Position numbers and translations under genes: made by a program. Of a stretch of 64,000 bases of DNA, positions 1 through 64,000 are shown piece by piece. The notes under the pieces were generated by a model. That model made no database searches. It was given only the letters and a program-made list of their open reading frames with translations, and was not told where the DNA came from. The stretch covers positions 1 through 64,000 of the forward strand of contig NZ_VZOV01000018.1 in assembly GCF_008801915.1 (NCBI RefSeq). The letters are read 5' to 3'. This stretch comes from Cupriavidus gilardii (GTDB taxonomy: Bacteria > Pseudomonadota > Gammaproteobacteria > Burkholderiales > Burkholderiaceae). Each line of letters opens with the position of its first letter. Within the stretch, counting starts at the first letter, position 1.

Positions 1-125
1 CGCCGCATGATGGCGCGCCGCCGGCGCCGGCCGCCGCGCCGCCCGCCGCCCCGGGCTCCACTCCGTCTCCCGCATCCCGCGCCCGGCAGGCCGCCGCGGC
101 GCCGGGCGCCAACGCCACGCATTGA
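1..125 (+). CDS. mrdA: Penicillin-binding protein 2, C-terminal tail (partial)
   Basis: Only the last 40 codons lie in the window, read from base 3 to the TGA at 123-125. They encode a Pro/Ala-rich tail ending GANATH. Disordered Pro/Ala tails of this kind are common on PBP2 of Burkholderiaceae. No catalytic region is visible, so the call rests on position: rodA starts 11 bases downstream, and mreBCD-mrdA-rodA is the conserved order of the elongasome operon. PBP2 is the transpeptidase partner of RodA in lateral-wall synthesis. The composition alone would not identify the gene. Confidence 0.7.
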   Translation, partial: PHDGAPPAPAAAPPAAPGSTPSPASRARQAAAAPGANATH

Positions 126-136
126 AGGAGGCGCAG

Positions 137-1279
137 ATGGATCGCAGACGCGCCCTGTCCCTGATCAAGTCCGCGCTGACCGGCTTCGACAAGCCGCTCG
201 CGCTGATCGTCTTCCTGCTGTTTGCCACCGGCATCGTCGCGCTGTATTCGGCGTCGATCGGCGTACCGGGCCGCGTCGAGGATCAGCTGCGCAATATCCT
301 GCTGTCCTACGCGGTGATGTGGGTGATCGCCTATCTGCCCACGCAGACGCTGATGCGGGTCGCGGTGCCGCTCTATACGGTCGGCGTCGCGCTGCTGATC
401 GCGGTGGCGATGTTCGGGCTGATCCGCAAGGGAGCGCGCCGCTGGCTCAACGTCGGCATCGTGATCCAGCCGTCCGAGCTGATGAAGATCGCGATGCCGC
501 TGATGCTGGCGTGGTACTTCCAGAAGCGCGAAAGCGCGCTGCGCTGGTTCGACTTCATCGTCGCCGGCCTGCTGCTGGCGGTACCGGTCGGGCTGATCGC
601 CAAGCAGCCGGATCTGGGCACCGCACTGCTGGTGCTGGCCGCCGGCATGTACGTGATCTACTTCGCCGGCCTGTCGTGGAAGCTGATCCTGCCGGCGCTG
701 GCGATCCTGGTCACGCTGATTTCCGCGCTGCTGTTCTTCGAGCACGATATGTGCGCACCGGGTGTCAACTGGCCGGTGCTGCACGACTATCAGCAGCACC
801 GGGTCTGCACACTGCTCGATCCGACCACCGACCCGCTCGGCAAGGGCTTCCACACGATCCAGTCGATCATCGCGATCGGTTCGGGGGGCCTGATGGGCAA
901 GGGCTGGCTCAAGGGCACGCAGACCCACCTCGAGTTCATTCCCGAGAAGCACACCGACTTCATCTTCGCGGTCTACTCCGAGGAATTCGGCCTGGTTGGC
1001 AATGCCGTGCTGCTGGTGCTGTACCTGCTGCTGATCTTCCGCGGGCTCTATATCGCCGCGAACGCGCCGACCCACTTCTCGCGGCTGCTGGCGGGCGCCG
1101 TCACGCTGATCTTCTTTACCTATGCCTTCGTCAACATGGGCATGGTCAGCGGCATCCTGCCGATCGTCGGCGTGCCGCTGCCGCTGATCAGCTACGGCGG
1201 CACCGCGCTGGTCACGCTCGGCATGGGGATCGGCATCCTGATGAACATCTCGCGGCAGAAGCGGCTGATCCAGACCTGA
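137..1279 (+). CDS. rodA: Rod-shape peptidoglycan glycosyltransferase RodA
   Basis: SEDS-family membrane protein of 380 residues that polymerises lipid II glycan strands in the inner membrane with PBP2 during elongation. The sequence shows about ten hydrophobic segments, the early GIVALYSAS segment, the KQPDLGTALL loop and the C-terminal family signature VPLPLISYGGTALVTLGMGIG. The ATG at 137 was chosen over a TTG at 122 because AAGGAGG lies just upstream (125-131). The gene follows the PBP2 stop by 11 bases, so the two are probably co-transcribed. The length is normal for RodA. It converges on the Sel1 gene; only a weak GC hairpin lies between the two stops. Confidence 0.95.
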   Translation: MDRRRALSLIKSALTGFDKPLALIVFLLFATGIVALYSASIGVPGRVEDQLRNILLSYAVMWVIAYLPTQTLMRVAVPLYTVGVALLIAVAMFGLIRKGARRWLNVGIVIQPSELMKIAMPLMLAWYFQKRESALRWFDFIVAGLLLAVPVGLIAKQPDLGTALLVLAAGMYVIYFAGLSWKLILPALAILVTLISALLFFEHDMCAPGVNWPVLHDYQQHRVCTLLDPTTDPLGKGFHTIQSIIAIGSGGLMGKGWLKGTQTHLEFIPEKHTDFIFAVYSEEFGLVGNAVLLVLYLLLIFRGLYIAANAPTHFSRLLAGAVTLIFFTYAFVNMGMVSGILPIVGVPLPLISYGGTALVTLGMGIGILMNISRQKRLIQT

Positions 1280-1314
1280 GGAAGCGCCGGCGCGCTCGCG
1301 CGCGCTTGCCCCGT

Positions 1315-2016
1315 CTACATCGTCGGCGCGCGCGACCTGACCGTCTGCTCCAGCAGCGACCGCAGCTTGGCCAGCGCGCCGGGGTCGCCGCGCGCCGCGG
1401 CGCGGGCGTACCAGATCTTGGCCTGCTCGATATCGCGCTCGACCACGCCCGGCTCGCCGCGCTCGTAGAAGCTGGCGACGATGTACTGCGCCCCGCCGTC
1501 GCCGGCGGTCGCCGCCCGCGTGTACCACTCGAAAGCCTTGGCGTAATCGCGCGGCACGCCGCGGCCGATGAAGTAGTTGGTCGCCAGCGCAACCTGCGCC
1601 TGGATATGCCCGCCCTGGCCGGCGCGCTGATACCAGCGGTTGGCCTCCTCCAGCGACTTCGGCACCAGTTCGCCGCGCTCGTGCAGTTCGCCCCAGGTGA
1701 ACTGGGCATGCGTCATCTCGTTGTCGGCCGCCTTCTTCAGCCAACTCAGCGCTTCCTGGGGTTTCGACGCGGTGCCGTCGCCGCGCAGCAGCATCATCGC
1801 GTAGTTGAACTGCGCCAGCCGGTTGCCCTGCCGCGCCGCGTCGGCGAAGTCGCGCAGCGCGGATTCGAATGCGCCGGCCTCGTAGGCGGCCACCGCCTGC
1901 CGGGTCAGCGTCTCGGCGGGCTGGGCCGGGCGGGGTGCCGCCATCGCGGTCTGCCACCCGCCAAGCAGGATCAGTGTGCACGCGGCATGACAGGCGAGGC
2001 GGCGAAGGGACGGCAT
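1315..2016 (-). CDS. Exported Sel1-repeat (tetratricopeptide-like) protein
   Basis: 233-residue protein with a Sec signal peptide (hydrophobic core around residues 7-25, cleavage near AMA-AP), followed by at least four Sel1-like repeats of about 36 residues. Characteristic repeat cores include AQFNYAMMLLRGDG, AQFTWGELHERG, AQVALATNYFIGRG and AQYIVASFYERGEPG. Such solenoids are protein-protein interaction scaffolds, often periplasmic; no catalytic function is implied. The ATG at 2016 is preceded by a GGGAG motif and directly begins the signal peptide; an upstream in-frame ATG would add 26 residues with no recognisable content. The gene is convergent with rodA and divergent from the LysR gene. 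Its partners are unknown. Confidence 0.85.
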   Translation of the reverse strand: MPSLRRLACHAACTLILLGGWQTAMAAPRPAQPAETLTRQAVAAYEAGAFESALRDFADAARQGNRLAQFNYAMMLLRGDGTASKPQEALSWLKKAADNEMTHAQFTWGELHERGELVPKSLEEANRWYQRAGQGGHIQAQVALATNYFIGRGVPRDYAKAFEWYTRAATAGDGGAQYIVASFYERGEPGVVERDIEQAKIWYARAAARGDPGALAKLRSLLEQTVRSRAPTM

Positions 2017-2291
2017 GGCGAACTCCCAGCGGGATCGGGCTTTCCAGCCAGTGTAGGAGCCGGTGAAAGGGGGCGATAGGCTGCGCCGGTTCATTCAATC
2101 AACAAATAACGAATGGCACTTCTTTGGCTGCTTCATTCATCGATCATATGAATTCCGTCCCGCCTTGGGGCTTGGCCGCGACAACGGCGCGCGCGTGCAG
2201 GCCGCTTCGAACGCTCTAGAATGACGCGGCCGCGCAAGGAACATGCGCCGCCGCCCGCCCTTTCCCGCCACGAAACGATCGTTCCCTCCCC

Positions 2292-3260
2292 ATGCATATC
2301 CGTTGGCTCGAAGACTTTGTATGTCTGGCCGAGGCCGGCAGCCTCGCCCGCGCCGCCGAACTGCGCAACGTCACCCCGCCGGCCTTCGGCCGCCGCATGC
2401 AGGCGGTCGAAGTATGGGCCGGCGCGCCGCTGATCGATCGCAGCGTGTTCCCGGTCCGGCTGACCGCCGAGGGCCGGCAGTTCCTGGAGGCCGCGCAGTC
2501 CGCGCTGCATACGCTCGAGGAGACCCGGCTGGCGTTGCGGGCGGCCCACCGCGTCGACGCCAGCACCGTGGTGATTGCCACCGGCAAGACGCTGTCGCGT
2601 TCGCTGGTGCCGGCCTGGCTGGCCGGGCTGCGCCAGGCGCTGCGTCACGATCCGGTGGCCGCGGGCTTCCGCACCCGGTTGTCGACGTTCGCCATGCACG
2701 ATGCGATGGCGATGTTCACCGAGGGCGATGCCGATTTTCTGCTGTGCTACAGCCCTCCCGACCTGCCGGTGCGGCTGGACGAGGCCCGCTACCAGTTCCA
2801 CCCGGTCGGGATCGAACGGCTGGTCTGCGTCGCCGCCGCGGATGCCTCGGGCGGCCCGTGCTTCCGCCTGCCCGGGCGCGGCACGGGGGGCAAGAGCGGC
2901 TCGCCGGTGCCGGCCATCGCCTATGCGGAGACGCTGACGATGGGCCGCATGGTCAATCAGGAAATCGCCCGTCGCAAACTGGCCGGCCGCCTCGACGTGG
3001 TGGCGGTCTGCGACTTTGCCGAGTCGGTGCACGAGATGGTGCGCCAGCGGATGGGCCTGGCCTGGCTGCCGGCACGGCTGATCGCCGACGATCTGCACGC
3101 CGGCCGGCTGGTGCGCGCCGATATCGGCAACGTGGCGGACGCCGGGACGGAAGCCGGCCAGGGCGGCAACCGGGATCTGGTGCTGCAGATCCGGCTCTAC
3201 CGTCCGCGCGCGCCGATGCGCCCGCTGGCCGAGGCGTTCTGGCGCGCCGCGACGGCCTGA
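2292..3260 (+). CDS. LysR-family regulator, HypT (YjiE)-like
   Basis: 322-residue LysR-type regulator. The N-terminal winged HTH (about residues 2-61) begins MHIRWLEDFVCLAEAGSLARAAELRNVTPPAFGRR, a layout close to that of E. coli HypT/YjiE, the hypochlorite-responsive regulator, including WL-DF and the R-V-PAF-RR pattern. The C-terminal effector domain spans about 90-320. A Bug binding protein and an amidohydrolase follow on the same strand 165 bases downstream and are plausible targets. No clear T-N11-A box was assigned. Whether it senses hypochlorite or a metabolite of the downstream genes cannot be read from sequence; resemblance to HypT is clearest in the DNA-binding domain. Confidence 0.85.
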   Translation: MHIRWLEDFVCLAEAGSLARAAELRNVTPPAFGRRMQAVEVWAGAPLIDRSVFPVRLTAEGRQFLEAAQSALHTLEETRLALRAAHRVDASTVVIATGKTLSRSLVPAWLAGLRQALRHDPVAAGFRTRLSTFAMHDAMAMFTEGDADFLLCYSPPDLPVRLDEARYQFHPVGIERLVCVAAADASGGPCFRLPGRGTGGKSGSPVPAIAYAETLTMGRMVNQEIARRKLAGRLDVVAVCDFAESVHEMVRQRMGLAWLPARLIADDLHAGRLVRADIGNVADAGTEAGQGGNRDLVLQIRLYRPRAPMRPLAEAFWRAATA

Positions 3261-3425
3261 TGCCGCCGGGGCGGCCGGGCGTGCAGGCGGCGTGCAGTCG
3301 GTGCCTCGCCTTCCCGCTTGCCGATCCGGCAATCGCCATTGCCAAACCCGCATGCGACGACACGGCGCCGCTCCCTAACATCGCGCCATACCACATCGAT
3401 AACAGATAGACACGGGAGCGTTGCC

Positions 3426-4418
3426 ATGAAGATCTCGCTGCGGACTGCCACCGCCGCCACCTTGCTGTTCTCCGCCATCTCCACCATGTCGCTGGCTCCG
3501 GCCGACGCGCGCGCCAGCGAATGGCCCGCGAAACCGATCACGCTGGTGGTCGGCTACACGGCCGGCGGCAGCGTCGACCTGGTGGCCCGCACCGTCGCGC
3601 CCGAGCTGGGCAAGCGGCTGGGCCAGAGCGTGGTCATCGAAAACCTGGGCGGTGCCGGCGGCACCATCGGCGCATCGCGCGTGGTCAAGGCGGAGGCCGA
3701 TGGCTACACGCTGCTGATGGGCTCGGGCAGCGAGGTGTCGATCGCGCGCCTGACCAATCCGGCGGTCCGCTACGACGGCGAGAAGGACCTGGCACCGATC
3801 ACCTTCGTCGGCACGCAGCCGATGGTGCTGGTCGGCAAGCCGACGCTGCCGGCGCGCAATGCCGGCGAGCTGATCGCGCTGGCCAAGGCGCAGCCGGACA
3901 AGCTGGCCTACGCGTCGTCGGGCGTCGGCACGCCGCTGAACCTCGCCGGCGAGCTGATCAAGCAGCAGGGCAAGGTCGGCATCACGCATGTGCCGTACAA
4001 GGGCGCCTCGGCGATGGCAACCGACCTGCTGGGCGGCCAGATCGATCTGGCGGTGATGGTGCTGTCGTCCGCGCTGCCCCATATCCAGGCCGGACGGGTC
4101 AAGGCCTATGGCGTGACCGAGGCGAAGCGCGCCGCGGTGGCGCCCGACGTGCCGGCGCTGGCGGAGACGCCCGCGCTGAAGGGCGTGGACATGGGCGTCT
4201 GGTTCGGATTGATGGCGCCGAAGGCCACGCCGCGCCCTGTCGTGGACCGTCTCAACAGCGAGATGCAGGCCGTGCTGGCGATGCCCGAGGTCCGCAAGAA
4301 GCTGGCCGAGGCCGGCGTCGAGGTCGCCCCCGCCAATCCGGCCCAGTTCGCGGCCTTCGTCAAGCGCGAGACCGCCAAGTACCGCACCATCGTGCAGGCC
4401 GCCGGCATCCAGCAATAA
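3426..4418 (+). CDS. Tripartite tricarboxylate transporter substrate-binding protein (Bug/TctC)
   Basis: 330-residue periplasmic binding protein. It has a Sec signal peptide (residues 1-30, ending ADARA) and the Bug-family ligand loop YTAGGSVDLVAR at 44-55, then VIENLGGAGGTIGA, THVPYKGASAMATDLLGGQID and the conserved VPALAETPALKG segment. Bug proteins deliver carboxylates or related small metabolites to TctAB permeases. The start is supported by GGGAG seven bases upstream of the ATG. It lies 10 bases before an M14-type amidohydrolase, so the two are probably one operon and the ligand may be an N-acyl amino acid or its product (inference). No TctAB is adjacent; the only pair in the window is 55 kb away. 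Confidence 0.93.
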   Translation: MKISLRTATAATLLFSAISTMSLAPADARASEWPAKPITLVVGYTAGGSVDLVARTVAPELGKRLGQSVVIENLGGAGGTIGASRVVKAEADGYTLLMGSGSEVSIARLTNPAVRYDGEKDLAPITFVGTQPMVLVGKPTLPARNAGELIALAKAQPDKLAYASSGVGTPLNLAGELIKQQGKVGITHVPYKGASAMATDLLGGQIDLAVMVLSSALPHIQAGRVKAYGVTEAKRAAVAPDVPALAETPALKGVDMGVWFGLMAPKATPRPVVDRLNSEMQAVLAMPEVRKKLAEAGVEVAPANPAQFAAFVKRETAKYRTIVQAAGIQQ

Positions 4419-4428
4419 CGGGAACCCC

Positions 4429-5400
4429 ATGAACACGATGACCACGCTCGACGCCTACCCGGTCGAAGTCGCATTTCCCGATATCCGGCCGTACGCCGAC
4501 GGCAATACCGGCGTCGCCTACGTCCACCACTTCGACAGCGGCGTGCCGGGTCCGCACGTGATGATCAACGCGCTGACCCACGGCAACGAGGTCTGCGGCG
4601 CGATCGTCGTCAAGGAGCTGCTGGATCTCGGGCTCAAGCCCCGCCGCGGGCAGCTGACGCTGGCGTTCGCCAACGTCGACGCGTATCACCGCTTCGATCC
4701 GGCCAAGCCGGACGCCTCGCGCTTCGTCGACCAGGACTTCAACCGCGTCTGGACCGCCGCCGTGCTCGACGATGCGTCGCGCGACTCGTCGGAGCTGCGG
4801 CGCGCGCGCGAGATGCGCCCGCTGATCGATCGCGTCGATCTGCTGCTGGACCTGCACTCGATGCACGAGAAGAGCCTGCCGCTGATCGTGTCGGGCCCGC
4901 TGGACAAGGGCGTGGCGCTGGCGCGCGCGCTCGGCGCACCGGCGCATGTGATCGTCGACGAAGGGCATCCGGAAGGCCGGCGCATGCGCGACTATGCCGG
5001 CTTCGGCGATCCGGCCAGCCCGAAGAATGCGCTGCTGATCGAGTGTGGCCAGCATTGGGAGGCGTCGTCGGTGGCGGTGGCGCGCGACAGCACGGCGCGC
5101 TTCCTGCTCGCCGCCGGCATCGTCGACAGCGGCGACCTGCCGGCCGGCTGGCTGTCGGCACAGGCCGCACGGCAGCGCGTGGTGCGCGTGACCGAGCCCG
5201 TGGTCGCCACCAGCATGAACTTCTGCTTCGCCGGTCCTTATACCGGCCTGGAGACCTTCGCCGAGGCCGGCACCGTGATCGGCTGGAACGACGACGTGCC
5301 GGTGATGACGCCGTATCCGGACTGCGTGCTGGTGATGCCGTCGCTGCGCCAGCTGCGCCCGGGCGTGACGGTAGTGCGGCTGGGACAGCTGCAGCCTTGA
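4429..5400 (+). CDS. Succinylglutamate desuccinylase/aspartoacylase-family zinc hydrolase
   Basis: 323-residue M14-superfamily metal-dependent hydrolase. Visible zinc-site motifs are THGNE (H51, E54) and DLHS (H143), with the DFNR substrate-binding motif at 103-106 and the putative general base in LLIECGQH (E205). Family members cleave amide bonds of N-acylated amino acids (aspartoacylase, succinylglutamate desuccinylase). Length and motif spacing are normal. The gene follows the Bug gene by 10 bases, suggesting uptake followed by deacylation. The exact substrate is not deducible. It converges on the Rpn-type gene 43 bases further on. Confidence 0.9.
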   Translation: MNTMTTLDAYPVEVAFPDIRPYADGNTGVAYVHHFDSGVPGPHVMINALTHGNEVCGAIVVKELLDLGLKPRRGQLTLAFANVDAYHRFDPAKPDASRFVDQDFNRVWTAAVLDDASRDSSELRRAREMRPLIDRVDLLLDLHSMHEKSLPLIVSGPLDKGVALARALGAPAHVIVDEGHPEGRRMRDYAGFGDPASPKNALLIECGQHWEASSVAVARDSTARFLLAAGIVDSGDLPAGWLSAQAARQRVVRVTEPVVATSMNFCFAGPYTGLETFAEAGTVIGWNDDVPVMTPYPDCVLVMPSLRQLRPGVTVVRLGQLQP

Positions 5401-5443
5401 TTCTCCGCGGCAAAGATGCCCACCAAGAGCATCGCCGCGGCCT

Positions 5444-6433
5444 TTAGCGTGTCTTGAAGACGGCGTCGAGCGATTGCGCGTCCAGGAGCCGCCCGCTCCA
5501 CCGCCTGATGTCGGCCGCCTGCGCCGCATTCAGCTTGGCGACGACCCCCTGTGGCAACGGCCCAAACCGACGCGCCAGCAGTTGCTGCAGCACCCGGGCC
5601 GCACCTTCCTGCCGGCCCTTCGTGATTCCCTTCTTCTCGCCCCGCTTCTCGCCCCGCTTCTCGCCCTTCTCCTCGTGTCGGGCGGCCCACTCGTCCATCC
5701 GTTGTGCCAGTGACATTTCCAGTTCCTCCAGATCGCGAACCCGTGGCAGCGCCAGCTTGCCCTTGCGCTGCCTCAACAATACTCCGCGCATCCACATCGC
5801 CAAAGTCCGCCTGAGCTCCTTGCGTCCATCGATCCAGTAACGGACCTCCCGAATCAGGCGGACCAGGCTCCGCTCGTTCTTCAATCGGTTGAAACGCATC
5901 ACCGCCGCCACCAGATTGCGCCGCCGAGCGAGCCGTGCTTCGGAGTACCGGCTCTCGTCGATCAGGTGATAGCGAAAACGCGGAATCGGCAGGTCCGCAT
6001 CGTGAGCGATCAGGCTTTGGACATCCACCGGCGCCGTCCATTTCGTTTCGCCGTTGTACAGCACGATCGGCAACACGGGTGGCAGCAGACGGCCCGGTAA
6101 ACATTCCTTGCGCCGGATCAGGTCCTGGTACAGAAGCATCAAGTAGCTGAGCACTCGCACGGCCATGAACGTGTCCACGGTACTCTGGAACTCGATCAGG
6201 ATGTACAGGTACATCCACTGCTGTCCCGTTCGCACCCGCCAAACCACGTCATCGGCGCGCTCGCGGAAGTCATCGGTCACGTAGCTGCACGGCATGCGCT
6301 CCAGGGTGGAGAAATCCACCTTGCGCCACCATTGCTTCGGCACAAAGCTCTTCAGCAGGTCCCTGACGAATTCGGGACAGGTGTACAGAAACTTGTAAGA
6401 GACGTCGTCGTGCTTGGCCATCGTGCCGATCAT
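5444..6433 (-). CDS. Rpn-family recombination-promoting nuclease / putative transposase (YhgA-like)
   Basis: 329-residue protein of the Rpn/YhgA-like PD-(D/E)XK group. The N-terminus KHDDVSYKFLYTCPEFVRDLL is typical of the family's opening, and YILIEFQSTVDTFMAVRVLSYL carries the E-x-Q catalytic core motif; the middle gives LPPVLPIVLYNGETKW. E. coli Rpn proteins are DNA endonucleases that promote RecA-independent recombination. The C-terminus has a charged repeat EKGEKRGEKRGEKKG encoded by a 12-bp tandem repeat. No transposase ends or target duplications were found. An alternative start is the ATG at 6421. AT content is higher than in neighbouring genes, suggesting acquisition. Confidence 0.88.
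   Translation of the reverse strand: MIGTMAKHDDVSYKFLYTCPEFVRDLLKSFVPKQWWRKVDFSTLERMPCSYVTDDFRERADDVVWRVRTGQQWMYLYILIEFQSTVDTFMAVRVLSYLMLLYQDLIRRKECLPGRLLPPVLPIVLYNGETKWTAPVDVQSLIAHDADLPIPRFRYHLIDESRYSEARLARRRNLVAAVMRFNRLKNERSLVRLIREVRYWIDGRKELRRTLAMWMRGVLLRQRKGKLALPRVRDLEELEMSLAQRMDEWAARHEEKGEKRGEKRGEKKGITKGRQEGAARVLQQLLARRFGPLPQGVVAKLNAAQAADIRRWSGRLLDAQSLDAVFKTR
5633..5666. repeat. 12-bp tandem repeat in the Rpn gene
   Basis: CTTCTCGCCCCG is repeated head to tail twice, with a third copy that degenerates after ten bases. On the coding strand it gives EKRG-type repeats. Because the unit is a multiple of three, copy-number change would alter protein length without breaking the frame. Confidence 0.85.
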
Positions 6434-6536
6434 GCGTGGGGGCGCATCGCGCCGAGACCGCCAGCATGCCGACTCAACCGCTATGAAGCTTTCTTAATAG
6501 TTGCCGCGCTATGAGTTACTGATCTGTTGCCACCGC

Positions 6537-6824
6537 TCAGCTAACTCCCGCCGCTTCGGGGGCCTTGCGCTGCTGCTTGAATCGTTTCAATCCTGCCGCG
6601 GAGAACCATCCGCAGCGCCCGTCCGCGCTCGAGGGAATCACCGTCCCGTCGTCAACGAAGCGCTGGAATGCGACCAGCGACACCTCAAGATATTCCGCGG
6701 CTTCTTCTGCGGTGAATTGCTCCTCGGCCAGATGGCCGAACAGTTCTTCGTGACAGACGTCGTCATCTGCAGGTTTCGGATATTCGGCGGAACGGACGGA
6801 GTATCGAGCCATGATTTGAGCCAT
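6537..6824 (-). CDS. Small helix-turn-helix DNA-binding protein (excisionase/antitoxin-like)
   Basis: 95-residue protein. The C-terminal half (FTAEEAAEYLEVSLVAFQRF, then VDDGTVIPSSADGRCGWFSAAGLKRF) reads as a MerR/excisionase-type HTH of the kind found in small regulators and antitoxins. The start is uncertain: ATG 6824, ATG 6812, or a GTG at 6893 that reads through an A7 run; none has a good ribosome site. An upstream reading (from 6972, MDRFTAEDVLRLMRVF) overlaps in another frame and may be a broken partner. No recognisable toxin gene is adjacent. Together with the Rpn gene it forms a small AT-richer patch between core-like genes. Confidence 0.6.
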   Translation of the reverse strand: MAQIMARYSVRSAEYPKPADDDVCHEELFGHLAEEQFTAEEAAEYLEVSLVAFQRFVDDGTVIPSSADGRCGWFSAAGLKRFKQQRKAPEAAGVS

Positions 6825-7001
6825 GATTTTTTTGGTGCCAGAACGGATTGCGTAGGGAGACGCAGGATAACGACGCCCGGAAGGCCCGGCCACGCTTTGC
6901 GTACCACCGCCTGTAGAAATCGGTGAACACCCTCATCAAGCGCAGCACGTCCTCAGCCGTAAACCGATCCATGACGACGTGACGGAGATCATGCGTCCGC
7001 C

Positions 7002-9107
7002 GTGCGCCATGTGGTGCCGGCAACTTCCTTTTCGCAGGAAACGGACGTGCGCCCCCTTGCCCCCGCCCCCCTTGCCTCGTCGGCCGCCGGCCTTGCCGGC
7101 GTCCTGACTCCCTCCCCTACCGATACCCCGTCCATCGGCAAGCCGTCGCGCCGCTGGCGCCTTGGCGCCGCGCGGATCGGCACGCGGCTCGCGCTGATCG
7201 TGCTGGCGGTGCAGGTGCTGGTGTTCGGCCTGTTCGCCTGGGTGCTGTCGGACAGCAGCATGCGCCAGCTCGAGGCGCAGCAGCGCGCGGCGATGAGCGC
7301 GCAGAACGAGACGCTGCGCGATCTGCTCGGCCAGTTCGACGACACCATGCTGCAGGAGGCGGACCGCTTCCTGCTGAACTTCGCCGCGGTGGTGCCCGGC
7401 CCGTATGCGGTCGATCCCGCGCAGACCATCGAGGTCGCCGGGCAGCCGACGCCGCAGTTCACCAGCGGCGAGGTCGTGCTGAACAACAACTTCGCGGTAC
7501 CGGACCGCTTCTTCTCGACCACTGGCGGCACCATCGCCACGGTGTTCGCGCGCCGCGGCGACGACTTCGTGCGCGTGACGACCTCGCTGAAGAAGCAGAA
7601 CGGCGAGCGCGCGGTCGGTACGCTGCTCGATCGCGCAGGCCCCGCCTATGCCGCGGTGCAGTCCGGCCGCTCGTATCGCGCGCTGACCTGGCTGTTCGGC
7701 AAGCCGTACATGAGCAAGTACGAGCCCGTACGCGACGCCACCGGCAAGGTCGCCGGCGCGCTTTATGTCGGCGTCGATGTCAGCGCCGAGCTTGCGATGC
7801 TGAAAAACCGCATCCGCCGCAAGTCGATCGGCACGGATGGCCATTTCCTGGTGGTCGACGCCAAGCCCGGTTCCGACCAGGGCAAGCTGCTGGTCGGCCG
7901 CCGCCAGGAGGGCACGGTCCAGCTTGACGCCCGGGACGAGGACGGCAACAGTTGGCTGCGCGACATGATTGCCGCGCGTCAGGGCAGCCTGACACATCGG
8001 GTCGCGTTCGACGGCGGCGCCCCGGCGTTGCGCCTGACCGCGTTCGAGACCTATCCCGAATGGCAATGGCTGATCGTCGGCTCGGTGCCGGTCGACAGCC
8101 TGCGGGCGGAATTGATCGCCAACCGCAACCGCTTCCTCGGCGCGGGCCTTGCGCTCGCGCTGCTGGTGTCGGCGGGATTCTGGTGGATGCTGCGCCGGAT
8201 GGTCAGCGCGCCGCTCGCCGATGCGGCGGCGGCCGCGCGCAGCCTGGCCGCCGGCGACCTGACCGCGCGCCTGGACAGCCCGCGCCGCGACGAGATCGGC
8301 GAGCTGATGCGCGCGATCGATGGCGTCGGCCAGGGCCTGTCGGGCATCGTCGGCACCGTGCGCGCCAGCGCCGATGCCATCGTCGCCAGCACCGGCGAGA
8401 TCGCCAGCGGCAACGCCGACCTGTCGGCGCGCACCGCGAGCCAGGCCAGCAGCCTCGAGCGCACGGTCGCCAGCATCGAGCAGCTGAGCGCGACGGTGCG
8501 CCAGAATGCCGATGCCGCCGTGGACGCCGACGCCACCGTACGCAGCGCCGCCGACGCCGCCCGGCACGGCGGCGGCACCGTCGAGCGCGTGGTGCAGACG
8601 ATGGACGGCGTGCATCGCAACGCGCAGCAGGTGGTCGACATCATCGGCATGATCGACGGCATCGCGTTCCAGACCAACATCCTGGCGCTGAACGCAGCGG
8701 TCGAAGCGGCGCGCGCGGGCGAACACGGACGGGGCTTCGCGGTCGTGGCCGGCGAGGTGCGCAGCCTCGCGCAGCGCAGCGCCACCGCCGCGGGCGAAAT
8801 CAAGGCGCTGATCGAGCGCACGGTCTCCGATCTGCGCGACGGCCACGCAGCGGTGCAGCAGGCCGGCAGCGCAATGGAGGACATCGTGCGCCAGGTCGAA
8901 GGCATCGCCACGCGCATGGCGGAGATCAGCGCGGCCTCGCGCGAACAGTCGCAGGGGATCGCGCAGGTCAGCGATGCGCTGGCCGAGATGGACGGCGTCA
9001 CGCAGCAGAACGCCGCGCTGGTCGAAGAGGCGGCGGCCGCCGCCGAAAGCCTCGATCAGCGCGCCCAGCAGCTGCGCGAGGCGGTGCAGGCGTTCAGGCT
9101 GGCGTAG
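7002..9107 (+). CDS. Methyl-accepting chemotaxis protein with periplasmic Cache domain
   Basis: 701-residue transducer. A long N-terminal extension (1-55) precedes TM1 (about 58-80). A periplasmic Cache-type sensor follows, with the typical [15 protein letters not shown] and [22 protein letters not shown] segments, then TM2 (about 377-395), HAMP (396-450) and the cytoplasmic coiled coil. The hairpin tip [42 protein letters not shown] is canonical in two halves of the signature. The C-terminal end lacks a CheR-binding pentapeptide. The GTG at 7002 is the furthest start and lacks a strong Shine-Dalgarno; later starts before TM1 are possible. The ligand is unknown. Confidence 0.92.
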
Positions 9108-9258
9108 CGGTTGCGCCTTGGCCTGCCCCGCTGTCCGGATCGGACAGCGGGGCGTTGCGATCCTGCAGGCGGCCGGGGTCAGGCTGGCGTAGCCGCGGCG
9201 CCTTGGCCTGCTCCGCTGTTCGGCTCGGAAGGTGAGGCGTTGCGGTCGCGCGCCTCCG
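9094..9258. repeat. Diverged 85-bp tandem duplication at the chemoreceptor 3' end
   Basis: Bases 9094-9178 and 9179 to about 9258 align without gaps at an offset of exactly 85. Both copies open TCAGGCTGGCGTAG and share GCGCCTTGGCCTGC and GCGTTGCG. Copy 1 covers the last codons and stop of the chemoreceptor gene. Copy 2, read on the other strand, supplies the C-terminal codons and stop of the lipoprotein gene. Confidence 0.8.
9126..9152 (+). terminator. Perfect hairpin after the chemoreceptor gene
   Basis: CCCCGCTGTCCG and its exact complement CGGACAGCGGGG are separated by GAT, giving a 12-bp stem 18 bases after the stop. There is no T tract, so intrinsic termination is uncertain; it may protect the 3' end. 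The second copy of the duplication has lost the symmetry. Confidence 0.55.
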
Positions 9259-9802
9259 GATGCGGCAGGCGGCCCGGGAACAGCTGGTCGACCAGTTCGT
9301 CGATCTTCTGCTGCGGGTCGATCAGATGGCTCAGGTTGACGCCGCCCTGGCTGCGCCGCGCATCGTAGACCGCCTTGCCGACGCGCTCGCCGCGGCGGTA
9401 GACGGTGATGTCGGCGGTCGACAGGAAGGTGCGCCAATACGACTCCGAGGTGGCCGCATAGGTCGCCGTCAGCGTACAGGCCGCCACCGACGATCCGGGC
9501 GGCAGCAGCCTGGCTTCGAAGCCGCGGCGCTGCAGCGATTGCAGCAGCGTCGCCGCGAACGGTGCGCGTCCCGCAGGGCTGTCGATCACGCAGAACGATG
9601 CGCCGAGGTCCGGATCGATGCGGACCATCGCCGCGATCGGGTCGGCCGGCGGCGCCGCTTCGGCCGGGCTGACCGACTGATAGGTGGCGCAGCCCGCGGT
9701 CAGCACGGTCAGCGCCGTCAGCGCGGACATCGTCAGCAGGCCCGCACGGGCGGACGAAACGGCAAACGCGGCGCGGCCGCGGCGTGGCAGGGCGGAAGTC
9801 AT
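9179..9802 (-). CDS. Lipoprotein resembling the Sbal_3080-type family
   Basis: 207-residue predicted outer-membrane lipoprotein. A signal peptide is followed by a lipobox LTAGC around residue 38. The mature part has FCVIDSP, a CTLTATY strand, YWRTFLSTADITVYRRGERVGKAVYD and a final DPQQKIDELVDQLF helix. This order (short Cys-containing strand, Y-x-A segment, amphipathic I-DELV-QLFP end) resembles the Sbal_3080-type lipoproteins, whose function is unknown. The last ~20 residues (DRNASPSEPNSGAGQGAAATPA) are low complexity and encoded by the second copy of the 85-bp duplication, so this tail is probably a recent extension. It converges on the chemoreceptor gene. Confidence 0.7.
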   Translation of the reverse strand: MTSALPRRGRAAFAVSSARAGLLTMSALTALTVLTAGCATYQSVSPAEAAPPADPIAAMVRIDPDLGASFCVIDSPAGRAPFAATLLQSLQRRGFEARLLPPGSSVAACTLTATYAATSESYWRTFLSTADITVYRRGERVGKAVYDARRSQGGVNLSHLIDPQQKIDELVDQLFPGRLPHPEARDRNASPSEPNSGAGQGAAATPA

Positions 9803-9997
9803 GGCGGTTCCCCTCGGGCTCCGGTGGGTTCGATGGCGCGGTGGCAGGCTTTGTCCCGCCGGTATCGCGGTGCTCGCATGGCGGGCTCTCTGCCGGTTAA
9901 CGGCGACCAGCCGCGGGATCTGTAGGGGCGATTCGCTCGGCAACCGATGCGAGATCCGATGCGGTATCGACGGCAGCGGCGCCCGATTTTGAACCGT

Positions 9998-10016
9998 GAT
10001 TCTGCATAGCGGAATT
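9998..10016 (+). promoter_or_regulatory. IclR-type operator candidate, distal copy
   Basis: GATTCTGC-ATA-GCGGAATT is an imperfect inverted repeat with the TTCYGC-N3-GCRGAA core typical of IclR-family sites in proteobacteria. It starts exactly 96 bases upstream of the proximal copy. An iclR gene is encoded in the downstream cluster. Confidence 0.55.
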
Positions 10017-10093
10017 CTTGATTGGCCGATTATCGCCAACGTCTTTGCCGGACCGTGGTAAACGCCCTTGTCCCCCGCATCCCCCGACATGTA

Positions 10094-10112
10094 GATTCTG
10101 CTTTGCAGAATC
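10094..10112 (+). promoter_or_regulatory. IclR-type operator candidate, proximal copy
   Basis: GATTCTGC-TTT-GCAGAATC is a perfect 8-bp inverted repeat, extended on both sides by CATGT and ACATG with one missing base. It ends 60 bases before the carboxylase start codon, where a repressor or activator of the cluster would sit. Confidence 0.65.
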
Positions 10113-10172
10113 ACATGCCACAAAAAACAATGCGCCCCGCTCGCGCGGCGGCGACATCGAGAGGGGACACTT

Positions 10173-13100
10173 GTGAAGAAGCTGTTGATCGCCAATCGCG
10201 GCGAGATCGCGCTGCGCGTGCAACGCGCGGCCCGCGATCTGGGCATCGCCACCGTCGCCGTCTACGCACGCGACGACGCCAATAGCCGCCACCGCCTGCT
10301 GGCCGACGAAGCGGTCGCGCTCGACGGCGAAGGCCCCACCGCCTACCTCGACATCCCCGCCATCCTTGCCGCCGCGCGCCGCACCGGTTGCGACGCGGTC
10401 CATCCAGGCTACGGTTTTCTGAGCGAACGCGCGGACTTTGCGCGGGCTTGCGCCGAGGCCGACCTGATCTTCGTCGGCCCGACGGTCGACCAGCTCGCAC
10501 TGTTCGGCGACAAGGGCCGCGCGCTGGCGCTGGCGCGCGAATGCGGCGTGCCGGTGATGCCCGCCACCCAGGGCGGCGCGACGCTCGAAGCGGTGACGGC
10601 CTTCTTCGATCAACAGGACGGCGCCGGCATCGTGCTGAAGGCGGTCGGCGGGGGCGGCGGCCGCGGCATGCGCGTGGTGCGCGAACGCGACGCGCTGGCC
10701 GAGGCCTATGCGCGCTGCCGTTCGGAGGCGCGCTCGGCCTTCGGCATCGACGCGGTCTATGCCGAGCGACTGGTCGTGCGGGCGCGCCATATCGAAGTGC
10801 AGATCGCCGGCGATGGAGCCGACGTGATCGCGCTCGGCGAGCGCGACTGCACGCTGCAGCGGCGCTTCCAGAAGCTGGTCGAGATCGCGCCCAGCCCGGC
10901 GCTGGACCCGGCGCTGCGCGAACGCATTGTCGACGCGGCGCGCACGCTGGCGCGCCGAACCCGCTATTGCAGCCTGGGCACCTTCGAATTCCTGGTGGAG
11001 GAAGCCGAGCCCGGCAGCACGGCCGCCCGCGACGGCGCACGCCAGCCCTTCGTCTTCATCGAGGCCAACCCGCGCCTGCAGGTCGAGCACACCATCACCG
11101 AGCAGGTTACCGGCGTCGACCTGGTGGCGCTGCAACTGGGGCTCGCACAAGGCCGAACATTGCGCGAACTGGGCCTCGATCCCCAGCGGCCGCCCGCGCC
11201 ACGCGGCTATGCGATCCAGGCGCGCATCAACGCCGAATCGATCGACGCGCAAGGGCTTGGCCGTCCAGCCCAGGGCCGGCTGGAGCGATTCGATCCGCCG
11301 ACCGGCCCCGACGTTCGCGTCGACACGCACGGCTATACCGGCTACGCGCCCTCGCCGCAATACGACACGCTGCTGGCCAAGCTGATCGTGACCTCCGGCA
11401 GCGGACGCTTCGCCGACGCGGTGCGGCGGCTGCAGCGGGCGCTGGGAGAATTCACGATCCGCGGCATCGCCACCAATGTCGATCTGCTGCGCGCGCTGGC
11501 CGAGCGCGAGGACTTCGCCAGCCAGCAGATCCATACCCGGCATGTCGAGGCGGTGCTGCCGGAACTGCTGAGCCGCGCCGCGCAGCTCGAAGCGCAGAGC
11601 CGCGCGCAGCAGGCCGTGCAGGACGGCGCCGGCGGCGCCATTGCCACTGTCGCCGCCGCACCGGTCGGCGCCAGCAGTTTCGACGAGCAGCTCGGCGAGG
11701 GCCTGCACGCGGTGCGCGCGCCGATGACCGGCCGCCTCGTCGAGGTCAGCGTCGCGGTGGACCAGCTGGTGCAGGCCGGCCAGACCGTCGCCGTGCTCGA
11801 CGCGATGAAGATGGAACACGCGATCGTCGCCGAACAGCCGGGCCGCGTGATCGACCTGCGCGCCGAGGCCGGCGAGCAGGCCGCCGAAGGGCAGGTGCTG
11901 CTGGTGCTGGAACCGGCCGAGGCCGGCGCGCACACCGGCGGCGATGCCGAGCAGGCCGATCCGAACGCGATCCGCGCGGACCTGCAGCGCGTGATCGAGC
12001 GCCATGCCTTCCTGTACGACGAGGCGCGGCCCGACGCCGTCGCCAAGCGCCATGCCCGCGGGCAGCGCACCGCGCGCGAGAACGTCGCCGACCTGTGCGA
12101 CGCCGGCACCTTCGTCGAATACGGTGCGCTCGCGGTGGCCGCGCAGGCCAGCCGGCGCAGCGAGGCGGACCTGATCGCCAATACGCCGGCCGACGGCCTG
12201 ATCACCGGCATCGGCGGCGTCAACGGTGCGCTGTTCCCGGCCGAGCGCTCGCGCTGCGCGGTGCTGGCCTACGACGCCACCGTGCTGGCCGGCACGCAGG
12301 GCAAGCGCAACCACATCAAGACCGACCGCATCCTGCAGGTCGCGCTGCAGAACCGACTGCCCACCGTGATCTTTGCCGAAGGCGGCGGCGGCCGGCCCGG
12401 TGACGTCGACTTTCCGACCGTGGCCGGGCTTTACCAGCCGTCCTTCGCGGCCTTTGCCGCGCTCAGCGGCGAGGTGCCGGTGATCGGCATCGCCTCCGGG
12501 CGCTGCTTTGCCGGCAATGCGGCGCTGCTGGGCTGCTGCGACCTGATCGTCGCCACGCGCAACGCCAATATCGGCATGGCCGGACCGGCGATGATCGAGG
12601 GCGGCGGACTGGGCGTGTTCCGGCCCGAGGACATTGGCCCAGCCGCCGTGCAGCATCACAACGGCGTGGTCGATCTGCTGGTCGACGACGAGGCCGCCGC
12701 GGTGGCCGCGGCCAAGCACTATCTGTCGATGTTCCAGGGTTCCGTCGCCCACTGGCAGGCGCCCGATCCGCTGGCACTGCGGCGCGTGGTGCCGGAGAAC
12801 CGGCTGCGCGTCTACGACACGCGCGCGGCGATCGCCGGCATCGCCGACGCCGGCAGCGTGCTGGAGCTGCGCAGCGGCTTCGGCACCGGCATCCATACCG
12901 CGCTGGCCCGCATCGAGGGCCGCCCGGTCGGCATCCTGGCCAACAACCCGCGCCACCTCGGCGGCGCCATCGACGCGGACGCCGCCGACAAGGCCGCACG
13001 CTTCATGCAGATCTGCAATGCGCACGGCCTGCCGATCGTCTCGCTGATCGACACGCCGGGCTTCATGGTCGGCCCGGAGGTCGAGGCGCGCGCGCAGGTG

Positions 13101-13520
13101 CGCCACGTCTCGCGGATGTTCGTGATCGGCGCCAAGCTGCGCGTGCCCTTCCTCGCGGTGGTGCTGCGCAAGGGCTATGGCCTGGGCGCGATGGCGATGG
13201 CTGCCGGGGGGTTTCGCGCGCCGACCTTCACGCTGTCGTGGCCGACCGGCGAGTTCGGCGGCATGGGCCTAGAGGGCGCGGTGCGGCTGGGCTTTCGCAA
13301 GGAGCTCGAAGCGCTGCCCGAAGGACCGGAACGCGATGCGCTGTATCAGAAGCTGGTCGCGCAGATGTACGAGCGCGGCCACGCGATCAACGCCGCCGCG
13401 GCGCTCGAACTCGATGCGGTGATCGATCCCGCCGTGACGCGCCAGTGGCTGGTGACCGGACTCGATGCGGGCGCATCGCATCGGGACCGGCCGCTGCGGC
13501 CCTACGTCGACGCCTGGTAG
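10173..13520 (+). CDS. Single-chain biotin-dependent acyl-CoA carboxylase (BC-BCCP-CT fusion)
   Basis: 1115-residue protein containing a whole carboxylase. The biotin carboxylase domain (1 to about 450) begins KLLIANRGEIALRVQRAARD and carries the ATP-grasp glycine loop GGGGGRGMR near 160 and FIEANPRLQVEHTITEQVTG. The biotinyl domain has DAMKMEH, with the biotinylated Lys at about 546. The carboxyltransferase domain (about 590-1115) has both crotonase-fold halves, including FAEGGGGRPGDVD and SLIDTPGFMVGPEVEA. Known relatives include single-chain long-chain acyl-CoA carboxylases; most acetyl- or propionyl-CoA carboxylases use separate subunits. The GTG at 10173 follows GAGAGGGG. It opens a cluster with an acyl-CoA ligase, suggesting activation then carboxylation of an imported acid. 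The substrate is unknown. Confidence 0.9.
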   Translation: MKKLLIANRGEIALRVQRAARDLGIATVAVYARDDANSRHRLLADEAVALDGEGPTAYLDIPAILAAARRTGCDAVHPGYGFLSERADFARACAEADLIFVGPTVDQLALFGDKGRALALARECGVPVMPATQGGATLEAVTAFFDQQDGAGIVLKAVGGGGGRGMRVVRERDALAEAYARCRSEARSAFGIDAVYAERLVVRARHIEVQIAGDGADVIALGERDCTLQRRFQKLVEIAPSPALDPALRERIVDAARTLARRTRYCSLGTFEFLVEEAEPGSTAARDGARQPFVFIEANPRLQVEHTITEQVTGVDLVALQLGLAQGRTLRELGLDPQRPPAPRGYAIQARINAESIDAQGLGRPAQGRLERFDPPTGPDVRVDTHGYTGYAPSPQYDTLLAKLIVTSGSGRFADAVRRLQRALGEFTIRGIATNVDLLRALAEREDFASQQIHTRHVEAVLPELLSRAAQLEAQSRAQQAVQDGAGGAIATVAAAPVGASSFDEQLGEGLHAVRAPMTGRLVEVSVAVDQLVQAGQTVAVLDAMKMEHAIVAEQPGRVIDLRAEAGEQAAEGQVLLVLEPAEAGAHTGGDAEQADPNAIRADLQRVIERHAFLYDEARPDAVAKRHARGQRTARENVADLCDAGTFVEYGALAVAAQASRRSEADLIANTPADGLITGIGGVNGALFPAERSRCAVLAYDATVLAGTQGKRNHIKTDRILQVALQNRLPTVIFAEGGGGRPGDVDFPTVAGLYQPSFAAFAALSGEVPVIGIASGRCFAGNAALLGCCDLIVATRNANIGMAGPAMIEGGGLGVFRPEDIGPAAVQHHNGVVDLLVDDEAAAVAAAKHYLSMFQGSVAHWQAPDPLALRRVVPENRLRVYDTRAAIAGIADAGSVLELRSGFGTGIHTALARIEGRPVGILANNPRHLGGAIDADAADKAARFMQICNAHGLPIVSLIDTPGFMVGPEVEARAQVRHVSRMFVIGAKLRVPFLAVVLRKGYGLGAMAMAAGGFRAPTFTLSWPTGEFGGMGLEGAVRLGFRKELEALPEGPERDALYQKLVAQMYERGHAINAAAALELDAVIDPAVTRQWLVTGLDAGASHRDRPLRPYVDAW

Positions 13521-13621
13521 GGAGAATCCGCACCGACACGCCATTGCCGCCGCAGCGTCCCGGCAGCGCCCCCCCCCAGCCCCTCCATCGAACCCGACAA
13601 GAACGCAACAGGAGACAGCAG

Positions 13622-15409
13622 ATGGACCGCGAGCAGTCGAACCCACCGGCATCGCATGACGCCACGTCCGAAGCGCAGTTCTTCGACGATCTGGAAGCGC
13701 GCCACCGCCGGATCTGGCCCGCCGGCCTGCCTACCGCGCCGGTGTACCCGCACGGCGAGGTCGCGCTCGGCGACTACCTGCGCGCGTGGGCGCGCCGCCG
13801 GCCCGCGCATCCGGCGCTGATCTACTACGGCACCGAAGTCGGCTACGCCGAGCTCGACGATCTCAGCGAGCGCTGCGCCGCGCTGCTGGCCTCGCACGGC
13901 ATCGGCGCGGGCGACCGCGTCGCGGTGATGATCGGCAACTGCCCGCAGTTCCACGTGGTGTTCTACGGCATCCTGAAGCTCGGCGCGGTCTACGTACCGG
14001 TCAATCCGCTGTTCAAGGAAGAAGAGCTGCGCTACGAGCTGAACGATTCGGGCGCGACCGCGATCGTCGTGCTGGACCAGCTGGCGGACATGCTGATGGC
14101 GGTCAAGAGCCAGACCCGCATCCGCACGGTGTTCACCACCAGCCAGGGCGAGATGCTGCCGGCGCAGCCGACCGTGCCGCTGCCCGCGGGACTGGACGCG
14201 CCGCCGCGGCGCATCGATGGCGCGACCGACCTGATGCCGGCGATCCGCGCGACGGCGCCGATCGCGCTGCCGCCCGTCGATCTGGACGCGCTGGCCGCGC
14301 TGAACTACACCGGCGGCACCACCGGCATGCCCAAGGGCTGCATGCATACGCAGCGCGACATGGTCTACACGGCCGCGGCCTCGTACGCGCTGACCGGCGG
14401 GGTCGACGCGGCGCGCATGGCGGAGGGCTCCGACGACGTGATGCTGAACTTCCTGCCGATGTTCTGGATCGCCGGCGAGAACCTGGGGCTGATCTATCCG
14501 ATCTTCAGCGGCGCCACCGTGGTCGTGCTGGCGCGCTGGGACCCGGTTGCCGTCATGGCGGCCATCGACCGCTACCGTGTCAACCGCACCTTCGTCGTGG
14601 TCGACAACGCGGTCGAACTGATGAACCACCCGGAGCTGCCGCGCTACGACCTGCGCTCGCTGCGGCATACGCGCGCGGCCTCGTTCATCCGCAAGATCAC
14701 GCCGGACATCCGCCGGCGCTGGTTCGAACTGACCGGCAGCGTGCTGGCCGAAGGCGCGTGGGGCATGACCGAGACGCATACCAGCGACACCTTCACCACC
14801 GGCATGCAGCACGACGACATGGACCTGCGCGGGCGCCCGGTGTTCGTCGGGCTGCCGGTGCCCGGCACGCGCATCAAGATCTGCGACTTCGACACCGGCG
14901 CGCTGCTGCCGATCGGCGCGGAAGGCGAGATCGTCGTCAGCACGCCGTCGCTGTTCAAGGGCTACTGGGGGCGGCCTGACGTCGACGCCGAAGTCTTTCG
15001 CGACGGCTGGTTCCGCACCGGCGATATCGGCGCCTATGACGAGGACGGCTATCTGCATTTCCTCGGTCGCCGCAAGGAGATGCTGAAGGTGCGCGGCATG
15101 AGCGTATTCCCGTCGGAGCTCGAGGTGCTGCTGTCGCGCCATCCCGCGGTGCTGGGCTCGGCCGTGGTTGGCCGGCCCGACCGCGACAAGGGGCAGATGC
15201 CGGTGGCCTTCATCCGGCTGCGGCCCGAACACGCCGCCACGGTCAACGCCGAATTGCTGCATGCCTGGTGCCGCGAGCAAATGGCGGTCTACAAGGTGCC
15301 GGAGATCCGCATCGTCGACGAACTGCCGCTGACCGCGACCGGCAAGGTGCGCAAGGTCGAGCTGCAGGCACGGCTGGAGGCGGAGCAGGCGCAGTCGGCA
15401 TCCCAATGA
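13622..15409 (+). CDS. AMP-forming acyl-CoA synthetase/ligase
   Basis: 595-residue ANL-superfamily enzyme that would adenylate a carboxylic acid and transfer it to CoA. Motifs seen are the P-loop NYTGGTTGMPKGCMHT, the acyl-pocket region EGAWGMTETHT, the hinge YWGRPDVDAEVFRDGWFRTGDIG, GRRKEMLKVRG, and the C-terminal catalytic lysine in LTATGKVRKVEL. The start is supported by AGGAG before the ATG. It lies 101 bases after the carboxylase gene on the same strand, so it probably supplies that enzyme's acyl-CoA. The class resembles medium/long-chain or crotonobetaine/carnitine-type ligases; the substrate cannot be assigned. Confidence 0.92.
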   Translation: MDREQSNPPASHDATSEAQFFDDLEARHRRIWPAGLPTAPVYPHGEVALGDYLRAWARRRPAHPALIYYGTEVGYAELDDLSERCAALLASHGIGAGDRVAVMIGNCPQFHVVFYGILKLGAVYVPVNPLFKEEELRYELNDSGATAIVVLDQLADMLMAVKSQTRIRTVFTTSQGEMLPAQPTVPLPAGLDAPPRRIDGATDLMPAIRATAPIALPPVDLDALAALNYTGGTTGMPKGCMHTQRDMVYTAAASYALTGGVDAARMAEGSDDVMLNFLPMFWIAGENLGLIYPIFSGATVVVLARWDPVAVMAAIDRYRVNRTFVVVDNAVELMNHPELPRYDLRSLRHTRAASFIRKITPDIRRRWFELTGSVLAEGAWGMTETHTSDTFTTGMQHDDMDLRGRPVFVGLPVPGTRIKICDFDTGALLPIGAEGEIVVSTPSLFKGYWGRPDVDAEVFRDGWFRTGDIGAYDEDGYLHFLGRRKEMLKVRGMSVFPSELEVLLSRHPAVLGSAVVGRPDRDKGQMPVAFIRLRPEHAATVNAELLHAWCREQMAVYKVPEIRIVDELPLTATGKVRKVELQARLEAEQAQSASQ

Positions 15410-15508
15410 GCACGCATTGAGCCAGCGCGACCGATGCCGGCCAAGGCGCGGTCGCACATCGATCGGAAGGGCGCCGCAAGAGCGCCCGATGACATCAGGA
15501 GACAAACC

Positions 15509-16504
15509 ATGAACCCGTCCCGCCGCAAGCTGCTGAAGACGTCGGCCGCGCTCGCCGGCAGCCTCGCGCTGCCGCGCCTGGCCGTCGCGCAGGCACCCGC
15601 CCCCGCCACTGCCAACGTTGACGGCCCGGTCCGCATCGTGCTGCCGTACCCGCCCGGCGGTTCGACCGATGCGATCACGCGCTTCATCGCCGACCGTCTC
15701 GGCGCGGCGCTCAGGCAGACCGTGATCGTCGAGAACCGCCCCGGTGCGGCCGGCATGATTGGCGCGGCGCAGGTGGCCAAGGCGCCCGCCGACGGGCGCA
15801 CGCTGCTGTTTACGAATACCGCGCTGATTCAGAGCCCGCTGATCCAGCCCAAGCCGCTGTACGACCCGATGACGGACTTCGATCCGCTGTCGCTGGTCGC
15901 CGACGCCGCGCAGGTGTTCGTCGCCAACGCAGATCTGCCGGTCAAGTCGCTGCGCGACTACGCGGCCTATGCCAAGGCGCATCCGGGTTCGGGGTACGGC
16001 AGTCTCGGCGTCGGCTCGACCGGGCATCTGTACGGCGAGCTGTTCAAGCGGCGCGCAGGCATCGAGACGGTGCACGTGGCCTACAAGGGCGATGCCCCGG
16101 CGATCGCCGACCTGCTGGCCAGGCAGCTGCCGGCCGGCTTCGTCTCCACGGTGGTGGCGCGCACCTATGGCGAGGCGGGCCGCATCAAGGTGCTGGCGAC
16201 GCTGGGGACCAGCCGCGTACCGTCGATGCCCGACGTGCCGACCTTCGCGGAATCCGGATACCAGGGGTTCGAGGCGATCGGCTGGATCGGCATGCTGGCG
16301 CCGCATGGCTGCGCACGCCCCGTGATCGACCGGCTGTCGACGGAAATCGCGCGCATCGTCCGCTCGCCCGACGGCTCGCGGATGCTGACCGAGGCCGGCA
16401 TGCTGCCGCGCGGCACCAGCGCCGACGAGTTCGCGGCGCTGCTCAAGCGCGACCAGAAGGTGTGGCAGTCGCTGGTGCAGCAGACCGGCATCCGGGTCGG
16501 ATGA
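15509..16504 (+). CDS. Bug/TctC-family substrate-binding protein with Tat-like signal
   Basis: 331-residue periplasmic protein. The N-terminus SRRKLLKTSAALAGSLALPRLAVAQA has a twin-arginine motif and an AQA cleavage site, so Tat export is likely. Family motifs are LPYPPGGSTDAITR (46-58), VIVENRPGAAGMIGA, VAYKGDAPAIADLLA and VPTFAESGYQGFE. It follows the ligase by 99 bases and precedes the IclR regulator by 23 bases. No TctAB membrane genes are nearby; instead a Dpp-type ABC importer follows. It may therefore act with a remote TctAB pair or as a ligand sensor; this is inference. Confidence 0.93.
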   Translation: MNPSRRKLLKTSAALAGSLALPRLAVAQAPAPATANVDGPVRIVLPYPPGGSTDAITRFIADRLGAALRQTVIVENRPGAAGMIGAAQVAKAPADGRTLLFTNTALIQSPLIQPKPLYDPMTDFDPLSLVADAAQVFVANADLPVKSLRDYAAYAKAHPGSGYGSLGVGSTGHLYGELFKRRAGIETVHVAYKGDAPAIADLLARQLPAGFVSTVVARTYGEAGRIKVLATLGTSRVPSMPDVPTFAESGYQGFEAIGWIGMLAPHGCARPVIDRLSTEIARIVRSPDGSRMLTEAGMLPRGTSADEFAALLKRDQKVWQSLVQQTGIRVG

Positions 16505-16527
16505 GCGGCCAGCAGGAGTCCATTCCC

Positions 16528-17337
16528 ATGCGCGACACCCCGACCACGAACCGGGCCGCATCGAAGGCCGCATCGAAGGAAGACCGGCATTTCGTCACGG
16601 CGCTGGCACGCGGACTCGAAGTGCTGGCGTGCTTTCGCTCCAGCGACCGTGCGCTCGGCAATCAGGAGATCGCGCAGCGCTGCCGCCTGCCCAAGTCCAC
16701 CGTGTCGCGCCTGACCGCGACGCTGACCCGGCTCGGCTACCTGACGCAATACGAAGGTACTCCCAAGTACGCGCTCGGCACCGCCTGCCTGGGACTGGGC
16801 AGCGCGATGCTGTCGCGGCTGGACATCCGCAAGGTCGCGCGGCCGCTGATGCAGGAACTGGCCGACTTCTCCGGCGGCACCGTCTCGCTCGGCGCGCGCG
16901 ACCGGCTGTCGATGATCTATGTCGAGCACTGCCGCAGTTCGGCGGCGATCTCGCTGACGCTCGACATCGGTTCGCGCATCCCGGTGTCGACGTCGGCGAT
17001 CGGACGGGCGTGGCTCGCGGTGGCGCCCGACGGCGAACGGGAGGCGCTGCTCGAGCAGATACGCGAGCTCGACGACGTGGCCTGGCCGCACATCCGCAAG
17101 GGCATCGAACAGGGAATGCAGGACCATGGCGCGCTGGGCGTCGCCTGCTCGTTCGGCGACTGGCAGAAGGACGTCAACGGCATCGGCCGCGGCTTCGATC
17201 CGGGCAACGGCATGGCGAGGATGGCGCTCAATGTCGGCGGCCCATCGTACAGCCTGTCGCCCGAATTCCTGCTCAACGAAGTGCGGCCGCGCCTGCTGGA
17301 GGTGGTGCGGCAACTGGAATCGGCCTTCCCGAAATAA
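16528..17337 (+). CDS. IclR-family transcriptional regulator
   Basis: 269-residue regulator with an N-terminal winged HTH (about 20-82: FVTALARGLEVLACFRSS, then NQEIAQRCRLPKSTVSRLTATLTRLGYL) and a C-terminal GAF-like effector domain (about 95-265, with YVEHCRSS and the closing GVACSFGDW region). AGGAG precedes the ATG at 16528; a further ATG at 16501 overlaps the upstream stop (ATGA) and is an alternative. It sits inside the carboxylase-transporter cluster, and two IclR-like inverted repeats precede the first gene of that cluster, so it is the obvious candidate regulator. Whether it represses or activates is not shown. Confidence 0.92.
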   Translation: MRDTPTTNRAASKAASKEDRHFVTALARGLEVLACFRSSDRALGNQEIAQRCRLPKSTVSRLTATLTRLGYLTQYEGTPKYALGTACLGLGSAMLSRLDIRKVARPLMQELADFSGGTVSLGARDRLSMIYVEHCRSSAAISLTLDIGSRIPVSTSAIGRAWLAVAPDGEREALLEQIRELDDVAWPHIRKGIEQGMQDHGALGVACSFGDWQKDVNGIGRGFDPGNGMARMALNVGGPSYSLSPEFLLNEVRPRLLEVVRQLESAFPK

Positions 17338-17466
17338 GAACCAGCCGAACAAGAACCAGCGAAGCAGAACCAGCGAAACCGCATCGAGCAAAAAAACCCC
17401 GCGACCGCACGGTCCGTTCTTCAACGAGAAACGCGCCGTCTCGCTCGGCGCAACAGGAGGCGAAAT

Positions 17467-19074
17467 ATGCAACAGCACCCGGCATCGGCCCGCACGAAGC
17501 TGACGATCACGTTCGGCGCCCTGGCGATCGGCGCGTTGACAGCCTTGTGGGGGAGCGCGCAGGCGGCCCCGGCGACCGGCAGTCTGACGGTGGCCTTCGG
17601 CGCGGAGTCCACCACGCTCGATCCGGTACGCATTTCCGCCGGCGTCGACCACTATTTCGTCGGCCAGATGTTCGAGATGCTGGTGCGGCGCAATGCCTCG
17701 CTGCAGGACGAAAACTGGCTGGCCGAGAGCTGGAAGCTCGAGACCGGCAAGGATGGCAAGCCGGTGCTCGACGTGCGGCTGCGCAAGGGCGTCAAGTTCC
17801 ACAACGGCGATCCGCTGACCGCCGAGGACATGGAGTTTTCCTGGCAACGGCAGCGCGATCCCAAGGGCAGCTTCTTCTCGCACTACGTGTCGTCGGTCGA
17901 GCGCTTCGAGATCGTCGATCCGCATCGCTTCAAGCTGCATTTCAAGGAGCCCGACGCGCAATTCCTGGTCGGCAATCTGCAGCTGTGGGCGATGCCGAAG
18001 AAGTACATCCAGAAGGTCGGCGAAGAGGAATTCGCGAAGAAGCCGGTCGGCACCGGTCCGTGGAAATTCGTCTCACGCACCGTCAAGGACGAACTGAGGC
18101 TCGAGGCCTTCGACGACTACTGGAACAAGGACAAGCGACCCGGCGTGAAGACGCTGACGATCAAGGTCATTCCCGAGGACCTGACGCGCGTGGCGGCATT
18201 CAAGACCGGCAAGGTCGACTGGATCGACAACGTGCCGCCGTCGATGATCGAAGAGTTCAGGAAGATGCCGGGGGTCAAGACCGCGACGCTGGTCAGCGGC
18301 AACAACCTGTTCCTGAACTTCAACACGCAGATGCCGAAGTCGCCGTTCAACGACGTACGCGTGCGGCAGGCCGCGGCGCATGCGATCGACGTCGACGCGA
18401 TCATCAAGCGCGTACTGTTCGGCCAGGGCGAGCGCTATGCGCAGGTCGGCAAGGGGTCGAACGGCTACGACCCGGCACTCAAGCCGTATCCCTACGATCC
18501 CAAGCGGGCGCGCGAACTGCTGAAGCAGGCCGGCTATCCGAACGGCTTCGACACGCCCTGCTACAACCTGACCACGCCGCGCGAACCGGGCGTCAAGGAA
18601 GTGGGCGAGGCGATGTATGCCTATCTGAGCTCGGTCGGCATCCGCTGCCAGGTACGCAATCTGGAGTACGGCGCGTGGATCAGCCTCGGCAAGCGCGGCC
18701 GCAGCGGCCCGCCGGAGATGGACGGCGTGCTCAGCTGGATGTGGTCGCAGGGGCTCCCCGGCGATCCGGGGCTCGCATGGTCCGGCCATCTGCACAGCTA
18801 TCAGCCCGGCGGCTGGGGCACCTACTCGTACAGCAACGACGCCGAGGTCGACGCGCTGATCGAAAAGCAGCGCCAGACCATGGACCCGGCGGCGCGCACC
18901 GAGCTGCTCAAGCAGATCGCGCGGCTCAAGCACGAGCGCGTGCTCGGCGGCCTGCCGACCTACCGGCCGCTGGTGACGTTCGCCTGGCGCGAGGACAAGG
19001 TCCACTACGTGCCATGGCCGATCCGGGACTACTGGCGCGCGTTCCAGGAAGTCAGCCTGAAGCAGGCGCATTGA
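17467..19074 (+). CDS. ABC-importer substrate-binding protein, family 5 (Dpp/Opp type)
   Basis: 535-residue periplasmic protein of the extracellular solute-binding family 5. Signal peptide is 1-33 (ending AQA). Family features are TTLDPVRIS, the LRKGVKFHNGDPLTAEDMEFSW block, KPVGTGPWKFV, LNFNTQMPKSPFNDVRVRQAAAHAID and the C-terminal LPTYRPLVTFAWREDKV. Family 5 proteins bind peptides, opines, nickel complexes or glycosides. The gene is followed by two permeases and two ATPases of the same class, making a complete importer. The ligand is unresolved; linkage with an acyl-CoA ligase suggests an amide-linked or peptide-like carboxylate. Confidence 0.93.
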   Translation: MQQHPASARTKLTITFGALAIGALTALWGSAQAAPATGSLTVAFGAESTTLDPVRISAGVDHYFVGQMFEMLVRRNASLQDENWLAESWKLETGKDGKPVLDVRLRKGVKFHNGDPLTAEDMEFSWQRQRDPKGSFFSHYVSSVERFEIVDPHRFKLHFKEPDAQFLVGNLQLWAMPKKYIQKVGEEEFAKKPVGTGPWKFVSRTVKDELRLEAFDDYWNKDKRPGVKTLTIKVIPEDLTRVAAFKTGKVDWIDNVPPSMIEEFRKMPGVKTATLVSGNNLFLNFNTQMPKSPFNDVRVRQAAAHAIDVDAIIKRVLFGQGERYAQVGKGSNGYDPALKPYPYDPKRARELLKQAGYPNGFDTPCYNLTTPREPGVKEVGEAMYAYLSSVGIRCQVRNLEYGAWISLGKRGRSGPPEMDGVLSWMWSQGLPGDPGLAWSGHLHSYQPGGWGTYSYSNDAEVDALIEKQRQTMDPAARTELLKQIARLKHERVLGGLPTYRPLVTFAWREDKVHYVPWPIRDYWRAFQEVSLKQAH

Positions 19075-19086
19075 TTGACGCAACGC

Positions 19087-19166
19087 GTCACCCGCGCAGG
19101 CGGGGATCCAGCGTCTTCATTCGCCACGCCCGCACGACGCTGGGTTCCTGCCTGCGCGGCAACGAC
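19087..19166. repeat. Dispersed REP-like inverted repeat between importer genes
   Basis: The arms 19087-19115 (containing CGCGCAGGCGGGGATCCAGC) and 19136-19166 (containing GACGCTGGGTTCCTGCC) are imperfect complements around a 20-base centre. The type, 'gcgcaggcgggnatccagcgtc' and its complement, is familiar as a dispersed extragenic repeat in many proteobacterial genomes. It could fold into a strong hairpin that dampens permease expression relative to the binding protein. Confidence 0.75.
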
Positions 19167-19211
19167 GGTGATCCGTCTGCCCATCGTCTGGTCTCTCACA
19201 CGGAGGCTTGC

Positions 19212-20123
19212 ATGTCCATCGCGAAACGCCTGCTGCACGGCCTGGTCAGCATCCTGGGCGCCAGCGTCATCATCTTCCTGATCTCGCGGCTGTCGGGCGA
19301 TCCGCTGGCGCTGCTGCTGCCGGCCGACGCGCCGCCCGACGTCATCGCGCAGACGCGCCAACATCTTGGGCTCGATCAGCCGCTGGTCGCGCAGTATCTG
19401 AAATTCCTCGGCCATGCGCTGACCGGCGACTTCGGCAACTCGTACCGCTGGCAGGAGCCGGCGCTGGGCCTGATCCTCGATCGCCTGCCGGCCACCGTCG
19501 AACTGGCGCTGGCCGCCCTCGCCTTCTCGATCGCGATGGCGGTGCCGTTCGGCGTGCTGTCCGCGGTCCATCGCGGCAGCTGGTTCGACCGTTTCGCCAA
19601 GGTCTTCGCGATGGCCGGGCAGGCGATGCCCAACTTCTGGGTCGGCCTGCTGCTGATCCTGTTCTTCGCGGTGCAGCTGAACTGGCTGCCCGCGTTCGGG
19701 CGGGAATCGTGGTCCAGCCTGGTGCTGCCGGCGATCGCGCTGGGCTGGTACCCGGTCGCGGCGCAAACCCGCATCGTGCGCTCGGCGATGCTCGATGTCC
19801 TCGACAGCGACTACATCCGCATGGGACGCGCGATGGGCCTGCCCGAGCGCGTGCTGGTATGGAAATACGCGCTGCGCAACGCGGCGATTCCGCTGGTCAC
19901 CATTCTCGGCGTCTACTTCGCGGCGATGCTCGGCGGCGCCTTCGTCGTCGAGGTCATCTTCGCCTGGCCCGGAGTCGGCCGCACCGTGGTCGAGGCCGTG
20001 TTCGCCCGCGACTTTCCGGTGGTGCAAGCGGGCGTGATGCTGACGTCCGTGCTGTTCGTGCTGTCCAACCTGCTGGTCGATCTGAGCTACAGCCTGATCG
20101 ACCCGAGGATCCGCCATGGCTGA
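19212..20123 (+). CDS. ABC-importer permease, DppB/OppB type
   Basis: 303-residue inner-membrane permease with six predicted segments. The N-terminus IAKRLLHGLVSILGASVIIFLISRLSGDPLA is typical of DppB/OppB. The cytoplasmic EAA-like loop for ATPase contact is DYIRMGRAMGLPERVLVWKYALRNAAIPL, seen in two adjoining parts. A GGAGG motif lies before the ATG at 19212. It overlaps the next permease by 8 bases, indicating translational coupling, and is separated from the binding-protein gene by the REP-like repeat. Confidence 0.93.
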   Translation: MSIAKRLLHGLVSILGASVIIFLISRLSGDPLALLLPADAPPDVIAQTRQHLGLDQPLVAQYLKFLGHALTGDFGNSYRWQEPALGLILDRLPATVELALAALAFSIAMAVPFGVLSAVHRGSWFDRFAKVFAMAGQAMPNFWVGLLLILFFAVQLNWLPAFGRESWSSLVLPAIALGWYPVAAQTRIVRSAMLDVLDSDYIRMGRAMGLPERVLVWKYALRNAAIPLVTILGVYFAAMLGGAFVVEVIFAWPGVGRTVVEAVFARDFPVVQAGVMLTSVLFVLSNLLVDLSYSLIDPRIRHG

Positions 20124-21030
20124 ACTGACTGCTGCTGAAACGGCCTCGGCGGCCGGCAACGCAACCGCAGAGGCGCCGATCGCACGCCGGCGCGGCGCGA
20201 TCGCATGGGGCACCCTGCCGTGGTTCGCGCTGCTGGTATTCCCCGTGCTGCTGCTCTGCGCGCTCGGCGGCGAGCTGCTGCTGCCGCACGATCCCAACGC
20301 GCTGGACCTTGGCATCGCCTTCCTGCCGCCGGCCTGGCTCGATGGCGGCAACTGGGCCTATCCGCTGGGCACCGACAACATGGGGCGCGATCTGCTGACG
20401 CGGATCATGGCCGGCACACGGATCTCGCTGGTGGTGGCGCTGTACGCGATCCTGATCTCGGGCGGCATCGGCACCGCCGCCGGCATGCTCGCCGGATACT
20501 TCGGCGGCCGGCTCGATGCGCTGATCATGCGGCTGGTCGATATCCAGATGTCGATTCCTTCGCTGGCGCTCGCGCTGGTGCTGGCGGCGGTGCTCGGGCC
20601 GGGCTTCGAGACGGTGGTGCTGGTCATCGTGATCACCTACTGGACCTGGTATGCGCGCATCGTGCGTGGCGAGGTGATGTCGCTGAAGCAGCGCGATTAC
20701 GTCGCGCTGGCGCGCGTGGCGGGCTGCGGCACGCCGACCATCTTCCGCCGCCATCTGCTGCCGAACCTGCTGAACACGCTGCTGGTGCTCGCCACGCTGC
20801 AGGTCGGCCAGGTGATCATCTTCGAGGCCTCGCTGAGCTTTCTCGGCCTCGGCATCCAGCAGCCCGACGTATCCTGGGGCCTGATGCTGGCGGACGCGCG
20901 CAACTACATCACCAACGCCTGGTGGGCGATCACGATGCCCGGGCTCGCGATCATGGCGACCTGCCTCGCCTCGAACCTGCTTGGCGACTGGCTGCGCGAC
21001 CGCTTCGATCCCAGGAGGAGACAGCTATGA
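20116..21030 (+). CDS. ABC-importer permease, DppC/OppC type
   Basis: 304-residue permease. After a charged 30-residue N-terminus and TM1, it has the DppC signature HPLG-like [20 protein letters not shown], transmembrane helices, and the EAA-type loop [19 protein letters not shown] followed by [16 protein letters not shown]. The closing region [21 protein letters not shown] is also diagnostic. It overlaps the upstream permease by 8 bases, and its TGA overlaps the ATG of the downstream ATPase (ATGA). It pairs with DppB to form the translocation pore. Confidence 0.94.
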
Positions 21031-22052
21031 GCCATGCCGATATCGCCGCCGCGGGTCGTTCGACGCAAACCGGGAGCGGCACGCCGATGCTGCAGGTGCG
21101 CAATCTGACGACCCACCTGGCGCTGCACCGCGGCGTGGTACGCGCCGTCGACGGCGTGGACCTGCATGTGCACGAAGGCGAGACGCTGGGCGTGGTCGGC
21201 GAGTCGGGCTCGGGCAAGTCGATGACGATCCTGTCCATCCTGCGGCTGCTGCCGCGCCAGACCGGCGCACGCATCGGCGGCAGCATCGTGCTCGATGGCC
21301 AGAACCTGCTGCAGGTCTCCGAGAAGACGATGAGCGAGGTCTATCGCGGCCGCAAGATCGCGATGATCTCGCAGGACCCGCTGACCTCGCTCAATCCCGT
21401 CTTCACCATCGGCGACCAGGTCGGCGCGCCGCTGCGCCATCACGGCATCGCGCGCGGCGAGGCCGCGCGGCAGCGCGTGGTCGAGGTGCTCGACAGCGTG
21501 CGCATCCCGTCGCCGCAGGCGCGGCTGAACGACTATCCGCACCAGTTCAGCGGCGGCATGCGGCAACGCGTGGTCACCGGCATGGCGATCGCGAGTGCGC
21601 CGCGGCTGCTGGTGGCGGACGAACCGACCTCGGCGCTCGACGTGACCATCCAGGTGCAGATGATGGCCCTGTTTCGCAAGATCCAGGCGCAGACCGGCGT
21701 CGGGATCATCCTGATCACCCACGACCTCGGCGTAGCAGCCAGCATCTGCCACCGCATCGCGGTGATGTACGCCGGCCGCATCGTCGAGACCGCCGATGTG
21801 CGCACGCTGTACAAGCGGCCCGCGCATCCGTACACGCAGGCGCTGCTGAACTCGATCCCGCATTTCGGCCAGAAGAAGGACCGGCTGTTCGCGATCCAGG
21901 GCAGCCCGCCGAGCCTGATCGATCCGCCAGTCGGCTGCCGCTTCGCCGCCCGCTGTCCGCATCGCAAGCCGCTGTGCGACGACGCGTATCCGCCCGAGGT
22001 CGAACTGGAGTCTGGCCATCGCGTCGCGTGCTGGCTGGCGAGCGGCACCTAG
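21027..22052 (+). CDS. ABC-importer ATPase, DppD/OppD type
   Basis: 341-residue ATPase. Walker A is GESGSGKSM (about 58-66), the Q-loop [12 protein letters not shown], the signature FSGGMRQR (about 173), Walker [13 protein letters not shown] and the switch His in ITHDLG. The C-terminal oligopeptide-importer extension has the cysteine cluster [15 protein letters not shown]...ACW, which in relatives can bind an iron-sulfur cluster. The ATG overlaps the stop of the DppC gene. It works with the DppF-type ATPase 70 bases downstream as a heterodimer. Confidence 0.95.
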
Positions 22053-22122
22053 CGGCGAACGTCGAACAGCCGAACGGCCGGACCTTGCTCCCCCGAACAT
22101 CGCAGCCAGCGCAGGAGTGCCC

Positions 22123-23136
22123 ATGTTGCTCGAAGTGCAGGACCTGACGAAACACTTCCCCGTGCGCGGCGGCGGCCTCGTGCGCGCCGTCGATGGCGTC
22201 GGCTTTGCGGTCGACGCCGGTCAGACCTTCGCGATCGTCGGCGAGTCCGGCTGCGGCAAGACCACCATCGCGAAACTGCTGCTCCTGCTGGAAAAGCCCA
22301 CCGGCGGCGCGATCCGCTTCGATGGCCAGGATGTGCTGACGCTGGACCGCAAGGGCGTGCAACGCTATCGGCGGCAGGTGCAGGCGGTGTTCCAGGACCC
22401 GTCGTCGTCGCTCAATCCCCGCCTGAAGGTCAGGATGCTGCTGGCCGAGCCGCTGCTGGCGCATGGACTGGGCCGCGATCGCCAGGCGCTGCAACGCCGA
22501 CTGCTCGAACTGCTGGAGATCGTCGGGCTGCCGCCCGGCGCGCTGGACCTCTATCCTCACGAATTCAGCGGCGGCCAGCGCCAACGCATCGCGGTGGCGC
22601 GCGCGCTTGCGCTGCAGCCGCGTCTGATCGTGCTCGATGAACCGACGTCGGCGCTCGACGTGTCGATCCGCGCGCAGATCGTCAATCTGCTGGCCGATAT
22701 CCAGCGCAGCTTTGGCCTGGCCTACGTGGTCATCGCGCACGATCTCGCGCTGGTCGAGCACTTCAGCAGCGCGGTCGGCGTGATGTACCTCGGCGCGATG
22801 GCCGAGAGCGGCCCCAGCGAAGCGGTGTTCGGCGCGCCGCGCCATCCGTACACGCAGGCGCTGCTCGGCTCCGCGCCGCGTCCCGATCCCGATCATCAGC
22901 CGGCCGAAGGACTGATCGTCGGCGAGATCGGCTCGGCACTGGCGCCGCCGTCCGGTTGCCGCTTTCATCCGCGCTGCCCGCATGCGATGCCGGTATGCGG
23001 GCAGCAGGTGCCGGCGATGCGCGCCATGGGCGGTCCCGATGCGGGACTGGCGCATCTCGCGGCCTGTCATCTGCTGGACGGCGCGCATGCGACGGCCAGC
23101 GCGCGACCCGCGAACGCCGTCGCGGCGATGCCGTGA
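22123..23136 (+). CDS. ABC-importer ATPase, DppF/OppF type
   Basis: 337-residue ATPase and last gene of the importer. Walker A is GESGCGKTT (about 40-48), the Q-loop VFQDPSSSLNPR, the signature FSGGQRQRIAVARAL, Walker [11 protein letters not shown] and the His switch IAHDLAL. The C-terminal Cys cluster GCRFHPRCPHAMPVC...AACH matches the DppD/F extension. The ATG at 22123 follows CAGGAG; a GTG six bases earlier is an unlikely start. A hairpin beginning 33 bases after the stop mainly serves the opposite strand, but could also end this transcript. Confidence 0.95.
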   Translation: MLLEVQDLTKHFPVRGGGLVRAVDGVGFAVDAGQTFAIVGESGCGKTTIAKLLLLLEKPTGGAIRFDGQDVLTLDRKGVQRYRRQVQAVFQDPSSSLNPRLKVRMLLAEPLLAHGLGRDRQALQRRLLELLEIVGLPPGALDLYPHEFSGGQRQRIAVARALALQPRLIVLDEPTSALDVSIRAQIVNLLADIQRSFGLAYVVIAHDLALVEHFSSAVGVMYLGAMAESGPSEAVFGAPRHPYTQALLGSAPRPDPDHQPAEGLIVGEIGSALAPPSGCRFHPRCPHAMPVCGQQVPAMRAMGGPDAGLAHLAACHLLDGAHATASARPANAVAAMP

Positions 23137-23161
23137 CGCCGCGATGCGCCGGGGCGCGGGT

Positions 23162-23187
23162 AAAAAAAAGCCAGCCGACAGGCTGGC
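23162..23187 (-). terminator. Intrinsic terminator for leftward transcription
   Basis: On the minus strand GCCAGCC-TGTC-GGCTGGC is followed directly by eight Ts: a textbook rho-independent terminator. It lies 130 bases beyond the stop of the small gene at 23319-23549 and faces the end of the dppF-type gene. Confidence 0.85.
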
Positions 23188-23318
23188 CAAGAACCAAGGA
23201 GACACACAAACGCGCATAAACGTCGCGCGCAAAACGGAACAAGCACTACAAGCTACTGCGGAACCTGCTGGCGGGCTTGCGTCAATTGCAGCTGCGCGTG
23301 CGAGAGACCGGTCCGGCG

Positions 23319-23549
23319 TCAGCCGACGAAGGCCTGGCGGCAACGCAGCGCCATCACCTGCGCCTCGAACGCGCGTGCCGCGAGTTCGGCAAGATGGGCG
23401 GTACGCCGGCCGCGCGAAGTGCTGTGCGGCTGCGCGGCGTTGCCGGTTTCGGCGTGTTCATTCAAGCGCCAGGCGGCGCGGGTCACGGACAGAATCCGGG
23501 CAAATGCCCGGGCATGCTCCACAGGCATGCTGACAAGGGCCGAAGCCAT
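23319..23549 (-). CDS. Small orphan protein, 76 residues
   Basis: I do not recognise this protein. It starts MASALVSMPVEHARAFARIL, is Ala/Arg-rich and probably helical, with no signal peptide, membrane segment or Cys pair. Reality as a gene is supported by GAGGTAG before the ATG, a TTGACA element 43 bases upstream, and an intrinsic terminator downstream, forming a self-contained transcription unit. Its AT-rich leader contrasts with the surrounding coding DNA. A longer reading from 23597 would start inside the promoter and is unlikely. A dual-function RNA is an alternative. Confidence 0.6.
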   Translation of the reverse strand: MASALVSMPVEHARAFARILSVTRAAWRLNEHAETGNAAQPHSTSRGRRTAHLAELAARAFEAQVMALRCRQAFVG

Positions 23550-23580
23550 GATTGCTACCTCTGCGTTGTTCAGTACGGAG

Positions 23581-23597
23581 TGACAAATCAATGTCAA
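23581..23597 (-). promoter_or_regulatory. -35 element and palindrome upstream of the small gene
   Basis: TTGACA (minus strand, 23597-23592) overlaps a palindrome TGACA-N6-TGTCA at 23581-23596. A -10 candidate TACTGA lies 16 bases downstream but is a weak match. The overlap of a symmetrical site with the -35 suggests repression by a dimeric regulator. Confidence 0.45.
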
Positions 23598-23717
23598 CCG
23601 TAACTGAACGATACACAGGGGACTGGCGGGTCCTTATCAAGCGCGCGCCGAAAGCCATGTGGGTGTAGTCCTACAAACCTGACAACCGCGCAAACGTACC
23701 CGCAAGGCTCGCGGCGG

Positions 23718-24434
23718 TCAGGTCGTCGTGCTTGGACTCCAGAACGCCTGCCGCACCGCCGGCAGTGCAGCCAGCCGCTGCACCAGGCGGTCCAGCGCAT
23801 CGCCATCGAAGGAACTGGCCACCAGCGTCGCCTCGATCTCGACCTCCTCCTGACCGAACGGCTGGATGTCCAGGTCGTGCACCGGATAACCGCCGCGCTC
23901 CAGCGCCTCCTCCAGCTGCGCCATCACCGCCTTCTGCTGGCCCCGCTCCGCGATCACGTGGACCGTGCCGGTGACCTCGACCGATTCGACGTCGAGCGGC
24001 TTGCGGTTGATCGCATCGACGATGGGCCGCAGCAGCGTATTGGCCGCCAGCACGAACACCGTGGCCATCATCGCCTCGAGGATCAGATCGGCACCGGCCG
24101 CCGCCCCGACGCCCGCCGAGCCCCACAGTGTCGCCGCGGTATTGAGCCCGCGCACATTGCCCTCCTCCCGCATGATCACGCCGGCGCCGAGAAAGCCGAC
24201 GCCGGATACGACATAGGCCATCACATGGACCGCGCCATCGTGCCCGTGCAGCCGGTTGGCGACGTCGACAAACACCGCGGCACCGACCGCGACCAGCACA
24301 TTGGTGCGCAGCCCGGCGGTGCGCTGCCGGTACTGCCGCTCGAAGCCGATCGCGCCACCGAAAACGAAGGCGGCGCTCAGGCTGATCAGCGTATCCAGCA
24401 GCGAGGCGAGATTGACGTTGTGGAAGGCTTCCAT
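23718..24434 (-). CDS. MgtC/SapB-family membrane protein
   Basis: 238-residue protein. The N-terminal half holds about four membrane segments with the family motifs GGAIGFERQYRQRTAGLRTN and VSGVGFLGAGVIM, then GLNTAATLWGSAGVGAAAGA. The C-terminal cytoplasmic part (about 150-238) is ACT-like, as in longer MgtC proteins. MgtC proteins modulate the F-ATPase or Mg2+-related homeostasis and help survival under magnesium limitation and in macrophages; they are not transporters. CAGGAG precedes the ATG at 24434. The 111-base gap from the upstream LysR gene holds several hairpins, but I see no convincing magnesium-sensing leader. Confidence 0.92.
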   Translation of the reverse strand: MEAFHNVNLASLLDTLISLSAAFVFGGAIGFERQYRQRTAGLRTNVLVAVGAAVFVDVANRLHGHDGAVHVMAYVVSGVGFLGAGVIMREEGNVRGLNTAATLWGSAGVGAAAGADLILEAMMATVFVLAANTLLRPIVDAINRKPLDVESVEVTGTVHVIAERGQQKAVMAQLEEALERGGYPVHDLDIQPFGQEEVEIEATLVASSFDGDALDRLVQRLAALPAVRQAFWSPSTTT

Positions 24435-24545
24435 GCGTGCTCCTGTCGCGATGCGATGCTCTGTGCAGGGCGCGATCGTGCGATCGCGATGCGCACCAGT
24501 TTCGAGGTCCCGATTCAGGACCGGCTGCAAGACCCGATGCGCCGG

Positions 24546-25445
24546 CTACGCGCTGCCGGCACGCGCTGCCTCTTGCAGGATCCACTCGCGAAACGACGCG
24601 ATCTTCGCGCGCGCGTGGCTTTCCTCCGGGTAGACCAGGTAGTAGGCGAACGCATCGAGCAGCGTGACATCGGCGAGCCGGACCAGCGAGCCGTCGGCCA
24701 GTTCGCGCGCGACCATCGCGGCCGGCAGCAGCCCGGCGCCCTGGCCCGCCATCACCGCCTTCCACAGCAGGCTCGAATCGTCGAACGACGGTCCGCGCGG
24801 GCGTTCGATCTCGTCGATGCCCTGCGACGCGAACCACAGATGCCAGCCCTTGCGCTCGGTGTCGTGGACCTGGGGCCAGCGCAGCAGATCGGCGGGCGTG
24901 GCCGGCATGCCAAGCTTGCGGACCAGCGCCGGCGCGGCGACCGGCATGATCTCCACCGCGAGGATACGCTCGCTGTGCAGGCCCGGATATTGGCCCAGGC
25001 CGTGCCGGACCGCGACATGCACGCCGTCGCGCGTGAAGTCGGCCAGCGCGGTGGTCGTGATCACGTGCAGGTCGATATCGGGGTGCGCCTGCTGGAACGA
25101 ATGCAGGCGCGGCACCAGCCATGCGGCCGCGAAGAACGGCGTGACGCTGATGTTCAACAGGCCGGTGTCGGCTGGCGCCGCGATGCGGCCCGTCGCCTCC
25201 TTGATCTGCCGGAAGGCGTTGCGCACGGGGGGCAGATAGGCGCGCCCCGCCTCCGTCAGGTAGATGCCGCGGTTGACCCGCTGGAACAGCTTGACGCCCA
25301 GATGCGACTCCAATGCCTTGACCATCTGGCTGACCGCGCCGGCCGTCACGCACAGCTCTTCGGCGGCGTGCTTGACCGACAGATGCCGTGCCGCGGCCTC
25401 GAAGGCCCGCAAGGCATTGAGCGGCGGCAGTTTGTGGTTTGACAT
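24546..25445 (-). CDS. LysR-family regulator, GcvA-like
   Basis: 299-residue LysR regulator of the GcvA/AmpR type: LPPLNALRAFEAAARHLSVKHAAEELCVTAGAVSQMVKALE in two parts forms the winged HTH, and the effector domain includes the GcvA-like LLNISVTPFFAAAWLVPRL. The ATG at 25445 sits only four bases from a palindrome that looks like its own binding site. It is divergent from an amidase-MFS pair, the classical arrangement for a LysR regulator and its targets. The downstream MgtC gene lies 111 bases away and may be co-transcribed. The effector is unknown. Confidence 0.92.
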   Translation of the reverse strand: MSNHKLPPLNALRAFEAAARHLSVKHAAEELCVTAGAVSQMVKALESHLGVKLFQRVNRGIYLTEAGRAYLPPVRNAFRQIKEATGRIAAPADTGLLNISVTPFFAAAWLVPRLHSFQQAHPDIDLHVITTTALADFTRDGVHVAVRHGLGQYPGLHSERILAVEIMPVAAPALVRKLGMPATPADLLRWPQVHDTERKGWHLWFASQGIDEIERPRGPSFDDSSLLWKAVMAGQGAGLLPAAMVARELADGSLVRLADVTLLDAFAYYLVYPEESHARAKIASFREWILQEAARAGSA

Positions 25446-25449
25446 TAGT

Positions 25450-25465
25450 TTTTCTAAGGCGAAAA
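25450..25465. promoter_or_regulatory. LysR-type binding site candidate
   Basis: TTTTC-TAAGGC-GAAAA is an inverted repeat with T-N11-A geometry, immediately upstream of the GcvA-like gene and in the promoter region shared with the divergent amidase. Confidence 0.55.
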
Positions 25466-25605
25466 CCGCATGAAATCTGGTTTGCGAGGCTGGCGGCGCG
25501 AACGGTAACTTTGGGGCGTTATCTGGCCATGTCAGCGCAGCGTTGGGTACGCTCCGGCGCGGGGCCGATTCAATTCTACTTAACCTTTCTCCATACGAGC
25601 GAATC

Positions 25606-27015
25606 ATGGTTTCCGATTGGCACTTCCTCTCGATGATCGAATTGGCTGCAAGAATCCGGCGCCGGGAGATCTCGCCGACTGCCGTGGTACGCGCCCAGCT
25701 CGATCGCATCGCCGCGCTCGACGGCGCACTGCACAGCTACGCCCTGGTGATGGCCGACGCGGCGATGGCCCAGGCGGAAGCCGCCGAGGCCGAGATCGCT
25801 GCCGGCCGATACCGCGGTCCGCTGCACGGCATGCCGATCGGCATCAAGGACCTGTGCTGGACCGAGGGGGTGCCGACCGCCGCCGGCATGGCGATCCATC
25901 GCGAATTCCGTCCGGACCGGGACGCCACCGTGGTACGGCGGCTTGGGGACGCCGGCGCGGTGCTGCTGGGCAAGCTGCAACTGACCGAAGGCGCGTATTC
26001 GGACCATCACCCCTCGGTCACTGCGCCGCTGAACCCGTGGCACGCCGACTACTGGCCGGGCATCTCGTCGAGCGGCGCCGGCGTGGCGACGGCGGCCGGG
26101 CTTTGCCATGGCGCCATCGCGTCGGATACCGGCGGCTCGATCCGCTGGCCGGCGGCCGCCAATGGCGTGACCGGGCTGAAGCCCACGTGGGGCCGCGTCA
26201 GCCGGCATGGCGTGTTTGCGCTGGCGCCGTCGCTAGACCATGTCGGCACCATGGCGCGCAGCGCGGCGGATGCCGGCCTGCTGCTGCAGGTCATCGCAGG
26301 CGCCGACGCGCATGACCCGACCGCTCTGCAGGAGCCGGTGCCAGACTACGTTGGCGCGATGACCTCGGAGCTGCGCGGCGTCCGCATCGGCGTCGATGCG
26401 GACTGGAACGGCGACGGCGTCGATGCCGAAGTCCAGGCCGTTGTCTGCGCTGCCACGGAGGTCTTGCGGGCGCTCGGCGCGACCGTGGTCGACGTCCGCG
26501 TTCCGGACGCGATGCGTGCGGGCAGCGCGCTGACCGACGACTGGGCCGCCAACTGCGCGGTCGAGGCGGCCGTCGAGCATGCCGCTACCTATCCGGCCCG
26601 CCGCAACGAGTATGGCGCGGTGCTGGCCTCGGTGATCGACGCGGGCCGCGCGCTGTCCGGCGTGGACTATCAGCGGATCCTGCTGCGGCGTGCCGACTTG
26701 CGCGGCCGCATGGCTGGCCTGCTCCAAACCGTCGACCTGCTGCTGACGCCAGTGCATCCGTATGCGCCGCTGTCGCTGGCCGCTGTTCGCACGCTCGGCG
26801 AACAGCCCGCGCTGATCGCCGGGCTGCAACGGTACACTTGTCCCTTCAACCTGACCGGCCATCCGACCATCACGCTGCCAGGCGGTTTGTCGCGGCTAGG
26901 GCTGCCGATCGGCTTTCAACTCGTCGCCCCGCATCTGGGCGAAGCGATGCTGGTGCGCGCGGGCGCCGCCTTCCAGGGCGCCACCGATTGGCATCGACAA
27001 CATCCGGTGAACTGA
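25606..27015 (+). CDS. Amidase (amidase-signature family)
   Basis: 469-residue serine amidase of the GatA-like signature family. The Ser-cisSer-Lys triad can be placed at K81 (IGIKDLCW), S154 in GISSSGAGVA and S178 in SDTGGSIRWPA; the loop is GISSSG rather than the common GGSSGG. These enzymes hydrolyse amides, carbamates or related C-N bonds. The ATG at 25606 was preferred to an upstream reading from 25543, which adds 21 residues of non-family sequence. The MFS carrier gene begins 1 base after the stop, so transport and hydrolysis are likely coupled, under the divergent LysR regulator. Confidence 0.92.
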   Translation: MVSDWHFLSMIELAARIRRREISPTAVVRAQLDRIAALDGALHSYALVMADAAMAQAEAAEAEIAAGRYRGPLHGMPIGIKDLCWTEGVPTAAGMAIHREFRPDRDATVVRRLGDAGAVLLGKLQLTEGAYSDHHPSVTAPLNPWHADYWPGISSSGAGVATAAGLCHGAIASDTGGSIRWPAAANGVTGLKPTWGRVSRHGVFALAPSLDHVGTMARSAADAGLLLQVIAGADAHDPTALQEPVPDYVGAMTSELRGVRIGVDADWNGDGVDAEVQAVVCAATEVLRALGATVVDVRVPDAMRAGSALTDDWAANCAVEAAVEHAATYPARRNEYGAVLASVIDAGRALSGVDYQRILLRRADLRGRMAGLLQTVDLLLTPVHPYAPLSLAAVRTLGEQPALIAGLQRYTCPFNLTGHPTITLPGGLSRLGLPIGFQLVAPHLGEAMLVRAGAAFQGATDWHRQHPVN

Positions 27016-27016
27016 C

Positions 27017-28261
27017 ATGACGACACTGGTGGTCAAGCAGCGCATTTTCTACGGGTGGTGGGTCGTCGCGGCGGCGTTTGCGGTGACCTTCGTCGGCTTC
27101 GGCAGCGCCTATACCTTCAGCGCGTTCATCGAGCCCCTGCAGCGGGAATTCGGCGCGTCGCGCGGCGCGGTGTCGCTGGTGTTCTCGCTGGCCGGCTTCC
27201 TTTACTTCGCGCTTGGCATCGTCAGCGGGCCGCTGGCCGACCGCTGGGGCGCGCGCCGCCTGTGCATTGCCGGCATGCTGCTGGTCGGCGCGGGGCTCGC
27301 GCTGGCCAGCGTCGCGCGCAATATCGTCGAGGTCTACGCGGCCTACGGGCTTGGCGTCGGCCTGGGAGTCGGCCTGGCCTATGTGCCGGCGGTCGGCGCG
27401 GTGCAGCGCTGGTTCGTCAAGCGCCGCGGTCTCGCCTCGGGGCTCGCCGTCAGCGGCATCGGTGTCGGCACGCTAGCGATGCCGCCGCTGGCTGCGCTGC
27501 TGATCGACGGCGTGGGCTGGCGCGATGCCTATCTGACGCTCGGCGTGCTGGCCGCGGTGCTCGGCGTGGGCGCCTCGCTGCTGCTGGAGAACGATCCGCG
27601 CGAGCGCGGCCTGGCGGCGGACGGCGAACCGTTGCCCGCCCACGCCCACACCGCGGCGCCGTCGGCCGATGTGTCGGTCGGCGACGCCGTACGGACGCGC
27701 CAGTTCATCAGCCTCTATGCCGCGTGCCTGATCGCCTCGTTCGGCGTGTTCGTGCCCTTCGTCCATCTGGTGCCGCACGCGCAGGACCTCGGCATCGCGC
27801 AGGGCACCGCGGTGCTGCTGCTGGGCGTGATCGGCATCGGCAGCACGGCCGGACGGTTCTTCCTCGGCAGCCTGGCCGATAGCATGGGCCGGCAGCGCTT
27901 CCTGCTGTGCACGGTGATCGCGCTGGCGTTCACGCTGGTGATCTGGGCCGTCGCCACCGGCTTCTGGATGCTGGCGCTGTTCGCCTTCCTGTTCGGCGCC
28001 TGCTATGGCGGCTGGGTCGCGGTGCTGCCGGCGGTGGTGATGGACCTGTTCGGCGGCCGCAACGTCGGCGGCATCATCGGCGTGCTGTACACCAGCGTGG
28101 CCTTCGGCACGCTGATCGGGCCGAGCGCGGCCGGCTATGCCTTCGATGCGAGCCGCAGCTATACGCTGCCGATCCTGGCGGCGGTGGCGGCGAATCTGCT
28201 GGCGGCGGGAATTCTGATGGTGGCGGCGAAGGACACGACGCGCGGCGCCGGGCAGGGCTGA
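27017..28261 (+). CDS. MFS transporter, oxalate-formate antiporter/monocarboxylate-like
   Basis: 414-residue membrane protein with 12 predicted helices. It begins IFYGWWVVAAAFAVTFVGFG, typical of OFA/MCT-like MFS members. The loop-2 motif GPLADRWGARRLCIAGML and the corresponding GSLADSMGRQRF in the second half are both present. The gene starts one base after the amidase stop, so the pair is translationally coupled and probably imports the amidase substrate or exports a product. It converges on mnmE with 32 bases between stops. Confidence 0.9.
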   Translation: MTTLVVKQRIFYGWWVVAAAFAVTFVGFGSAYTFSAFIEPLQREFGASRGAVSLVFSLAGFLYFALGIVSGPLADRWGARRLCIAGMLLVGAGLALASVARNIVEVYAAYGLGVGLGVGLAYVPAVGAVQRWFVKRRGLASGLAVSGIGVGTLAMPPLAALLIDGVGWRDAYLTLGVLAAVLGVGASLLLENDPRERGLAADGEPLPAHAHTAAPSADVSVGDAVRTRQFISLYAACLIASFGVFVPFVHLVPHAQDLGIAQGTAVLLLGVIGIGSTAGRFFLGSLADSMGRQRFLLCTVIALAFTLVIWAVATGFWMLALFAFLFGACYGGWVAVLPAVVMDLFGGRNVGGIIGVLYTSVAFGTLIGPSAAGYAFDASRSYTLPILAAVAANLLAAGILMVAAKDTTRGAGQG

Positions 28262-28293
28262 CGTCCAGCCTGGGGGCAGCGCGCAAACCGGCC

Positions 28294-29727
28294 CTACTTG
28301 CCGATGCAGAACCGCGTGAAGATCGTGCCCAGCAGATCGTCGCTGGTGAATTCGCCGGTGATGCTGTTCAGGTGCTCCTGCGCCAGCCGCAATTCCTCGG
28401 CGAACAGGTCCAGCGCCTTGTCCTGCTGATCGGCGCGTTCGGCAGCGAGATCCAGATGCGATTGCGCGCTGCGCAGCGCGTTCAGATGGCGCTCGCGCGC
28501 GAGGAAGGCGCCCTCGTTGCCGGCCTGCCAGCCGATCACGCGCAGCAGTTCGTGGCGCAGCAGATCGATGCCGGCGCCGGTGCGCGCCGAGATCCAGATC
28601 TCGGTCGGGTTCGGGCCGTTGGCCACGACCACGTGCGGGCGGTTGCCGCCGAACGTAGTGGCGCCGACCGCGGGCGCCAGATCGATCTTGTTGACCACGC
28701 GCAGGATCGGCGCGCCCGGCGGCAGATGACCGGACAAGCGATCGTCGATCGCATCGTCGATTTCGGACAGGCCATGCTGCAGGTAGTCGGTCGCATCGAT
28801 CAGATGCAGCACCACGTCGGCGCGGCCGATCGCCTCCCAGGTGCGTTCGATGCCGATGCGCTCGACCTCGTCGACCGCGTCCTCGCGCAGGCCCGCGGTG
28901 TCGATGATATGCAGCGGGATGCCTTCGATCTGGATCGTCTCGCGCACGCGATCGCGCGTGGTGCCGGCGATCGGCGTGACGATGGCAAGCTCCGCGCCGG
29001 CCAGCGCGTTCAGCAGCGACGACTTGCCGACGTTCGGCTGGCCGGCCAGCACCACCGACAGGCCTTCGCGCAACAGCGAACCCTGCCGCGCCTGCGCCAG
29101 CACGCCGCCCAGCGCGCTACGGATCGTATCGAGCTGGCCGCGCGCGTCCGACGCCTCGAGGAAATCGATCTCCTCTTCCGGAAAGTCGAGCGTGGCCTCG
29201 ACCAGCATGCGTAGATGAATCACCTGCTCCACCAGCGCGCGGATCGCCTGCGAGAACGCGCCTTCCATCGAGCGCGCCGCCGATCGCGCAGCGGCCTCGG
29301 TGCTGGCCTCGATCAGATCCGCCACGGCCTCGGCCTGCGCGAGATCGAGCTTGTCGTTGAGGAAGGCGCGGCGCGTGAATTCGCCGGGTTCGGCCAGGCG
29401 CAGCCCGACTTCGCGGCCCGCCTGCAGGCAGCGTGTCAGCAGCATCTGCATCACCACCGGGCCGCCGTGGCCCTGCAGCTCGAGCACGTCCTCGCCGGTG
29501 TACGAATGCGGGCCGGGAAAGAACAGCGCGATGCCGTGATCGATCACCTCGCCCTTGCCGTCGAGAAAGGGCAGATAGGTGGCGCGGCGCGGCGTCAGCG
29601 GCTGGCCGCAGACCGCGCGCGCGATCGTGCCGGCTTCGGGTCCGGATACGCGGACCACGCCGATGCCGCCCCGTCCGGGCGCGGTGGCGATGGCGGCGAT
29701 CGTGTCGATGCTGGGCTGGGCGGTCAT
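28294..29727 (-). CDS. mnmE: tRNA modification GTPase MnmE
   Basis: 477-residue enzyme that, with MnmG, installs the carboxymethylaminomethyl group on U34 of several tRNAs. The N-terminal tetrahydrofolate-binding domain opens [22 protein letters not shown]. The G domain has G1 GQPNVGKSS (about 225), G2 TTRDR and G3 DTAGLRE. The helical domain ends with the invariant FCIGK. Length and motifs are normal. It is the last gene of the leftward yidC-side group, although a terminator and a CHAD gene separate it from yidC; the CHAD stop is 20 bases upstream. Confidence 0.97.
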
Positions 29728-29746
29728 AGGGCGGTATTGTCGCAGA

Positions 29747-30685
29747 TCAACGCGGCGTCGGCGTCACCAGTTGGGCAGTCTTCGATGGGGACAGGGGCGG
29801 CGGCATCGCGGTCATGGCAGTCGTTGCAGATGCCGCGGCGATTGGTGTCCCCGCCGTCCCCGCGGATTCGAACGGATGCTCCTCGCCCGGGCCGGACAGC
29901 AGCGCGGACAGCAGGCTGCGAGCGCTGGCCGCATCGGTCTGCGCGCCGAGCCTGGCCTGGCGGGCGACCAGCTTGCGATGGACGCGGCCGGTGTAGCGCC
30001 CCGGCAGCACCGGGCCGACGGCCTCGATCGCGTAGCGCAGCCGCTTGCCGGCGACGCGCAGCGCGTGCAGAACGTCGGCAGCCGGCGCAAGCGCCAGGTC
30101 CGCTTCGGTTCCGAGTTCGCGCCAGCGCGCCTTCAGCGCCCGTACGCTGCGTCGCGCCTTGCGCACGCGTCGGCGCGCCAGCCGGCCCAGCGGCGCATTG
30201 GCCTTGCCCGGGATACCGTCGACCGCGCGATGGCGCAGCGCGGCCAGATCGTCGTCGAGCACCGGCAAGGTCTGGCTGCGCAGGGCGTGCAGAACCGTCA
30301 TCAGCGTCGCCCGCGCCGCCTCCCGCCTGGACTGCGCACTGTCGAGCAGCGCCAGAAGTACCGGATCGCCCGGCTGGCGCGATACCGCCGGCTGCAGCGT
30401 GTCGGCGATCAAGACGTCCCAATCGCGTACCGGGCCGGTGGCGCGCATCAGGTCGCGCAGCACGATGCGCCAGCGCGCCGCCACCGTTCCCGGCAGCGCG
30501 GGGGCAAAGACCCAGCGCACCGCACGCAGGTGGCGGACCGCCACGCGCAGGGCATGCAGGTCGTCGGGCCGGTCACGGCGGTCCAGCGCACGCAGCGCGT
30601 CGGCGATGCGCTGCAGATCGGCGGCGGCCAACGCGACAAAGGCGTCGAGCGCGCGCATCCGGCGTTTCAGTGTGAGGGTGCCCAT
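29747..30685 (-). CDS. CHAD-domain protein
   Basis: 312-residue soluble protein. Two helical halves each carry the conserved His/basic helix of CHAD domains: [18 protein letters not shown] near 45 and [16 protein letters not shown] near 208. CHAD domains bind polyphosphate or other phosphates through these basic faces and often accompany polyphosphate granules or CYTH triphosphatases; no CYTH partner is adjacent. The C-terminal ~50 residues are Ala/Ser/Thr-rich and likely disordered. Located 20 bases upstream of mnmE and likely co-transcribed with it. The start at 30685 lacks a good Shine-Dalgarno. Confidence 0.88.
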
Positions 30686-30802
30686 GTCGCCATATTGGAG
30701 CCGGTGGCTCGCGCCGGCCCGCTGTCAATTCACCTGGCTACAGTGTAGGAAACGGCCTCGCTTGAAGCGGCGCATGGTCGTCTTCGGGTCCCGCGGCCAC
30801 CC

Positions 30803-30833
30803 AAAGAAAAAGCCCGACGCCTTCGCGTCGGGC
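30803..30833 (-). terminator. Intrinsic terminator after yidC
   Basis: On the minus strand GCCCGACGC-GAAG-GCGTCGGGC is followed by TTTTTCTTT, a strong rho-independent terminator 28 bases after the yidC stop. It separates the ribosomal/insertase operon from the CHAD-mnmE pair. Confidence 0.92.
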
Positions 30834-30860
30834 CTTGTCGCGGCGAGGTGCCGGTCGGGC

Positions 30861-32522
30861 TCAGCCCTTGGCCGGCGCCGGAGTCTTGCCTTTGCCCAGC
30901 ATCCGGTTGATCTGCCATTGCTGCGCGATCGACAGGATGTTGTTGACCACCCAGTACAGCACCAGGCCGGCGGGGAAGAAGAAGAACATCACCGAGAACA
31001 CCAGCGGCATGATCATCATGACCTTGGCCTGGATCGGGTCCGGCGGCGTCGGGTTCAGCTTGGTCTGCACGAACATCGACACGGCCATCACGATCGGCAG
31101 GATGTAGAACGGGTCGGGTACCGACAGGTCCTTGATCCAGCCCAGCCACGGCGCGCCGCGCATCTCGACCGACGACAGCAGCACCCAGTAGAGCGCGATG
31201 AACACCGGAATCTGGATCAGGATCGGCAGGCAGCCGCCGAGCGGATTGACCTTCTCGGTGCGGTACAGCGCCATCATCTCCTGGTTCATCTTCTGCGGAT
31301 CGTTCTTGTAACGCTCGCGGATCGACGTCATGCGCGGCTGCAGGTCCTTCATCTTGCCCATCGACTTGTAGCTAGCCGCGGACAGCGGGAAGAACACCAG
31401 CTTGATCAGCACGGTCAGCGCGATGATCGACCAGCCCCAGTTGCCCAGGATGCCGTGCAGCTTCTCGAGCAGCCAGAACAGCGGCTTGGCCAGGATGGTC
31501 AGCCAGCCATAGTCCTTGACCAGCTCCAGGCCCGGCGCGATCTGCTCGAGCATGTGCTCTTCCTGCGGACCGGCGAACAGGCGCGCGTCGGTCGACACCG
31601 TCGCGCCCGGCGCGATCTCGCCCAGCGGCTGCTGCACGCCGACGCGATACAGGTTCGGGTCGATCTGCTCGACGTAGAAGCTGTGCTGCTTGCCGGTCTG
31701 CGGCAGCCAGGCCGAGGCGAAGTAGTGCTGCACCATCGCGACCCAGCCGTTGTCCGACGCGCCGGGCAGCGTGACCTTGCCCTTGGCGATGTCTTCGAAA
31801 CTGATCTTGTGGTACTTGTCCGCGTCGGTGTAGACCGCCGGGCCGGTGAAGGTGCTGTAGAACTGCGACTGCTCGACATGGCTGCCGTCACGCGCCAGTT
31901 CCATGTACAGCGTCGGCGAGACCGGCTGCGCGCGGTTGTTGGTCACGTCGAAGCGCGTCGCGACCACATAGCTGCCCTTCTGGAAGCGGTAGGTCTTGGC
32001 AAAGCGCACGCCGTCCTTCTCGGCGGTCAGCACGACGTCGAGCGAACCGGCGTTGCCCAGGTCGCGCGGACCCGGCGCGGCGGCGAACACCGTCGTGTGG
32101 TTCGGCAGGTCGCCATTGATCAGGCCCGAGCGCGCCATATAGGTATGCGCGGCGCTGCGCTGGAACAGCACGACCGGATTGCCCGCCTCGTCCTTGTGGC
32201 GCAGCAGTTCGAGACGAGACAGGATGCCGCCCGCGGTATCGATCTCGGCGCGGACCACGTCGGTCGTGATCACGATCTTCTCGCCGGCCGGTGCGGGGGC
32301 CTGCGGCGCGGCCGCCGGGGCGCCGGTCGGGGATGCGCCGCCAACCGCCTTCGGCACGTCGCTGCGGGCCTGCGGCGCGCTCGCCGGCGTGCCGGTGGCC
32401 GCGGGTTGCGAGGCGCTCGGGAAGAACATCGAGGCGTGGCCGTTGGCGCGCTGCCAATTGTCGTAGAGCAGCACGAGGGACATCGAGAAGATGACCCAGA
32501 GGATGGTGCGTTTGATATCCAT
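30861..32522 (-). CDS. yidC: Membrane protein insertase YidC
   Basis: 553-residue inner-membrane insertase. It starts [23 protein letters not shown] (TM1), has a long Ala/Pro linker, the periplasmic beta-supersandwich domain (about 80-340), and the conserved C-terminal five-helix core with [13 protein letters not shown], the basic cytoplasmic hairpin ([32 protein letters not shown]) and [20 protein letters not shown]. YidC inserts membrane proteins alone or with SecYEG. The gene lies 20 bases after yidD in the conserved rpmH-rnpA-yidD-yidC order. Confidence 0.97.
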
Positions 32523-32542
32523 GTCTCGCTGTATCTGGGAAT

Positions 32543-32803
32543 TCAGGGTCTGGGCAGCCGGACGCTGACCGACGGGCGGGCGGCATCGCGCGAGGGCGGC
32601 ACCGGATCATACCCGCCTTGCGCGAAGGGATGGCAACGGCACAGCCGGCGGGCGGCCAGCCAGCTGCCGCGCGCGGCGCCATGACCGATGATGGCTTCGC
32701 GGGCGTAGTTGGAACAGGTCGGCATGAAGCGGCACTGCGAGCCCAGGTAAGGACTCAGCGCGATCTTGTAGAAGCGCAGCAGGGCAAGCAGGATAGGCTT
32801 CAT
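32543..32803 (-). CDS. yidD: Membrane protein insertion efficiency factor YidD
   Basis: 86-residue protein with the full YidD signature: [31 protein letters not shown] and [16 protein letters not shown]. It has an amphipathic N-terminus and three conserved cysteines. YidD sits at the inner face of the membrane and supports YidC-dependent insertion. It begins 14 bases after the rnpA stop and ends 20 bases before yidC. Confidence 0.96.
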
Positions 32804-32817
32804 GTCGGTGCCCTCGA

Positions 32818-33342
32818 TCAGGCGCCGGAAGGCGAGGTGAGCGCAGCGGGCGGAGCGGACGGCAGGGGCCGGGCGGCGACTTCCATCAGCTCGACCAGTT
32901 CGGCCTGGCAGGCCAGCCGGACTGCGCGGCGGCTGGGGAATTCGGTGCGCGGGAACTTGGCCTGCAATCGCAGCAACACGTCGCGGCCGACCAGTTGGTC
33001 CTGCCGCTGGCGGAACAGTTCCCGCACCATGCGCTTCACCAGATTACGCTCGGCGGCGCGCGGCGCAAACTTCTTGCCGACCACGATGCCCAGCCGCCCC
33101 TGCGGCTGGCCGTTGGCGCGGACATAAAGCACGAAATGGGCGCTGCGGCGCCGCGGGCGCAAAGCAAAAACGGATGAAAACTCATCCGTCTTTGTGAGCC
33201 TCGCGGCTTTAGGAAAGGCATGGGTCGGCACGCTGGTCAGACTGGGCTGGCACGCGTTGCCGGGCCGTCCTCGGGGCAAGGCACAGGGGACAACGGCGAA
33301 GGGCGTCGGCCGGGACTCGACCGCGCCGGGCACCGCGCTCAT
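32818..33342 (-). CDS. rnpA: Ribonuclease P protein component
   Basis: RnpA binds the catalytic RNase P RNA and its pre-tRNA substrates. The conserved part (from about residue 42) reads [19 protein letters not shown], then [42 protein letters not shown] with the RNR-type RNA-binding helix. The first 40 residues of the 174-residue reading ([16 protein letters not shown]...) are not conserved; a later start is possible, although extended N-termini are common in Burkholderiaceae. It lies 54 bases after rpmH in the standard operon. Confidence 0.94.
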
Positions 33343-33396
33343 GCGCCGGCGCTTGCCGGCTGCATCGAGGCGGGCCGCCGTCCCGTCACCCGGCCC

Positions 33397-33531
33397 TTAG
33401 ACTGCCAGGCGCTTGCGGCCCTTGGCGCGGCGCGCGTTGATCACGGCGCGGCCGCCACGGGTCTTCATGCGCACGCGGAAACCATGGGTACGCTTGCGGC
33501 GGGTAACGGAAGGTTGGTAGGTACGTTTCAT
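33397..33531 (-). CDS. rpmH: 50S ribosomal protein L34
   Basis: 44-residue basic protein, [18 protein letters not shown] through GRKRLAV, an exact family match in length and motif. GAGAG precedes the ATG. It is the first gene of the leftward operon and is served by a consensus-like promoter with a leader of about 280 bases. Confidence 0.98.
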
Positions 33532-33820
33532 GTTGCACTCTCTGGTTGATCTGGGCACGCCCGGCCGCGAAGGGGCCGTGGCTGCCGCGTATGGTTCGCA
33601 TGGGGCCGCCGCGGATGCGGTACTGCCGACGCTTGTGATTGTCCTGAAGCTGACCTGACGCCGGCCTAGGGTGTCGCGATACAGGTTTCGCGACGCAGGC
33701 TGGGCGGGATGACCGCGCGGCTGGCGCGGGCGACCCGTGCTCAGGTCCGCCGCCGCTTATGAAGCGGGTCAGACCCGGCGATGCGCATACGTGATCCCCT
33801 GCCGCATCGCAGAACCCGCC

Positions 33821-33849
33821 ATTTAACGGATTTTCCGCGCGCCTGTCAA
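33821..33849 (-). promoter_or_regulatory. Sigma-70 promoter of the rpmH operon
   Basis: Minus strand: TTGACA (33849-33844), a 17-base spacer, then TTAAAT (33826-33821). The -35 is perfect and the spacing optimal. It would give an rpmH leader of about 280 nucleotides. Confidence 0.85.
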
Positions 33850-33899
33850 GGCTGCCGTGGGAGGATGCCGCTGTACGGGTGCACGCACAGGCAATCGCG

Positions 33900-34126
33900 G
33901 CGGTTTTCTTGTCCACAGTGATGCGATGCACATTTTCGAGTGCCCCAAACACCGCTTTTTCGGCGTGATGCGAAGAGCAATCCCCTTTTAAATCAAACGA
34001 TTGCCTTCTATAAGTGCCGACTGCGGCGCTGCGCCGGTCTGAGTTGTGCACAGTCATCCACCGAATTTTCACAAGTTGTCCACAGACTTATCCTTTGTGG
34101 ATAACTTGGGCCGGGGGGTACAATCC
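33900..34126. other. Probable replication origin oriC
   Basis: Between rpmH and dnaA, the usual origin site in this group. DnaA boxes are a perfect TGTGGATAA at 34096-34104, TTGTCCACA at 34076-34084 and again at 33909-33917 (one mismatch each), and weaker copies near 34044 and 34054. An AT-richer stretch at about 33950-34010 (including CCTTTTAAATCAAACG) is the likely unwinding element. TTATCC and GGATAA form an inverted repeat at 34088-34104. Function is inferred; a plus-minus GC-skew switch here would support it. Confidence 0.8.
34095..34124 (+). promoter_or_regulatory. dnaA promoter with DnaA box over the -35
   Basis: The -10 TACAAT (34119-34124) has a -35 TTGTGG (34095-34100) at 18 bases. 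The perfect DnaA box at 34096-34104 overlaps the -35, so DnaA binding would block transcription: classical autoregulation. Confidence 0.65.
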
Positions 34127-34338
34127 CGGTCCAAACACAACACGGCCTGCGTGGCGCACGCACAACCCGAGGTGTGCAGGACATGACGGTTAGGCGGCTT
34201 GGCGGGCGGGGGACCCGACAAGCCAGCTGCGGTAGCGGTCATGCCGGCACTCGGGAGACAGCGGCGCCCTTTTTTATTGGGACTCGAAAGATTGCTGACG
34301 TGACGACACGCGGCCGTGGCACTACCCAACAACAACCG

Positions 34339-36048
34339 ATGCAAGATTTCTGGCAGGCGGCAGCCGCGCAGCTCGAGCGCGAACTGACGCCTCAACAGTT
34401 CAAGACCTGGATCAAGCCGCTGGCGCCGGTGGCGTTCGACGAGAACGCCCTGTCGCTGCGCATCGCCGCGCCCAACCGCTTCAAGCTCGACTGGGTCAAG
34501 AGCCAGTTCTCGGGGCGCATCACCGCGCTCGCCTGCGAGTACTGGGAGGCGCAGGTGAGCGTCCACTTCGTCCTCGACCCAACCGCGTCGGGGCGTGCGG
34601 CAGCGAACGGCTATCCGGCCGCGGGCAATCCGGGCGGCCCATACGGTGCCGCCCAGGATCCGGCCGCCCCGGGCGCGGCAGGTCCCGCCGCCCATCTGGC
34701 GCCGGCCTACGGCGCCGGCCAGGCGATGGGCCAGCCGCCCGTGCACGGCGGCCAGGCGCCCGGCCCGGGCGCGCTGATGTATGGCGCGCCGGAGCAACCG
34801 GGTGCCGGCGTGGCCGCGCCGGCCGGCTATGGCGCCATCCATGGCGGAATTGGTGCCGGCATGGGCCACCCGCAAGCGGCCCCCTACTCCGGCGGCAGCC
34901 AGGCGATCGGCGCCGATGTGGTCGATGTCGACGTGCCGCAACTGGACCCGGCCGAAGCCGCGGCCCGCTCTTATCGCGTCGCGCAGCAACCGATGCCGGG
35001 CCAGCAACCGGCCGACACGGTCCATGAGCGCTCGCGGCTCAACCCGATCCTGACCTTCGACAATTTCGTCACCGGCAAGGCGAACCAGCTCGCGCGCGCC
35101 GCGGCGATCCAGGTCGCCAACAATCCCGGCAAGTCGTACAACCCGCTGTACCTGTATGGCGGCGTCGGCCTCGGCAAGACCCACCTGATCCACGCGATCG
35201 GCAACTTCATGCTGATGGAGAACCCGCGCGCCCGGATCCGCTATATCCATGCCGAGCAGTACGTGTCCGATGTGGTCAAGGCGTATCAGCGCAAGGCGTT
35301 CGACGAGTTCAAGCGCTACTATCACTCGCTCGATCTGTTGCTGATCGACGACATTCAGTTCTTCTCGGGCAAGAACCGCACGCAGGAGGAATTCTTCTAT
35401 GCGTTCGAGGCGCTGATCGCCAATCGCGCCCAGGTCATCATCACAAGCGATACCTATCCGAAGGAAATCACCGGCATCGACGACCGGCTGATCTCGCGCT
35501 TCGACTCCGGCCTGACCGTCGCCATCGAGCCGCCCGAGCTCGAAATGCGCGTCGCGATCCTGATGAAGAAGGCGGCTGCCGAGAACGTTTCGGTTCCCGA
35601 GGAAGTGGCCTTCTTCGTTGCCAAGCACCTGCGTTCCAACGTTCGCGAGCTGGAAGGCGCGCTGCGCAAGATCCTGGCGTTCTCGAACTTCCACGGCAAG
35701 GACATCACGATCGAGGTCACGCGCGAAGCGCTGAAGGACCTGCTGACCGTACAGAACCGGCAGATTTCGGTAGAGAACATTCAGAAAACCTGCGCCGACT
35801 TCTACAACATCAAGGTCGCCGACATGTATTCCAAAAAGCGGCCTGCCAATATTGCGCGGCCGCGCCAGATCGCAATGTATCTGGCCAAGGAATTGACGCA
35901 GAAGAGCCTGCCCGAGATCGGCGAGCTGTTCGGGGGACGCGACCACACCACCGTGCTGCACGCGGTACGCAAGATCGCCGACGAGCGCAGCAAGGACGCC
36001 CAGCTCAATCACGAACTGCACGTTCTGGAACAGACGCTGAAGGGTTGA
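34339..36048 (+). CDS. dnaA: Chromosomal replication initiator DnaA
   Basis: 569-residue initiator ATPase. Domain I starts [28 protein letters not shown]. Domain II (about 85-225) is an unusually long Gly/Ala/Pro/Gln-rich linker. Domain III carries Walker [10 protein letters not shown], Walker [10 protein letters not shown] and the sensor and arginine-finger region ISRFDSGL. Domain IV ends with the DnaA-box-binding [15 protein letters not shown]. The ATG at 34339 is chosen by homology, since MQDFWQ is the conserved start in relatives; no Shine-Dalgarno is visible, and a GTG at 34300 is the alternative. It lies downstream of oriC and heads dnaA-dnaN-gyrB. Confidence 0.97.
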
Positions 36049-36368
36049 AACCCGGCGTCGCGGATTTTGAGGGACCGGCTCGGCGGGCTGGCATACTGTG
36101 GTCTGCGCGCCGCGCGATGCCGGGGGAGGCGAAAGGCCCGCTGGAAACCCGCAAACCCGCGCGGGACAAGGGTTTCCGGGCAACCGTCACATATTGGGGG
36201 ATCGTGGCTTTTCATGCACAATATGCAGACGAGCCACACATCGTCCGGCTTTGCCGAGCCGCCCGTTTCGAGGTAAAATGCGACATTAACTCCTTGATTC
36301 CTAAGTGATTTTGGAGTTGTCCAGGACACCCGGCGGACGCTGACTATAAACGACGAAGGACATATTCA
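36049..36368. other. dnaA-dnaN intergenic region
   Basis: 320 bases without a gene. It contains the dnaN promoter at 36251-36279. The first ~200 bases hold nothing I recognise. Confidence 0.6.
36251..36279 (+). promoter_or_regulatory. dnaN promoter
   Basis: TTGCCG (36251-36256), 17-base spacer, TAAAAT (36274-36279), 89 bases upstream of the dnaN start. This allows sliding-clamp expression independent of dnaA. Confidence 0.65.
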
Positions 36369-37484
36369 ATGCAATTGGTCAAAACCTCGCGAGACAATCT
36401 GCTGCGTCCGCTGCAAATCGTGAGCGGCATCGTGGAGCGCCGCCACACCCTCCCGATCCTGGCCAACCTGCTGATCCGCAAGTCCGGCGCCAACGTCTCC
36501 TTCCTGTCCACCGATATCGAAATCCAAATCACCACGCACGCCGAATGCGGCGTCGGCAGCGACGACGTGGCCACCACCGTGGCCGCGCGCAAGTTGCTCG
36601 ACATCCTGCGCGCGATGCCGGACGGCGATGTCGCGCTGTCGCTGTCGGACAAGCGGATGACGGTGCAATCGGGCAAGAGCCGCTTCGCGCTGCAGACGCT
36701 GGCCGCCGAAGAATTCCCGACGGTCGCCGAGGCCACCGAATTCAACGCCAGCGTCACGCTGCCGCAGAAGACGTTCAAGCATCTGCTGGCGATGGTGCAC
36801 TTCGCCATGGCCCAGCAGGACATCCGCTACTACCTGAACGGCATGCTGCTGGTGGTCGACGGCAAGAAGCTGATGGCGGTCGCTACCGACGGCCACCGCC
36901 TCGCCTACTGCGCGGTCGAGCTCGAACAGGAAGCCGCGGGCGCCGGCGCACGCCAGGAAGTCATCATCCCGCGCAAGACCATCCTGGAACTGCAACGCCT
37001 GCTCGAGGACAACGACGATCCGGTGCAGGTGCAGCTGGCCGCGAACCAAATCAAGTTCACCTTCGCCAACGTCGAGCTGATCTCGAAGCTGGTCGAAGGC
37101 AAGTTCCCCGATTTCCAGCGCGTGATTCCGAAGGGCTACAAGAACGCCTTCGCGATCGATCGCGTCAAGCTGCAGCAGGCGCTGCAACGTACCGCGATCC
37201 TGACCACCGACAAGTTCAAGGGCGTGCGCTGCATTCTCGATACGCACACCCTGAAAATCAGCTCGACCAACGCCGACCAGGAAGAGGCGCAGGAAGAGCT
37301 CGAACTCGACTATTCGGGCGATGCGCTCGATATCGGCTTCAACGTGACCTATCTGCTCGACGTGCTGGGCAACCTCAAGAGCGAGCAGGTCCAGGTCAGC
37401 CTCGGCGACTCGAATTCGAGCGCGCTGATCACCGTGCCGGAAGACGACAACTTCAAGTACGTCGTCATGCCGATGCGCATCTGA
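36369..37484 (+). CDS. dnaN: DNA polymerase III sliding clamp, beta subunit
   Basis: 371-residue clamp that encircles DNA and tethers Pol III and repair polymerases. It begins MQLVKTSRDNLLRPLQIVSGIVERRHTLPILANLL, has VATDGHRLAYC and PRKTILEL in the middle domain, and ends with the partner-pocket sequence YVVMPMRI. Length matches the family. It lies between dnaA and gyrB in the standard order and has its own promoter. Confidence 0.98.
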   Translation: MQLVKTSRDNLLRPLQIVSGIVERRHTLPILANLLIRKSGANVSFLSTDIEIQITTHAECGVGSDDVATTVAARKLLDILRAMPDGDVALSLSDKRMTVQSGKSRFALQTLAAEEFPTVAEATEFNASVTLPQKTFKHLLAMVHFAMAQQDIRYYLNGMLLVVDGKKLMAVATDGHRLAYCAVELEQEAAGAGARQEVIIPRKTILELQRLLEDNDDPVQVQLAANQIKFTFANVELISKLVEGKFPDFQRVIPKGYKNAFAIDRVKLQQALQRTAILTTDKFKGVRCILDTHTLKISSTNADQEEAQEELELDYSGDALDIGFNVTYLLDVLGNLKSEQVQVSLGDSNSSALITVPEDDNFKYVVMPMRI

Positions 37485-37587
37485 TGTTCCGGTAAAGGAT
37501 CGCAAGATACGCAGAATCCGGAGCATCGAACGGCAGGCTACGGCGCTCGCAACGGGCAAACAGCCGGTGCGACCGACCCGCAGTAGC

Positions 37588-37626
37588 AGGGGCAGGATCA
37601 TGGCGATCCGCCCCTTTGCCGTTTTT
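37588..37626 (+). terminator. Stem-loop between dnaN and gyrB
   Basis: AGGGGC-A-GGATC pairs with GATCC-GCCCCT around ATGGC, followed by TTGCCGTTTTT. The stem is good but the T tract interrupted, suggesting partial termination between dnaN and gyrB. Confidence 0.6.
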
Positions 37627-37702
37627 ATGTAACCGCCATGCGGAGGGCCGATGGCCGCGTCGTGACCCGGCGCGCCGCGCTCCCCGCATTTGCCGTGAGT
37701 AG

Positions 37703-40234
<2,532 letters not shown>

Positions 40235-40277
40235 TCGCGCGGCGCCGTAGCACGGCAGCCCGTTCCAACGAGGCGAG

Positions 40278-40310
40278 ACGCCCGACCGCTCTGCGAGTCG
40301 GGCGTTTTTT
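40278..40310 (+). terminator. Intrinsic terminator after gyrB
   Basis: ACGCCCGAC and GTCGGGCGT flank a 10-base loop and are followed by TTTTTT, 44 bases after the gyrB stop. Confidence 0.93.
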
Positions 40311-40327
40311 ATGCTCGTTCGATCAAT

Positions 40328-40864
40328 TCAAGACACCACCCGATACGTCGACTGCACCAGCCCCGAAGGAAAGCTGCGGCTCGATACCAGCGCAAGGTCG
40401 ATGTCGTGCGGAAGTTCGCCAAACAACGGCCTTCCCGCGCCGATCAGCACCGGCACCGTGGTGATCACCATGTCCGCGATCAGGCCCTCGCGCAGGAACG
40501 ACTGCACCAGCTGACCGCCGTCGACATAGACGCGGCGCACGTTCTCGCGCGCCAGTGCCGCCATCGCTTCCTTCGGCGTTTGATCGGCGAAGCGGACCTT
40601 GCCCTTCAGCGCCTCGGGCACCGGCGTACCGGCCAGCTGTTTCGACAGCACCAGCACCGGCCGGTCGTAGGGCCACGGGTCGAAGGTCTGCACCTTTTCA
40701 TAGCTGCCGCGTCCCATCACGATGCAATCCTTGTCCGCGATGAAATCCGTATAGCCATGGTCCTCGCTCGGATCGTCGCGCTGCAGAAGCCAGTCGATGT
40801 CCCCATCGCGGCGCGCGATAAAGCCATCGAGGCTGGTGGCGATGAAGACGTGTGCGGTGATCAT
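40328..40864 (-). CDS. Dihydrofolate-reductase-like (RibD C-terminal domain) protein
   Basis: 178-residue protein of the RibD-C/DHFR-like fold: FIATSLDGFIARRDGDIDWL, then IVMGRGSYEKVQTF and RPVLVLSK, VYVDGGQLVQSFLREGLIADMVITTVPVLIGAGRPLF. The pattern is that of the small YwjB/YyaP-like NADPH-dependent reductases, usually annotated as dihydrofolate reductase family; true DHFR activity is unproven. Its ATG overlaps the stop of the GlxA-type regulator (ATGA), so the two are co-translated and the regulator may control it. Confidence 0.88.
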   Translation of the reverse strand: MITAHVFIATSLDGFIARRDGDIDWLLQRDDPSEDHGYTDFIADKDCIVMGRGSYEKVQTFDPWPYDRPVLVLSKQLAGTPVPEALKGKVRFADQTPKEAMAALARENVRRVYVDGGQLVQSFLREGLIADMVITTVPVLIGAGRPLFGELPHDIDLALVSSRSFPSGLVQSTYRVVS

Positions 40865-41856
40865 TGAATTGCCTCCATGTGTCGGGACTGTATTGTCCGC
40901 GAAGTCCGTTCGCCAAGGTGCCGCGCCCGCGCTTCCCGTACCAGCGCCTGCGGCGGCCTGCCGAGCGAGCGCAGGAAGGCGCGCCGCATCCGCTCCTCAT
41001 CGCCGAATCCCGTTTGCGATGCGACTCTCCCGATCGACGTTTCGCCTGCCTCGATCAGCGCGTGGGCGGCCTCGAGCCGAAGCTTCTCGATCGCCTTGGC
41101 GGGCGACATGCCCGTCTGTGCCTGGAATGCCCGGCTGAAATGCCGCTTGCTCCAGTGCACGTGCTCGGCCAGCTGTTCCACCGATAGCGGCTCATGCAGA
41201 TGTTCGCGCGCGAAGTCGAGGGCGAGCCGGACGCGGTCCGACTTCGGTTCGAGCGCGGCCAGCGTGGAGAACTGAGACTGCCCGCCCGTGCGGCGGTAGT
41301 GGACCACCATCATCCGCGAGATCGACTTGGCCAGCGCATCGCCGAGATCGGCTATCACCAGGGCCAGCGCCAGATCGACGCAGGCCGTCATGCCCGCCGA
41401 GGTCCAGACCGGCCCGTCGTTGACGAAGATCTTGTCCTCATCGACGTGTACTGCGGGGAATCGCTGTTGCAGCTCGTGCGCCAACGCCCAGTGCGTCGTC
41501 ACGTGACGCCCATCCAGCAGCCCCGTCTCGGCGAGGATGAAAGCGCCGGTGCAGATGCTGGCGAGCCGGCGAACGCGCGGCGCGGCGCGCCGCAATTGCG
41601 CGATCAGCTCGGGCTCCCGAGGCGCGCCGGTGGTGGTACCGGCGATCAGCAAAGTGTCGTAGTGCCGCCGGCCGACTGCCCGGGCCTCGACCTTGACGCT
41701 GGAAGAACCGGACACCATCCCGCCTTCGGCGGACACCACGGCAATGTCGTAGTGGCGGTGCTGCGACAACTCGTTCGCCAACTCGAACACGGTCAGTGCC
41801 GCCATGTCGAGGATCTGAAAGCCGGGATAGACGACCAGGCCAATACGCGCGCTCAT
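40861..41856 (-). CDS. GlxA-type AraC-family regulator (DJ-1/PfpI domain plus HTH)
   Basis: 331-residue regulator. The N-terminal DJ-1/PfpI-like domain begins IGLVVYPGFQILDMAALTVFE and contains the nucleophile-elbow sequence ASICTGAFILAETGLLDG. The C-terminal AraC domain has two HTHs (LSVEQLAEHVHWSKRHFSRAFQ and SIGRVASQTGFGDEERMRRAF). The ATG at 41856 is preferred over a longer reading to 42066 with no conserved content. It is divergent from an SDR gene and overlaps the reductase gene. GlxA-type regulators often control detoxification or quaternary-amine genes; the ligand here is unknown. Confidence 0.9.
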   Translation of the reverse strand: MSARIGLVVYPGFQILDMAALTVFELANELSQHRHYDIAVVSAEGGMVSGSSSVKVEARAVGRRHYDTLLIAGTTTGAPREPELIAQLRRAAPRVRRLASICTGAFILAETGLLDGRHVTTHWALAHELQQRFPAVHVDEDKIFVNDGPVWTSAGMTACVDLALALVIADLGDALAKSISRMMVVHYRRTGGQSQFSTLAALEPKSDRVRLALDFAREHLHEPLSVEQLAEHVHWSKRHFSRAFQAQTGMSPAKAIEKLRLEAAHALIEAGETSIGRVASQTGFGDEERMRRAFLRSLGRPPQALVREARARHLGERTSRTIQSRHMEAIQ

Positions 41857-42104
41857 GATGTCCCTATTGGAGGTTTCGTCGATTCGACGACGGCCATTGT
41901 AGCGGCCGACTCGCCTTTCCGCCCGGCCCTTGTCGATGTCCCTTATTGCTGCTTTTTGGTCATTTGAGCCATCGCCGGTTTCGACCAGAATGACCTCTGA
42001 CGGCAACGCGCCGAACACCAATGGCATCGCCAAGACTGATGACGTCGGGCCAGCCGGCAGGCTCAACCATCACCGATTATCGATTACCGACACAGGACAT
42101 CGAC

Positions 42105-42866
42105 ATGCAACTCACGGACAACACCATTTTCATCACCGGTGGCACCTCGGGCATCGGCCGCGGCCTGGCCGAGGCGTTTCACAGGCTCGGCAACCAGGTG
42201 ATCATCGGCGGCCGCCGCAAGCATCTGCTCGACGAGGTGACCAAGGCAAACCCGGGCATGGCCGCGATCGAGCTCGATATCGCCGACGCCGACAGTGTCG
42301 CCAAGGCGGCAACCGAACTGACCGCGCGGTTTCCGAAGCTGAATGTGCTGATCAACAATGCCGGCATCATGCCCTTCGACCAGGCCGACGCGGCTATCGA
42401 CGAAGCGACGATGCAGGCCACCGTGACCACCAACCTGCTCGGCCCGATCCGCATGACCTCGGCGCTGATCGAACACCTGAAGCGCCAGCCGCGCTCGGTC
42501 GTGATCCACAACACGTCGGTGCTGGCCTATGTGCCGCTCGCCAACACCGCGGTCTACTCGGCCACCAAGGCGGCGCTGCATTCGTACGCGCTGTCGCAGC
42601 GCTTCATGCTGCGCCACACCTCGGTACGCGTGCAGGAAATCGCGCCACCCTGGGTCAACACCGACCTGATCCACAAGAGCGACGACCCGCGCGCGATGCC
42701 GCTGGACGCCTTCATCGAGCAAACCATGGCGGCGCTCGCTACCGATGCCGAGGAAGTGCTGGTCGAAGCGGCACGCCCGCTGCGCGACAACCCCGGCGCG
42801 GGCGAGCATGCATTCGTCAATGGCTTCAACGAGAGCATCGCGGCCACCCCGATTCCCGTGGGTTGA
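42105..42866 (+). CDS. Short-chain dehydrogenase/reductase, DltE-like
   Basis: 253-residue SDR. The NAD(P) motif is TGGTSGIGRGLA, then NNAGIMP and the catalytic Tyr/Lys in YSATKAALHSY; the Ser is in IHNTSVLAYVP. The layout matches DltE-type SDRs of unassigned substrate. AGGAC precedes the ATG at 42105. It is divergent from the GlxA-type regulator across 248 bases, so regulation by it is likely, together with the DHFR-like gene. Confidence 0.92.
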   Translation: MQLTDNTIFITGGTSGIGRGLAEAFHRLGNQVIIGGRRKHLLDEVTKANPGMAAIELDIADADSVAKAATELTARFPKLNVLINNAGIMPFDQADAAIDEATMQATVTTNLLGPIRMTSALIEHLKRQPRSVVIHNTSVLAYVPLANTAVYSATKAALHSYALSQRFMLRHTSVRVQEIAPPWVNTDLIHKSDDPRAMPLDAFIEQTMAALATDAEEVLVEAARPLRDNPGAGEHAFVNGFNESIAATPIPVG

Positions 42867-42908
42867 GGTCGCGAGCCAGTTCGACGGCCGGGCTCCCCGG
42901 CCATTCGA

Positions 42909-44861
42909 CTATGGCGAAAACCGCTCCACCGCGTCGACGTTGGACGAATTCGCGCCGCCAATGGCCAACACGGTCCCATCGGAAAGCACCGTCGCCACCG
43001 GGGCGCGGCGCGCCACCGACATCGACGCCGCCACGGTCCAGACGTTGGTGTCCGGGTTATAGATCTCCGCGCTCGCCAGCGTCCCCGTGTTCGATCCACC
43101 GGCCACCAGGACACGGCCATCGGGCAGGAGCACCATCGCGGGCAGTGTCCGCGCCGCATTCATGACGCTCGATGTCCAGGTCGAGGCAACAGGGTCGTAA
43201 AGCCAGCCCGTGTTACCTATGCCGGTCACGAGCACCTTGCCGTTGCCCAGCAATTCGGATTGTGCGACGTTACTGCCCCCGCCCGGGTACGGCACCGGCG
43301 TGATCGTCCCACTATCGTCCACCGGATACAGCTCGGCGGTCATGTTGAAACCCATCGTGCCAATGCCACCGACCAGCAGGATTGAGGCGCCCCCGGGGAG
43401 GAGCGTCGCGGCATGCTGACCGCGGGGAGAGCCCAGGGCCGTCGTCATCGGCGTCCAGGCGTTGGTAGCCGGATCGTACCTCTCGGCCGTCGAACTCCGG
43501 TCGCTAGCGAGGTTGCCGCCGATGACCAGGACCTTGCCGTCAGGCAGCAGCGTTGCCGTGTGCCTGGAGCGGGCCTCCGACATGCTGCCGGTTGCCTGCC
43601 AGGTACCGGTGGCAGGATCGTAGACCTCCGCAGTAGCGCTGCCACCCCCGGCAACCAACACCTTGCCGTCATTGAGACGAGTCGCCGTGGCTTCGACCCG
43701 GGAAGTCGCCATGCTTGCCGTGGCCGCCCAGGCGTTCGTGGCCGGATCGTAGAGAAAAGCAGACGCGCTCGGTGCCGATGCCAGATAACCGCCTGCAACC
43801 AGAACCTTGCCGCTGTTCAACGTGGTCCCCGTCATGTAATGCATCGGACCGGGCAGCGAGGCGACCGGCGCCCAGCTGCCACGCCCGGTCACCGCAATGC
43901 GGACCTGGGCCGACGTACTGCCTGCCTTGTTCGTGGCGGTAACCGTGTAGACCTTCTGCAGTTGGATCGCCGTGGGCGTTCCCGCGATCACGCCGGTCTG
44001 GATGTTCAGGCTCAGGCCTGTGGGCAGCGCGGGGCTCACCGAAAAGCTGGCCGCGGCGCCGCCGGTCACGACCGGTGTGTTCGGAACGATCGCTTCGCCC
44101 GCGACGTACAGCGCGGAAGGCTGGACGTAGGCCAGCCCAGTGGGCGCCACCACCGCGGCTTCCACCGCGATGCGCAGCGTGGTTGTTGTCTGCCCCGCCG
44201 CATTGGTGCCCGTCACGGTATAGGTGGCTTCGGCTGCGGCAACAGTTGGCGTGCCGCTGATCACGCCCGTCTGCGTATCGAATGCGAGGCCGGCCGGCAG
44301 CGCCGGCGCAATGGTGTACGCATCGATCGGTCCGCCACCGTTGCCGGGTCCGTTCGCGACAATCGGCTCGCCCACGGTATAGACGACCGCGGACTCGCGG
44401 TAAGCCAATTGGCTTGGGGCCACCGCCGCGTTGCGCACTTCAATCTGCACGCGGGTGGTCGCGCTTCCAGCGCCGTTCTCCGCCGTGACGACATGGACCG
44501 TCGACGGGACTACAGTCGTGGGCGTCCCAGAAATGACGCCGGTGACCGCATCGAGCAACAGGCCCGCGGGCAATGCCGGTGCGATGCTGTAGCGCTCCAC
44601 CGTACCCCCGCTCGCGCTGGGACGATTTGGCACGATAGGCTTGCCGAGTTCGTAGACCACCGACGACATGCCGTAACTGAGGCCTGCCGGCGCCTGCAGA
44701 GTCGGGGTTGGCGAGGGCGCCTGCTTGTCGTCGTCATCATCGCCGCCGCACGCGGATAGCAGTGACACCAAGCACAGGCACATCAGCAGCAACAGCCATT
44801 GGCCCGGCCGCTGCAGTAGGCGCCGCGGGCGAATTGCGGCATGGCGAAAGAGTGTTGTCAT
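42909..44861 (-). CDS. Outer-membrane lipoprotein with three Ig-like (He_PIG) domains and Kelch repeats
   Basis: 650-residue predicted lipoprotein. The signal peptide ends LVSLLSAC (lipid Cys about 38), followed by GGDDDDDKQ; no Asp at +2, so outer-membrane sorting is expected. Three near-identical ~85-residue putative-Ig domains follow, each with PALPAGL...TGVISGTPT. From about residue 320 to the end are six or more Kelch-like blades of the type LLPDGKVLVIGG...ERYDPATNAW, forming a propeller. Such proteins are surface or secreted carbohydrate- or protein-binding modules. A TTG at 44876 is a poorer start; GGGAAAA precedes the ATG at 44861. Its target is unknown. Confidence 0.9.
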   Translation of the reverse strand: MTTLFRHAAIRPRRLLQRPGQWLLLLMCLCLVSLLSACGGDDDDDKQAPSPTPTLQAPAGLSYGMSSVVYELGKPIVPNRPSASGGTVERYSIAPALPAGLLLDAVTGVISGTPTTVVPSTVHVVTAENGAGSATTRVQIEVRNAAVAPSQLAYRESAVVYTVGEPIVANGPGNGGGPIDAYTIAPALPAGLAFDTQTGVISGTPTVAAAEATYTVTGTNAAGQTTTTLRIAVEAAVVAPTGLAYVQPSALYVAGEAIVPNTPVVTGGAAASFSVSPALPTGLSLNIQTGVIAGTPTAIQLQKVYTVTATNKAGSTSAQVRIAVTGRGSWAPVASLPGPMHYMTGTTLNSGKVLVAGGYLASAPSASAFLYDPATNAWAATASMATSRVEATATRLNDGKVLVAGGGSATAEVYDPATGTWQATGSMSEARSRHTATLLPDGKVLVIGGNLASDRSSTAERYDPATNAWTPMTTALGSPRGQHAATLLPGGASILLVGGIGTMGFNMTAELYPVDDSGTITPVPYPGGGSNVAQSELLGNGKVLVTGIGNTGWLYDPVASTWTSSVMNAARTLPAMVLLPDGRVLVAGGSNTGTLASAEIYNPDTNVWTVAASMSVARRAPVATVLSDGTVLAIGGANSSNVDAVERFSP

Positions 44862-45162
44862 TTTTCCCGGTTCCAATTCCGTTGATTTACGGCGCGCTCC
44901 CGAATGGCAACGGTATTAATACCTTGCATGCCGATACGCAGCCGTCGCGGCAATCGCGGCAATCGCATTCGATACGGGTCGAAATGCAAAAACAACCCGG
45001 CAAATTGGCGATGGTTCGGGAATCGGCGAAATATACACCAGGTAATGCACGGGGTGATTAACGCCAAATGCCGCTGAAATTCCCATGGTTTGGCGAAGGA
45101 TCTTTTTCCGGCGGCGCTAAATGGATGGTGGTGGAAGAGATGGAAAATCCATTCCGCCGGCG
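44862..45162. other. AT-richer intergenic region upstream of the Kelch lipoprotein
   Basis: About 300 bases without a gene. It has recurring GGCAA/TCGCCAA words and a hairpin CCGCCGG-CGCTAT-CCGGCGG at 45154-45173 spanning the end of the homospermidine synthase gene, a possible weak terminator for that gene. No convincing promoter was assigned. Confidence 0.45.
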
Positions 45163-46527
45163 CTATCCGGCGGCTGGCGCGTCGAGCAGGAATTCGCCAA
45201 TCGCCAAAGACGTCGCTCCGTGCTTCGGCCGCCAATCGGTGAAATGCCCGCCCAGCGGCGCCCACCACGGCGCGGCATCGGCCAGCACCGGGCCGTAGTC
45301 CACCGCATCCGACTCCACCACCCCGCGCCGCGGATTCGACAGTACCCATCGCATCCCGGCCACCAGGCTGGATGCGACCTGCAGGCTGGTGGCCGAGTTG
45401 TACGGCGCCAGCGAGCGCGCCCGCTCGATGCTCAAGTGCGACCCGTACCAGATGCCACCGTGCCGGCCGCTGAGCAGCAGCACGCCGAGTTCGTCCTCGC
45501 CGCTGACGATCTCGTCGCGCAGGATGCGTTCGCCGCGTACGCGCGCCGCGCCGCGGTCGTCGAGCCATCGCATCGAGGCCAGCGTGGCGTCCGTCGGCCG
45601 GTAGGCGTAGTAGACGGTGGGACGATACGGCGGCAGGCCGGCGGCCTCGTCGGTCAGATAGTCGGCGATCGAGATCGATTCGTTATGCGTGATCAGGTGG
45701 GCGTCGAACGGTCCGTGCGACGGCGACCATGAACGCACCCTTGTCCGATGTCCGGGCCGATGGATCGCGATCGCGGCACCGCAACCATCGCTATGGCGGT
45801 AGCCGCCGGGAGGCAGCGCCGGTTCGTGCGTGCCCCAGCCGAGTTCGGCATCCTGCAGGCATTCGGTGATGAAGCCCTGCGCGGACCAGGTGTTGGCGAA
45901 CTCGCCATCGCGCGGAAAGCCGGGCGCCTGCTGGCTGTCGTACTCGCTGATCTGGATCACGCGTAGATCGAGGCGGCGTGCCAGCGCCGCCCACTGCGCG
46001 CGATGCCGGGGCTCGGCCTGCTCCAGCGCGGCATGGCCGGCGAGCTCCATCAACGCAGCCTTGACCAGCACCGAGACCATGCCCGGATTGGCGCCATGCG
46101 CGACCAGCGCCGTGGGCATCGGCTCGCGGCCGCGAGCGAACGCCAGCATTTGTTCGCGAAGCGCGTAGTTGCTCAGCTGCGCGGCGTTCGCATCGCCGGC
46201 ATAGTCCCAGGGCTCGATGCCGGCATCGATATAGAAAGCGCCGTGAGACTGGGCCAGGGCGATCAGATCGCGGCTGCATACGGACGGCGCCAGGCTCAGC
46301 AGAAATGTCCAGGGGCGCAGCAGCGGGGCAAGAACTGTCGAGAATGTGTCCGCGGTGATGCCAGCCTCGACCGCGTGTAGCCCGTGCGCCGCCACGAGTT
46401 CACGACGGCGGTCGTCAAACGAGCGATCCACCACGGTAATGGCGGCCCACGGCCAGGTTCGCTGCAGCAGCGGCAGCACGGCCTGGCCGATGCAGCCAAA
46501 GCCGACGATGACGATGTGGTCGATCAC
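45163..46527 (-). CDS. hss: Homospermidine synthase
   Basis: 454-residue NAD-dependent enzyme that joins aminobutyl groups from putrescine (or spermidine) to make sym-homospermidine. It has the Rossmann start IVIVGFGCIGQAVLPLL, then FYIDAGIEPWDYAG, GANPGMVSVLVKAAL, WGTHEPALPPGG, THNESISIADYL and YAYRPTDATLASMRWLDDRG, all typical of bacterial HSS and related to saccharopine dehydrogenase-like folds. The GTG at 46527 is chosen because AAGGGC lies upstream and the reading begins directly at the Rossmann strand; family members are about 470-480 residues. Divergent from the serine hydrolase gene; monocistronic. Confidence 0.88.
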   Translation of the reverse strand: MIDHIVIVGFGCIGQAVLPLLQRTWPWAAITVVDRSFDDRRRELVAAHGLHAVEAGITADTFSTVLAPLLRPWTFLLSLAPSVCSRDLIALAQSHGAFYIDAGIEPWDYAGDANAAQLSNYALREQMLAFARGREPMPTALVAHGANPGMVSVLVKAALMELAGHAALEQAEPRHRAQWAALARRLDLRVIQISEYDSQQAPGFPRDGEFANTWSAQGFITECLQDAELGWGTHEPALPPGGYRHSDGCGAAIAIHRPGHRTRVRSWSPSHGPFDAHLITHNESISIADYLTDEAAGLPPYRPTVYYAYRPTDATLASMRWLDDRGAARVRGERILRDEIVSGEDELGVLLLSGRHGGIWYGSHLSIERARSLAPYNSATSLQVASSLVAGMRWVLSNPRRGVVESDAVDYGPVLADAAPWWAPLGGHFTDWRPKHGATSLAIGEFLLDAPAAG

Positions 46528-46821
46528 GTTGAGCCCTTCTGTTCGGCAACGGCGATGCGGCCCGGTTCGAACGTTGAACGGCGCGCCACGGCGGACTGCC
46601 GCAGGCCATGGTATCCCCACGCGCCGCCCGAAGCCAACGGGCTTTCGCCGGCGCGGCCCCGAACGCCATTCCGCAAGGTTATGCCGATATTCCCGGCACA
46701 TCATTGTTGTCCTGCCGCAGCCCGCGCATGATGAGCTGCCCGAGCGGTATCGCGCCGCTCGCACCATGCAATACGGCGGCGCTGTCACCTCACCGCGCCG
46801 CATCAGAAGAACGGAGACAGC

Positions 46822-48186
46822 ATGCCAACCCGATCGCCAGGGCTTGCGACCGCAATTCGACGCCATTGGCCTTGCTTTGCCGTCGCGCTGATCGTTGCGT
46901 CGCCAGCCGCATCCCAGGTGCGGGATGAACGCCCGACGTCCCCGGTTGCCGAGCACGAAGTGATGCAAGGCTTCCCGCCCTCTCCAGAGCGGCAGCTCAG
47001 CCGCGGCAGCGGTCTGCGCCCGCCGTACATGCGCTGGGCCTTCCGGCATGCCCGCGAAATGTCGGCGACCGCCGGCATTCGCCACGCCGATCGACCGCTG
47101 GCGCTGGATGGCCAGCCGGACACCGGCTTGGACGGCACCACGTTCACGGTGGGAGACAAGACCGTCTCGCTCGCCGACTATCTGCGCGACACGCATACCG
47201 ACGGCTTCATCGTGCTGCACCAGGGCAGGATCGTCTACGAGCGCTACCTCGCCGGCTTCGGCCCGTATCAACCGCATATCTGGGCCTCGATGACGAAATC
47301 GGTGACCGGTCTGCTGGCGGCCATGCTGATTGAACAGGGCAAGCTCGATCCGCAGGCCCGGCTTGCGCAGTATGTGCCGGAGCTCGCGGGCAATCCCTTC
47401 GGTGAAGCGACGGTGCAGCAGAACCTCGACATGGAGGTGCCGGTCGGCTACCCCGAGGGGCTGCCGCCGGACCTGGGCCTGTTCGGTGCGGTCGGCATCG
47501 TGCCGCGCAAGCCGGATGCGCCCGATACCATCTACGACTTCCTGAAGGTCGTGCATGCCACGGGCCGGCCCGACCACAGCGTGGATGGCGGTGTCTGGTA
47601 CTACCAGAACGGTTCGCCGGAAGCGGTGGCATGGGCGTTGCGCCGGATCACCGGCAAGAGCTGGTCGCAGCTGGTCAGCGAGATGATCTGGTCGCGCTTT
47701 GCCGACGACGATGCCTATGTGCAGGTCGACCGCCTGACCACGGAAATGGCCAGCGGCGGCATGAACTCGACGCTGCGCGACGCCGCCCGCTTTGCCGAGG
47801 CGGTACGCCGCGCGGCGGCGGGCGATGGATCGGCTGGCATTTCGCCGGCGGCAGTCCGGATTGCGCTGAAGCCGGCCACCAATCAGGCGCGCTTCGCCCG
47901 CGGCAATACCACGCCGGGCCGCGACGGGTATGGCTATCGGAACTACTGGTTCCAGCGCAACGACGGCGACGGCAGCGTCGAGGCCAGCGGGCGCTTCGGG
48001 CAGAAGATCTACATCAACCCGGCCAAGGGCCTGACGGTGGTGAAGTTCTCCGCCAGCCCGGATGGCGCGGCGCGCGCGACCAGCGCCGCGGGCCTGCGCA
48101 AGCGCGACGATCCGGCACGCGTGCTCGAGTCATCCGAAGCCATGGTCGCGGCGGCACTGGCGATCCATCGCGCGGTCGGTCGGTAG
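46822..48186 (+). CDS. Exported beta-lactamase-fold serine hydrolase (class C / NylB-like)
   Basis: 454-residue protein with a signal peptide (ending PAASQ). The serine-beta-lactamase fold is shown by S156-M-T-K159 (ASMTKSVTGLLAAMLIEQGKLD), the Tyr motif in VWYYQNGSPEAVAW, and a later FGQKIYINP region in place of KTG. These features match the 6-aminohexanoate-dimer hydrolase (NylB)/esterase group rather than true beta-lactamases. The physiological substrate (ester or amide) is unknown. It is divergent from the homospermidine synthase gene, with a 294-base gap in which I see no clear regulator site. Confidence 0.88.
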   Translation: MPTRSPGLATAIRRHWPCFAVALIVASPAASQVRDERPTSPVAEHEVMQGFPPSPERQLSRGSGLRPPYMRWAFRHAREMSATAGIRHADRPLALDGQPDTGLDGTTFTVGDKTVSLADYLRDTHTDGFIVLHQGRIVYERYLAGFGPYQPHIWASMTKSVTGLLAAMLIEQGKLDPQARLAQYVPELAGNPFGEATVQQNLDMEVPVGYPEGLPPDLGLFGAVGIVPRKPDAPDTIYDFLKVVHATGRPDHSVDGGVWYYQNGSPEAVAWALRRITGKSWSQLVSEMIWSRFADDDAYVQVDRLTTEMASGGMNSTLRDAARFAEAVRRAAAGDGSAGISPAAVRIALKPATNQARFARGNTTPGRDGYGYRNYWFQRNDGDGSVEASGRFGQKIYINPAKGLTVVKFSASPDGAARATSAAGLRKRDDPARVLESSEAMVAAALAIHRAVGR

Positions 48187-48219
48187 ATCGGTGGCGGCCA
48201 CCCTCGCAACGCCGGCGGC

Positions 48220-49110
48220 TTAGCGAACCGGCGCCGGTTCCGCGGCGCCCCTCAGTATTTTTGCGACGGCCGCGAACTCCTCGTTGCCGTATCCCGCCTC
48301 TTCCGCGTCGCGCAGCAGCCGGGCGATCAGTGAGGGTAGTTCGCTCCGCAGCCCGTTCTGCCGCATCGCCTGCTCGATGCGGCCGGTGGCATCGATCGAG
48401 ATCGACAGCGGGCTTTGCGACACGGCGTAATCGCCGTTGTCGATGACATTGCCCTCATGACGCAGGAATGCGCCGAACGAGGGCGACATCGCTTCGACAA
48501 TGCCGCCGTACACGCCGACATCCAGCCCTTCGGCCTGCGCCAGCGCGGCGCCCTGAAAGAAGCCCATCGACGCGCCATAGACGTACGACAGCGTCGCCAG
48601 GTCCATGGTGGCCGCGGCGGCCACGTCCTCGCCGAGATAGACCACATTGCCGCCCAGCACGGCGAGCAGTTCGCGCGCCAGCGCATGGTCCTCGCCGCTG
48701 CCCGACACCAGCACGGTGGTGTCCGGCTGTCCCATTTGCTCGGGGGCGACCTGAAGCGCGCCGTCGAGATAGCCGGCGCCGATCCGGGCGGCCAACGCGG
48801 CCATGTCGCGTGCGTCCTGCGGGCTGCCGGTGGTCAATTGCAGCAGCAGCTTGCCTTTGAGCGCAGACTTCACCGCGACGTCCGACAGGATGTCATGGGT
48901 CGCGCGATAGTCGTGCACGCAGATGACGACGGCCTCGGCGCCGGCCATCGCCGCCGCGGCGGTGGCGGCAACGATGGCGCCACGGCTCGCCAGTGGTTCG
49001 GCTTTCGATCGCGTGCGGTTCCACACGCGCACCTGCATGCCTGCCTCGATGAACAGCCGGGCCAGCCTCGCCCCCATTTGTCCGAGACCGATTACCGCTA
49101 CCGTTTTCAT
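48220..49110 (-). CDS. Imine-reductase-like NADP-dependent oxidoreductase
   Basis: 296-residue member of the beta-hydroxyacid dehydrogenase superfamily. The Rossmann motif is VAVIGLGQMGARLARLF and the NRTRSKAEPL turn favours NADPH. At the position of the catalytic Lys of hydroxyacid dehydrogenases it has Asp (D170 in AAATMDLATLSYVYG), the hallmark of imine reductases; the following GASMGFFQGAALAQAEGLD and the VAPEQMGQPDTTVLVSG segment also match that group. The natural substrate is unknown. GGGAG precedes the ATG at 49110; a longer start at 49131 is less likely. Divergent from the hxlR-type gene across a GTAC-repeat region. Confidence 0.8.
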   Translation of the reverse strand: MKTVAVIGLGQMGARLARLFIEAGMQVRVWNRTRSKAEPLASRGAIVAATAAAAMAGAEAVVICVHDYRATHDILSDVAVKSALKGKLLLQLTTGSPQDARDMAALAARIGAGYLDGALQVAPEQMGQPDTTVLVSGSGEDHALARELLAVLGGNVVYLGEDVAAAATMDLATLSYVYGASMGFFQGAALAQAEGLDVGVYGGIVEAMSPSFGAFLRHEGNVIDNGDYAVSQSPLSISIDATGRIEQAMRQNGLRSELPSLIARLLRDAEEAGYGNEEFAAVAKILRGAAEPAPVR

Positions 49111-49151
49111 GTTTGCTCCCGCAGATGACAAGGTGCGGCCAGTATGGGAAT

Positions 49152-49193
49152 GTACGGTTTATATGGTCAAGTACGCACTAAAATGACAGGTAC
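49152..49193. promoter_or_regulatory. Three GTAC half-sites at 19-bp spacing: HxlR operator candidate
   Basis: GTAC occurs at 49152, 49171 and 49190, exactly 19 bases apart (about two helical turns), in the gap between the imine-reductase-like and hxlR-type genes. On the minus strand a -35 TTGACC sits between the first two copies with a CATACT -10 at 18 bases, so binding would cover the promoter of the reductase gene. Confidence 0.6.
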
Positions 49194-49244
49194 TATCCTT
49201 CTGGTAAGTAACGGCGATTCGCCGCGGCAAGGAACATCGAGTCC

Positions 49245-49589
49245 ATGAAACGCAGCCAACCCTATAACTGCGGCATCGGGCCCGCCTTCGAAGTGATCGG
49301 CGGCAAGTGGAAGGCGCTGATCCTGTATGAGCTGCATGCCAAACCGTTGCGGACCGGCGAACTTCGCCGGCTGCTCGATGGCATCACCGAGAAGATGCTG
49401 ATCCAGCAATTACGCGAGATGGAGGCAGATGGCATCGTGCGCCGCGAGGTGTTTCACGAGGTGCCGCCGCGTGTGGAATACTCGCTGACGCCGGCCGGTC
49501 GGGAATTGAATCGGGCCCTGGGGCCGGTGGCCGAGTGGGGGCAGAAATACGCGGCGGCCAGAGCAAAAAACAGCGGGAAATCAACGTGA
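49245..49589 (+). CDS. HxlR-family transcriptional regulator
   Basis: 114-residue winged-helix regulator: CGIGPAFEVIGGKWKALILYELHAKPLRTGELRRLLDGITEKML in two parts, then QLREMEADGIVRREVFHEVPPRVEYSLTPAGREL. The conserved Cys near position 9 (YNCGI) is the redox/electrophile sensor in several HxlR proteins such as HypR and YodB, though not all use it. AAGGAA precedes the ATG. It is divergent from the imine-reductase-like gene, and its stop overlaps the start of the acetyltransferase gene (GTGA), so it probably controls both. Confidence 0.93.
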   Translation: MKRSQPYNCGIGPAFEVIGGKWKALILYELHAKPLRTGELRRLLDGITEKMLIQQLREMEADGIVRREVFHEVPPRVEYSLTPAGRELNRALGPVAEWGQKYAAARAKNSGKST

Positions 49590-50035
49590 CCATCAGGACG
49601 CCATCCCGATCGGAATTCGGGGCCATGACCGATGTGTGGGAAGCTTCAGTGCGGGCGACCCATCATTTCCTCACCGACGCCGATATCGATGAATTGCGGC
49701 CACTCGTTCTCAACCAATATCTTGCATTGGTCGACTCAAGGGTATGCAGCGGCGACAACGGCGAAATACAGGGCTTTGTCGGCGTTGCCGACGGAAAGAT
49801 CGAGATGCTGTTCGTCGCGCCCCAGTGGCAAGGGCGCGGCATCGGCAAGGCGCTGCTGCAATACGCCGTGACGAGAATGGGAGCCACGCTGGTGGACGTC
49901 AACGAGCAGAATCCAGCCGCGACCGGTTTCTATCAGCGAATGGGTTTCAGCGTCTTCGACCGGTCGCCGCTCGATGGACAGGGCCGGCCGTTCCCGCTAC
50001 TCCATATGCGGCTGGCAACGCCAGCGCAACGGTAG
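49586..50035 (+). CDS. GNAT N-acetyltransferase, YjaB-like
   Basis: 149-residue acetyltransferase matching E. coli YjaB in layout: IRTPSRSEFGAMTDVWEASVRATHHFL, the acetyl-CoA loop FVAPQWQGRGIGKALLQYA, then VDVNEQNPAATGFYQRMGF and the ending RSPLDGQGRPFPLLHMRL. YjaB is a GNAT with no settled physiological substrate. The GTG at 49586 overlaps the hxlR stop and has GGGAAA upstream; the ATG at 49625 would truncate the first strand. It lies between the regulator and an aminoglycoside acetyltransferase gene 46 bases downstream. Confidence 0.9.
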   Translation: MTIRTPSRSEFGAMTDVWEASVRATHHFLTDADIDELRPLVLNQYLALVDSRVCSGDNGEIQGFVGVADGKIEMLFVAPQWQGRGIGKALLQYAVTRMGATLVDVNEQNPAATGFYQRMGFSVFDRSPLDGQGRPFPLLHMRLATPAQR

Positions 50036-50081
50036 CGACCCGCTCGCCGAAGCCGAAACGCTCTGACCGAAAGAGGACGCG

Positions 50082-50870
50082 ATGGCCGGACAACGCGAAT
50101 GGACCCGGGCCGAGATGGCCCAGCAATTGCGCACGCTTGGTATCGCGCCGGGCGCGGCGCTGCTGGTCCATTGTTCGTTTCGTCATGTCCGGCCGGTCGA
50201 AGGCGGACCGCCAGGCCTGATCGAAGCACTGCGCGCCGCGATCGGCTCCACTGGCACGCTGGTGATGCCTTCCTGGACCGAGGACGACGATGTCCCGTTC
50301 GATCCGGCGACGACACCGGCCTCGCGGGACCTCGGCATCGTCGCCGACACCTTCTGGCGCCAACCGGGTGTCATCCGCAGCCAGCATCCGTTTGCCTTCG
50401 CAGCGGCGGGACCGCAGGCGCGCCGAATCACCGCGGATGCCTTGCCGTTGCCGCCCCACATCGGAGCCAGTCCGGCCGGCCGTGTGCACGAGCTCGATGG
50501 ACAGGTGCTGCTGCTCGGCGTGGGCCACGACGCCAACACCACGATTCATCTGGCCGAACTGATGGCCGGTGTGCCTTACGGCGTGCCGCATCACTGCACG
50601 GTGCTGCGGGACGGCAAGCCGGTCCGGATCGACTATCTCGAGAACGATCACTGCTGCGAGCGCTTCGAGCTGGTGGACGGATGGCTCAAGGAAAAGGGCC
50701 TTCAGCGCGAAGGCCCCGTCGGCAATGCCAGCGCCCGCCTGATGCGGGCCCGGGACATCGTCGATGTCGTGCTGCCGCAATTGGCTCGCGACCCGCTGGT
50801 CTTCCTGCATCCGCCCGAGACGGGCTGCGAGGAATGCGAGGCCGCGCGGCGGTCGATCAGGACAGCGTAG
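50082..50870 (+). CDS. Aminoglycoside N3-acetyltransferase, AAC(3)-IV-like
   Basis: 262-residue acetyltransferase of the antibiotic-NAT fold. It closely follows the remembered AAC(3)-IVa sequence along its whole length: APGAALLVHCSFRHVRPVE, GTLVMPSW, VPFDPATTPASRDLGIVADTFWR, HPFAFAAAGPQA, LPLPPH, RVHELDGQVLLLGVGHDANTT, VPYGVPHHCTVL, DYLENDHCCERF, DPLVFLHPPETGCEECEAAR. AAC(3)-IV acetylates the 3-amino group of apramycin, gentamicin and tobramycin. Family length (about 258) agrees. No integron, IS or plasmid signature flanks it, and GC content matches the neighbours, so it looks resident. It shares direction with hxlR and yjaB-like genes and could be regulated with them. Activity on clinical drugs is inferred. 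Confidence 0.9.
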   Translation: MAGQREWTRAEMAQQLRTLGIAPGAALLVHCSFRHVRPVEGGPPGLIEALRAAIGSTGTLVMPSWTEDDDVPFDPATTPASRDLGIVADTFWRQPGVIRSQHPFAFAAAGPQARRITADALPLPPHIGASPAGRVHELDGQVLLLGVGHDANTTIHLAELMAGVPYGVPHHCTVLRDGKPVRIDYLENDHCCERFELVDGWLKEKGLQREGPVGNASARLMRARDIVDVVLPQLARDPLVFLHPPETGCEECEAARRSIRTA

Positions 50871-50883
50871 CGCGCCTGCGCGT

Positions 50884-51303
50884 TCAGCCTCCGATGCCGA
50901 GCAGTTCCACCTCGAAATTCAGCGTCGCATTCGGCGGAATCGTTCCCGGCACACCGCGCGAGCCATAGGCGGTGCTGCCCGGGCACACCAGCCTGGCCTT
51001 GCCGCCGACCTGCATCTTCTGCACGCCCTCGGTCCAGCACGGGATCACGCGATTGAGCGGAAACGAGATCGGCTGCCCACGCTTGTACGAGCTGTCGAAC
51101 TCGGTGCCGTCGGTCAGCGTGCCGCGGTAGTGCACCTTGACGGTATCGGTGGCTTTCGGCGACGCACCGTTGCCCTTGGTCAGGTGCTGGATCGAGACAC
51201 CCGAGGGCAGGGTCTGGGCCGGTTCGGCGGCATGGGCGGAAAGGGCCAGCGCGCCGATGGAAACCAGCGAAGCAAGGGAAGCGAGCAGCGGGAGTCGGGT
51301 CAT
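50884..51303 (-). CDS. Exported FKBP-type peptidyl-prolyl isomerase
   Basis: 139-residue protein with a Sec signal peptide (ending AHAAEP) and one FKBP domain: TDTVKVHYRGTLTDGTEFDSSYKRGQP, FPLNRVIPCWTEGVQKMQVGGKARLVCPG, AYGSRGVPGTIPPNATLNFEVELLGI. All main active-site aromatics of FKBPs are present. It would catalyse Xaa-Pro isomerisation in the periplasm. The start could be 51303 or 51312; neither has a strong Shine-Dalgarno. It converges on the AAC(3)-like gene with 13 bases between stops. Confidence 0.93.
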   Translation of the reverse strand: MTRLPLLASLASLVSIGALALSAHAAEPAQTLPSGVSIQHLTKGNGASPKATDTVKVHYRGTLTDGTEFDSSYKRGQPISFPLNRVIPCWTEGVQKMQVGGKARLVCPGSTAYGSRGVPGTIPPNATLNFEVELLGIGG

Positions 51304-51383
51304 TGCGGTCATCCGTCGAGTCAAGGAAAGGCACAAGGATAAACCGATTGAATACCGGGACGGTCCGCCGTGCCATGCCGTGC

Positions 51384-51419
51384 CCCGCTGCACGTCCCGC
51401 TGCAAGTCCCGCTGCACGC
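51384..51419. repeat. 12-bp tandem repeat, three copies
   Basis: CCCGCTGCACGT, CCCGCTGCAAGT and CCCGCTGCACGC follow each other without gaps in the gap between the FKBP and ligase genes, on the upstream side of the FKBP gene. Possible copy-number variation near its promoter. Confidence 0.8.
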
Positions 51420-51519
51420 CCCTACAGCAAGCAGCCACAGCGAGCATTGACCCAGGCACCGGCAGACCGCCCGACTTCGCCCGCTCCCCGTTCTCACCGT
51501 TTCCCCTGTCACCGCCGGA

Positions 51520-53029
51520 TCAAGCCGTCCGCAACCGCTGGCGCAACTGGTACTTCATCACCTTGCCGGTGGGTGTGCGCGGCATCGCCTCGACCACGCG
51601 CACCTGGCGCGGCACCTTGTACTTCGCCAGCCGCTCGGCGCAGAAGGCCTGGATGTCCTCGACGTCGACGCTGGCATCGGCCTTTGCCACGACCACGGCC
51701 GCCACGCTCTCGCCCCACTCGGGATGCGGCATGCCGACCACGGCCACTTCCGAGATCGCCGGATGGCCGGCGAGCACATCCTCCACCTCCTTGGAGTAAA
51801 CGTTCTCACCGCCGGTGACGATCATGTCCTTGACGCGATCCACGATGAACAGATAGCCGTCCTCGTCGATCCGCACCAGATCCCCGGTGCGATACCAGCC
51901 GTCGTGAAACGCCGCGGCAGTCGCGGCGGGATCGCGGTAGTAGCCCTGCATCATCGACTGGCAGCGCATCCAGATTTCGCCGACCTCGCCGGGGCCGGCT
52001 TCGTGCCGATCGTCGCGCATGACCTTGATGGTGCAGCCGCTGACCGCATGGCGTCCGATCGAACCGGCCTTGACGACCTGCTCCTCGGGCAGCAATGCGG
52101 TTCCGGTGGGACCGGTCTCGGTCATGCCGAAGACCTGATAGAAGCGCTCGGAGCGGTAGCGTTCGGCCAGCATGCGCGCGGTGGCCGCATCGATCGGGCC
52201 GCCGCCGTACAGCCAGGCGCGTACGCTGGACAGATCGTAGCTGGCGAAGTCCGGCGCCATCTTCAGCGCCATCAGGTAGGCGATCGGCGCACCGAAGAAC
52301 AGCGTGCAGCGTTCCTGCTGCACGGTCTCGAGAAACCGCACGGGGTGATATTCCGGCAGCAGCACCACGGTCGCGCCGACAAAGGCGCTGCCGACCAGCA
52401 GATTGTTCAGCGGGAAGCTGTGCCAGATCGGCATCGCCAGCAGCACGCGATCCGAGGGTCCGAGGCCATAGACCAGGCTCGATCCGGTGCCCGCGAGAAT
52501 CACGTTCGCGTGCGAATGCATGCAGCCCTTCGGCTTGCCGGTGGTGCCCGAGGTGTACAGCAGCTCGGCGAGATCGTCATCGTTGACGTCGACGGACCGA
52601 TAGGCGAGCTGCTCACCGTCCGGGGCGATCAACGGCAGTCCCGCTTCGTTGCCCGCCGCGGACAGCGCAAAGGCCGGCGGCGCGCCGTCCAGCTGGCGAT
52701 GCAGATCGGCATCGACCAGCCACAGCCGGCTCTCGCTGTGCTCGAGGATATAGGCGGTCTCGGGCGCGGCAAGCTTGTGATTGACCGGTACGGCGACCGC
52801 GCCGATATCGAGGATCGCGTAGTAGGCGATCACCCATGCGGCCGAATTGCGTTCCCTGCAGCGCAACCTTGTCGCCCTTGCCGATGCCCTGCGCCTGCAG
52901 CCACGCGGCGGTGTGTTTGACGCGCCGTCGCAGCTCGTCGTAGCGGATGCGCTGCGCGCCATCGACGATGGCGATATCCGAGCTGCGCTGCCGGGCGACG
53001 CTGTCCAGCGCCTCATTGATCGTCCACAT
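51520..53029 (-). pseudogene. AMP-forming acyl-CoA ligase with a single-base frameshift
   Basis: The gene reads in two frames. From the ATG at 53029 (GGAGGAGACACC upstream) it starts MWTINEALDSVARQRSSDIAI and runs to KVALQ. The rest, from RNSAAWVIAYYAILDIGAVAVPVNHKL to the stop at 51520, is in the next frame with P-loop LLYTSGTTGKPKGCMHS, FGMTETGPTG, YRTGDLVRIDEDGYLF and the catalytic Lys in TPTGKVMKYQL. The switch falls at a GGG run (52854-52856 on the plus strand as CCC); removing one G restores KVALQERNSAAW. Everything else is intact, so it is either a very recent inactivation or a sequence error. It would activate an acid for the adjacent AidB-like dehydrogenase. Confidence 0.85.
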
Positions 53030-53134
53030 GGTGTCTCCTCCTTGGGGCCGTTGCTGGTTCGGCCGTTTTGTCTACCGTCGTCTGCTGTCCGGCTTGCCAC
53101 TTCCTCCCCGGTGATTCCGTTCAGGCCGGCGCCA

Positions 53135-54814
53135 TCAGGCGTGCGGGCGCGTCGCGCCCATCGCCAGCGCATCGGCCGCGGCAGCGATCTCGCTGCCGCC
53201 GCTCGCCGAAGCCGCCCCTGAAATCGTTGCCGGCACCAGGCCATCGGCGCAGAACAGCTCGGCCGCGGCGAGACCCGCCGCATCGCGCTTGGCCCGCAGC
53301 CGCCATTCCGCGGCCTCGGCCAGCAGCACGGCCTGGTATGTACGCGCCATGCCCCATGCCAGGCGCCGGCCTTGCGCCTCTTCCGGGGCGTTGATCATCG
53401 GAATCAGCGTGTCCAGCGCGTTCTCGATCCGCTGGCGCAGGCCGCGCGTCGCATCGAGTGACAGCCCGCGCAGCCGCCGCACCACGTCCTCGATCCAGGC
53501 CTCGCCATGTTCCGGGGCGCGCAGCGCGCGCAACACGTCGTGCGCCAGCACCGAGGTCGTGCCCTCCCAGATGCAGTGCACATGCAGATTGCGGAAGAGC
53601 CGCGGCAGTCCGGTGTCCTCGATGTAGCCGGCGCCGCCGAAGCTCTCGAGCAGCTCGCTGCCGGCCCAGACCGCCTGGCGCGCGCAGGCAAGCTTGGTCA
53701 GCGGCGCCATCAGGCGCGACAGCGTGCCGTCGGCGCCGTGTTCGGCCGCACCGATCAGCGCCGCGGTCTGGAAATTGAGCGCAAGCATCGCCTCGTACTC
53801 GGCGGCGATGCGCGCCAGCCACGCGCGATGCATCGGCTGCTGCGCCAGCGGCTTGCCGAAGACTTCGCGCTTGCCTGCATAGTCGCGAGCGAGATCCAGC
53901 AGGTGGCCGACACCGGCCGGGCCGCCCCACGAGGCCCACAGCCGCGCGATATTGAGCAGGCCCGCCATCTTGCCGACGCCCTGCCCGATCTCGCCGACCG
54001 GTACCGCGATGGCGTCCTTCAGGTCCAGCTCGGCGGTCGGCAGCGCGCGCGTGCCCAGCTTGTCCTTCAGCCGCCGGACCTCGATACCGTTCCAGCTGCC
54101 GTCCGGACGGCGCAACTCGATCAGGAACAGCGACAGGCCACGGCTGCCGGGCTGCGCGCCCTCGGGCCGCGCCAGCGCCAGCGCCATCTGCCCGGTGGTG
54201 GCGGACGTGAACCACTTGGTGCCGTTCAGCAACCACGTGCCGTCGCTCGATCGGCGCGCCGTGGTCGAGCTGCGGCCGACGTCGGAGCCGCCCTCCTTCT
54301 CGGTCATCCATTGCCCGGAGGTCCACGCGTCGTGCCGGGCGGTCAGCTTCGGCACATAGCGCTGCGCCAGCTGCGGATCGTGCTGCTGCAGCAGCCGCGC
54401 GGCGCCGTCGGTCATCACCAGCGGACAGTCGGCCACCGCGCAGACCGGGTCATACAGATTGACCAGCCCGGCCTGCACCACGCGCGAATGCTCGCCATAG
54501 GGGGTTTCATAGGGCAAGGCCACCAGGCCCTCCTCCTGGCCGATCTGCACCAGCCTGAGCCAGGCCGGATCGGCACGCAGTTCGTCGATGCGCCGGCCCC
54601 AGGGGTCGTAGGGCACGTGCTGCGGCGGATTGCGTTCGGCCTGATCGGCCAGCGGCAGCAGTTCGGCTACCGCGCGCTCGCCGAGCCGGTCGAGCGAGGG
54701 ACTGGCCTCCGCGAATACTTCCGCGGGGAGCAGCCGCTCCAGCGTCAGCCGCAGCGTCGGATCGGTGCGAAAGCGATTGCCGGGTTTCGGTGCGGCCTGA
54801 TGGAAGTCACTCAT
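53135..54814 (-). CDS. Acyl-CoA dehydrogenase, AidB-like
   Basis: 559-residue flavoprotein of the acyl-CoA dehydrogenase superfamily. Recognisable parts are GQWMTEKEGGSDVG (substrate/FAD loop), LLNGTKWFTSATTGQMALALAR, LKDKLGTRALPTAELDLKDA, the helical domain, and ESFGGAGYIEDTGLPRLFRNLHVHCIWEGTTSVLAHDVLRAL in two parts. The long N-terminus (PYDPWGRRIDELRADPAW) and WEGTT match AidB and related isovaleryl-type dehydrogenases. It is co-translated with the TetR gene (ATGA overlap) and followed 105 bases on by the acyl-CoA ligase, suggesting acyl-CoA breakdown rather than DNA-alkylation defence, but AidB-like function cannot be excluded. Confidence 0.9.
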   Translation of the reverse strand: MSDFHQAAPKPGNRFRTDPTLRLTLERLLPAEVFAEASPSLDRLGERAVAELLPLADQAERNPPQHVPYDPWGRRIDELRADPAWLRLVQIGQEEGLVALPYETPYGEHSRVVQAGLVNLYDPVCAVADCPLVMTDGAARLLQQHDPQLAQRYVPKLTARHDAWTSGQWMTEKEGGSDVGRSSTTARRSSDGTWLLNGTKWFTSATTGQMALALARPEGAQPGSRGLSLFLIELRRPDGSWNGIEVRRLKDKLGTRALPTAELDLKDAIAVPVGEIGQGVGKMAGLLNIARLWASWGGPAGVGHLLDLARDYAGKREVFGKPLAQQPMHRAWLARIAAEYEAMLALNFQTAALIGAAEHGADGTLSRLMAPLTKLACARQAVWAGSELLESFGGAGYIEDTGLPRLFRNLHVHCIWEGTTSVLAHDVLRALRAPEHGEAWIEDVVRRLRGLSLDATRGLRQRIENALDTLIPMINAPEEAQGRRLAWGMARTYQAVLLAEAAEWRLRAKRDAAGLAAAELFCADGLVPATISGAASASGGSEIAAAADALAMGATRPHA

Positions 54815-55452
54815 TGCCGTCTTCTCCTTGACGGGTTGGCAGCGCTCGGCTGCGGTCCCAGGGATTGCACGCAGAAGGCGACGAGACTGGCCACCAGATC
54901 GGCGTCCTCCTCGTCCGGATGCGGCGCGCTGAGCGGCCCGACCAGCGTTTCCGCGATGGCACCGACGATGGCGGTGCCGACCAGATGCGGATGCTGCGGC
55001 GCGATCTCGCCCGCCTCGATGCCCTGCTGGACCAGCCTGGCGAAGATCGCCCGGTACGGCTCGCGAAACTGCATCCGCGCCACGTCGATCGGCGGATCGA
55101 CCGGCTCGGCCAGCAGCGCCCAGGCCAGCTGGCGCCCGCGCAAAGCGCGGCGCGCAAAGGTCTCCACCACACGGGCCAGCCGCTCGCGCACGGTGCCTTC
55201 GGTGTCGAAGGCGGCGGCGCAGGCGTCGATCTCGGTCTGCGCAGCGCGCTTGAAGACCTCGTTGAACAGATCGGCCTTGGTGGCGAAGTAGCGGTAGATC
55301 AGGCCGGCCGAGATCTCGACCTCGGCGGCGATCGCAGGAATGTTGGCGGCGGCGTAGCCGCCACGTGCCACGAGCTTGAGCGCGGCCTTGATGATCCGCT
55401 CGCGGGTTTCCGCCAGGCGAGCTTCGACTTTGGGGGTTCGACGGTAGGGCAT
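54811..55452 (-). CDS. TetR-family transcriptional regulator
   Basis: 213-residue regulator. The N-terminal HTH reads AETRERIIKAALKLVARGGYAAANIPAIAAEVEISAGLIYRYFATKADLFNEVF in sequence, the C-terminal all-helical domain is ligand-binding. The ATG at 55452 touches a palindrome that may be its operator. Divergent from the Rieske oxygenase and overlapping the acyl-CoA dehydrogenase by 4 bases, so it probably controls both directions; the effector is likely an acyl-CoA intermediate (inference). Confidence 0.93.
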   Translation of the reverse strand: MPYRRTPKVEARLAETRERIIKAALKLVARGGYAAANIPAIAAEVEISAGLIYRYFATKADLFNEVFKRAAQTEIDACAAAFDTEGTVRERLARVVETFARRALRGRQLAWALLAEPVDPPIDVARMQFREPYRAIFARLVQQGIEAGEIAPQHPHLVGTAIVGAIAETLVGPLSAPHPDEEDADLVASLVAFCVQSLGPQPSAANPSRRRRQ

Positions 55453-55475
55453 GAAAGAAGTATCTATGCTTTCAT
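55451..55475. promoter_or_regulatory. TetR operator candidate
   Basis: ATGAAAG-N11-CTTTCAT, an inverted repeat with 7-base arms, covers the tetR start codon and faces the divergent Rieske gene 67 bases away. TetR sites commonly have this size and position. Confidence 0.55.
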
Positions 55476-55541
55476 TTCTTCGTGCAAGGTTGAGTTTCTG
55501 GTTGTAGACTCGGAAAAAATTCGACGGAAAGGAGACGCGCC

Positions 55542-56522
55542 ATGGACCGGCTGCCACTTCGCCCCTATGCGTTCGGTTGGTTCCAGGTCGAGTACGGCGA
55601 TGCGCTCAAGCGCGGCGATGTGCGTCCGGTGCGGGCCTTCGGGCAGGAATTCGTGCTGTGGCGCGAGCACGATGGCACGGCGCATCTGATGGACGCCTAC
55701 TGCCGGCACCTCGGCGCGCATCTGGGCCATGGCGGCCGCGTCGTCGGCAACGAGATCCAGTGCCCTTTCCACGGCTGGCGCTATGACGGACGCGGCGAAT
55801 GCACGCGCATTCCGTACAGCCCGGATGCCTCGCTGCAATCGCGCGGCATGCGCCGCTGGCCGACTGTCGAATCGAATGGCCTGATCCTCGCCTGGTGGCA
55901 TCCGCAGGACCGGCCGCCGAGCTACGAATTCCCGCGGCTGCCGGAATACGGTCACGGCGAATGGTCGCGCTATCACCGCCATGCCTGGCAGGTGCAAACG
56001 GTCTGGCAGGAGATCCAGGAGAACATCGTCGACAGCACGCATTTCCACTACCTGCACGGGGTGGAAAGCCTGGCGGTCGTCGATCGCTTCGAGCCGCGCG
56101 GACCGGTGCTCGACGTCAATATCGTCCACCAGTTCAAGACGCCGCGCGGCGTGCAACGGGGCTACATCCAGACCACGCTGTACGGTCCCTATCTGGCCAC
56201 GGTGCGCTTTCGTATCGGCGATCTGGCCGAGATCCTGTTCGTCGACGCGATCACGCCGCGGGAAACCAACGAGGTGGAATTGCGCTTCAGCCTGATGGCC
56301 CGGCTGTCGGGGATCGAAGCGCCCGACATGAGCCTGGAACTGGTCAACGAGGCAATCCGGCAGGTCAGCCAGGACGTGCCGATCTGGAACCACAAGGCGC
56401 ATCGCCCTCGCCCGAGCCTGGCGCGCGGCGACGGGCCGGTGATGAAGTTCCGCGAGTGGGCGCGCCAGTTCGCGGTCGAGACCGTACCGATCCGGGAGGT
56501 GGCCTGTGGCCTCGCCGAATAA
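55542..56522 (+). CDS. Rieske non-heme iron oxygenase, KshA-like
   Basis: 326-residue oxygenase component. The Rieske [2Fe-2S] ligands are C54-x-H56 and C74-x2-H77 (YCRHLGAHLGHGG, CPFHGW). The mononuclear iron motif is N161-x2-D164-x2-H167-x4-H172 (ENIVDSTHFHYLH). The compact length and YCRHLGAHL/IPYS signature resemble 3-ketosteroid 9-alpha-hydroxylase (KshA) and related single-component oxygenases that need a separate reductase; none is encoded nearby. It overlaps the thioesterase gene by 17 bases and is divergent from TetR. The substrate is unknown; steroid, terpenoid or other hydrophobic ring compounds are possible. Confidence 0.9.
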   Translation: MDRLPLRPYAFGWFQVEYGDALKRGDVRPVRAFGQEFVLWREHDGTAHLMDAYCRHLGAHLGHGGRVVGNEIQCPFHGWRYDGRGECTRIPYSPDASLQSRGMRRWPTVESNGLILAWWHPQDRPPSYEFPRLPEYGHGEWSRYHRHAWQVQTVWQEIQENIVDSTHFHYLHGVESLAVVDRFEPRGPVLDVNIVHQFKTPRGVQRGYIQTTLYGPYLATVRFRIGDLAEILFVDAITPRETNEVELRFSLMARLSGIEAPDMSLELVNEAIRQVSQDVPIWNHKAHRPRPSLARGDGPVMKFREWARQFAVETVPIREVACGLAE

Positions 56523-57309
56523 TCGCGATCCGAAGGGCGTATTCGCCTACGTGGGCAACAACATCCTGCCATCGACGCTGGCGCGCGGGCCGTGGAGCCC
56601 GGATGCGCAGCACGGCGGCGCGCCGGCCGGCCTGCTGGCCGCGATCGCCGAACGCGCGATGGCCGACGAGCCGCAATGGTCGATGGTGCGGCTGACGCTG
56701 GAATTGCTGGGGCCTGTACCGATCGCGCCGCTGCAGGCCACGCACGAGATCCAGCCGGGCGGCTCGGTGCGGCGCGTGGTCTTGAGCCTGATGCATGACG
56801 ACAAGCCGGTCGTGCGCGGCGTCGCGGTATTCATGCGCGAGCGCGCGGTAGATCTGCTGGCTGCGGCAACCGCGTGCCCGCTGCCGCTGCCGGACCAATG
56901 CAGCGAGCCGATCCGGATTCCCGGCATGGCCGAACAGACTTCCTTTCACTACACGGCGATGGAGAGCCGCGTGGCGGCCGGCAGCGTCGCCGACCCGGGC
57001 CCCGCGGCCGCATGGTTCCGCCTGGCGGTGCCGCTGATCGACGGCTGGTCCACGCCGTCCAGCGCCCGCGCGGTCGCGGCCGCCGACTTCGGCAACGGCA
57101 TCAGCTGGGCGCTGCCGCTCGACCGCTTCGTGTTCGCGAACGCGGACCTGACGGTCTCGCTGCACCGCCAGCCGCGCGGCGAATGGGTCGGCGTGGACGC
57201 CGTCACGGTGGCCCAGCCCAGCGGGATCGGACTGACTACCTCGACGCTGTACGACGAGGCCGGTGCCATCGGCGTGGCGCAGCAGAGCCTGGTGATCAAG
57301 GCGCGATAG
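56506..57309 (+). CDS. Acyl-CoA thioesterase-like double-hotdog protein
   Basis: 267-residue protein with two hotdog-like halves; the first has WSPDAQHGGAPAGLLAAIAERAM and the second WVGVDAVTVAQPSGIGLTTSTLYDEAGAIGVAQQSLVIK. This matches the thioesterase-like superfamily often linked to acyl-CoA metabolism in actinobacteria and betaproteobacteria. The GTG start at 56506 lies inside the Rieske gene and is preceded by GGGAGG, so the pair is translationally coupled. It would release or trim acyl-CoA intermediates of the TetR-controlled pathway. Confidence 0.85.
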   Translation: MASPNNRDPKGVFAYVGNNILPSTLARGPWSPDAQHGGAPAGLLAAIAERAMADEPQWSMVRLTLELLGPVPIAPLQATHEIQPGGSVRRVVLSLMHDDKPVVRGVAVFMRERAVDLLAAATACPLPLPDQCSEPIRIPGMAEQTSFHYTAMESRVAAGSVADPGPAAAWFRLAVPLIDGWSTPSSARAVAAADFGNGISWALPLDRFVFANADLTVSLHRQPRGEWVGVDAVTVAQPSGIGLTTSTLYDEAGAIGVAQQSLVIKAR

Positions 57310-57368
57310 ATGGTCGTCGGTGAAGCGCCAGCGCTACACTGAGCGCTTCTCCACGACCGATGCGCGCC

Positions 57369-57788
57369 ATGCAGATACGCACCTTCCGCCAGTCCGATGA
57401 AACCGACGTGGTATCCCTGTGGGAGCACTGCGGGCTGACGCGTCCCTGGAACGATCCGCACCGCGACATCGCGCGCAAGCTCGCCGAACAGCCGGAGCTG
57501 TTCCTCGTCGGCGAGGTGGACCGCAGGCTGATGGCCACCGCCATGGTCGGCTATGACGGCCATCGCGGCTGGCTCTATTACCTTGCGGTCCACCGCGATT
57601 TCCAGGGCCGCGGTCATGGCCGCCGGCTGACGGCCGAAGCGGAGAGACTGCTGCGCGAACGGGGCTGTCCGAAATTGAACTTGCTGGTCCGCAACGACAA
57701 CGAAGGCGTGCTCGCCTTCTATCGCGAACTGGGCTATACCATCGATGCCACCGTCAGCCTCGGCAAGCGGCTGATCCCGGACAACTGA
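57369..57788 (+). CDS. ypeA: GNAT acetyltransferase, YpeA family
   Basis: 139-residue acetyltransferase that tracks E. coli YpeA along its length: MQIRTFRQSDETDVVSLWEHCGLTRPWNDPHRDI, ELFLVGEVD, GYDGHRGWLYYLAVHRDFQGRGHGRRL (acetyl-CoA loop), RGCPKLNLLVRNDNEGVLAFYRELGY and the ending SLGKRLI. The physiological substrate is not established. The ATG at 57369 matches the family start; an ATG at 57360 adds three residues. Neither start has a clear Shine-Dalgarno. It follows the thioesterase by 59 bases but seems functionally unrelated. Confidence 0.9.
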   Translation: MQIRTFRQSDETDVVSLWEHCGLTRPWNDPHRDIARKLAEQPELFLVGEVDRRLMATAMVGYDGHRGWLYYLAVHRDFQGRGHGRRLTAEAERLLRERGCPKLNLLVRNDNEGVLAFYRELGYTIDATVSLGKRLIPDN

Positions 57789-57928
57789 ATCTGGCTCATT
57801 GAACGCCCGGCCCACGGCCATCCGCTTCGGCACGCCGGCACCGGTCTTCCGCGGCTGACGGTGGCGCCGGCACACGCGGGATCCGTAACGTGCCCGGCGG
57901 TTCCCGACTCGATCGATGAGGCAGACAG

Positions 57929-58825
57929 ATGAGCAATATCGGATTCATCGGCCTGGGCGTGATGGGCGCCCCGATGGCCCAGCATCTACTCGAAGGTGGA
58001 CACACGCTGTACGTCCATAGCCGCAGCGGCGCGCCGCAGCCCCTGCTCGACGCCGGCGCGCAAGCGTGCGCGAACGCGGCCGAGGCGGCGCGACGGGCGG
58101 AAGTCGTCATCCTGATGCTGCCCGACACGCCCGACGTCGAGCGCGTGCTGTTCGGCGACAACGGCGTCGCCGCGGGGCTGACCAGCGGCAAGGTCGTGGT
58201 CGACATGAGCTCGATCTCGCCGATCGACACGCGCGAGTTTGCCGGCCGCATCGAAGCGCTCGGCTGCGACTACGTCGATGCGCCGGTATCGGGCGGCGAG
58301 GTTGGCGCCAAGGCCGGCACGCTGTCGATCATGGCGGGCGGCAAGCAGGCCGCGTTCAATCGTGTGTTGCCGCTGCTGCAGCTGATGGGCAAGAACATCA
58401 CGCTGGTCGGCGGTGTCGGGGACGGACAGATCGCCAAGGTCGCTAACCAGGTCATCGTCGCGCTGACGATCGAGGCAGTCGGCGAGGCGCTGGTACTGGC
58501 CGCGAAGGCCGGCGCCGACCCGGCCCGCGTGCGGCAGGCGCTGATGGGCGGCTTTGCCAGCTCGCGCATTCTCGAAGTGCACGGCGAACGGATGATCCGC
58601 CGCACCTTCGACCCAGGCTTTCGGATCGCGCTGCATCAGAAGGACCTGAACCTGGCGCTGTCGACGGCCCGCAAGCTCGGGCTGAGCCTGCCCGGCACCG
58701 CGTCGTGCCAGCAGCTGTTCAATGTCTGCGAAGCGCTCGGCGGCGAGGCGTGGGACCACTCCGGGCTGGTCCGTGCGCTCGAGCACATGGCCGATTTCGC
58801 GATCGGCGATACGCCGGCTTCCTGA
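57929..58825 (+). CDS. glxR: 2-hydroxy-3-oxopropionate (tartronate semialdehyde) reductase-like
   Basis: 298-residue beta-hydroxyacid dehydrogenase. The Rossmann motif is IGFIGLGVMGAPMAQHLL, the substrate loop VDAPVSGGEVGAKAGTLSIMAGG and the catalytic Lys about position 170 in GQIAKVANQVIVAL. It closely resembles GlxR/GarR, which reduces tartronate semialdehyde to D-glycerate in glyoxylate and glucarate metabolism. No gcl or hyi gene is adjacent, so a related 3-hydroxyisobutyrate-type activity is possible. Monocistronic, with a 140-base leader. Confidence 0.88.
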   Translation: MSNIGFIGLGVMGAPMAQHLLEGGHTLYVHSRSGAPQPLLDAGAQACANAAEAARRAEVVILMLPDTPDVERVLFGDNGVAAGLTSGKVVVDMSSISPIDTREFAGRIEALGCDYVDAPVSGGEVGAKAGTLSIMAGGKQAAFNRVLPLLQLMGKNITLVGGVGDGQIAKVANQVIVALTIEAVGEALVLAAKAGADPARVRQALMGGFASSRILEVHGERMIRRTFDPGFRIALHQKDLNLALSTARKLGLSLPGTASCQQLFNVCEALGGEAWDHSGLVRALEHMADFAIGDTPAS

Positions 58826-59236
58826 AGCGAGGCTTGCGAACGGCGCGGCGCCGCCAAGGCCCGATGCAATCGGGCCAAACCCCAATCTGCCCAAACCCCG
58901 ATCGGCCCGAACCCGCATGCACGGCACCGCACCAGCACGGTGAATTCCTCGGGAATTACCCTTGTTTGCGTTCCAATACATCACGTCATGATGTATCGTT
59001 CGTAGCCATCGACGGTTCCGCACCGTCGTGAGGGCGCTGGTCCCGGTTCGTCACCGGTACGTCCGCCAGCCCTTGCCCTGCAGCGTCTCTCGCCACGACG
59101 AGGGTCGCCTGCCGTCGCCGCGCCGGCATACGCGCCCGCGCGCCGCGACATTCCCGAGTGCCATCGACACAGGCCTGCGCCGAGACAGGCGGAGATGGCT
59201 GTTCCGTTCACCGTTTCGAATCCTGCGGGCGCCATC
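58826..59236. other. Intergenic region upstream of tctBA
   Basis: About 410 bases without a gene. It holds a perfect hairpin GGCCCGAT-GCA-ATCGGGCC at 58857-58875 without a T tract, a run of AACCCC/CCCAAAC words, and a palindrome at 58976-58996 that looks like a regulator site. An alternative tctB start at 59195 lies at its right edge. Confidence 0.6.
58976..58996. promoter_or_regulatory. 21-bp palindromic operator candidate upstream of tctBA
   Basis: Perfect 8-base arms ATACATCA and TGATGTAT flank CGTCA. It lies 241 bases before tctB in the most AT-rich part of the gap. The form is compatible with a GntR- or TetR-class dimer site; no matching regulator gene is adjacent. Confidence 0.55.
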
Positions 59237-59698
59237 ATGCGAATACGCAAACAAACCGATTTCTTCTCCGGATTGATGTTCATCGTCGTCGGCCTGGGTT
59301 TTTCGCTGGTCGCGCGCGGCTACACCATGGGCACCGCGGCACGCATGGGCCCCGGCTACTTTCCGTTCTGGCTCGGCATCGTGCTGGCGCTGCTCGGAGC
59401 AGTGGTGGCGATCGGCGCGATGTCGCCGACGGGCGAATCCGACCGGCTCGCACGCTGGGACCTGCGCACCGTGCTGTGGGTGCTCGGCTCGGTGGTGCTG
59501 TTCGGCCTGGTGCTGAAGCCGCTCGGCATGGTGCTGTCGGTGATTCTGCTGGTGCTGATCGCGTCGATGGCGAGCCACGAATTCACCTGGCGCGGCGCGC
59601 TGCTCAATGCCGCGGTGCTGGTGGTCATCAGCCTGGTTGCCTTCGTCTACGGCATCAATCTGCAAATGCCGGTGTGGCCGGCTTTCCTGTCGGCTTGA
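59237..59698 (+). CDS. tctB: Tripartite tricarboxylate transporter small membrane subunit
   Basis: 153-residue membrane protein with four predicted helices. It starts MRIRKQTDFFSGLMFIVVGLGFSLVARGY, followed by GPGYFPFWLGIVLALLGAVVA, both typical of TctB. The alternative start at 59195 adds 14 residues and has a purine-rich stretch directly before it; the ATG at 59237 fits the family better. TctB stabilises the TctA permease. Thirteen bases separate it from tctA. No tctC is linked. Confidence 0.92.
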   Translation: MRIRKQTDFFSGLMFIVVGLGFSLVARGYTMGTAARMGPGYFPFWLGIVLALLGAVVAIGAMSPTGESDRLARWDLRTVLWVLGSVVLFGLVLKPLGMVLSVILLVLIASMASHEFTWRGALLNAAVLVVISLVAFVYGINLQMPVWPAFLSA

Positions 59699-59711
59699 GG
59701 AGGGCCACGCA

Positions 59712-61214
59712 ATGGAATTGCTCAACCATCTGGCGCTGGGATTTTCGACCGCGCTGTCGCTGCAGAACCTGGCCTACGCGCTGCTGGGTTGCGTGCTGGG
59801 AACCCTGATCGGCGTGCTGCCCGGTCTGGGCCCGCTGGCAACCATCGCGATGCTGCTGCCGATCACCTATACGCTGCCTCCGGTCGCGGCGCTGATCATG
59901 CTGGCCGGCATCTACTACGGCGCGCAATACGGCGGCTCGACCACCGCGATCCTGGTCAATCTGCCGGGCGAATCGTCGTCGGTGGTGACCACGCTGGACG
60001 GCTACCAGATGGCTCGCAAGGGCCGTGCGGGCGTCGCGCTGGCAACGGCGGGCCTGGGCTCGTTCTTTGCCGGCAGCGTCGCCACGCTGATCCTGGCCGC
60101 GTTCGCGACGCCGCTGTCGGAGCTTGCCTTCAAGTTCGGGCCGGCCGAGTATTTCTCGCTGATGGTGCTGGGCCTGATCGGCGCCGTGGTGCTGGCATCG
60201 GGTTCGCTGGTCAAGGCCGTCGCGATGATCGTGCTGGGCCTGCTGATCGGCCTGATCGGCACCGACGTCAATTCCGGCGTAGCGCGCTTCTCGTTCGACG
60301 TGCCGGAGCTGACCGACGGCATCAATATCACCGGGCTGGCGATGGGCCTGTTCGGCTTTGCCGAGATCATCGTCAATCTGGAGCAGAGGGAGTCGCGCGA
60401 GACCTTCACCGATCGCGTGACCAACCTGTTCCCGACGAAGGAGGACTTCAAGCGCATGATTCCGGCCGTGCTGCGCGGTACCGCGCTCGGCTCGGCGCTC
60501 GGCGTGCTGCCGGGCGGCGGCGCGTCGCTGTCGTCGTTCGCGGCCTACTCGCTGGAAAAGAAGACGTCGAAGCATCCGCACGAATTCGGCAAGGGCGCGA
60601 TCGAAGGCGTGGCCGGACCCGAGTCCGCCAACAACGCCGCGGCGCAGACCTCGTTCATTCCGCTGCTGACGCTTGGCATCCCGTCCAACGCGGTAATGGC
60701 GCTGATGGTCGGCGCGATGACGATCCACAATATCCAGCCCGGTCCGCAGGTGATGACCAGCAACCCCTCGCTGTTCTGGGGGCTGATCGCTTCGATGTGG
60801 ATCGGCAACCTGACGCTGGTGATCCTGAACCTGCCGCTGATCGGCATCTGGGTCAAGCTGCTGAAGGTGCCGTACCGCTTCCTGTACCCGGCGATCCTGA
60901 CGTTCTGCTGCATCGGCGTCTATTCGGTCAACAACACCGTGTTCGACGTGTTCGTCGCGGCGGCCTGCGGGATGATCGGGTACATCTTCATGAAGCTGCG
61001 CTGCGAGCCCGCGCCGCTGCTGCTCGGTTTCGTGCTGGGGCCGATGATGGAGGAGAACTTCCGCCGCACGCTGCTGCTGTCGCGCGGTGACTTCCACGTA
61101 TTCGTCGAGCGGCCGCTGTCGCTGGGGCTGCTGGTCGCGGCCGCCGCGCTGGTCGCCGTGGTGGCGCTGCCGGCGGTCAAGGCCAAGCGCGAGGAGGCGT
61201 TCCAGGAGGAATAG
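59712..61214 (+). CDS. tctA: Tripartite tricarboxylate transporter large permease subunit
   Basis: 500-residue permease with 11-12 predicted helices. Family signatures are GVLPGLGPLATIAMLLPITY and YGAQYGGSTTAILVNLPGE near the N-terminus, and GVLPGGGASLSSFAAYSLEK, GVAGPESANNAAAQTSFIPLLTLGIPSNAVMALM later; the two GxLPGxG repeats mark the inverted-repeat ligand site. It couples uptake of carboxylates to the cation gradient and needs a Bug/TctC protein. GGAGG precedes the ATG. Two unlinked Bug genes occur elsewhere in this window and are possible partners. Confidence 0.95.
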   Translation: MELLNHLALGFSTALSLQNLAYALLGCVLGTLIGVLPGLGPLATIAMLLPITYTLPPVAALIMLAGIYYGAQYGGSTTAILVNLPGESSSVVTTLDGYQMARKGRAGVALATAGLGSFFAGSVATLILAAFATPLSELAFKFGPAEYFSLMVLGLIGAVVLASGSLVKAVAMIVLGLLIGLIGTDVNSGVARFSFDVPELTDGINITGLAMGLFGFAEIIVNLEQRESRETFTDRVTNLFPTKEDFKRMIPAVLRGTALGSALGVLPGGGASLSSFAAYSLEKKTSKHPHEFGKGAIEGVAGPESANNAAAQTSFIPLLTLGIPSNAVMALMVGAMTIHNIQPGPQVMTSNPSLFWGLIASMWIGNLTLVILNLPLIGIWVKLLKVPYRFLYPAILTFCCIGVYSVNNTVFDVFVAAACGMIGYIFMKLRCEPAPLLLGFVLGPMMEENFRRTLLLSRGDFHVFVERPLSLGLLVAAAALVAVVALPAVKAKREEAFQEE

Positions 61215-61240
61215 CGAGGCCGCGGTGTTCCCTCTCCCCA

Positions 61241-61264
61241 TCCCTCGCCCCCGGGCGGGAGGGA
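61241..61264. repeat. GC-rich dispersed hairpin element
   Basis: TCCCTCGCCC-CCG-GGCGGGAGGGA forms an imperfect hairpin between the convergent tctA and hydrolase genes. The preceding CCCTCTCCCC makes it resemble the common 'CTCTCCC...GGGAGAG' extragenic repeats of proteobacteria. It may terminate tctA transcription. Confidence 0.45.
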
Positions 61265-61311
61265 GCCGCCAGTCGCAATGGAGGCGACTACGCACGCGAC
61301 CAAGCACGCGA

Positions 61312-62250
61312 CTACGCGCCCGTCCACACGCGGCCGAGAAAGTCCCGGATCAGCGGGCATACCTGCGCGAAATGCGTCTCCAGCAGCCAGTGGCCGCCGT
61401 CGGTCATATGCAGCTCCGCCCGCGGCAGATCGCGCAGATAGGCACGGCCGGCGGCCTCCGGCATATAGCCGTCATGGGGGCCCCACAGGATCAGTGTGGG
61501 CGGTTGGTGTTCGCGCAGATAGGCCTGGTAGCGCGGGAACCAGTCGAGATTCGCCTTCAGCCCTTCCATCAGCCGCACGGCCAGTTCGCGCCGGACCGGC
61601 GTGTCCATCAGGCGCCAGTGCAGCGTCCATAGATCCGGCGACAGGCGTGGCACATGTTCCGGGCGGATTTCGCCGATGAACTCGTCGCGAAACCCGTGCT
61701 CGCTGGCAGCCGCCTCCAGCGGCGCGCGGTTGGCCGGCGACGGGTCGGCCCAATAGCGCTGGATGGTCTCGTACTTGGGGCCCAGCTGGTCCTCGTAGAT
61801 GTCGCCGTTCTGGATGATCAGCGCGGCGATCCGCCCGGGCGCCCGGATGGCGAGGCGTAGACCGATCTGCGATCCGTAGTCATGCAGATACAGCGCATAC
61901 CGCCGCAGCCCGAGGGCGTCGGCGAATCGCTCGAGAAAGGCCGCATAGGCATCGAAGTCGTAGCCGAATGCGCCGAATTCCGGCGTATCGCTATAGCCGA
62001 AGCCCGGAAAATCCGGCGCCACGGCGTGCCAGCGATCGGCAAGCGCCGGCAGCAAGCGGCGGTACTGATAGGACGAGCAGGGGTAGCCGTGCGGCAGCAG
62101 CACTGCGGGCGCGTCGCGCGGACCGGCTTCCCGGTAGAAGATGCGGATGCCGTCGAGGTCCAGCGTCCGGTGCGTCACCGCATCCTGCCGCTCGGCGATT
62201 TCCGTCGCCGAAGCGGTCGAAACCGCGGGCATATCGTGCGGATCGTCCAT
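61312..62250 (-). CDS. Alpha/beta hydrolase, epoxide hydrolase/haloalkane dehalogenase-like
   Basis: 312-residue hydrolase. The oxyanion motif is H54-GYP, the nucleophile is Asp (D124 in YLHDYGSQIG) instead of Ser, and the catalytic His is about H287 (GGHWLLE). An Asp nucleophile places it with epoxide hydrolases and haloalkane or fluoroacetate dehalogenases; many relatives (with the SSYQYRRLLPAL, APDFPGFGYSD and IIQNGDIYED pattern) remain uncharacterised. GGAGG seven bases before the ATG at 62250 fixes the start. It converges on tctA; upstream lies a 320-base gap. Confidence 0.88.
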   Translation of the reverse strand: MDDPHDMPAVSTASATEIAERQDAVTHRTLDLDGIRIFYREAGPRDAPAVLLPHGYPCSSYQYRRLLPALADRWHAVAPDFPGFGYSDTPEFGAFGYDFDAYAAFLERFADALGLRRYALYLHDYGSQIGLRLAIRAPGRIAALIIQNGDIYEDQLGPKYETIQRYWADPSPANRAPLEAAASEHGFRDEFIGEIRPEHVPRLSPDLWTLHWRLMDTPVRRELAVRLMEGLKANLDWFPRYQAYLREHQPPTLILWGPHDGYMPEAAGRAYLRDLPRAELHMTDGGHWLLETHFAQVCPLIRDFLGRVWTGA

Positions 62251-62572
62251 CGTCGCGCCTCCGAAAAAACGGATTCGGGCCACGATGCAAATTGCGTTCC
62301 GACGCCGGGCTTCGCCCCGGCGCTTGCTGTTCGTTGCCCCGCCGCGGCATTACTGCCATCGCGATCGTGCAAAGCGCGCAGTTTTTGCGTGGCGCCTAAG
62401 CCGCCACGGGTCAAACGCAAAAGCCGCCGACGATTCCCGAAAATGTGCGAGCGCCGCGCTCGTAACATGCCCTCCGTTGTTTACGAGACGGGCAGCTTGC
62501 GCGGACCCGGCCACCACCATCGCAATGTCGCGCCCCGGCACCGGAGGTAGTGGCCGGTTTTTTTGGCGGCCC
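62251..62572. other. Structured intergenic region between hydrolase and corA
   Basis: About 320 bases without a convincing ORF. It contains inverted repeats at roughly 62384-62430 (TTTTTGCGTGGCG and CGCCACG...CGCAAAA) and near 62450 (CGAGCG-CCG-CGCTCG), and ends in a plus-strand terminator. A small RNA on the plus strand is possible but no clear promoter was found. Confidence 0.4.
62535..62564 (+). terminator. Plus-strand intrinsic terminator candidate
   Basis: CCGGCA and TGGCCGG pair with one bulge across a 10-base loop, followed by seven Ts. Both flanking genes are leftward, so no annotated transcript would use it; it supports an unannotated rightward RNA. Confidence 0.5.
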
Positions 62573-63544
62573 TCAAACCCAACCCGCCCGATGCAGCTTG
62601 CGCCAGAGCGCCGTGCAGGCCAGCGCGGTGCCCGCGATCACGGCCGGATAGGCGAAGGGCAGCTTCAGCTCCGGCATGAACTCGAAGTTCATGCCGTACA
62701 GGCTAAACACCACGGTGGGAATCGCCAGAATGGCGCCCCAACCCGCCAGCCGCTTGACCACCTCGTTCTGCCCCACCGTCACCAGCGCCAAGTTGACCTG
62801 CACCGCGGTCGTCAGCATTTCGCGCACGACGTCGAGCGTTCGCAGCAGCCGGCTGGCGTGGTCCTCGACGTCGCGGAAATAGGCCCGCAGATCCCTGGGC
62901 ACCAGTTCCTCGTGCAATCGGATCAGCTGCCCGCACATCTCCTCGATCGGATAGACCGCATTGCGCAGCCGCAGCACCTGGCGTTTGATGTGGTACAGCC
63001 GCTCGATCGCGGTGCGGTCGAACTGGTCGCGGAACAGCCCCTGCTCCAGTTCCTCGAAGGCGTCCTCGAGCCGGTTGACGATCGGCATGTAGTGGTCGAC
63101 CACGAAATCCATCAGCGCGTACAGCACGTAGCCAGGCCCGTTGGCCAGTGCGTGCGGCTCGTGCTCGCAGCGGTCCCGCACGGGTGCGTAGGTACTGCTG
63201 GCCCCATGGCGGACCGACACCACGTAATTGGGGCCGACGAACAGATGGGTCTCGCCGATCTCGACGCTGTCGCCCACCAGCTGCGCGGTATTGAGCACGA
63301 TGAAGACGCTGTCGCCATAGGCCTCCAGCTTGGGACGCTGATGGGCGTTCAGCGCGTCCTCGACGGCCAGATCGTGCAGGCCGAATTCGAGCTGCGCCTG
63401 CCGCAGCAGCGCCAGGTCTGGTTCGTAGAGGCCGAGCCAGACGAATGTGCCAGGCGTCTTCAATACCTCGCTGATGTCCTCCAACGGGACCTCGCCAAGC
63501 CGCTTGCCGCCGCGGTAGGCCACGCAATTGACGATCGCACCCAT
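62573..63544 (-). CDS. corA: Magnesium/cobalt transporter CorA
   Basis: 323-residue CorA-family channel. The cytoplasmic N-terminal domain has WLGLYEPDLALLRQAQLEFGLHDLAVEDAL; the long stalk helix includes LRLRNAVYPIEEMCGQLI; the C-terminus has two membrane helices with the pore signature YGMNFEFMPEL between them and a basic tail. The ATG at 63544 is supported by AGGAG; an upstream ATG at 63601 adds 19 residues. It transports Mg2+ (also Co2+, Ni2+). It is divergent from minC across about 200 bases. Confidence 0.95.
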   Translation of the reverse strand: MGAIVNCVAYRGGKRLGEVPLEDISEVLKTPGTFVWLGLYEPDLALLRQAQLEFGLHDLAVEDALNAHQRPKLEAYGDSVFIVLNTAQLVGDSVEIGETHLFVGPNYVVSVRHGASSTYAPVRDRCEHEPHALANGPGYVLYALMDFVVDHYMPIVNRLEDAFEELEQGLFRDQFDRTAIERLYHIKRQVLRLRNAVYPIEEMCGQLIRLHEELVPRDLRAYFRDVEDHASRLLRTLDVVREMLTTAVQVNLALVTVGQNEVVKRLAGWGAILAIPTVVFSLYGMNFEFMPELKLPFAYPAVIAGTALACTALWRKLHRAGWV

Positions 63545-63742
63545 GAACGCTCCTCGGTCAGGATGCGCAATCGTAACAAGCGGCGGTGCGGTGGAGGACA
63601 AAGGTCGATATTGCGGCTACGCCCGCCGAGGCTGGCCACCCTCGCCGCCAAACGTCGCGCCGTGCAGGTCACCTGAACGACAATTGTTACAGTTCGCCGG
63701 GAAGAGGCAGTTAGAATGCGATATTTCCACGCTTACCCGGCT

Positions 63743-64000
63743 ATGTCCCAGAAGAAATCGCCACACTTCGAGCTGCGTAGTGGCAACGTCGACGCCCTCC
63801 TTCTTGCGCTCCATACCGCGGATACCTCGGCGCTGCGAGACGATCTGCTGTCGCGCTTCGAAGCTACCCCCGATTTCTTCTCGAACGACGTCATCGCGCT
63901 GGACCTGCGCTCGCTGGAAGACGGCCAGCGGCCGGAACTGGGCGCGGTGATCGACACGCTGTCAACGCTGAAGGCCCGCGCGATCGGCGTGGTGGCGCGC
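63743..64000 (+). CDS. minC: Septum site-determining protein MinC (N-terminal part)
   Basis: The first 86 codons are in the window: MSQKKSPHFELRSGNVDALLLALHTAD, FFSNDVIALDLRSLED and LSTLKARAIGVVAR, the start of the MinC N-terminal domain that blocks FtsZ polymerisation. The C-terminal MinD-binding domain lies beyond the window, where minD and minE are expected. A -10-like TAGAAT lies 26 bases upstream of the start. The alternative ATG at 63716 would add nine residues (MRYFHAYPA) not seen in the family. Confidence 0.93.
   Translation, partial: MSQKKSPHFELRSGNVDALLLALHTADTSALRDDLLSRFEATPDFFSNDVIALDLRSLEDGQRPELGAVIDTLSTLKARAIGVVAR

Follow-up and report, generated by a model that had tools for sequence, protein, structure and literature searches.

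An AAC(3)-IV aminoglycoside acetyltransferase gene resident near the origin of the main chromosome of gilardii-clade Cupriavidus, and its relation to the mobile aac(3)-IVa

We analyzed a 64,000-nucleotide stretch of Cupriavidus gilardii DNA, hereafter called the window, which carries an aac(3)-IV gene within a co-directional gene set headed by an HxlR-type regulator (Table 1). The open reading frame (ORF) spans exactly 50082-50870 (+) with 262 codons plus stop, as proposed in a sequence-only reading of the same DNA, and the three AAC(3)-IVa blocks quoted in that reading are all present.

Table 1 Features of the window at and around the aac(3)-IV gene.
Feature	Position	Strand	Basis
dnaA	34174-36048	+	Pfam
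dnaN	36369-37484	+	Pfam
gyrB	37709-40234	+	Pfam
Divergent NAD(P)-binding reductase with reductive-aminase-like C-terminal domain	48220-49131	-	Pfam NAD_binding_2 and RedAm-like_C
hxlR-type regulator, first of the co-directional set	49245-49589	+	Pfam HxlR, 111 bits
GNAT acetyltransferase gene between hxlR and aac	49586-50035	+	Pfam Acetyltransf_7
aac(3)-IV gene (AAC(3)-IVb-like), Antibiotic_NAT acetyltransferase, 262 aa	50082-50870	+	NCBIfam, PDB match, active-site residues
FKBP-type peptidyl-prolyl isomerase, convergent neighbor of aac in four species	50884-51459	-	Pfam FKBP_C

The local regulator postulated in that reading is indeed encoded upstream of aac and in the same direction, and its gene shares 97-99% identity with the hxlR genes of C. 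gilardii USM5 and C. cauae. In both of these genomes, the aac start codon lies inside hxlR, with a 17-base overlap with the hxlR 3' end. The GNAT gene found at this junction in the window is absent there in USM5 and C. cauae; it starts at a GTG, with a 4-base overlap with the hxlR stop, and its own stop precedes aac by 46 bases. A GNAT gene 88% identical to it occupies the same junction in a further genome of the genus (G031), and a 77% relative occurs in the non-carrier G001, where no hxlR, reductase or aac was seen within 3.4 kb. The GC content of the window GNAT gene (0.61) resembles that of hxlR (0.62), both lying below that of aac (0.68). Probably aac and the hxlR gene upstream of it are expressed together, in the window along with the GNAT gene. 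We infer co-transcription and HxlR control of aac, with the divergent reductase as a possible co-target of the regulator; a promoter scan of 49000-51500 yielded no sigma-70-like site in the + direction. Also near aac, positions 46822-48186 encode a protein with a Pfam Beta-lactamase fold, which may be an esterase-like relative and whose best named NCBIfam matches fall far below cut-off.

Family assignment was based on profile and structure searches. The window protein scored 486.6 bits (E 1.4e-146) against NCBIfam AAC_3_IV (NF033081), an equivalog family with a curated cut-off of 420 bits, while the runner-up, the general AAC(3) family, reached 131.8 bits, under its own cut-off of 270. The Pfam Antibiotic_NAT score was 197 bits. 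AAC(3)-IVa was the top solved relative (PDB 6mn3; 431.5 bits, E 1.2e-128, residues 4-259), compared with 124 bits for the top chain other than IVa, and tblastn gave ~73% identity to AAC(3)-IVa from end to end. In the window's own genome, aac was the sole match. Plasmid records matching the window gene numbered 3303, with 658 in the 60-80% identity band; the 12 rows of this band among the matches listed were all aac(3)-IVa at 73%. Six of eight relatives scanned met the NF033081 cut-off (Mesorhizobium 468.1, USM5 478.0, C. cauae 469.2, J11 435.7, Ensifer 509.4 and a Chloroflexi metagenome-assembled genome 450.7 bits), with AU9028 just under it at 409.1 and locus L052 at 321.0. In a protein tree, the 36 AAC(3)-IV-side rows separated from four distant Cupriavidus homologues with support of 100/100; the window protein was compared with classes II, III and VI by scores only. 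Nesting within another antibiotic-NAT clade, the contrary outcome considered in the sequence-only reading, found no sign in these data, as the NCBIfam and PDB scores ruled out any other AAC(3) class. Judged by its family match, which lies far beyond chance, the window gene is a real AAC(3)-IV.

We then compared the active-site region with that of AAC(3)-IVa, for which the catalytic motif, drug contacts and zinc contacts are named in PMC8956665. Window residue numbers equal AAC(3)-IVa numbers plus 2. Of 18 positions, 17 carry the same residue, including all those of IVa named in that source (T151, H154, E157, W63, D67, E185, D187, C190, C247, E249 and C250). The sole difference, S29 of IVa to C31 of the window protein, lies beside a conserved His. 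Across the 36 aligned rows, H28, H154, E157, E185, D187, H188, C189, H241, C247 and C250 were invariant, among them H28, H188, C189 and H241, which were positions of our own choosing and not taken from PMC8956665; W63 (31/36), D67 (32/36), T151 (34/36), C190 (35/36) and E249 (27/36) were partly kept. The Antibiotic_NAT catalytic motif TxPhiHPhiAE given in PMC8956665 appears in the window protein as TTIHLAE at 153-159, with T153, H156 and E159. Group 1 Antibiotic_NAT features are likewise present, both in the site (W65, D69, E187 and D189, corresponding to Trp63, Asp67, Glu185 and Asp187 of IVa) and in the C-terminal extension (C249, E251 and C252, corresponding to the zinc cysteines C247 and C250 and to Glu249 of IVa).

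By analogy with solved AAC(3)-IVa, from which all mechanistic steps are drawn, a dimer would bind acetyl-CoA and the aminoglycoside in a cleft. Glu159 would raise the basicity of His156, which would take a proton from the 3-amine of 2-deoxystreptamine, and Thr153 would stabilize the intermediate; once the acetyl group was transferred, the drug would lose its hold on the ribosome. Trp65, Asp69, Glu187, Asp189 and Glu251 would form a wide site and Cys249/Cys252 part of a zinc site. What was observed directly, by comparison, is the family and domain, the set of conserved residues, the place on the chromosome, the order of the genes and their distribution across the clade. Because the wide-site residues and zinc cysteines are present, the predicted reactions of the window allele are 3-N-acetylation of gentamicin, tobramycin and probably apramycin, and an apramycin-capable enzyme is a reasonable prediction.

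The order dnaA-dnaN-gyrB at 34174-40234 identifies the window as the origin side of the main chromosome, with gyrB ending 9.8 kb before aac. This gene order is common to the window, USM5, C. cauae and Cupriavidus sp. AU9028, and in all four aac adjoins the FKBP gene. The distance from aac to gyrB is ~7.3 kb in USM5, 8.2 kb in C. cauae and 8.4 kb in AU9028, with dnaN and dnaA beyond; four of the five Cupriavidus genomes with a full-length gene thus have aac 7-10 kb from gyrB, next to dnaA-dnaN. In the fifth, C. gilardii J11 (L022 8001-8753), aac occupies a different site, outside the FKBP/gyrB locus: no match to any window neighbor tested occurred within 8 kb of aac, the first 38 kb of its 76.6-kb contig contained no gyrB, and the J11 genome yielded no FKBP match at E 1e-30, a threshold at which the gene was detected in 55 of 60 genus genomes. 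In AU9028 (L068 1501-1974), the FKBP frame beside aac contains one TGA within the match.

Signs of mobility were sought in parallel. A Pfam scan of 38 distinct ORFs at 34-64 kb, which covered part of the ORFs in that interval and included several antisense frames among its queries, returned no family of transposases, integrases or resolvases; the one exception, a 26-bit IstB_IS21 hit to DnaA, was taken as the shared AAA+ ATPase domain. No plasmid record covered 80% of window positions 47000-53000, the best reaching 19%. The GC content of aac (0.68) and its GC3 (0.80) are in line with its neighbors (GC3 0.72-0.88 for seven correctly framed ones). These results bear out the sequence-only reading in its description of a gene with host-like composition and no flanking insertion sequence or integron. 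In this clade, aac(3)-IV thus resides on the main chromosome, on its oriC side, as that reading had held in more general terms.

Within Cupriavidus, the window genome falls in the C. gilardii/C. cauae group. Protein identity to the window enzyme was 84% for C. gilardii USM5, 82% for C. cauae, 71% for C. gilardii J11 and 66% for AU9028. Among 60 genomes drawn from the genus, 11 gave any aac match: five full-length close ones (the window's included), one fragment in G031 (79 residues at a contig edge, 81% identity) and five distant ones at 42-45%. A draw at family level identified 5 of 398 genomes passing E 1e-60, all five in Cupriavidus. Carrier relationships were studied with an rpoB tree of 29 genomes, derived from 30 hand-picked from the 60 (six carriers and 24 others) after G031 was dropped as a fragment only. 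The five full-length carriers formed one clade (0.999), in which the window paired with USM5 (0.906). The AAC tree instead paired USM5 with C. cauae (100/92), conflicting with rpoB for the window allele. In this tree, the J11 and AU9028 proteins were not firmly joined to the core Cupriavidus proteins; a single clade of all five Cupriavidus proteins was not rejected (p-AU 0.342) but not firmly recovered either.

Allele turnover was also visible at the DNA level. Window identity to USM5 and C. cauae was 87.5-94% for the hxlR, FKBP, acyl-CoA ligase, aidB-like and tetR genes. For the reductase, it was 78-80% versus 91% between USM5 and C. cauae, and for aac 83-85% versus 89%, an excess divergence that is modest for aac taken alone. 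Since the rpoB and AAC trees disagree on the window allele, the window lineage has likely exchanged part of the locus for a divergent allele, which leaves residence at the locus unaffected. Close matches to the reductase were found in 4 of the 60 genus genomes, as were those to the aidB-like gene of the same stretch, both being limited to aac carriers; AU9028 lacks the reductase and has its aidB-like gene on a different contig. Because these two genes are confined to carriers, the whole stretch may have entered the ancestor of the clade as a group. Such a joint arrival would be old rather than recent or strain-specific, as several species have the stretch.

To place the mobile gene, we used an AAC tree of 40 rows, four of them distant Cupriavidus homologues serving as outgroup (42-43% identity over ~155 residues). 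It included 34 of 46 collection loci, leaving out L016-L019 (IVa copies), L044 (redundant) and L051, L053, L054 and L056-L059 (partial). AAC(3)-IVa paired with a protein of Mesorhizobium sp. RMAD-H1 (100/96), and this pair joined proteins of Sinorhizobium medicae, Ensifer USDA 6670 and S. meliloti (99/97). Identity to IVa was 85% for Mesorhizobium RMAD-H1, 77% for Ensifer USDA 6670, 75% for S. meliloti 4H41 and 72.4% for S. medicae, with core Cupriavidus at 73.1-73.5%. Forcing IVa together with the three core Cupriavidus proteins cost 37 log units and was rejected at a p-AU of 0.006, a value that is somewhat optimistic because the rows for the test were chosen after a first tree, although the hypothesis itself stems from the sequence-only reading. 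The plasmid aac(3)-IVa (GC 0.61, GC3 0.64) is close in composition to the Mesorhizobium gene (0.60, 0.62), compared with 0.68 and 0.80 for the window gene.

Carriers near RMAD-H1 are sporadic (3 of 394 genomes drawn around its family). At the RMAD-H1 locus (L050 7992-9420), a resolvase-like ORF with a partial domain lies beside this nearest IVa relative found. The DNA identity between the RMAD-H1 and plasmid aac genes is 80% and confined to the gene, too distant for RMAD-H1 to be the direct donor, and rhizobia may have been recipients too. Comparison of the plasmid segment with L050, L021, L023, L030, L014, L015, L020, L032 and the window revealed no similarity beyond the gene and its immediate edges. 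As DNA similarity stops at the gene edges in the compared loci, no donor flank was found, nor was the direct donor of aac(3)-IVa found among them. The partner gene on plasmids, aph(4)-Ia, accompanies aac in 5 of 53 loci: one is the plasmid L012, and the other four, L016-L019 among 46 collection loci, have an aac product 100% identical to IVa (search at E 1e-8 and >38% identity, flanks of up to 8 kb per side). In Pigmentiphaga sp. NML080357 (L057 8001-8270), only the C-terminal third matches, with 90 residues at 74% to AAC(3)-IVa; it is possibly a broken or diverged copy.

These data permit several readings of where the mobile gene came from and how the window gene reached its site. That gilardii-clade Cupriavidus is the source pool of mobile aac(3)-IVa, which was also one option in Ruiz et al. 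2019, would agree with a chromosomal gene whose product is 73% identical and has no element nearby. It would also agree with a larger ten-row group uniting Cupriavidus with the IVa/rhizobial proteins (81/85 rooted, 92/92 unrooted) and with S. medicae being no closer to IVa than core Cupriavidus is. We nevertheless consider this source very improbable: the three other rhizobial proteins are closer to IVa, the pairing with Mesorhizobium is strongly supported, the Cupriavidus grouping is rejected and the GC and GC3 values of IVa are not Cupriavidus-like. The suggestion in the sequence-only reading that the window lineage lies close to the source is therefore not supported, appearing disfavored by the tree, by composition and by identity for three of four rhizobial proteins. 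We give about even chances to the reading that a rhizobium-like alphaproteobacterium (Hyphomicrobiales), and not Cupriavidus, supplied the mobile aac(3)-IVa, with gilardii-clade Cupriavidus representing an older, oriC-linked sister lineage under HxlR control. We found no rhizobial origin of aac(3)-IVa in print, which is weak evidence of absence because most subscription journals lay outside the search.

For the window gene itself, a recent horizontal arrival in this one strain might be suspected because 54 of the 60 sampled genus genomes are without a close copy, two neighbors (the reductase and the aidB-like gene) are clade-limited as well, and the GNAT gene and divergent reductase allele beside aac indicate local turnover. 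Against this stand the same oriC-side locus in three other species, a total of six carriers (one of them the contig-edge fragment), host-like composition and the lack of mobile-element families among the scanned ORFs, the DnaA cross-match apart. Such an arrival is most unlikely, and at the level of the locus the synteny common to other species rules out a recent single-strain island, the alternative of an island absent from sister strains that the sequence-only reading had allowed for. A different question is whether the native role is acetylation of some amino sugar or amine under HxlR control, with aminoglycoside activity as a side effect. The linkage of aac with hxlR and with the reductive-aminase-like gene that diverges from it would fit, as would the inactivity of the family members FrbF, YokD and BA2930 on aminoglycosides reported in PMC8956665. 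However, the drug-contact residues Trp65, Asp69, Glu187, Asp189 and Glu251 and the zinc cysteines are kept, and the related AAC(3)-IVb alters gentamicin and tobramycin susceptibility (PMC6796972), making a side effect the unlikely option. Overall, we are confident, if short of certain, that the window enzyme is an AAC(3)-IV aminoglycoside 3-N-acetyltransferase of the AAC(3)-IVb/AacC10 type, that its gene is the clade's main-chromosome, oriC-side resident and that another known gene is closer to mobile aac(3)-IVa; identity of only 82-84% to the nearest full-length relatives counts against certainty on the function of this allele.

Residence in C. gilardii and the idea of a source there were already published in 2019. 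In the work of Ruiz et al. (PMC6796972), C. gilardii W2-2 carries AAC(3)-IVb (GenBank MN366378) on its chromosome; the enzyme shares 73% identity with AAC(3)-IVa and is conserved at 83% or more across W2-2, CR3 and JZ4. The cloned W2-2 gene shrinks gentamicin and tobramycin zones in Escherichia coli (Table 5 of PMC6796972) with little effect on kanamycin or amikacin, apramycin being absent from that table. The authors noted that mobile elements were lacking near AAC(3)-IVb and proposed C. gilardii, or else some other environmental bacterium, as a possible source of enterobacterial aac(3)-IVa. For a second C. gilardii isolate, an aac(3)-IVa-like gene was reported in 2021 (PMC8550137). At both ends of the gene, the cores of the W2-2 primers are identical to the C. 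cauae locus but not to the window, and W2-2 is therefore probably of the C. cauae type. In our reading of the gene, the forward primer begins 42 bases downstream of its start, and the published clone may thus lack the first residues. The window protein is 84% identical to that of USM5 and 82% to that of C. cauae, values to be set beside the minimum of 83% stated among W2-2, CR3 and JZ4. The added value of our analysis is a correction, in that a rhizobial-type donor looks likelier than C. gilardii for the mobile gene, and this reading shows where to seek the true source of aac(3)-IVa. The analysis also confirms that AAC(3)-IV enzymes belong to the normal gene complement of an environmental genus that includes opportunists, and their presence would account in part for the gentamicin resistance of the genus.

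Among known systems, AAC(3)-IVb/AacC10 of W2-2 is like the window gene in belonging to the same genus clade, in being chromosomal with no mobile element reported near it and in its 73% identity to AAC(3)-IVa. The two differ in that the window protein shares 82% identity with its C. cauae counterpart, the allele to which the W2-2 primer cores correspond exactly, and in that a GNAT gene separates aac from hxlR in the window, whereas C. cauae has no such gene between them. AAC(3)-IVa (aacC4) of enterobacterial plasmids (PDB 6mn3, 6mn4 and 6mn5) belongs to the same NCBIfam equivalog family as the window protein, 73% identical end to end, and has all the catalytic, drug-contact and zinc residues named in PMC8956665 in common with it. 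In contrast to the window gene, aac(3)-IVa is mobile, located near IS26/IS6-family transposase genes in two plasmids examined and near aph(4)-Ia in one, has a lower GC content and has a rhizobial nearest known relative. The Group 1 meta-AACs from soil metagenome libraries (meta-AAC0016, 0018, 0022 and 0033; PMC8956665), which we liken to the window enzyme by description only, are environmental relatives of AAC(3)-IVa with the C-terminal extension and zinc residues and are described as active on a wide range of aminoglycosides including apramycin.
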